IMG/VR virus record: IMGVR_UViG_3300025009_000407
Span: 1-20,389 of that record
Strand: one strand, 5' to 3'
Length of the DNA stretch: 20,389 bases
Origin: a virus
The notes under the pieces were generated by a model that ran no database searches, was not told the DNA's origin, and was given only the letters and a program-made list of their open reading frames with translations. Made by a program: the position numbers and the translations under genes. Shown one piece after another: positions 1 through 20,389 of the stretch (its first letter is position 1; each line of letters opens with the position of its first letter).

Positions 1-549
1 ACGGACCACGTGAAGACCTAAGCCGTAAAACGCTTCGTGAAATTCTTTCTCTGCGTCCGTCAATTTTGCGCTGCCCTGCTTGATTTCCAGCATGACCACA
101 CGACCACCGCCTGCTACTATGCAGTCAGGGAACCCGTCACCATATTTTGACGTATCTTTGACTTTGTAGCCACAATCGCGCAATCCTTGGATTATCTCGT
201 GGTGATTGCCGTCCACTCGTTTTGCATACTTCGTCATATTACCTCCTGCATGTGCGTGTTTCCACGCGTCTTCATTGCCTGTCCATTTGATGATTGTGTC
301 GGGTGCCTCACTTGATATTCCAAGTGAACCATTATATAAATCTGGAATATCAATCCTGTCATCTTCTCCAATCCATAAATCGCCATTATCGTCTTTAATA
401 AATACTTTGTTGGCTTTTTCCATTGCCAGCTCAACCTCCTGATACCAGTTGTATATCTTCAGATATTGCTCGCTGTTGATGGTAAACGTCTGGTTATCCC
501 TAAGCTGTGATTGCATCCAATCGCACATCATTTGTTCGGCTGTTTTCAT
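1..549 (-). CDS. PD-(D/E)xK (VRR-NUC-like) nuclease with N-terminal extension, 3' end off window
   Basis: The frame is open from the ATG at 549 to the left edge (183 codons, no stop seen). The distal part, from the ATG at 237, reads as a small phage nuclease: YAKRVDGNHHEI (motif-I-type glutamate), then GDGFPD and LEIKQG, which form the PD...ExK metal-binding signature, followed by LTDAEKEFHE. Phage proteins of this family usually begin at about the YAKR position, and an AGGAGG lies 4 nt upstream of the ATG at 237. The in-frame upstream 104 residues are acidic, carry no motif I recognise, and contain DDNGDLWIGEDD. The ATG at 549 overlaps the stop of the preceding gene as ATGA, so translation from there is also likely. 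The product may therefore be a fusion, or one frame with two starts. A likely role is processing branched or recombining DNA. The nuclease assignment is firm; the exact start is uncertain. Confidence 0.75.
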   Translation of the reverse strand, partial: MKTAEQMMCDWMQSQLRDNQTFTINSEQYLKIYNWYQEVELAMEKANKVFIKDDNGDLWIGEDDRIDIPDLYNGSLGISSEAPDTIIKWTGNEDAWKHAHAGGNMTKYAKRVDGNHHEIIQGLRDCGYKVKDTSKYGDGFPDCIVAGGGRVVMLEIKQGSAKLTDAEKEFHEAFYGLGLHVVR

Positions 550-1007
550 TCCGGCTCCAACTCACAACGTCGATTAAACTCGTTCGTCGAATATTCGTCA
601 AGCGCGGTTCGGGTCCAGTCGTAGATTTCAGTCACCCCATCGGAATATGCCCTGTTGGGTTTGCGCGTTGCCATGATTCTCAATAGTGCGCTGTGTAATA
701 CCGCTACTTGCTCTTTCAGGTATTCATTCTCATCCGTTGTTTTCATAATTTTATTTTCTCGTATCCAATCAATAACATCTTTTCCAAATACAGTTTTCAT
801 TGCAACCTCAAAAATATATATTGGAAAATTGTCATCAATCCACCCGTCTTTATAAAGTTTGTCAATATATTTTTCACAATTACTGACTAGCTCACCAATA
901 CAAATAGGGTTTTTTAATTTTGGTTTTTTCGCTCTGCGCGCATCTTCTATTTCTTGTCTTTTTCGTAATTCGTCATACAATTCTTGATCTGTAAATTTAT
1001 TTAACAT
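546..1007 (-). CDS. hypothetical protein, 153 aa
   Basis: Not recognised. The 153-residue product is charged and probably cytosolic. It has a basic N-terminal stretch (RKRQEIEDARRAKKPKLKNP), a central segment with aromatic residues (YIDKLYKDGWIDDNFPIYIF), and a helical C-terminal third ending in acidic residues. The start is supported by an AGGTGA-type ribosome site about 6 nt upstream of the ATG at 1007. The stop overlaps the next gene's ATG as ATGA. It is the first gene behind the internal promoter at 1025-1053, so it and the downstream nuclease can be made separately from the rest of the replication operon. No signal peptide, membrane segment or cysteine motif is visible. Confidence 0.7.
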   Translation of the reverse strand: MLNKFTDQELYDELRKRQEIEDARRAKKPKLKNPICIGELVSNCEKYIDKLYKDGWIDDNFPIYIFEVAMKTVFGKDVIDWIRENKIMKTTDENEYLKEQVAVLHSALLRIMATRKPNRAYSDGVTEIYDWTRTALDEYSTNEFNRRCELEPE

Positions 1008-1024
1008 CTCATCACCTCAATACA

Positions 1025-1053
1025 ATAATACAACTTTCCAGACACAATTTCAA
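1025..1053 (-). promoter_or_regulatory. internal leftward sigma-70-type promoter
   Basis: On the minus strand, TTGAAA (1048-1053) is followed by a 17-nt spacer and TATTAT (1025-1030). Transcription would start near 1018, just ahead of the gene ending at 546. This is the only gap of any size in this part of the operon, which fits an internal promoter. The 10-bp repeats at 1061-1110 lie directly upstream of the -35 box. Confidence 0.55.
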
Positions 1054-1060
1054 TACCCAA

Positions 1061-1110
1061 TATTACGGCATTTAACGGCATTTAACGGCATTCGGTCATA
1101 TTCGGTCATC
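1061..1110. repeat. two sets of tandem 10-bp repeats upstream of a promoter
   Basis: On the plus strand, three 10-bp units (tattacggca, tttaacggca, tttaacggca) are followed by two units of another 10-mer (ttcggtcata, ttcggtcatc). They sit immediately upstream of the minus-strand promoter at 1025-1053 and run into the stop codon of the gene ending at 1106. A 10-bp period places equivalent bases on one face of the helix, as expected for cooperative regulator binding. This could also be simple slippage expansion. Confidence 0.6.
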
Positions 1111-1288
1111 CACCCTCAAGGTCGGGCGACCGATTAGCCCACCACTCCGCGCACAATTGGAAGAACACCTCGGGTGGCATAACTTCAAAATCGCACCAGG
1201 TGCCAACCTCGATCCGTATTCTCGGACGCGGTGATTTGCTATCCATGACGAAGGTCACATTAACAGGTGTCTCGTGTAGTTTACTCAT
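1106..1288 (-). CDS. hypothetical protein, 60 aa
   Basis: A 60-residue product of unknown function, with a basic, proline-containing patch (DSKSPRPRIRIEVG) followed by an aromatic segment (FFQLCAEWWANRS). The start at 1288 overlaps the stop of the upstream gene by 8 nt, and a weak GGTGA-like ribosome site lies just before it, suggesting translational coupling. Its codon use and position match the neighbouring small replication-operon genes. No domain recognised. Confidence 0.6.
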   Translation of the reverse strand: MSKLHETPVNVTFVMDSKSPRPRIRIEVGTWCDFEVMPPEVFFQLCAEWWANRSPDLEGG

Positions 1289-1586
1289 GTTTCACCGCCC
1301 CTGGATTATCATTCAGCCATAGCCCAACCTTGACAAGCAGTTCCTTCCGTGACATGTCACCGAACCCGCGCCGCCCGCGTTTATCAGCGTAGTTCTGCAG
1401 CATATTCAGCAACCCGTCGATTATCACCCTGTCATGTGGCTCAAGCTTCTGGTACGTTGCCTCAATCGCCTCGTTCATGTCCTGCTCGTTGTAGCTTGCC
1501 ATTTCGCCGACTAGCGATGACTTGTCGCGTATCATCTCGCGCTTGAATTTGTAATCAGCATTGTATTTGTCGTTATAGCGTATCAT
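1281..1586 (-). CDS. hypothetical protein, 101 aa
   Basis: Not recognised. This is a hydrophilic, mostly helical 101-residue protein. Around residues 30-85 it has a pattern of alternating acidic and hydrophobic residues (NEQDMNEAIEATYQKLEPHD, then DGLLNMLQNYADKRGRRGFG). The ATG at 1586 overlaps the upstream stop (ATGA), and AAGGATG lies about 9 nt upstream. The stop overlaps the following gene by 8 nt. This packing indicates co-translation in the replication operon. No catalytic motif, cysteines or membrane segment are visible. Confidence 0.65.
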   Translation of the reverse strand: MIRYNDKYNADYKFKREMIRDKSSLVGEMASYNEQDMNEAIEATYQKLEPHDRVIIDGLLNMLQNYADKRGRRGFGDMSRKELLVKVGLWLNDNPGAVKHE

Positions 1587-1822
1587 TTTTCACCATCCTT
1601 GTTACAAATTGCAACAGATTTTTCGTAATCTTGTATTCTTCCATCGACAAGTTTATTCAAATGATTACATAAATCTTTGCACAATCTAACGTCTGCAAAT
1701 TCGTGGTCTAAACTAATATAATGTTTACTGAGTCGCAGTTGTAATGTTTTCAAAGTGTGAACATCATCTGCTTCGTTATACATGTTTAATAATCTAATAT
1801 ATTCTTCAAAATACTCTTTCAT
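1583..1822 (-). CDS. hypothetical helical protein, 79 aa
   Basis: Not recognised. The 79-residue product looks entirely helical, with leucine-rich heptad-like stretches (EYIRLLNMYNEADDVHTLKT and LCNHLNKLVDG). Four-base ATGA overlaps with the genes on both sides place it firmly in the operon. A GGAGAGATGGA ribosome site, lying inside the end of the upstream gene, precedes the ATG at 1822. Its size and helical character resemble many small phage accessory proteins; nothing shows a specific activity. Confidence 0.65.
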   Translation of the reverse strand: MKEYFEEYIRLLNMYNEADDVHTLKTLQLRLSKHYISLDHEFADVRLCKDLCNHLNKLVDGRIQDYEKSVAICNKDGEK

Positions 1823-2049
1823 TCCATCTCTCCAATCTCTAGTGAACGTTGTTTAATATCGTCTAACTTTTCATCAAGCAATGCAATCTGTTTCAGCATC
1901 TCGTCACGTTGCAACAGTAGCATCGTCCGCTCTTGTCGCAGGCTTTCGATTTCGTCCAGCATCTCATAAACTAATTTTTTATTTATGATTGTTTCTTTTT
2001 TCAATAATTTCCTTGTTTCATCAATCCATTCTTTAGTAAATTTGCTCAT
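1819..2049 (-). CDS. small coiled-coil protein, 76 aa
   Basis: The product starts MSKFTKEWIDETRKLLKKET and continues as one long charged helix with leucine heptads (YEMLDEIESLRQERTMLLLQ, then EMLKQIALLDEKLDDIKQRS), a strong coiled-coil candidate. I place the start at 2049 rather than at the far upstream ATG at 2193. GGAGG lies about 6 nt before 2049, and the residues upstream of it are out-of-frame reading of the separate 51-aa gene at 2046-2201. The start overlaps that gene's stop (ATGA). The function is unknown; it may be an oligomerising accessory factor of the replication operon. Confidence 0.7.
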   Translation of the reverse strand: MSKFTKEWIDETRKLLKKETIINKKLVYEMLDEIESLRQERTMLLLQRDEMLKQIALLDEKLDDIKQRSLEIGEME

Positions 2050-2201
2050 CCAATCCTCCGATAATTCCGTTTCAACCCGTCTAGCAGTGCCAGCTTTATC
2101 TTCACCCGGTCGCGGTTGCGTTGGGTGTCGGTCTGCTTCCATTCGCGCACAGCTTTCTTGTATTCCAATTCGGCTTGTTGCCGTGCTTGCCAATAAGTCA
2201 T
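2046..2201 (-). CDS. small basic protein, 51 aa
   Basis: A 51-codon gene between the helicase and the coiled-coil gene, overlooked if only longer frames are considered. The product begins MTYWQARQQAELEYKKAVRE and ends LDGLKRNYRRIG. It is a basic helical protein rich in Arg, Gln and Lys. The ATG at 2201 comes one base after the helicase stop, and the stop at 2046-2048 overlaps the next start as ATGA, exactly the spacing of the other genes here. The competing longer frame reads the same DNA as an Arg/Thr/Pro-rich sequence with no ribosome site. Possible nucleic-acid binding is only a guess from charge. Confidence 0.7.
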   Translation of the reverse strand: MTYWQARQQAELEYKKAVREWKQTDTQRNRDRVKIKLALLDGLKRNYRRIG

Positions 2202-2202
2202 C

Positions 2203-3222
2203 TCATACCTCTTTCTCTAAATCGCCAACCCGAAAATATTCAGGTTGCATAATCTGTTTGAATACACCAGTTGAACCCATGGTGTTTTTATCCACCAGAA
2301 CATCAACAATATTTGAATACCCGTTTTCTATTCTGTCACGTCGTAACAATACCACCAGGTTTGACTTGTCGCTTTTTTCACCGGCACCCCTGACACTGGT
2401 TCGATCAACATTTTCAAATGATGTCTGCTTGCCTTCTTTACTCATTTGTGCAACCATCAATACCGGAATGCCTGTCATCTCCGCAAACGTCTTTATCTGC
2501 TCCACGTTGTCCGCTTCACGCTGGTAGATATTGGTGCCGAACATTTGTAATTGCCGCTTTGAAGCAGACGCCTTTTCGAGGTAATCCAATACCACTACAT
2601 CGCATTCATCCTCATTGACTAGCCGCCGTAGTTCTGTAATGGTTCGCTCCATAGTCCAGCCCGGGGTGTGGAGGTAGGATATATACCCTTCCCATTTCAG
2701 TAAGCGCGGCTTCACTTCGTCGATCTTTTGTTTCTGCAATGGATTCAACTTACCGCTTTTTATGTCCCTGGGTGTAATCCCTGTATGTCGTGACGTTCTG
2801 CGTAGCATCATAAGTTTTCGGTTTAGTTCGTAGTGGACAAATACAACCCTGTTTTTATGTGCTGCCCAATGCTCTGCAATCGACTCCGCATATATGGTTT
2901 TTCCGGCACCGTCTGGAGCTGTTACCAATCCTAGCATACCGTCCTCAAGTGGATCTATAATGTTATTCCATGATTGCCACGGCCATGATAAATCGCGTCG
3001 TAGACTCTCCGGTGTGTTGGCTATCTTTTCGTAGTCATCAATAATCTTGTTAGTAAGGTCGAACGATTCAGCCCACTTCAAAATAGCATCTTCTTCGCCG
3101 GCTCCCATGCGTGCCAGCATTTCAGATAACCAGCGGCGCAATTCTTCCGGTTCGTCCTCTGCCATGCACCGTCGTAATAATTCTTTAGCCAAAACTTCAT
3201 ATTGTACAATTTCAGGATTCAT
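2203..3222 (-). CDS. DnaB/RecA-fold replicative helicase
   Basis: This 339-residue protein matches the C-terminal ATPase half of DnaB-type helicases, preceded by a short helical N-terminus (about residues 1-70) rather than a full DnaB N-domain. Walker A is APDGAGKT at about 102-109, using the tolerated Ala in place of the first Gly. FVHYEL at about 128-133 supplies the catalytic glutamate, VVVLDY at about 209-214 is Walker B, VAQMSK at about 257-262 holds the sensor glutamine, and RGAGEKSDKSN from about 278 is the arginine-finger region. It would unwind DNA at the phage fork. The start overlaps the initiator gene's stop (ATGA), with AAAGGG upstream. No helicase loader is visible next to it, so the initiator may recruit it directly (inference). 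Confidence 0.9.
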   Translation of the reverse strand: MNPEIVQYEVLAKELLRRCMAEDEPEELRRWLSEMLARMGAGEEDAILKWAESFDLTNKIIDDYEKIANTPESLRRDLSWPWQSWNNIIDPLEDGMLGLVTAPDGAGKTIYAESIAEHWAAHKNRVVFVHYELNRKLMMLRRTSRHTGITPRDIKSGKLNPLQKQKIDEVKPRLLKWEGYISYLHTPGWTMERTITELRRLVNEDECDVVVLDYLEKASASKRQLQMFGTNIYQREADNVEQIKTFAEMTGIPVLMVAQMSKEGKQTSFENVDRTSVRGAGEKSDKSNLVVLLRRDRIENGYSNIVDVLVDKNTMGSTGVFKQIMQPEYFRVGDLEKEV

Positions 3223-4022
3223 GTTTGCCCTTTCGATATTTCACCACTAGACAATACCACGTTTATTGGTTCTCTAATATATGGCTTTTTTGTTAAAGAA
3301 CTTTTATATTGATATATTTTATCCACTATTTGTTGTAGTGTTGGAGGCTCATTCTTTTGACCACGAAAATCATTTTTATACCACCAAGATTCAAACCCTT
3401 TCAAATCATCTATTGTATATTCAGCTTTTATAAGTATCTTTGCTGTTTTACCAATTTGTCCTGCTTTTAGTTTCATATCCAATTTACACATTCTAGCCAA
3501 TTCACCAAAATAAATTTTATGTTCGGGAACCTTGTCTTTAAGTATGTCTTTAACTTGTCTTTTGTTGTTACCTGTTTGTGTAACACTTCTGTTACCTATT
3601 TTGGTAACAGTGCTGTTACCTGTTTTGGTTACAGTAACCTGTGTAGGTAACACTTCATTTTTATTGAATCTATCCCCTCTTTCAGCATCGGATTCTATAC
3701 CAATCCATTGTTCGATGTATTTATTAAATCCGTAAGTTGGTATTTGGCCTTTGTCTAATCTCTTATAAATTATCTTTTTTTCAATCAACGATTTCAATGG
3801 TTTTAATACATGTTGCCTTTTACTATCCGTTCCCTCTGCCCACTGGCTTAAACTTATAATATCCTCCTTTTTATTCCAGCCATATGTTTTTCTGAATAAA
3901 AATAAAACACAGCGAAACTCTGCACCAGATAGCCTTGCTTTGGATAGTGCATCGAATATTGCATTATGAACCCTGGTAAACTCGCCTTGTTCTATTTGAA
4001 TGTCGTTTCCGTTGGTTGCCAT
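3219..4022 (-). CDS. phage O-type replication initiator
   Basis: The 267-residue product has an N-terminal phage replication protein O domain (about residues 8-105): GEFTRVHNAIFDALSKARLS, then GAEFRCVLFLFRKTYGWNKK, then ISLSQWAE. This is the winged-helix origin-binding module. A linker with three 8-residue repeats (VTKTGN, VTKIGN, VTQTGN; about residues 128-152) follows; its DNA forms the iterons at 3567-3653. A C-terminal domain (about 165-250, including FESWWYKNDFRGQ) probably contacts the helicase. I chose the start at 4022 (MATNGND): GGAG lies about 9 nt upstream, and the frame above it runs into the structured leader. Origin and initiator share one gene, as in lambda O. The next gene is the helicase. 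Expression is probably set by the promoter at 4170-4197 and the leader at 4023-4163. Confidence 0.85.
   Translation of the reverse strand: MATNGNDIQIEQGEFTRVHNAIFDALSKARLSGAEFRCVLFLFRKTYGWNKKEDIISLSQWAEGTDSKRQHVLKPLKSLIEKKIIYKRLDKGQIPTYGFNKYIEQWIGIESDAERGDRFNKNEVLPTQVTVTKTGNSTVTKIGNRSVTQTGNNKRQVKDILKDKVPEHKIYFGELARMCKLDMKLKAGQIGKTAKILIKAEYTIDDLKGFESWWYKNDFRGQKNEPPTLQQIVDKIYQYKSSLTKKPYIREPINVVLSSGEISKGQT
3567..3653. repeat. four palindromic iterons, candidate replication origin
   Basis: Four 20-bp imperfect palindromes lie in a row at 3567-3586, 3591-3610, 3615-3634 and 3634-3653. The clearest is GTTACCTATTTTGGTAACAG (3591-3610): arms GTTACC and GGTAAC around a 6-bp centre. The first three recur every 24 bp; the fourth follows after 19 bp. 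They lie inside the O-type initiator gene, just as lambda's four iterons lie inside O. The downstream stretch to about 3480 is AT-rich and could be the unwinding element. The repeats also encode the 8-residue protein repeats, so a protein-level cause cannot be excluded, but the palindromes are not needed for that. Confidence 0.75.
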
Positions 4023-4163
4023 TGTTTCTCCGTGTGTTTTATAAAAAAACCACTTTGGGTTGTGCCCGTGTCCGCAAGTGCTATCCAAGTGTAGCATTAC
4101 ACAGACACACCCTAAAGTGGTCTACTTGGATCATATTACAGCTTGCGGACTGTGTTTGTTATA
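4023..4163 (-). promoter_or_regulatory. structured 5' leader of the initiator mRNA (pseudoknot or attenuator candidate)
   Basis: In RNA order (minus strand), strand 1 is GTCCGCAAG plus ATCCAAGTAG (4150-4122). Strand 2 is ACCACTTTAGGGTGTG (4121-4106). Strand 1' is CTACACTTGGAT plus CTTGCGGAC (4094-4070). Strand 2' is CACAACCCAAAGTGGT (4064-4049), followed at once by seven T. Helix 1 has 9 perfect pairs, an internal loop, and 7 plus 3 pairs. Helix 2 has 8 perfect pairs plus 3 and 4 around bulges. Helix 2 with the U-run looks like a terminator. Because the helices interleave, they either form an H-type pseudoknot or exclude each other. The ribosome site GGAGAAACA comes just after. Confidence 0.7.
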
Positions 4164-4169
4164 TTTCAT

Positions 4170-4197
4170 ATTATACTCCGTTTTTATTGGATGTCAA
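4170..4197 (-). promoter_or_regulatory. consensus leftward promoter for the initiator and helicase genes
   Basis: On the minus strand, a perfect TTGACA (4192-4197), a 16-nt spacer and a perfect TATAAT (4170-4175). Both boxes match the sigma-70 consensus at every base. The -35 box overlaps the last codons of the primase gene. Transcription would begin near 4163 and give a leader of about 140 nt before the initiator ATG at 4022. A possible opposing promoter (TTGCCA 4016-4021, 18-nt spacer, TATAAA 4040-4045, plus strand) could make an antisense RNA. Confidence 0.8.
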
Positions 4198-5065
4198 GAG
4201 ATTCATGTGATTTCACCCAACCAAATCTTTTGGCAATGCTAAACAGCGTCGCAATCGTTACCGCGCTGCCTTCGCTGCCTTTGTCGTGGAATGATTTCCA
4301 CTTTCGCTCCACTTCGCCCTGCTTACCGTCCGCCCAACTTTCAGCTAGATTATAACCAGCGTCGCCAAATTCTGAATGAATACCCATTAGCACTTGAACC
4401 CATTCATCGTATGCAATGCCCCAGGGTGGTATCAACCGCAAGGCGTCTTGTACCTCTTTTTGAGAAGCCGGTGCCAGATAGTTTTTTCTAACCGTCAACC
4501 GTCGCTCATTGTCCCCACTGTCTTTATAATTCTGGATTATTTTCTTTATAACATCAACTGGTAGCACCTGATTGATCTTGTAAAACTCACACCCCTGGGA
4601 ACCATAGAAAAATCGTACAGCATCTTTACATTGTCTATCAGCGGTACCAAATAGCCACAATAAAGCACTGGCAGCCATTGTATAATTCTTGGCCTGCATA
4701 ATTGGTTGATCTAATAAAAATATTACCCGTGACCTCGGTTCCTCTGGTTTGTGACTTATGGTTGTGTACAGGAATGACGCATACTTGGCTATAAACTTAT
4801 CCCTTGATAATTGCTCAAGTGAGCTGCTTTTATCGCCGGTGTCGAAATCCAGTCCAATGTGTTGACCACAAATATAATTCTCGGATGTTCTCCAATTATT
4901 CTTGTGTTGGGTTGTAATGGATCTACCCAGGTAGATGGCAGCCATGATATTTTTTTGCTCAAGCTCAAAGTTTACGAATGACGCGTTAAACTTTGACCAC
5001 AAATCAGACCCATGGGGAATCTTCTTATCTAGCTTAAAACTCGATACCGCTATTTTGTATATCAT
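4184..5065 (-). CDS. AEP-like primase with PriCT-2 domain
   Basis: In this 293-residue protein, residues about 60-120 show an archaeo-eukaryotic-primase-like core: GQHIGLDFDTGD (metal-binding Asp73 and Asp75), then YTTISHKPEEPRSRVIF, supplying the His105 and Arg113 that such primases use to bind nucleotide. The C-terminus (about 203-285) matches the primase C-terminal 2 module: DEWVQVLMGIHSEFGDAGYN, later KWKSF and VTIATLFSIAKRFGW. It lacks a fused helicase domain; the separate DnaB-type protein would supply that. The start overlaps the upstream stop (ATGA), with AAAAGGA about 7 nt before it. It would lay down primers for phage DNA synthesis. The PriCT-2 call is firmer than the catalytic-core call. 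Confidence 0.75.
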   Translation of the reverse strand: MIYKIAVSSFKLDKKIPHGSDLWSKFNASFVNFELEQKNIMAAIYLGRSITTQHKNNWRTSENYICGQHIGLDFDTGDKSSSLEQLSRDKFIAKYASFLYTTISHKPEEPRSRVIFLLDQPIMQAKNYTMAASALLWLFGTADRQCKDAVRFFYGSQGCEFYKINQVLPVDVIKKIIQNYKDSGDNERRLTVRKNYLAPASQKEVQDALRLIPPWGIAYDEWVQVLMGIHSEFGDAGYNLAESWADGKQGEVERKWKSFHDKGSEGSAVTIATLFSIAKRFGWVKSHESLDIQ

Positions 5066-5460
5066 GTCTTTTTCCTTTTACACATATCAGGAGTGACTAA
5101 CCCGTGCCATTGCATGTGGTGAAAATTACAAAGATAACCGGTAGGCCAATCATCTGCACGATCACCAAATAAATATCTTGGTGCAAAATGATGTAACGCT
5201 GCCCCTAATTCTCCACAAACTACACAAGCATTTTCCAAACTACGATAATCATTGATTACTTTTATATCATCAATTTCAATACCTACCGCTTTTATTTTTT
5301 CATGCTTGATATAAATTGCAGATCCATTAGCATTATCTTTGCAAAATCTACACATCCAATAAACTTGAGAGGTGCCAGAATTTGTTATATTTCTAACCAA
5401 CTCAAAAACACCAGCATTATTACATTTTTTACATATGCCTTGTTTTCGTCTGTAGTTCAT
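5062..5460 (-). CDS. zinc-binding HNH-like protein, 132 aa
   Basis: Two zinc-binding units are visible. The N-terminal unit is CKKCNNAG (about residues 10-17) paired with CRFC (about 37-40). The C-terminal unit is CVVCGELGAALHHFAPRYLF followed by GYLCNFHHMQWHG. The spacing of CxxC, LHHFAP and LCxxHHxxWH resembles an HNH/treble-clef fold (beta-beta-alpha metal), though a canonical HNH active-site order is not certain. The gene begins directly after the HTH gene's stop and has a poor ribosome site, so coupled translation is likely. A nicking or junction-processing role in replication is plausible; a purely structural zinc protein is the alternative. Confidence 0.6.
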   Translation of the reverse strand: MNYRRKQGICKKCNNAGVFELVRNITNSGTSQVYWMCRFCKDNANGSAIYIKHEKIKAVGIEIDDIKVINDYRSLENACVVCGELGAALHHFAPRYLFGDRADDWPTGYLCNFHHMQWHGLVTPDMCKRKKT

Positions 5461-5670
5461 CTAAAAAAATCCAAACCTTTTTTTCTTCTTTTCTTTTACC
5501 GGTTCATCGCTTTCAAACTTCTGGCAGATGATAAAAACAGCCTGCCTGGTAAGCCTGTACCTATCTCCTATCGCCTGGTATGTTAGCCCCTGCTTGCGTA
5601 GTGCCACAATCTCACTATCCCGTTTGTACTTTGCCTTGTAATTCGATACTATTTGTTCTAATTTGTTCAT
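5461..5670 (-). CDS. small HTH DNA-binding regulator
   Basis: A 69-residue basic protein with one helix-turn-helix, of the kind seen in sigma-70 region 4 or Trp-repressor-like proteins: SEIVALRKQGLTYQAIGDRY followed by RLTRQAVFIICQKF (about residues 19-52). The C-terminal tail is strongly basic (EKKKKRFGFF). It is the first gene of the leftward operon, with GGAGG about 8 nt before the ATG at 5670 and its own promoter at 5690-5718. A regulator beside a divergent promoter pair commonly controls both directions. The palindrome at 5727-5743 is the obvious candidate site; this is inferred from position only. Confidence 0.7.
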   Translation of the reverse strand: MNKLEQIVSNYKAKYKRDSEIVALRKQGLTYQAIGDRYRLTRQAVFIICQKFESDEPVKEKKKKRFGFF

Positions 5671-5689
5671 GGTGATACCTCCAATTACT

Positions 5690-5718
5690 ATATTAGCACA
5701 ACTATTCTATTATGTCAA
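5690..5718 (-). promoter_or_regulatory. leftward early promoter
   Basis: On the minus strand, perfect TTGACA (5713-5718), a 17-nt spacer and TAATAT (5690-5695). Transcription would start near 5684, just ahead of the HTH gene's ribosome site, leaving a very short leader. It drives the HTH, zinc protein and primase genes and probably reads on through the whole replication operon. Confidence 0.75.
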
Positions 5719-5726
5719 TACCTTTG

Positions 5727-5743
5727 CTTACACGTTTTGTAAG
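5727..5743. promoter_or_regulatory. operator-like palindrome between divergent promoters
   Basis: CTTACA, five bases (CGTTT), then TGTAAG: perfect 6-bp arms. The site sits just upstream of the leftward -35 box and within the region used by the rightward promoters, so a dimeric regulator bound here could act on both. The HTH protein encoded next door is the natural candidate (inference). Confidence 0.5.
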
Positions 5744-5744
5744 T

Positions 5745-5753
5745 TGGTATAAT
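5745..5753 (+). promoter_or_regulatory. possible second rightward promoter (extended -10)
   Basis: TG-G-TATAAT at 5745-5753 is a perfect extended -10 element. The only -35 candidate is the weak TTGCTT at 5724-5729, and its spacer would contain the palindrome at 5727-5743. It would give a longer transcript start than the promoter at 5771-5798. Weak evidence. Confidence 0.35.
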
Positions 5754-5770
5754 ATTCGTAAAGAAAGTGC

Positions 5771-5798
5771 TTGACATCCATCCCAAATTGTGTATAAT
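5771..5798 (+). promoter_or_regulatory. rightward early promoter, perfect consensus
   Basis: TTGACA (5771-5776), a 16-nt spacer, TATAAT (5793-5798), followed by a short leader with AAAGGAG before the ATG at 5827. Both boxes are perfect and the spacer length equals that of the promoter at 4170-4197. It heads the long rightward run of small genes. Confidence 0.8.
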
Positions 5799-5826
5799 GG
5801 ATATAACGATAACAAAGGAGATTGAG

Positions 5827-6132
5827 ATGAAACAAATCACAGCGAAATATCATAACAGCATTGTCCAGGTGGACAGTATCAGCCACATGCCAGGGCGCGT
5901 AAACGTACACACTATCGACGGCACCCGGCCATTCAGTCGCTACTTCTGGGGCGCAGGTGTATCACCCGACGACGGTGGTACGGTGTTCCTTGACAGCCTG
6001 ACAGACATCAGGGTCGAATGGCTGCCCGAAGCTGACCCGTTCGAACCGACTGACCCGCCTATGCCAGAACCGGAATATAGCCCGGCGTTGGAGTGGGACA
6101 TGATGACGGCTTCGATGCGAAGGGGGGAATGA
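5827..6132 (+). CDS. hypothetical early protein, 101 aa
   Basis: First gene of the rightward early operon. The product begins MKQITAKYHNSIVQVDSISH, is rich in beta-strand residues in the first two thirds (RVNVHTIDGTRPFSRYFWG, GGTVFLDSL), and ends in an acidic, proline-rich tail (EADPFEPTDPPMPEPEYSP). I chose 5827 because AAAGGAG lies about 6 nt upstream; the in-frame ATG at 5767 would lie upstream of the promoter's own -35 box. No family recognised. A short early protein made at high level from a consensus promoter is a reasonable candidate for host takeover or anti-defence, but nothing in the sequence shows this. Confidence 0.7.
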   Translation: MKQITAKYHNSIVQVDSISHMPGRVNVHTIDGTRPFSRYFWGAGVSPDDGGTVFLDSLTDIRVEWLPEADPFEPTDPPMPEPEYSPALEWDMMTASMRRGE

Positions 6133-6317
6133 TGGATAGTGATAATTGGCACACCTTATTGATTCTTCCCAAGAAAAGCGGATATTACAAAGTAAAGTAT
6201 TTTGTAAGAGACGCGGGGGGCATGTGTACTGAAAGTTTTTATTATGATGAAAAAGAAGGTTGGGATATTCCAACAAAATATACTGTATCTCTTTGGAAAA
6301 AAGAAAGCGAGGAGTGA
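6129..6317 (+). CDS. small protein resembling DUF551-type phage proteins, 62 aa
   Basis: Starts MMDSDNWHTLLILPKKSGYY and continues with beta-rich sequence (KVKYFVRDAGGMCTESFYYD, YTVSLWKKE). The arrangement W...P...G-x-Y-x-V, then an aromatic strand, then a final W recalls the DUF551 family common in small phage genes, though it is too short and diverged to be sure. Start 6129 overlaps the upstream stop (ATGA) and follows a run of six G. A second ATG directly follows and could be the true start. The stop overlaps the next gene by one base. Confidence 0.6.
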   Translation: MMDSDNWHTLLILPKKSGYYKVKYFVRDAGGMCTESFYYDEKEGWDIPTKYTVSLWKKESEE

Positions 6318-6547
6318 TGGAATACACAAGAATAATGGTTGAAAACAGGCTATACAACAAACAGATTGTATCAAGCGAATATCAGAAGATCATTAATAAA
6401 ATGTTTGGTAGTGGCGAAGGAAAACCACGAATATTTAATTATCCAGTTGAAAAAACAGACATTGAGGCGATGACGGTAGCAGCTTATCATTTGGGTAAAC
6501 TTGAAATGACAAATATGCTTATTGACAGACAGGACGGTAACCAATGA
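6317..6547 (+). CDS. hypothetical protein, 76 aa
   Basis: Begins MEYTRIMVENRLYNKQIVSS. The sequence is hydrophilic and helical with a central KPRIFNYPVEKTDIEAMTVA segment. I start it at 6317, where GAGGAG precedes a TGATG stop-start overlap with the upstream gene; the earlier in-frame ATG at 6260 lies inside that gene with no ribosome site. The stop overlaps the following microprotein gene as ATGA. Function unknown. Confidence 0.6.
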   Translation: MEYTRIMVENRLYNKQIVSSEYQKIINKMFGSGEGKPRIFNYPVEKTDIEAMTVAAYHLGKLEMTNMLIDRQDGNQ

Positions 6548-6636
6548 CCCTGCTACAAATCCTATTCGGTGGCGTGGCGATCATAACGGTGCTGACAATA
6601 ATCAGCGTAATTGGATATTTACGGAGGATGAAATGA
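6544..6636 (+). CDS. single-pass membrane microprotein, 30 aa
   Basis: A 30-codon gene. The product starts MTLLQILFGGVAIITVLTII and ends with a short basic tail (GYLRRMK), the pattern of a one-pass inner-membrane peptide with a positive-inside C-terminus. ATGA overlaps on both sides (with the gene ending at 6547 and the one starting at 6633) make it convincing despite its length. It resembles the other membrane microproteins at 8001, 10702 and 10836 in layout, not in sequence. Function unknown. Confidence 0.65.
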   Translation: MTLLQILFGGVAIITVLTIISVIGYLRRMK

Positions 6637-6896
6637 GCACACTTGATGACGATATTGCTAGAGGTTGCTTAGAAAATGGCGAACCTATTGAAGCAAAGTG
6701 GGGCAGCGGGTGGTGGTCTAGAACCAACGAACAAGAGCCAGAACCGGAATTTTATCAGATGCCATGTCCTAATTGTGGGTGTGAGAATTCTCACAGGTAT
6801 GGTTACCCTAATGATCCAAATGGAGAACTGGTTCATTGTGAGAATTGCAAAATAGACATAATAACCGGAACAATGGATGATAAAGAAGCATTTTAG
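6633..6896 (+). CDS. zinc-ribbon protein, 87 aa
   Basis: Begins MSTLDDDIARGCLENGEPIE. A zinc ribbon occupies about residues 43-72: MPCPNCGCENSHRY paired with VHCENC. The rest is acidic. The start at 6633 has GGAGG about 5 nt upstream and overlaps the preceding microprotein's stop; the longer in-frame reading from 6522 would run across two other genes. Small zinc-ribbon proteins like this are frequent in phage early regions, and their partners are rarely known. Confidence 0.65.
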   Translation: MSTLDDDIARGCLENGEPIEAKWGSGWWSRTNEQEPEPEFYQMPCPNCGCENSHRYGYPNDPNGELVHCENCKIDIITGTMDDKEAF

Positions 6897-6905
6897 GAGG
6901 ATAAA

Positions 6906-7340
6906 ATGAGAGAACCTATCAGAGATAAACTATTAACAGAAATGACAAAAAAAGACTTTGAAAATCTTCCAACTAAAGACTGGCAAGAGGACATCGGAAA
7001 ATTTGATGCACTTGTGATAATTCCAGGAAAATACAACGAATTGCATGATAGTGGTTTTCGATTGATTACCTATGTTTTTTGTAAAGAACACTATCCAATT
7101 TGTAAATCATCTGGATGGAGCGATGTTTTACATCTAAACGGCATTGGTGGTTATGGTGGATACAAAAAAGACTTAGATAATATTCTTAAAACAAGACTAG
7201 CCCCAATTGTTGATTGGAATATGGACTGCTTGCCAAAATCAGGATATATGAGATTATGGTGCAGCTATGACCTAACAAACGAAACTGATATGTCATCATT
7301 CGATGTAATAGCCAATATAGACGACAGGAGGATGAAATGA
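6906..7340 (+). CDS. hypothetical protein, 144 aa
   Basis: Preceded by a textbook TAGGAGG about 5 nt before the ATG, so strongly translated. The product mixes strands and helices: FDALVIIPGKYNELHDSGFR, LITYVFCKEHYPI, and a glycine-rich NGIGGYGGYKKDLD segment near residue 85. Four cysteines are not arranged as a zinc site. The C-terminus (SFDVIANIDDRRMK) runs into the next gene by ATGA overlap. I do not recognise the family. Confidence 0.65.
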   Translation: MREPIRDKLLTEMTKKDFENLPTKDWQEDIGKFDALVIIPGKYNELHDSGFRLITYVFCKEHYPICKSSGWSDVLHLNGIGGYGGYKKDLDNILKTRLAPIVDWNMDCLPKSGYMRLWCSYDLTNETDMSSFDVIANIDDRRMK

Positions 7341-7702
7341 ACGTGTTGAAGATCATGGTGGATGAATTACCATATAGTTGTGATATATGCTGGTTCTTAG
7401 GCTTTTCAAATAACGATTGCTTTAGAGTTGAAAATTATTTTTGTGAAGGAAACAATACAATTGATAGTAATAAAATTACTAATCCATATCAAGGACGACC
7501 ACAATGGTGTCCGCTTGTTGTTGAGGTTCCTGAAGTGTGCGAGTACGTTGGTAAATATGGAGGTTATGACAAACACGGAGACATGATATTCTTCTCAAGA
7601 AAGACCGGGTGTAGTCACGAACATTATCAAAAGATTATTGTGCCAGATTATCAATTCTGCCCCAACTGCGGCAAGCCTATCAAATACATCGAATCCGAAT
7701 AA
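7337..7702 (+). CDS. cysteine-rich zinc-ribbon phage protein, 121 aa
   Basis: The sequence follows a layout seen in many small phage and prophage proteins: an N-terminal SCDICWF, a central GRPQWCPLVVEVPE, and a C-terminal YQFCPNCGKPIKY zinc ribbon. The paired cysteines probably bind one zinc, with SCDIC and CPNC as ligands. The start at 7337 overlaps the upstream gene's stop (ATGA) and has AGGAGG just upstream. Its molecular role is unknown. Confidence 0.65.
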   Translation: MNVLKIMVDELPYSCDICWFLGFSNNDCFRVENYFCEGNNTIDSNKITNPYQGRPQWCPLVVEVPEVCEYVGKYGGYDKHGDMIFFSRKTGCSHEHYQKIIVPDYQFCPNCGKPIKYIESE

Positions 7703-7741
7703 TTAGAACATTTGTGTCTATTATTGTGATGTGGAATCTGC

Positions 7742-7747
7742 TATTAT
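7742..7747 (+). promoter_or_regulatory. possible promoter -10 with a leader like that of gene 5827
   Basis: TATTATGGATA at 7742-7752 followed by AGGAGATTGAGATG (7771-7784) echoes TATAATGGATA at 5793-5803 followed by AGGAGATTGAGATG (5816-5829). No good -35 box is visible at 15-18 nt, so activity is doubtful. The similarity may reflect an old duplication of a leader and start region. Confidence 0.35.
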
Positions 7748-7781
7748 GGATACAAGAACGAACAACAAACAGGAGATTGAG

Positions 7782-7955
7782 ATGGGAAACGACAGATTGA
7801 TTGAATGGGCAAACGCTAAAGTAGAAGAACACATTGACACAATAAAATTCTATATCGCTGAAGGTATCGAAAAAGAAACCGCCATTGAAATGGTATTCTC
7901 ACATTCAGCATTATCAAAACAACTGAAGGATAAGATCGTTCAGAGTATCGAATAA
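7782..7955 (+). CDS. hypothetical helical protein, 57 aa
   Basis: The product MGNDRLIEWANAKVEEHIDT continues as two or three amphipathic helices to its end (SKQLKDKIVQSIE). AGGAGATTGAG lies directly before the ATG at 7782; the in-frame ATG at 7731 lacks a ribosome site and reads the leader. It is the only gene in this operon preceded by about 80 bp without overlap, so it may begin a new transcription unit. Not recognised. Confidence 0.6.
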   Translation: MGNDRLIEWANAKVEEHIDTIKFYIAEGIEKETAIEMVFSHSALSKQLKDKIVQSIE

Positions 7956-7962
7956 AATTACC

Positions 7963-7989
7963 AGCCACGCCGGTGGCTTCGTAACCGGC
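7963..7989 (+). other. two mutually exclusive GC-rich hairpins
   Basis: AGCCAC-GCCG-GTGGCT (7963-7978) and GCCGGT-nine bases-ACCGGC (7969-7989) overlap, so only one can form. They lie between the stop at 7955 and the AAGGAG ribosome site of the 27-aa gene at 8001. There is no T-run, so this is not a simple terminator. It may modulate translation, or be chance in a GC-rich patch. Confidence 0.4.
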
Positions 7990-8000
7990 AAGGAGAACCA

Positions 8001-8084
8001 ATGCCACTAGAAATCATAATCATGTTAGTGTTCGGAACCACCGCCATAATGGCGAAATTAGCAGATATGTTAGCGAAGGAGTAG
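8001..8084 (+). CDS. hydrophobic microprotein, 27 aa
   Basis: The product starts MPLEIIIMLVFGTTAIMAKL and ends ADMLAKE: a hydrophobic segment of about 17 residues with a charged tail, probably membrane-bound. CAAGGAG lies 6 nt before the ATG, and its stop is three bases before the ATG of the RecT-like gene, whose ribosome site (GAAGGAG) it contains. Translation may couple the two. Too short for family assignment. Confidence 0.55.
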   Translation: MPLEIIIMLVFGTTAIMAKLADMLAKE

Positions 8085-8086
8085 AG

Positions 8087-8920
8087 ATGGAAAGCAATCA
8101 ATTAGCAGTTTATCAGAATTTCGACAATATCAGCAAGGCAGCCCAAGCGCTGCAAAAATCCGGTTATTTCAAGGATGTTACAAGTGAAGCCCAAGCAATA
8201 GTCAAAGTGATGGCCGGTGCTGAATTAGGACTACCACCGTTCGCAAGCATGGCAGGTATTCATATTATCAATGGTAAGCCTGCCCTCGGCTCCAATGTGG
8301 TAGCAACCCTGGTAAAGAATGACCCACGCTACGACTACAGGATTGATGAATGTAATAATAAAATTTGTGCAATAAATTGGTTTGAAGATGGCAAATTGGT
8401 TGGTGTTTCAACATTCACTATGGAAGAAGCAAACGCCGCGGGTATTACTGGTAAGCCAACGTGGAAAGCCTACCCTTCCGACATGTTGTTCGCACGAGCA
8501 ATCACACGCGGAGCGCGACGGTTCGCCCCTGGTATCTTTGGTGGATCTCCAATCTACACCCCTGAAGAATTAGGCGCAGAGGTTGACGAAGAAGGTTACA
8601 TTGACACAACACACCGGATTACAGTAGAAAAGCCAGAAATCAAAATCTTTGTTGACGAACCCGAATCCATGGTAGACGCCGCCGTTGAATTAGGCGGGCA
8701 CGTGAAAGATGAGCAACCAAAGCAATACAATGGAAAAGTTGTTCACATCCACTTGCATGATTATCCGCAAGCATGGAGCAAGGTTGTATCTACTTTTGTA
8801 CCAAAGAAAATCGAGAATACGCCGCACCTTGACGGGATATTGCAGAAATTGGCGCTATCGTTTGACACACCAGTTGATGACGTAATTGCAAGCGTAAATG
8901 ATTACCTGAAGGAAAAATAA
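8087..8920 (+). CDS. RecT-like single-strand annealing protein
   Basis: A 277-residue protein. The first 170 residues carry the conserved phage RecT-type core: FKDVTSEAQAIVKVMAGAEL, GLPPFASMAGIHIINGKPAL, SNVVATLVKNDPRYDYRI, then FTMEEANAAGITGKPTWKAY, MLFARAITRGARRFAPGIFG and YTPEELGAEVDEEG. That order (MAGAELG, GIHIINGKP, TWKAYP, ARAITRGAR, YTPEELG) is what I rely on. The C-terminal 100 residues are variable and end in a small helical region. Such proteins coat and anneal complementary single strands during recombination-dependent replication. No RecE-type exonuclease is adjacent; the PD-(D/E)xK nuclease at the left edge is a possible partner. GAAGGAG precedes the ATG. Confidence 0.85.
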   Translation: MESNQLAVYQNFDNISKAAQALQKSGYFKDVTSEAQAIVKVMAGAELGLPPFASMAGIHIINGKPALGSNVVATLVKNDPRYDYRIDECNNKICAINWFEDGKLVGVSTFTMEEANAAGITGKPTWKAYPSDMLFARAITRGARRFAPGIFGGSPIYTPEELGAEVDEEGYIDTTHRITVEKPEIKIFVDEPESMVDAAVELGGHVKDEQPKQYNGKVVHIHLHDYPQAWSKVVSTFVPKKIENTPHLDGILQKLALSFDTPVDDVIASVNDYLKEK

Positions 8921-8965
8921 TCATATACGGGATGCGCATGTTTACGCATAGAGAGGATTGATGAA

Positions 8966-9226
8966 ATGAACATAAAAATAGCAGAATACAAACTAATGAG
9001 CCTCACAGACTTTATAGATATGATAAACAACTTTGCAAACACAAGTGGTTATAGCAGAAATGATATTATTCTAACTCTTGGTGATTGGAATATGCCATTG
9101 CCGCTTGAGGCACATGATGATAAAGGTTTTATTGTACTTGAATATAAGGGATATTCAGTAAGGATCAATCCGAATTCTATTTTTTCTGTACAGGTTGACA
9201 GAAATCGAATTGAGATCAAATTTTAG
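8966..9226 (+). CDS. hypothetical protein, 86 aa
   Basis: Starts MNIKIAEYKLMSLTDFIDMI. The N-terminal half is helical and the C-terminal half beta-rich (GFIVLEYKGYSVRINPNSIF, then SVQVDRNRIEIKF). AGAGAGG lies upstream; an ATG seven bases earlier stops after two codons. A small hairpin (ATGCG 8932-8936, CGCAT 8945-8949) occupies the gap after the RecT-like gene. Not recognised. Confidence 0.6.
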   Translation: MNIKIAEYKLMSLTDFIDMINNFANTSGYSRNDIILTLGDWNMPLPLEAHDDKGFIVLEYKGYSVRINPNSIFSVQVDRNRIEIKF

Positions 9227-9248
9227 GAAGATTGCGAAAGGATAACCC

Positions 9249-9455
9249 ATGCAATACCGCTGCACCCACGCCCGAATATTATTTACCCCTGATTATCAGG
9301 AACATTGTGTCAAAATTGGTACACCACAATGTAACGGCTGCAAGCTGGTAGAATTACGCACAACCCAAACCAGCGCAAAGCAGATGATTGAAGACGAACG
9401 ACACGCGACAAAAGCGTATGATTTTGCTTCAGGGAGAATGGTGACAACATGGTAA
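9249..9455 (+). CDS. hypothetical small cysteine-containing protein, 68 aa
   Basis: Begins MQYRCTHARILFTPDYQEHC. Four cysteines (C5, C20, C28, C31), the last two as CNGC, could bind a metal. The C-terminus is basic, then ends ...RMVTTW. AAAGGA lies about 7 nt before the ATG. The last codons lie in a 13-bp sequence (9443-9455) repeated exactly at the end of the next gene, so both proteins end in TTW. Confidence 0.6.
   Translation: MQYRCTHARILFTPDYQEHCVKIGTPQCNGCKLVELRTTQTSAKQMIEDERHATKAYDFASGRMVTTW
9443..9455 (+). repeat. 13-bp direct repeat, copy 1
   Basis: GACAACATGGTAA, identical to 9834-9846 and 391 bp away. Each copy contains the end of one gene and an ATG in another frame. The pair brackets the gene at 9466-9846. 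Confidence 0.7.
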
Positions 9456-9465
9456 GGGAGAAAAA

Positions 9466-9846
9466 ATGAACAAGTGTAAATTGTGTGGAAGTAATCCAAT
9501 AACCGTTTATCGTTATGAAGGATCTCATAAAAGAAATCCTGGGACAGGCTGCACAAATGAGCATTGTCCGATGTATGAAACTGAATTATCTGAAGATGAA
9601 TGGGAAAAATTGAACTCTGTAATATCAAAAAAATCAGATGCTATAATTCAGATTATCAAGGGATTAAAAAGAGAGGACGGGTGGAAAATTGTTTTAGTGG
9701 GTAGCGGAGAAACTTATACATTGCCAAAATATGCGTTTGAATGGGAAGCAAAGCAGGACGCTAGAATAATGTCTTGTATTATGGGTAGTTTACCTATTAT
9801 TCACTACGAAGAAAGCATTGTTATGAACGAGGCGACAACATGGTAA
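9466..9846 (+). CDS. Lar-like zinc-ribbon protein, 126 aa
   Basis: The N-terminus is MNKCKLCGSNPITVYRYEGS with a second pair further on (GTGCTNEHCPMYE), giving a CxxC...CxxxxC zinc unit like those of Lar/restriction-alleviation-type small phage proteins. The rest (residues 45-126) is acidic and unassigned. GGGAG lies upstream of the ATG. The gene is flanked by the 13-bp repeats, and its end overlaps the next start, suggesting a unit gained by recombination between short repeats. An anti-restriction role is a family-level guess. Confidence 0.6.
   Translation: MNKCKLCGSNPITVYRYEGSHKRNPGTGCTNEHCPMYETELSEDEWEKLNSVISKKSDAIIQIIKGLKREDGWKIVLVGSGETYTLPKYAFEWEAKQDARIMSCIMGSLPIIHYEESIVMNEATTW
9834..9846 (+). 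repeat. 13-bp direct repeat, copy 2
   Basis: GACAACATGGTAA, identical to 9443-9455. Here the ATG inside the repeat (9840) opens a real downstream gene, whereas in copy 1 the same ATG reads only a few codons before a stop. Confidence 0.7.
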
Positions 9847-10034
9847 ACCTTTGGCACGCAATCAGACAGACTGACCGGATAGCACAACTGGAGCAGGAGC
9901 GCGATTACCTGGACGCGAGGCTGGCAGACTTTGAGCGGGCAGCTATAATGTTTGCACAATTCAAGGCACCTGACCACATGTGCCGGCTGCGATTTATTCA
10001 CCTGTTGAATTTTGGGAAGTGGAGGCAGAGATGA
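9840..10034 (+). CDS. small coiled-coil protein, 64 aa
   Basis: The product MVNLWHAIRQTDRIAQLEQE continues with RDYLDARLADFERAA, heptads typical of a short coiled coil, then a basic C-terminus (LLNFGKWRQR). The start at 9840 overlaps the preceding gene by seven bases and has only a weak upstream ribosome site, so coupling is likely. The stop overlaps the next gene's ATG. Function unknown. Confidence 0.55.
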   Translation: MVNLWHAIRQTDRIAQLEQERDYLDARLADFERAAIMFAQFKAPDHMCRLRFIHLLNFGKWRQR

Positions 10035-10507
10035 ACGAAGAATTGAAACCCTGTCCGTTTTGTGGAAGGTCAGATAGTTTGTATTCACTGCCACAGTCAG
10101 TAACCATTCCGGTAGGTGGAGGACGTATTTTGAATGATTGGGCTGTTGGTTGTAAACAATGTAGTTTCAGTATAAAAAGAATGACATATCGCAAAGATAA
10201 CGCTATTGAAACGTGGAATACCAGACCCATCGAAGACACCCTCACCGCTACTATAGCACAGAAGGATGCGGAGATTGAGCTGCTACAAACAAACCGCAGA
10301 CTTCTTAATCGCGACAATGGGAAATTGAATGCGAAGATTGCGAGGTTGAGGGGGGCTTTGAAGGATATTAGAGAGTACAGATATTGGCATCTTACAGAAA
10401 CTGAAGATCGGTCTAAAGCAGAAGCAAATTATGACGCTATTGTAAATATGGCAAAAAGGGCATTAGAGGTGAATGATGAATACAATAATTACAAACAAAC
10501 AGGGTAA
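10031..10507 (+). CDS. Lar-family-like zinc protein with coiled coil, 158 aa
   Basis: The start MNEELKPCPFCGRSDSLYSL, a second pair VGCKQCSF, and AIETWNTRP match the Lar (restriction alleviation) family layout (LKPCPFCG...C..C...A...WN.R) in residues 1-70. A coiled coil follows (about 80-125: ATIAQKDAEIELLQTNRRLL), then a short helical tail. GGAGG lies 5 nt before the ATG at 10031; the earlier in-frame ATG at 9980 lies inside the preceding gene. Lar of the Rac prophage eases EcoKI restriction; whether this protein does is unknown. Confidence 0.7.
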   Translation: MNEELKPCPFCGRSDSLYSLPQSVTIPVGGGRILNDWAVGCKQCSFSIKRMTYRKDNAIETWNTRPIEDTLTATIAQKDAEIELLQTNRRLLNRDNGKLNAKIARLRGALKDIREYRYWHLTETEDRSKAEANYDAIVNMAKRALEVNDEYNNYKQTG

Positions 10508-10715
10508 AAAAACAGAATATAAGGATAACGAAATTGTTGGAAGAATTAGTAGGGCAAATGGTAAATCACAAGTACGAATAAAATGTCCTTATTGTGGAAC
10601 GTTGGTTTGGGCGTACGCTTTTTCCTTTGGTGGTTGCGGTAAAAAATGTCCCAAATGTGGAGCTATTCATTCTCGATTGTTGGGATCAATAAGAGAGGTA
10701 AATGATGATAATTGA
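10473..10715 (+). CDS. zinc-ribbon protein, 80 aa
   Basis: MMNTIITNKQGKKTEYKDNE leads into a zinc ribbon: RIKCPYCGTLVWAY and CGKKCPKCGAIHSR (about residues 36-66). The two CPxCG knuckles are about 20 residues apart, the usual spacing of a rubredoxin-type ribbon. AGAGGTGA lies just ahead of two adjacent ATGs, so the start may be 10473 or 10476. It overlaps the upstream gene by 35 bases and the next by 14. Confidence 0.6.
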   Translation: MMNTIITNKQGKKTEYKDNEIVGRISRANGKSQVRIKCPYCGTLVWAYAFSFGGCGKKCPKCGAIHSRLLGSIREVNDDN

Positions 10716-10839
10716 AATAGGTGTTGAATTTTGTTCTGCTGCATTAGTGTTTATGAACGTTTTCTTTTGGCTTGGTGTTGTATGTGGAAAAAGATGGGAA
10801 CACCAATACAATGAAATTAGCATGTATAAGGAGAAATGA
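10702..10839 (+). CDS. single-pass membrane microprotein, 45 aa
   Basis: MMIIEIGVEFCSAALVFMNV followed by FFWLGVVCGKRWEHQYNEIS: one hydrophobic segment of about 22 residues, then a basic and polar C-terminus. AGAGAGGTAA supplies the ribosome site. ATG 10702 or 10705 could be used. ATGA overlap with the next gene. Too short for homology by eye. Confidence 0.6.
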   Translation: MMIIEIGVEFCSAALVFMNVFFWLGVVCGKRWEHQYNEISMYKEK

Positions 10840-10973
10840 TGACACCCTTCTGGATTGGCTTCGTCTGGTTTGTTATCGGCATGTTTGTTGGCGCTAATGT
10901 CGGAATGTTTGTAGTATCATTATGCGTAGCAGCTAACAACGGCGATAAGATGTTTGTTGAGAGAGGTGAATGA
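10836..10973 (+). CDS. DUF3789-like membrane microprotein, 45 aa
   Basis: MMTPFWIGFVWFVIGMFVGA followed by NVGMFVVSLCVAANNGDKMF. A GxFxGAxxGxF pattern in a single membrane helix, followed by an SLCVAA segment, resembles the DUF3789 family of small phage membrane proteins. The start overlaps the upstream stop, and AAGGAG lies about 6 nt before it. Last gene of the dense early operon; the HNH gene beyond has its own promoter. Confidence 0.6.
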   Translation: MMTPFWIGFVWFVIGMFVGANVGMFVVSLCVAANNGDKMFVERGE

Positions 10974-11022
10974 AAAAATAGCGGTTCTAAGCGATTTTAC
11001 AATAAAGGATTAGTAAATTATC

Positions 11023-11051
11023 TTGACAACATAGAATAAATGTGCTATTAT
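11023..11051 (+). promoter_or_regulatory. promoter of the HNH gene
   Basis: TTGACA (11023-11028), a 17-nt spacer and TATTAT (11046-11051). Transcription would begin near 11058, exactly where the structured leader starts. The 49 bases between the previous gene and this promoter contain nothing I recognise. Confidence 0.75.
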
Positions 11052-11057
11052 ATTTAT

Positions 11058-11147
11058 GCCAAGATAGTTGCATAATTAACATAATAATATCCGTTTGTTA
11101 CACGACTATCTTGGCAGATTGTTAATTCGTAGCAGACGGATATTATT
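11058..11147 (+). promoter_or_regulatory. structured leader of the HNH mRNA with three interleaved inverted repeats
   Basis: Order A-C-B-A'-C'-B'. A GCCAAGATAGTTG (11058-11070) pairs with A' CGACTATCTTGGC (11103-11115): 13 pairs, one a U-G wobble in this sense. C AATTAACA (11074-11081) pairs with TGTTAATT (11120-11127): 8 perfect. B AATAATATCCGT (11083-11094) pairs with ACGGATATTATT (11136-11147): 12 perfect, followed by TTT and then the AGAGGT ribosome site. The three cannot form together as a plain nested fold. Confidence 0.7.
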
Positions 11148-11161
11148 TTTAAGAGGTCATT

Positions 11162-11725
11162 ATGTTGCTTAGAAAACTTTGTAAAAATTGTGGAAACGCA
11201 TACAAGTCCAAATTTGATTCTCAAATATTTTGTAGTAATATATGTAAACAACTTTATTTAAGAAAAAAAGCATTGCAAAAAGTTTGTGTTATATGTGGAA
11301 CTAAATTCAATAAAAAGACACAAAATCAAAAATGGTGTAGTATTGAATGTAAAAATATTTATAATGTAGAAAATAATAAAGTCGGAGAATTTATTATATT
11401 AAATCGAGATAATTTTACTTGTATTTATTGTGGAAGATCGCCAGCAGAAGACGCCATAAAATTACACATAGACCATGTCGTACCAATAAGCAAAGGAGGA
11501 AAAAGTAATGCATCAAATTTAGTTACAAGTTGTCAGAGTTGTAACTTAGAAAAATCTGATAAAATTATTAATTCTGAAAAAATACTTGAAGAAATAAAAC
11601 TAAGAAATAAAAATAATAATATATCAAATGAACAATTATTCAAAATTAGGGAGACTAAACGCAGAATAGATAATCTATTCACAAACATAAACAAAACGCC
11701 GCAAAAGCCAGTAAATCGCTGTTAG
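11162..11725 (+). CDS. HNH endonuclease with two N-terminal zinc fingers
   Basis: A 187-residue protein in three parts. First come two zinc fingers: CKNC...CSNIC (about residues 7-28) and CVIC...CSIEC (about 42-63). Then the HNH nuclease (about 80-132): NRDNFTCIYCGRSP, LHIDHVVPISKGGKSNASNL, SCQSCNLEKSDK, with Asp104-His105 and Asn119 as active-site residues and CxxC pairs holding the structural zinc. The basic helical tail probably contacts DNA. AGAGGT lies 4-5 nt before the ATG. The gene is visibly richer in A and T than its neighbours and has its own promoter and leader, as expected for a free-standing homing-type endonuclease gained independently. No intron splice sites or interrupted exon are visible around it. 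Confidence 0.85.
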   Translation: MLLRKLCKNCGNAYKSKFDSQIFCSNICKQLYLRKKALQKVCVICGTKFNKKTQNQKWCSIECKNIYNVENNKVGEFIILNRDNFTCIYCGRSPAEDAIKLHIDHVVPISKGGKSNASNLVTSCQSCNLEKSDKIINSEKILEEIKLRNKNNNISNEQLFKIRETKRRIDNLFTNINKTPQKPVNRC

Positions 11726-12255
11726 ACGAATAAAAAACGAGCTTATTGTAGCATTCTTCTACATCCCACAATTTAATCACCACCGCTGAATAAATTGTAC
11801 ACAAATCACAAACGTGTTCCGTGATAACCTACACAGAACACGAAGGAATAATGTGGGAGTTTCACACCTTTTCCTTTTCAGAGTGAATAAACGAAAACAA
11901 ATTTCCTTGATAAACGGAAATTACCATTATGCACTTTGGACGGGTTCTATTGTACAGTTTGGCAATCTGGTTGCATTATATTATCAATTATGATAAGTTA
12001 CCTTCTTACAGACAGGATAAAAATACTATGTAATCGTTCCGAAAATAAGACGGGTTCGCTGTCCTATACAGTTTTGTATAGTTTGTACATTCGTTTTAAC
12101 GCATAAGTGTTATTTAATGGATATTAAAAACACCAATACCTATTCAGATAATAACAATTATAAATAATACTTATGGCTTTGTGTTATGGAGATACCCATT
12201 ATAGACATAATATGTAGTGTTGGGTTTACAGATAGCACAACACTATAAGATTATC
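11726..12255. other. 530-bp AT-rich gap, dense inverted repeats, no protein gene
   Basis: No credible ORF. Notable inverted repeats: CATAAGTGTTATTTA (12102-12116) with TAAATAATACTTATG (12160-12174), 15 pairs with one G-U in plus sense; CTATACA-GTTT-TGTATAG (12064-12081); CGTGTTC (11813-11819) with GAACACG (11836-11842), extending to 11 pairs in minus sense; AATTTCC (11900-11906) with GGAAATT (11916-11922); ACAATTTA (11768-11775) with TAAATTGT (11791-11798); TTATCA-ATTA-TGATAA (11981-11996); TAGTGTT (12215-12221) with AACACTA (12239-12245). Wobble pairs favour plus for some and minus for others, so the sense strand is unclear. It may be a 3' structured part of the HNH transcript, part of a leftward RNA, or AT-rich chance pairing. 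Confidence 0.5.
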
Positions 12256-12259
12256 CTAT

Positions 12260-12555
12260 ATAAAACAAAATCAGCCCCGAACCACTACTGGATGAACCCA
12301 GGTCATAACGCGGTATCAGGACTGATTTTACGCATACCCTTTCGGGTAGCACTCAACCACCGAAGCGATTGAGGGGGTAGGTGTGTCAGGATTTGGCCTT
12401 TGACGACTTTTTCACCTGATTTGTATGCTTGTCGTAGCAACCCGATACCCACTACATTTCTATCATACACAAGTCACTGTATCGTAGTTTCCGGTACGTT
12501 CCTACCGTACTGCACACCAACACATCCTACGTCTCATTCGAGGTGTCAGACGTTC
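12260..12555 (-). ncRNA. candidate structured RNA 2, about 295 nt, leftward
   Basis: The strand is set by pairing. CTCAATCGC-TTCG-GTGGTTGAG (12373-12352) makes nine pairs closed by a UUCG loop, two of them G-U that become mismatches on the plus strand. TACCC-GAAA-GGGTA (12348-12335) has a GNRA loop only on the minus strand. Further helices: CGGTA/TACCG, CGTAG/CTACG, TGTATG/CATACA and the closing helix at 12329-12267. It begins behind the promoter core at 12562-12580 and ends in a terminator-like T stretch near 12260. I do not recognise the class. The phage setting recalls large ornate phage RNAs (GOLLD, ROOL), but no motif match is claimed. Confidence 0.6.
12261..12329 (-). terminator. terminator-like closing helix of RNA 2
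   Basis: In minus sense, AAAATCAGTCC (12329-12319) pairs with GGGCTGATTTT (12277-12267), 11 pairs with one U-G, enclosing a loop with a small CTGG/CCAG hairpin, then TTTTGTTTTATA. The loop of about 41 nt is long for an intrinsic terminator, so it may be both the structural end and a processing or termination site. Confidence 0.5.
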
Positions 12556-12561
12556 AAGAAT

Positions 12562-12580
12562 ATTATAGCATACTTGTCAA
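12562..12580 (-). promoter_or_regulatory. promoter core of RNA 2 (extended -10)
   Basis: On the minus strand, TTGACAAGTATGCTATAAT: TGC-TATAAT is a perfect extended -10 (TATAAT 12562-12567), and a TTGACA lies only 7 nt upstream (12575-12580). The same arrangement recurs at 12747-12765. Seven bases is far too short for a normal -35 spacing, so the TTGACA is either an operator or coincidence within a duplicated element. Confidence 0.55.
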
Positions 12581-12594
12581 TAGATTAATTGCAA

Positions 12595-12618
12595 CCGCCC
12601 CCGATGTTCTGGGAGCGG
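12595..12618 (-). terminator. GC-rich hairpin between the two RNAs
   Basis: In minus sense, CCGCTCCC (12618-12611), an 8-nt loop and GGGGGCGG (12602-12595): eight pairs, one a U-G wobble that would be a mismatch on the plus strand. It follows a T-rich stretch rather than preceding one, so it may be the 3' structure of RNA 1 rather than a classical terminator. Confidence 0.45.
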
Positions 12619-12621
12619 CGC

Positions 12622-12740
12622 AAATAAAAATAATAATTATCAACACTACCTAACCTTTTACGGCTTAACACTAACTTGACAATGGAAGTCTGTGTTATTT
12701 ATTTACTGGGGTTAGGCGCTATACGCCGTGCTGTCCATCT
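12622..12740 (-). ncRNA. candidate structured RNA 1, about 120 nt, with pseudoknot topology
   Basis: Minus sense: ACGGC (12729-12725) pairs with GCCGT (12664-12660). CCTAACC (12716-12710) pairs with GGTTAGG (12655-12649), extendable by a G-U. Between them sits hairpin TAACAC (12697-12692) with GTGTTA (12671-12666), extended by ACTT/AAGT. The order 1-2-hairpin-1'-2' is that of an H-type pseudoknot with an inserted hairpin. A T-rich run (12632-12622) follows. It starts just behind the promoter core at 12747-12765. No ORF and no known class recognised. Confidence 0.55.
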
Positions 12741-12746
12741 AAAATT

Positions 12747-12765
12747 ATTATAGCATAGTTGTCAA
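12747..12765 (-). promoter_or_regulatory. promoter core of RNA 1 (extended -10)
   Basis: On the minus strand, TTGACAACTATGCTATAAT, differing from the element at 12562-12580 at one base. TGC-TATAAT is a perfect extended -10 (12747-12752). A weak TTAAAC about 16 nt upstream may act as -35. Start of RNA is expected near 12740. Confidence 0.55.
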
Positions 12766-12777
12766 TAGGTTTAACCC

Positions 12778-12807
12778 AGAACGCCCGGGTTTTACGCCGA
12801 GCGTTCT
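12778..12807. terminator. possible terminator hairpin after the late operon
   Basis: AGAACGC (12778-12784) and GCGTTCT (12801-12807), seven perfect pairs with a 16-nt GC-rich loop, lie just beyond the stop of the last late gene. There is no clear T-run on the minus strand, so read-through into the RNA genes is possible. Confidence 0.35.
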
Positions 12808-12835
12808 TTCGGAGAGGAGATGAGAGGATGATAGC

Positions 12836-13714
12836 CTAATACCAGCATTCCTGAATTGATACGGTTGGTTGGTAGTCTTCGTAACCAATTGTCATCCATG
12901 CAGAACCAAGCGGTGACGGCGGTAGATTCTTTTGATGTTCCCAGTTCGTCCATTCGTCCGAGTTGTAATGGTTCTTGTAACCTGGTGTTCTGACATGATA
13001 TTGCAACTTCCTGACTACCCTGTTTTCACGGTTCAAGTATATTTGTGGAATCGGCATGACATACGCCTGATGATTATGCCCGTTATGAACCACATCAGCA
13101 TCGACGTAAACCGCCTGTCTATTGGTCTGAATTGCCCCACGCGTAACGGGTGAATTACCACCAGCCCCATGGTTATAATAATATACGATGCTGCCCTTAG
13201 GTGCCGGCTTCTTTTTGTTTTCAATATTACGTTGTAGCATGAACCGCACGAAGCCGTCATATCCACCTGTTTGTATTCTATGGACCTGATTTTGGGATAG
13301 CAGAAAAGCTAATCTATCAAGCAAATCTGTACCAGCGTTCTTACGGGTGGATAGTTCGTGGTTGCCATAACCAAGATATATGATACGGTCTGAATACGGC
13401 TTAAAAAATTCGTAGGCGTCTTCTACAATCGCATCGTAATATCTATCGGTTGCGTATTCAGGCCTGATTTCATCATAGCTTTTGCGTGGATCAAATCTAC
13501 CCTGCATAGCGTCTAATAAATCACCACAAATCAAAATACCAGCGTCATCTTTTATAGTTTCCTTTAAATCTTGTTCTAATCGTTTTCTATCGCAAAACAC
13601 ACTGTCATAATGTATATCTGACATCATAAAAAACTTTTGTTTATATCCGGCATAAGCGTCCGGTAGTTCACACACAATTACAGACCCCAATTTCTTTGTT
13701 GTGAAATTCATCAT
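12836..13714 (-). CDS. calcineurin-like metallophosphoesterase
   Basis: A 292-residue protein with all the hallmark motifs of the two-metal phosphoesterase fold in order: MSDIHYDS (DxH, about residue 32), ICGDLLDA (GDxxD, about 63), LGYGNHELS (GNHE, about 118), YYNHGAGG (about 181) and VVHNGHNHQAYV (GHxH, about 214). It would hydrolyse a phosphodiester or phosphomonoester; the substrate cannot be read from sequence. Phage versions occur in both DNA-processing and late regions. Here it is the last gene of the leftward late cluster. GGGAG sits so close to the ATG at 13714 that the adjacent ATG at 13711 may be preferred. The sequence is intact with no missing metal ligand. Confidence 0.88.
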   Translation of the reverse strand: MMNFTTKKLGSVIVCELPDAYAGYKQKFFMMSDIHYDSVFCDRKRLEQDLKETIKDDAGILICGDLLDAMQGRFDPRKSYDEIRPEYATDRYYDAIVEDAYEFFKPYSDRIIYLGYGNHELSTRKNAGTDLLDRLAFLLSQNQVHRIQTGGYDGFVRFMLQRNIENKKKPAPKGSIVYYYNHGAGGNSPVTRGAIQTNRQAVYVDADVVHNGHNHQAYVMPIPQIYLNRENRVVRKLQYHVRTPGYKNHYNSDEWTNWEHQKNLPPSPLGSAWMTIGYEDYQPTVSIQECWY

Positions 13715-13760
13715 GCTCCCTATTCTATGCTTCGTAAGTTAGGTTAATGCTAATTATTAG

Positions 13761-14708
13761 TTATTCCATGTATCTAACGCCATAATACACAACAGCCGAC
13801 CAGCCGCGTTCGTCACGAACCCAGACTGATACCGGATTGAAAGACTTGATTTCCAATACCTTGACCACTTCCCCGGGGTAACGGGTTGCAATTTCTTTGA
13901 TTGCCGTGCTAGGCGTAGTTCTGACAAAGACGTTTTTTATAACCTTGAGTTTAGGTAATATAACCTCTGTTGTAGGTAGTTCTGGTGTTGGAATGATTTC
14001 ACTGCCACTGAAAACCTTTAATTCATCAAGCGTGCCAGGGAAGTAATTCATATCAAGGTTAAGACTTTCAGCACCGAACGCGATACCGTCACCTTTGCTG
14101 GAATATTGCCAGAACGTCCACTTATCCCACGGGGTCAACCTTGCAAGATTGTATTCCATGTATTCCTGTGTAGAATACGAAGCAATCCACAATGGATAAT
14201 TTTTCCATACGTCCGCTTGTGTACCGTAAGATTCCCAGAAAAACGCCCCTGTGTAGATTATTGGTTTCTTACCTGATAACCGCTCCATTTCAATGACATA
14301 ATTCCAAAGCATATCATAAGCGTTGGCTGGTGGTGGATTCCAGTATTCAAAGTCAATGACGGGTGGTAATTCACCAGGGTCATTCTGAATAACAGACCAT
14401 GCGTATTGTGCTTGTTCCTTTGGCGATACTTCCCAATCTAAAAAGTGGTAAGCTCCACGTAATAAACCAGCCGCCTTTGCTGTTTTCCAGTTGTATAGAA
14501 TATCCTCATCTGTCCATAATCTCTGACTGGATTTTATAAATACAAACTTTGCCCCCATTGCAACCGACTTTGTGAAGTCCATTTGTTGCGCTGTACTATT
14601 GTCATCCTGCCAGCGTGATACATCTAGTCCAAGTGTATAGGTCATTGGCTCCTCCTCTGCAACTACAAACTCATTCATAACAAGTGGTAGATAGACCGTG
14701 TTGGTCAT
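13761..14708 (-). CDS. GH25 endolysin with C-terminal SH3-like domain
   Basis: A muramidase-type endolysin of 315 residues. The GH25 domain (about residues 22-235) shows LGLDVSRWQDD, FVFIKSSQ, RGAYHFLDW, the catalytic VIDFEYW, PIIYTGAFFW, PLWIASY, WTFWQYSSKGDG and LDMNYFPG. The C-terminus (about 255-315: KVIKNVFVRTTPS, WVRDERGWSAVVYYG) fits a bacterial SH3 wall-binding domain. It cleaves host peptidoglycan at lysis. Two starts are credible: 14708, overlapping the upstream gene (ATGA), or 14645, with GAGGAGG 5 nt ahead and the GH25 domain immediately following. The extra 21 residues carry YLPLVMN, reminiscent of Chloroflexota exported proteins. Confidence 0.9.
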   Translation of the reverse strand: MTNTVYLPLVMNEFVVAEEEPMTYTLGLDVSRWQDDNSTAQQMDFTKSVAMGAKFVFIKSSQRLWTDEDILYNWKTAKAAGLLRGAYHFLDWEVSPKEQAQYAWSVIQNDPGELPPVIDFEYWNPPPANAYDMLWNYVIEMERLSGKKPIIYTGAFFWESYGTQADVWKNYPLWIASYSTQEYMEYNLARLTPWDKWTFWQYSSKGDGIAFGAESLNLDMNYFPGTLDELKVFSGSEIIPTPELPTTEVILPKLKVIKNVFVRTTPSTAIKEIATRYPGEVVKVLEIKSFNPVSVWVRDERGWSAVVYYGVRYME

Positions 14709-15082
14709 TTCATCAACTCCAATAATCTGCTAAACTGGAATACAATCTCCTGCCACAGGTTGCGCCCGTTGCGGTATTGCGGCTGGATAGGCTCAAACTT
14801 TACAGGATTACTTGACAGTTCAATCGAACTATCTGGAATTACCGGATTGTTAATGGGTTCAGGTTCTGGATATAACACGGGATATGCAAATACTTGTGGA
14901 TTACAAATATCAGCGTATTCTATATTGCTCGGGTCACATGAATTGAATACCGGATAGCCTATGATTGGCGCTGGATAACCAACGTCCACGGGATAGGTAT
15001 CTTCGCCCTGTACAATCTCCAATCCTGCCATTAGCAGTATCACAACAACACCGATAAATACCATCAACAGTTTTAGCTTCAT
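14705..15082 (-). CDS. membrane-anchored proline-rich protein in the lysis module
   Basis: Starts MKLKLLMVFIGVVVILLMAG, a hydrophobic N-terminal helix (about residues 3-21) preceded by lysines: a signal anchor, or a signal peptide possibly cut after the G in EIVQGED. The exposed remainder is rich in Pro, Tyr and acidic residues (VDVGYPAPIIGYPVF, YPVLYPEPEPINNP) and ends in a short helix. It sits directly upstream of the endolysin with ATGA overlap, and GGAGGAG precedes its ATG. Position suggests a holin-like or envelope-disrupting partner of the endolysin, but one N-terminal helix with a long extracytoplasmic tail is not a standard holin. Unrecognised family. Confidence 0.65.
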   Translation of the reverse strand: MKLKLLMVFIGVVVILLMAGLEIVQGEDTYPVDVGYPAPIIGYPVFNSCDPSNIEYADICNPQVFAYPVLYPEPEPINNPVIPDSSIELSSNPVKFEPIQPQYRNGRNLWQEIVFQFSRLLELMK

Positions 15083-15156
15083 TTCTCCTCCATACTACAA
15101 TCTACCTTGTAAGCATCCGTGACCAGGTATAATTGACAAAACTTGAATCTGTGTAA

Positions 15157-15603
15157 CTAAATTTCATACGAAAACAATCCCGTTATCAATTTTCTACCGC
15201 TTGCCGTCCAGCTTGCGGTTGTTGTCGTAACGCCCTTGATAAAAATAACTGATGTTGCCGCACTTGCTATTTGAAACGTTGACGCCGTTGTGACTTGAGT
15301 TCCATTATCAATTGCAAGGGCTGATGTGATGTAAACCGAATAACTCATAGTAGCGGCGGCTATTGGTAATAATGCGTTAAACGATGTTGAATCTGATGTA
15401 CCATCTAAGCGCAAATGTACGGTGCATAAATTACCAACAACACAATACTTACCAGCGGCTAATGTCGTTGCAGAAAAGCCAGTCGGTGTCGGTGTGTAGG
15501 CTGTCCAGATACCGCCTGTTTGTATTGTTGCCAGTGCGTTTATCTTATATTCCAGCTCGTTGATGGTTTTCATCAATTGGATAGGGTCTAGTTGTCCGCT
15601 CAT
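15157..15603 (-). CDS. tail appendage / fibre-like protein, 148 aa
   Basis: A short helix (QLDPIQLMKTINELEYKINA) is followed by a beta-rich, Thr/Ala/Ser-rich domain: GGIWTAYTPTPTGFSATTLA, KYCVVGNLCTVHLRLDGTSD, FNALLPIAAATMSYSVYI. The pattern of W...Y-x-P-T, then Y-x-x-x-G, then LPxAA recurs in C-terminal domains of siphovirus tail fibre and baseplate proteins. It probably sits at the tail tip and contacts the cell surface. The start overlaps the preceding gene (ATGA). The 74-bp gap downstream holds nothing I recognise apart from the next gene's ribosome site. Confidence 0.6.
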   Translation of the reverse strand: MSGQLDPIQLMKTINELEYKINALATIQTGGIWTAYTPTPTGFSATTLAAGKYCVVGNLCTVHLRLDGTSDSTSFNALLPIAAATMSYSVYITSALAIDNGTQVTTASTFQIASAATSVIFIKGVTTTTASWTASGRKLITGLFSYEI

Positions 15604-16706
15604 ACCTGCTCATCTCCTACAATAAACGCCGTAACGGTATCAACCGTGTTGTCACCATTTTTAGAATAGTTTATTTCATATCCATTGATTCTACAGTCGA
15701 AAGTATAACCAAGATACGTAGACAAAACGCGGTCCCCGTAATTCCAATCACGCCCGTACTTTAACCCCTTCGTTTGTGCTATCTGTCCGGTAAGTGTTAT
15801 TTTGCCTTTATTCTTGTTCAGCAATTCCCGCGCCTCGTTATTTAATCCGGCTTCGGTTGTTACCTGAAAGTTTTGCGAAACAACTTCGCGCCGTGACCAT
15901 ACACTATCATTGATAGCATCACTGGTTGCAGTCCCCACTAATCGCGCCGTCCCTTCACCCTTGCCACCTATATAAGCTGCCGTTTTCTCGTTGGTGTAAT
16001 CGAATGACAATGCCGGATAAACCAGTGTGTTTGCTTCCACGGATAATGTGATTGACTCCCTCAAGTCATTACCGCGCTGATTAGTAAATGTTTTGAATGT
16101 GAACGGTAAAGCCCCGTCATAGACAACATCGAACGTTACCCATGTCCCTTCGTTGCGCGATTGATCTACAAGCGCCTGAACGGTGGATAACACCTGTTGT
16201 CTCGAGAATGCCTTAGTAACAGTACCACCAGCCCCGTCATCACCGTCAATGGTGAAATAAGTCGCTGCCAGATTGCGGGATGTATCTACCGCGTCACTAA
16301 CAAAGTTTTCATCAATAATCTCTTTTATCACATCACACGCAACGCCCGACTTAGTAGCCTGTGACGAATCAGCGTCATACTCTACTTCGCGCCCGTCAAG
16401 GATGTAATTGCTATCAAGGGCGTACAGGTATATCATATCCTTGCCTTCACTGTCACGGTAGAAGTCCCAACGTCTTAGAAAGTAACCCGTTTCACCGTCC
16501 AGTGTAATCGAACCGTCCCCATTATCGCGCCAAATCTCGACAATCATATCCTTGCTGAAATCGTTCGGTGTCAGCGTTTGCGGTATCACAATCTCACAAG
16601 GCATGATTGCCCTGTCAAATCTTCCAGCCCGTAAGCTGTTGAACTGTGTCAGGCGTTTTATTTCAAGCCCATTATCTGTTTTGATAACTACCTGATATTT
16701 ACTCAT
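15600..16706 (-). CDS. siphovirus Gp37-like tail hub protein
   Basis: This 368-residue protein resembles the siphovirus ReqiPepy6 Gp37-like family: an N-terminal strand-rich region (MSKYQVVIKTDNGLEIKRLT, RFDRAIMPCEIVIPQ), ETGYFLRRWDFYRDSEGKDM, LYALDSNYILDGREVEYDAD, and a later FTNQRGNDLRESITLSVEAN and YDRVLSTYLGY-like region (GDRVLSTYLGYTFDCRINGY). Such proteins occupy the place of the Tal/gp27-type hub between the distal tail ring and the fibres. It follows the Dit-like gene, overlapping it by 8 bp, the usual order TMP, Dit, hub. No lytic domain is attached. Confidence 0.75.
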   Translation of the reverse strand: MSKYQVVIKTDNGLEIKRLTQFNSLRAGRFDRAIMPCEIVIPQTLTPNDFSKDMIVEIWRDNGDGSITLDGETGYFLRRWDFYRDSEGKDMIYLYALDSNYILDGREVEYDADSSQATKSGVACDVIKEIIDENFVSDAVDTSRNLAATYFTIDGDDGAGGTVTKAFSRQQVLSTVQALVDQSRNEGTWVTFDVVYDGALPFTFKTFTNQRGNDLRESITLSVEANTLVYPALSFDYTNEKTAAYIGGKGEGTARLVGTATSDAINDSVWSRREVVSQNFQVTTEAGLNNEARELLNKNKGKITLTGQIAQTKGLKYGRDWNYGDRVLSTYLGYTFDCRINGYEINYSKNGDNTVDTVTAFIVGDEQV

Positions 16707-19146
16707 ATTGAGCCGCGTCCAATCCGTGCAAGCGTGTTTTGTACTTTAGCACTCCTCCAGAGCTTGCATCTGTACCCGTCATAAATACGGCGATTTTGTT
16801 ATCACCAGGTATAAGTGGAAAGTCCAGATTACTGCCCTTCACTAAGTAGCCTTTTACGTTGCCCCTGAAATTTGACGTCATAGTCAGCTTATCAGGACGT
16901 AAGTCAAGCGTTACAACTTCGCCTGAAAGTAGAGTGAGGCTGTTGAAAAAGAACGCTTTGCCTGTGTTGTAATTGCGAACCTGTTGAACTTGTCCGATAC
17001 CTGTAAAGTCTAGCACCGGGTAGGATGTGGCTGATGGATTATTGACGGTTGTCACACCTGCTACTGTTGCAGTGCCTGATGTAGTATATCCAAGATATAT
17101 ATTATCTTGATGGTCTAAAAACAATGAGTAAACCTGAGCTGATCCCGGTAAATTTATATCTAAGGGTGTATAAATTCCGCTTCCAATATATATTGCAACC
17201 TTATCCGATAGCACAACATCGCCTGCACCTGTAAAAGTACCACCAAGATAAATTCTGTTATTTATAAATGCTAAATCTTGTGCGTGACCACCGATTAATC
17301 CAGATCCCAAAGCAATAAATTTGCTACCATTCCATTTAGTTATTCCAGCAACGGTAACACCACCAGCGCTTGTAAATGAGCCAGATAAATAAACATTGTT
17401 TGAATCATCAAAGCAAATTGAATAACAAACATCGTTTAATCCAGTACTAAGACTTGATAAACTTGAACCATTCCACTTAACAATATAATCTCCATTTGCA
17501 TCACCAGCGTTTGTAAAATCTCCGGCAATATAAACATTATCATTATTATCTATTTTTACTTTAATAACATTGCCCGTTACTGCACCAGCCCCAACACTAC
17601 TCCAGGTCGTGCCATTCCACATAGCTATTTTTCCTGTATCAGCAACCCCACCGGCGCTTGTAAAGCTACCACCAGCATATACATTTCCAGAACTATCAAT
17701 ATCAATTGAATAAACTGCCGCGACGGCAGCAAGCCCAGTTCCTAAAGATGATACACTAGAACCGTCCCATTTAACCATTAGGTCGCCATTTGCATCCCCT
17801 AAATTAGTGAAATTACCACCAATATATAAATTTCCGGCTGCGTCAAATTTTAATGCTCTTACTATTCCATTAATACCAGCGATAACACTAACCCAAGCGG
17901 TTCCACTCCATTTTGCCAAATAATCAGCATCAGCATCACCACCAGCATTTGTAAACTCACCACCGATATATATTACTTTTGTTATTGGATGTTGTGCTAT
18001 TGCATGAACATGAGTTGTCACTCCTGCCATGCTATGCCATACACCTTCCCTGTCCTGATACACAATGCGATTAGCATCAGTCAATTCTGCGTTCAGCGTC
18101 AATCCTGCCCCAACGTCACCGTCAACTTCTAACGCAACGTCCGATAATCTAAATGTAATATCTGCAAAATGCGCAAATCGCATTTGTGGAGCGCTATCCA
18201 ATCCGCTGATATACTGACACTTAATGTCCACCGGTTCGCTCGCTAATAAACCAGCGGCTGTATAACCCTGGTAGCGCAATACAAGCGGTTGCGCGTAACC
18301 TGTTACATCCGGCTTAATAAGGTTCAATAATGCCTTGCGTTTCGCCTGAATGTCGCCAATGTGTGAGCCTTCAAATACTACCTTGAGTGTGAAGTATCTC
18401 GATGTGTAATTGGAATATAGATAAGTCTCACCGCCGCTTGTAAGTGGTACTGCAACATGGTCAACAGGTGCTACACCTAAGCCTTCTAACAAAATATTCT
18501 TACAATAAGCGGAGATGTCAATCAAGTCACCGCCCGAACGCGTGTTGGCAGTACGATAGCTTACACTTGCATGAGCCTGTCCACCCCAGTAGTATTCAAG
18601 CACGTTTCCGGTATTGATATTGCCTTCAATGTCACCGTCAAGGTAAGTTGTGGCAGTTGTGGCAACTTCAATTTGTGCGCCGTCGACATAGATAAACTGT
18701 CCCACTGTTGGTGCTGTACCGTCTTCTGCAACAAATAAAAATCCTGCTAAATCTCCTGCAACAGGTGTTATATATGTGCTAACTCTTTGCCATTGGTCGG
18801 TTAATGTCATGTCGGGATAACCGACTACATAGCCCGTTGCGCTCGTAAAACTTGCGAATCGTACCGCTAATTTTGTTCCGTCATAACCGCTCGGAATATA
18901 TATATCTACTGTACCTGTATGAGCAGCGGCTGTCAAAGTAATTGAATATGATAAAAAGGTTGTACTGTCTGCATAAGTACACTTGCACGAATACACGCCC
19001 CGTCTTTGTACGGTTGCACTTGTGGCGATGGTGTTCGTGCCGCCCGTAGTCCAGCCTGTTGTGCCTGTCTCAAAACTTGGATTAGTACAAAGGTTCGTTG
19101 TCGCCTTCGGTCTGATTGCAAATAGTTTGTAATTTGTTAGTGTCAT
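16699..19146 (-). CDS. Dit-like distal tail protein with carbohydrate-binding-like and seven-bladed propeller inserts
   Basis: An 815-residue mosaic. Residues about 15-178 form a jelly-roll module of carbohydrate-binding type (TNLCTNPSFETGTTGW, QWQRVSTYITP, FIYVDGAQIE). About 205-345 resembles the N-terminal Dit domain (RYFTLKVVFEGSHIGDIQAK, RKALLNLIKPD, QPLVLRYQGY). About 368-712 is a propeller of seven blades marked by YIGGEFTNAGG, YIGGNFTNLGD, YAGGSFTSAGG, YIAGDFTNAGD, YLSGSFTSAGG, YLGGTFTGAGD and a degenerate YLGYTTSGTAT, about 48 residues apart. About 720-815 resembles the Dit C-terminus (SGEVVTLDLRPDKLTM, NLDFPLIPGDNKIAVF). It probably forms the tail-tip ring and presents the extra domains to the host surface. 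Start overlaps the tape measure stop (ATGA). Confidence 0.75.
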   Translation of the reverse strand: MTLTNYKLFAIRPKATTNLCTNPSFETGTTGWTTGGTNTIATSATVQRRGVYSCKCTYADSTTFLSYSITLTAAAHTGTVDIYIPSGYDGTKLAVRFASFTSATGYVVGYPDMTLTDQWQRVSTYITPVAGDLAGFLFVAEDGTAPTVGQFIYVDGAQIEVATTATTYLDGDIEGNINTGNVLEYYWGGQAHASVSYRTANTRSGGDLIDISAYCKNILLEGLGVAPVDHVAVPLTSGGETYLYSNYTSRYFTLKVVFEGSHIGDIQAKRKALLNLIKPDVTGYAQPLVLRYQGYTAAGLLASEPVDIKCQYISGLDSAPQMRFAHFADITFRLSDVALEVDGDVGAGLTLNAELTDANRIVYQDREGVWHSMAGVTTHVHAIAQHPITKVIYIGGEFTNAGGDADADYLAKWSGTAWVSVIAGINGIVRALKFDAAGNLYIGGNFTNLGDANGDLMVKWDGSSVSSLGTGLAAVAAVYSIDIDSSGNVYAGGSFTSAGGVADTGKIAMWNGTTWSSVGAGAVTGNVIKVKIDNNDNVYIAGDFTNAGDANGDYIVKWNGSSLSSLSTGLNDVCYSICFDDSNNVYLSGSFTSAGGVTVAGITKWNGSKFIALGSGLIGGHAQDLAFINNRIYLGGTFTGAGDVVLSDKVAIYIGSGIYTPLDINLPGSAQVYSLFLDHQDNIYLGYTTSGTATVAGVTTVNNPSATSYPVLDFTGIGQVQQVRNYNTGKAFFFNSLTLLSGEVVTLDLRPDKLTMTSNFRGNVKGYLVKGSNLDFPLIPGDNKIAVFMTGTDASSGGVLKYKTRLHGLDAAQYE
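17011..18045 (-). repeat. seven roughly 145-bp coding repeats (propeller blades)
   Basis: The DNA encoding the propeller consists of diverged units of about 144 bp; recurrent words include accaccagc and caccagc followed by tttgtaaa. Blades 2 and 4 (both ...GDANGD...VKW) are most alike, as are 3 and 5 (both SFTSAGGV), suggesting duplication of a two-blade unit. Confidence 0.6.
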
Positions 19147-20389
19147 AATGCGTATCCTCTCGCACGCTCAATACTGTACTGGATAAGGTCGGCTCGTGTA
19201 TTGGTATAGATTGTCTGTTGCTGGATTGTCACACCCTTGTTTCCGATGTCCATACCGCTTGAGCGCATCGCTTCGACAATCTGTTGTGCATTGACTACCT
19301 GCCCACCGCCGGATGGTGTGATAAGCATTTCAGGACGTCCGTACTCACCCCATTGGATAGGTTGACCACCACGAACAGCACCACCAAGCGCTTTGGCTTC
19401 AAAGCCGCCGCCTGTAGATCCGCCGCTTCCCATTTGAGTTATTGCTTGAATACCATCTAATCCGTGAACTTGTAACCATACATTGACTTCTATATTTTTT
19501 TCTATTTTCGCTAATTTCTCTGCTAATTCATCCGCAGATAAACCAGCGGTATCAATGGCACCTGTGTAATTTCTCATTGTTTCCCATGCCTGTAGGGTTG
19601 ATTCATCAATAAGACCCCAGTCCTCAGCGACTTTCATTAAGACGTCCTGCTCTTTTTGAGATAGACCATCCAGTCCCATTTGCTGTTGCATCATATCAAG
19701 TAATATTCGTTTTGTGGCAATCTCGTGTTCATCAGCGGTCTCTTTGATTTCGCCCTGTAATTCTCCATACTTTGTTTTCAGTTCTTCCAGTTCTGCTTTT
19801 TGGTCGTCTGTCAGGTCTTTCTTACCAGCAAACTTTTCGATCTCCTCGTTTGTTTTTAGGAGTTCGTCTTTTAGATTTCGAGTCGTTTGTTCAAAGTCTT
19901 TTATCTCGTTTCCAAGAGCGCCGCTAAGCAAGGTTCTATATTTTTCGGTTGATTCTTTTAATCGATCTATTGCTAATGTTTGTTCATCAATCGCGGGGGT
20001 TGTTTTATATTTAAATTGATCGGCAAGTCGTTTTTCGTGGTCATCCCATTTCTGGGTTACCATTGCTGCATTATAGGCTTCTTCTGAATAGTAGAACGTT
20101 GAATCTTTTAAAGCATTAACGGCATCCTCTGCTCCCCTTCTAACCGCAGTTAAATCGCCTTCTTCGTCGATTGCAACATGAAGCGAATCAAGAACTTTAT
20201 CCAGACCAGCCTTATATTGTTCGTATGATATTTTTCCAGACTTTACCTGTTCGTTTAGGTCTTCAAGTCCGTTGATATTATCAGGTATATAATTCATCAT
20301 ATCGTCAAATGCTTGAGCTGCTTTTGTAAGTACAGGAATCAACTGATTACCGATTGATACTTTCAACCCCATAACAGTATCATTCATAT
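19143..20389 (-). CDS. tail tape measure protein, C-terminal part (5' end off window)
   Basis: The reading frame is open to the right edge, so at least 415 residues are present and the true start lies outside; the ATG at 20387 is internal. The visible part begins GLKVSIGNQLIPVLTKAAQA, a tape-measure-like helix. Long coiled coils follow (KDFEQTTRNLKDELLKTNEE, DQKAELEELKTKYGELQGEI), then a glycine-rich turn and the typical C-terminus ALGGAVRGGQPIQWGEYGRP...EMLITPSGGGQVVNAQQI. It sets tail length and is ejected with the DNA. The stop overlaps the Dit-like gene's start, the standard order in siphoviruses. Confidence 0.85.
   Translation of the reverse strand, partial: MNDTVMGLKVSIGNQLIPVLTKAAQAFDDMMNYIPDNINGLEDLNEQVKSGKISYEQYKAGLDKVLDSLHVAIDEEGDLTAVRRGAEDAVNALKDSTFYYSEEAYNAAMVTQKWDDHEKRLADQFKYKTTPAIDEQTLAIDRLKESTEKYRTLLSGALGNEIKDFEQTTRNLKDELLKTNEEIEKFAGKKDLTDDQKAELEELKTKYGELQGEIKETADEHEIATKRILLDMMQQQMGLDGLSQKEQDVLMKVAEDWGLIDESTLQAWETMRNYTGAIDTAGLSADELAEKLAKIEKNIEVNVWLQVHGLDGIQAITQMGSGGSTGGGFEAKALGGAVRGGQPIQWGEYGRPEMLITPSGGGQVVNAQQIVEAMRSSGMDIGNKGVTIQQQTIYTNTRADLIQYSIERARGYAL

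Follow-up and report, generated by a model that had tools for sequence, protein, structure and literature searches.

A predicted modular RNA gene with a tRNA-like domain between the late and early operons of a phage and its relatives

What does a phage keep in more than a kilobase that lies between its late and its early genes and holds no evident gene? Phage genes for noncoding RNAs are seldom annotated because pipelines seek proteins and tRNAs. The window analysed here, the whole stretch of 20,389 nucleotides, is a 20.4-kb phage fragment in which the late genes run leftward (tail, GH25 endolysin, and a metallophosphoesterase that ends at 12836) and the early genes run rightward, the last being an HNH endonuclease that ends at 11725. 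The initial annotation had remarked on 1.1 kb without genes, and the description holds: the 1,110 bases between the two ends (11726-12835) have no ORF longer than 62 aa wholly inside and no Rfam match at gathering score, below which only chance-like matches appear, and ARAGORN finds no tRNA in the window. That an RNA-gene locus occupies this place, where the late and early operons converge, is well supported.

Predicted transcripts in the gap

Two tandem leftward structured RNAs, each behind a promoter core, had been proposed for the right half of this gap. We refer to them as RNA-A and RNA-B; TLS1 and TLS2 are likewise names coined in this analysis, and L007, L010, L017, L033 and L034 are loci of related phages. 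The features, from right to left, are as follows.

12778-12807, minus strand: GC-rich hairpin AGAACGCUCGG..CCGGGCGUUCU after the last late gene (inverted repeat I12), probably the late-operon terminator
12747-12767, minus strand: promoter core P1, TATTGACAACTATGCTATAAT, upstream of RNA-A, of the form TATTGACA-N7-TATAAT
12621-12740, minus strand: RNA-A (tentative), based on the promoter repeat and a U-rich stretch at its end
12591-12621, minus strand: GC-rich hairpin GCGCCGCUCCC..GGGGGCGGUUGC, an element of the region upstream of P2
12562-12582, minus strand: promoter core P2, TATTGACAAGTATGCTATAAT, upstream of RNA-B, also TATTGACA-N7-TATAAT
12259-12555, minus strand: RNA-B (about 297 nt), beginning at a start predicted downstream of P2 and reaching the U-tract, based on module homologues and the minus-strand fold
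12522-12553, minus strand: 5' hairpin of RNA-B, with 3 compensatory pairs of 11 between the window and L010
12379-12520, minus strand: tRNA-like module TLS1, by homology to the second locus of the L010 phage and to L007
12352-12373, minus strand: UUCG hairpin, identical in L007, L017, L033 and L034 and varied in L010
12335-12348, minus strand: GAAA hairpin, its GNRA loop kept in relatives
12262-12329, minus strand: intrinsic terminator with a long loop, AAAAUCAGUCC..GGGGCUGAUUUUGUUUU, ending in GUUUU

Everything that had been described from the letters alone, namely the helices, both tetraloops (UUCG and GAAA), and the T-rich end, is present at these places and in the leftward sense. The leftward strand is likewise upheld, both by the folding of 12251-12562 against shuffles (z of -3.1 on the minus strand versus -0.8 on the plus strand) and by the wobble pairs, UUCG/GNRA loops, and oligo-U terminators, which fit one strand. 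Folding energy alone is weak evidence, because RNA-B without its terminator has a z of -1.1 and RNA-A without the hairpin at 12591-12621 (12622-12748) one of only -1.7; most of the excess folding energy of RNA-B is that of its terminator. It is the comparative evidence that carries the case, and here RNA-B is a clear member of a modular phage RNA family. The 21-nt core of its 5' hairpin (12527-12547) is identical in L010. The TLS1 module that follows combines acceptor-, D-arm-, and T-arm-like ends with a large central part and an interrupted T-loop; its first 27 nt are identical (27/27) to the second RNA locus of the L010 phage, with an E value of 8e-9, and its 3' end is also present in L007. 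The T-loop position carries an insertion that includes GUCGU, for which the hairpin loop ACGAC at 12426-12439 is, as judged by eye, a possible pairing partner; the T-arm is absent from the unconstrained minimum-energy fold of RNA-B. Farther downstream, GAAA, GUGA, and GAGA loops alternate on similar stems among the relatives. The terminator matches its counterparts in L007 and L010 at 97-99% identity, with different preceding sequence in each, and its stem is kept with other loops in L006, L007, L015, L033, and L034. RNA-B is thus very probably a real modular phage RNA gene with a host-type promoter and a terminator of its own, and its predicted product, a folded RNA of about 297 nt with a domain derived from or mimicking tRNA, is well supported by sequence comparison.

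The proposal of a second RNA stands only in part. Both promoter cores were found on the minus strand where they had been placed, within a 31-nt repeat that is 87% identical; the repeat scores 20, whereas 200 dinucleotide shuffles average 10 and reach 17 at most, and the duplication around the cores exceeds chance. The second core is real, but the RNA-A that it would serve has no homologue in the 16 searched phage records, and its folding is unremarkable once the hairpin is removed (with it, 12585-12747 has a z of -3.5 on the minus strand and -2.0 on the plus strand). Lacking a homologue and having an ordinary folding energy, RNA-A has much weaker evidence than RNA-B and may be a second RNA gene. 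The helix that had been assigned to it at 12591-12621 does exist as a hairpin, but its membership in RNA-A was not borne out: L006, L007, L010, and L033 carry this hairpin, where it directly follows the late genes or closely precedes a promoter, and lack RNA-A, so that it is probably not part of that RNA.

The spacing within the promoters is a separate observation. In the window and in L006, L007, and L010, TTGACA stands just 7 bases before TATAAT, one helical turn short, whereas the usual 17-18 bases separate the two in the other relatives. The spacers of the N7 cores in L006, L007, and L010 differ from those in the window (three differing spacer types), and such a core is also found ahead of a ferredoxin-like ORF on a viral contig that is unrelated (L002:4141-4163).

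Modules and covariation among related phages

Relatives were retrieved through the Gp37-like tail protein, unlike the metallophosphoesterase, whose peptide patterns retrieved none, and RNA patterns added L030/L032, L033, and L034. The distinct loci with RNA modules number eight (L006, L007, L010, L015, L017, L032, L033, and L034), the hits of L005 duplicating those of L006, and the hits of L008 and L009 those of L010. At the DNA level, the window has no match in phage or plasmid collections, and the RNAs of two relatives have none in the phage collection; neither protein nor RNA patterns found a relative in bacterial genomes. L035 is an inverted repeat of L034 sequence around AAAAGGACTATGACGTCATAGTCCTTTT (near 2880), which probably arose as an artefact when the L034 phage was assembled. 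RNA genes of the leftward type lie downstream of the end of the late genes in seven of the eight loci; in L032, the exception, a rightward operon follows the modules. In L027, whose tail protein is 55% identical, the gap is absent and the facing genes are 137 bases apart. Across at least nine related phages, then, the locus carries predicted folded RNAs, mostly outside Rfam.

The conserved blocks of these loci are highly identical, with changed order and partners. A typical gene begins with a hairpin, followed by a promoter (TTGACA-N17/18-TATAAT-like or TTGACA-N7-TATAAT) and a 5' module, which is either TLS2 or the hairpin shared by the window and L010. Next comes, optionally, either the tRNA-like TLS1 or a real tRNA-Thr, then the UUCG hairpin and a second hairpin that usually has a GNRA loop, and the gene closes with an optional GUAA hairpin with pseudoknot and an internal-loop hairpin before the intrinsic terminator. 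The simplest complete version is that of L034. The tRNA-Thr, with anticodon TGT, lies between promoter and terminator in L006, L007, and L010, and TLS1 occurs in five loci with common odd features, adjoining an intact tRNA-Thr in L007.

Covariation was counted as pairs changed on both sides, from few sequences whose relatedness can inflate shuffle tests. TLS2, in 7 sequences, has 10 such cells, with 0/500 shuffles as high; 94% of its cells are paired, a percentage on which the counted structures favour themselves, having been drawn from the same sequences. The 3 type-b sequences of TLS2, with the GACG-loop hairpin, have 7 both-side changes and the module of GUAA hairpin and pseudoknot (3 sequences) has 6, again with 0/500 shuffles as high in each case. 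The latter keeps 21/21 pairs; its pseudoknot pairs are invariant, and its covariation therefore comes from the other pairs. The internal-loop hairpin has 3 both-side changes (11/500 shuffles as high). In the 5' hairpin of the window and L010, the 3 both-side pairs (66/500 shuffles as high, two sequences) are suggestive only, and this one two-sequence hairpin is all the covariation of the window's own RNA, the strong counts belonging to modules that are absent from it. In the alignment of terminators the stem is conserved with one-side changes only and no both-side changes, and the tRNA-like modules, poorly aligned by MAFFT, were left out of the counts. Compensatory changes, the mark of a structured noncoding RNA, are thus found in the modules of the predicted phage family and are suggestive in the window itself.

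A covariance model of TLS2, run over whole phage records, brought up a further copy (E of 3e-5) at the second locus of the L010 phage, shortened and with its outer stem partly unpaired. The tRNA-like module about 60 nt downstream of this copy is the one that shares the 27 nt with RNA-B, and together these ties link the tRNA-like domain of RNA-B to the family through a locus outside the building of the model. Disrupted helices in relatives and a lack of covariation had been named as what would speak against the RNAs; as far as the relatives allow, the comparison left the proposal unrefuted. For RNA-B, the leftward structured RNA with the boundaries first drawn for it is supported by homologues, covariation of family modules, common hairpins, and conserved terminators.

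The same second locus (L044:1501-1740) places its short TLS2 and tRNA-like module directly upstream of a protein gene, which has a ribosome-binding-like site; there is no terminator between the RNA modules and the gene.

Comparison with known RNA families

The initial annotation had called for a search of Rfam that includes GOLLD, ROOL, and HEARO, all three of which are catalogued there. None has a gathering-score match in the window or appears among the matches up to E 10 in 11700-12850 and 12250-12600; nothing in Rfam matched in the window at that score, and most parts of the RNA have no counterpart among catalogued families. The matches of SNORD60 and others below threshold were rejected as chance, being eukaryotic or far below cut-off, and no Rfam antitoxin RNA was found in the window. 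Across these loci Rfam recognises just the tRNA-Thr and one DUF3800-VII RNA. The latter (RF02967) lies in L033 between TLS2 and TLS1 and scores 45.1 bits against a cut-off of 36.2. DUF3800 proteins have an RNase H-like fold and are reported with putative noncoding RNAs (PMC10910872). In other relatives the internal-loop hairpin has a similar CUAAU loop followed by GUAGGAUUC, as judged by eye, but the window has no RF02967 match, and no DUF3800 protein (PF12686) was found in 14 relatives and the window, where, many records being fragments, absence is not proof. For GGAGGAAAGTCC in L010 and L017, an identity as RNase P RNA was weighed but has no support from Rfam, and the segment is a covarying hairpin with a possible pseudoknot.

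With tRNA, RNA-B shares its acceptor-, D-, and T-arm-like elements, and true tRNA-Thr occupies the same slot in relatives, but the module of about 140 nt has no recognisable anticodon arm and its T-loop is interrupted. Neither ARAGORN nor RF00005 finds a tRNA cloverleaf with an anticodon arm in the window, and the TLS1 modules of relatives are not called as tRNA either. A tRNA with an intron was rejected for the window, ARAGORN with introns returning nothing, and ARAGORN finds no tmRNA there (tRNA-like domain plus tag reading frame).

Possible roles and neighbouring elements

The occurrence of a DUF3800-type RNA without its protein, together with the tRNA-like forms, the tRNA-Thr slot, the pseudoknots, and the exchange of modules, suggests RNA mimicry. 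RNA-B might accordingly act as a decoy or a substitute. Host enzymes recognise certain RNAs, for example a tRNA that a defence nuclease attacks or, for an RNA-bound toxin, its RNA antitoxin; the tRNA-like module of RNA-B would occupy such RNAs or take their place, as would pseudoknotted modules in related RNAs. Such activity would let the infection go on, and the rapid swapping of modules would track differences between host defences. There are precedents for parts of this scheme. The abiF RNA neutralises its toxin through binding (PMC12373285), and pseudo-ToxI of phage PhiTE, a repeat array of 36-nt pseudoknots that matches a known antitoxin, is likewise a phage-encoded folded RNA evolving by recombination (PMC3475682); for RNA-B, in contrast, no such host counterpart is known. 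As a whole, the explanation by a modular RNA gene acting as decoy or substitute has, in our estimate, somewhat less than an even chance. The narrower version, in which RNA-B would be a stable decoy that mimics tRNA and antitoxin against RNA-based host defences, is the function we favour, though it is tentative and somewhat unlikely, and we consider it unlikely that the locus as a whole is a cassette of mimic RNAs, in which promoter and terminator stay, tRNA, tRNA-like, DUF3800-type, and pseudoknot modules are exchanged, and each phage would have a different RNA counter-defence.

Another possibility, which we regard as rather unlikely, is a stable phage RNA that binds or encloses ribosomes or tRNAs in late infection or forms an RNA-only assembly. 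The tRNA region of phage T4 yields small stable non-tRNA RNAs (species 1 and 2) along with the phage tRNAs, a likeness drawn by description; the RNAs here differ in each having a promoter and a terminator to itself. In favour of this reading are the phage origin, the many helices and the pseudoknot, and the tRNA genes within the same predicted transcripts. GOLLD and ROOL, large structured phage RNAs whose function is unknown, occur near tRNA islands, the GOLLD linker sometimes holding tRNAs, and GOLLD rises during lysis (PMC12286853). The early suggestion that these two are the nearest concept is thereby partly sustained: the company of tRNA-Thr in L006, L007, and L010 (none in the window) fits, but the Rfam match is absent, RNA-B with about 297 nt is under half the length of the described members (659 nt or more; PMC12286853), and an inconstant set of modules fits a fixed architecture poorly. 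The tRNA-Thr of these three relatives, missing from the window, and the tRNA-like ends with an interrupted T-loop would equally suit a decaying phage tRNA locus, whose domain in the window would be a broken tRNA with insertions and whose transcript would be functionless. Against such decay, which we think quite unlikely, modules unrelated to tRNA covary, promoters, GNRA/UUCG hairpins, and terminators are kept, and TLS1 recurs with the same oddities, even beside an intact tRNA-Thr.

A reading without any RNA gene is very unlikely; in it the gap would be a control region acting as DNA, such as a replication origin, an operator, or a hot spot of recombination, its dyads would only resemble RNA helices, and its terminators would do no more than end convergent transcription. 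The left half (11726-12250) does have this character, being conserved, AT-rich, and dyad-rich, folding on both strands and better as the plus strand (z of -4.1), with conserved sequence of varying orientation to nearby genes; the account covers that half only, the wobble pairs, loops, terminators, and tRNA homologues of the right half fitting one strand. We take the left half for a DNA site separate from the RNA, perhaps a replication origin. AACCCGTCCAAAGTGCATA (11928-11946 in the window) and the AT-rich dyads near it are conserved in relatives in either orientation to nearby genes.

Were the decoy explanation to hold, these RNAs, linked as they are both with tRNA and with a DUF3800 RNA whose protein is missing, would connect an orphan RNA class with phage counter-defence, and the exchangeable cassette, if true, would correspond in RNA to the anti-defence islands that phages have for proteins. 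If they are not decoys, RNA modules with measured covariation are still added to a poorly known class.

The edges of the locus have features of their own. The metallophosphoesterase that forms the last late gene (12836-13714 in the window) is of a single family in the window and in L015 and L017; its equivalent in L006, L007, and L010 is of another that differs greatly, with about 21% identity, so that a gene has been swapped where the RNA locus begins. The HNH endonuclease gene (11162-11725) adjoins the locus in the window, and L017 has another HNH-like ORF inside it (L017:10846-11244), judged by a zinc-finger-like start alone. In L015, the minus strand of 11266-11327 gives a sub-threshold match to the type II hammerhead ribozyme (31.3 bits against a cut-off of 37, E of 0.023); its CUGAUGA and GAAAC core elements are intact, and it falls within that relative's version of the intergenic locus, in antisense orientation to the RNA genes.
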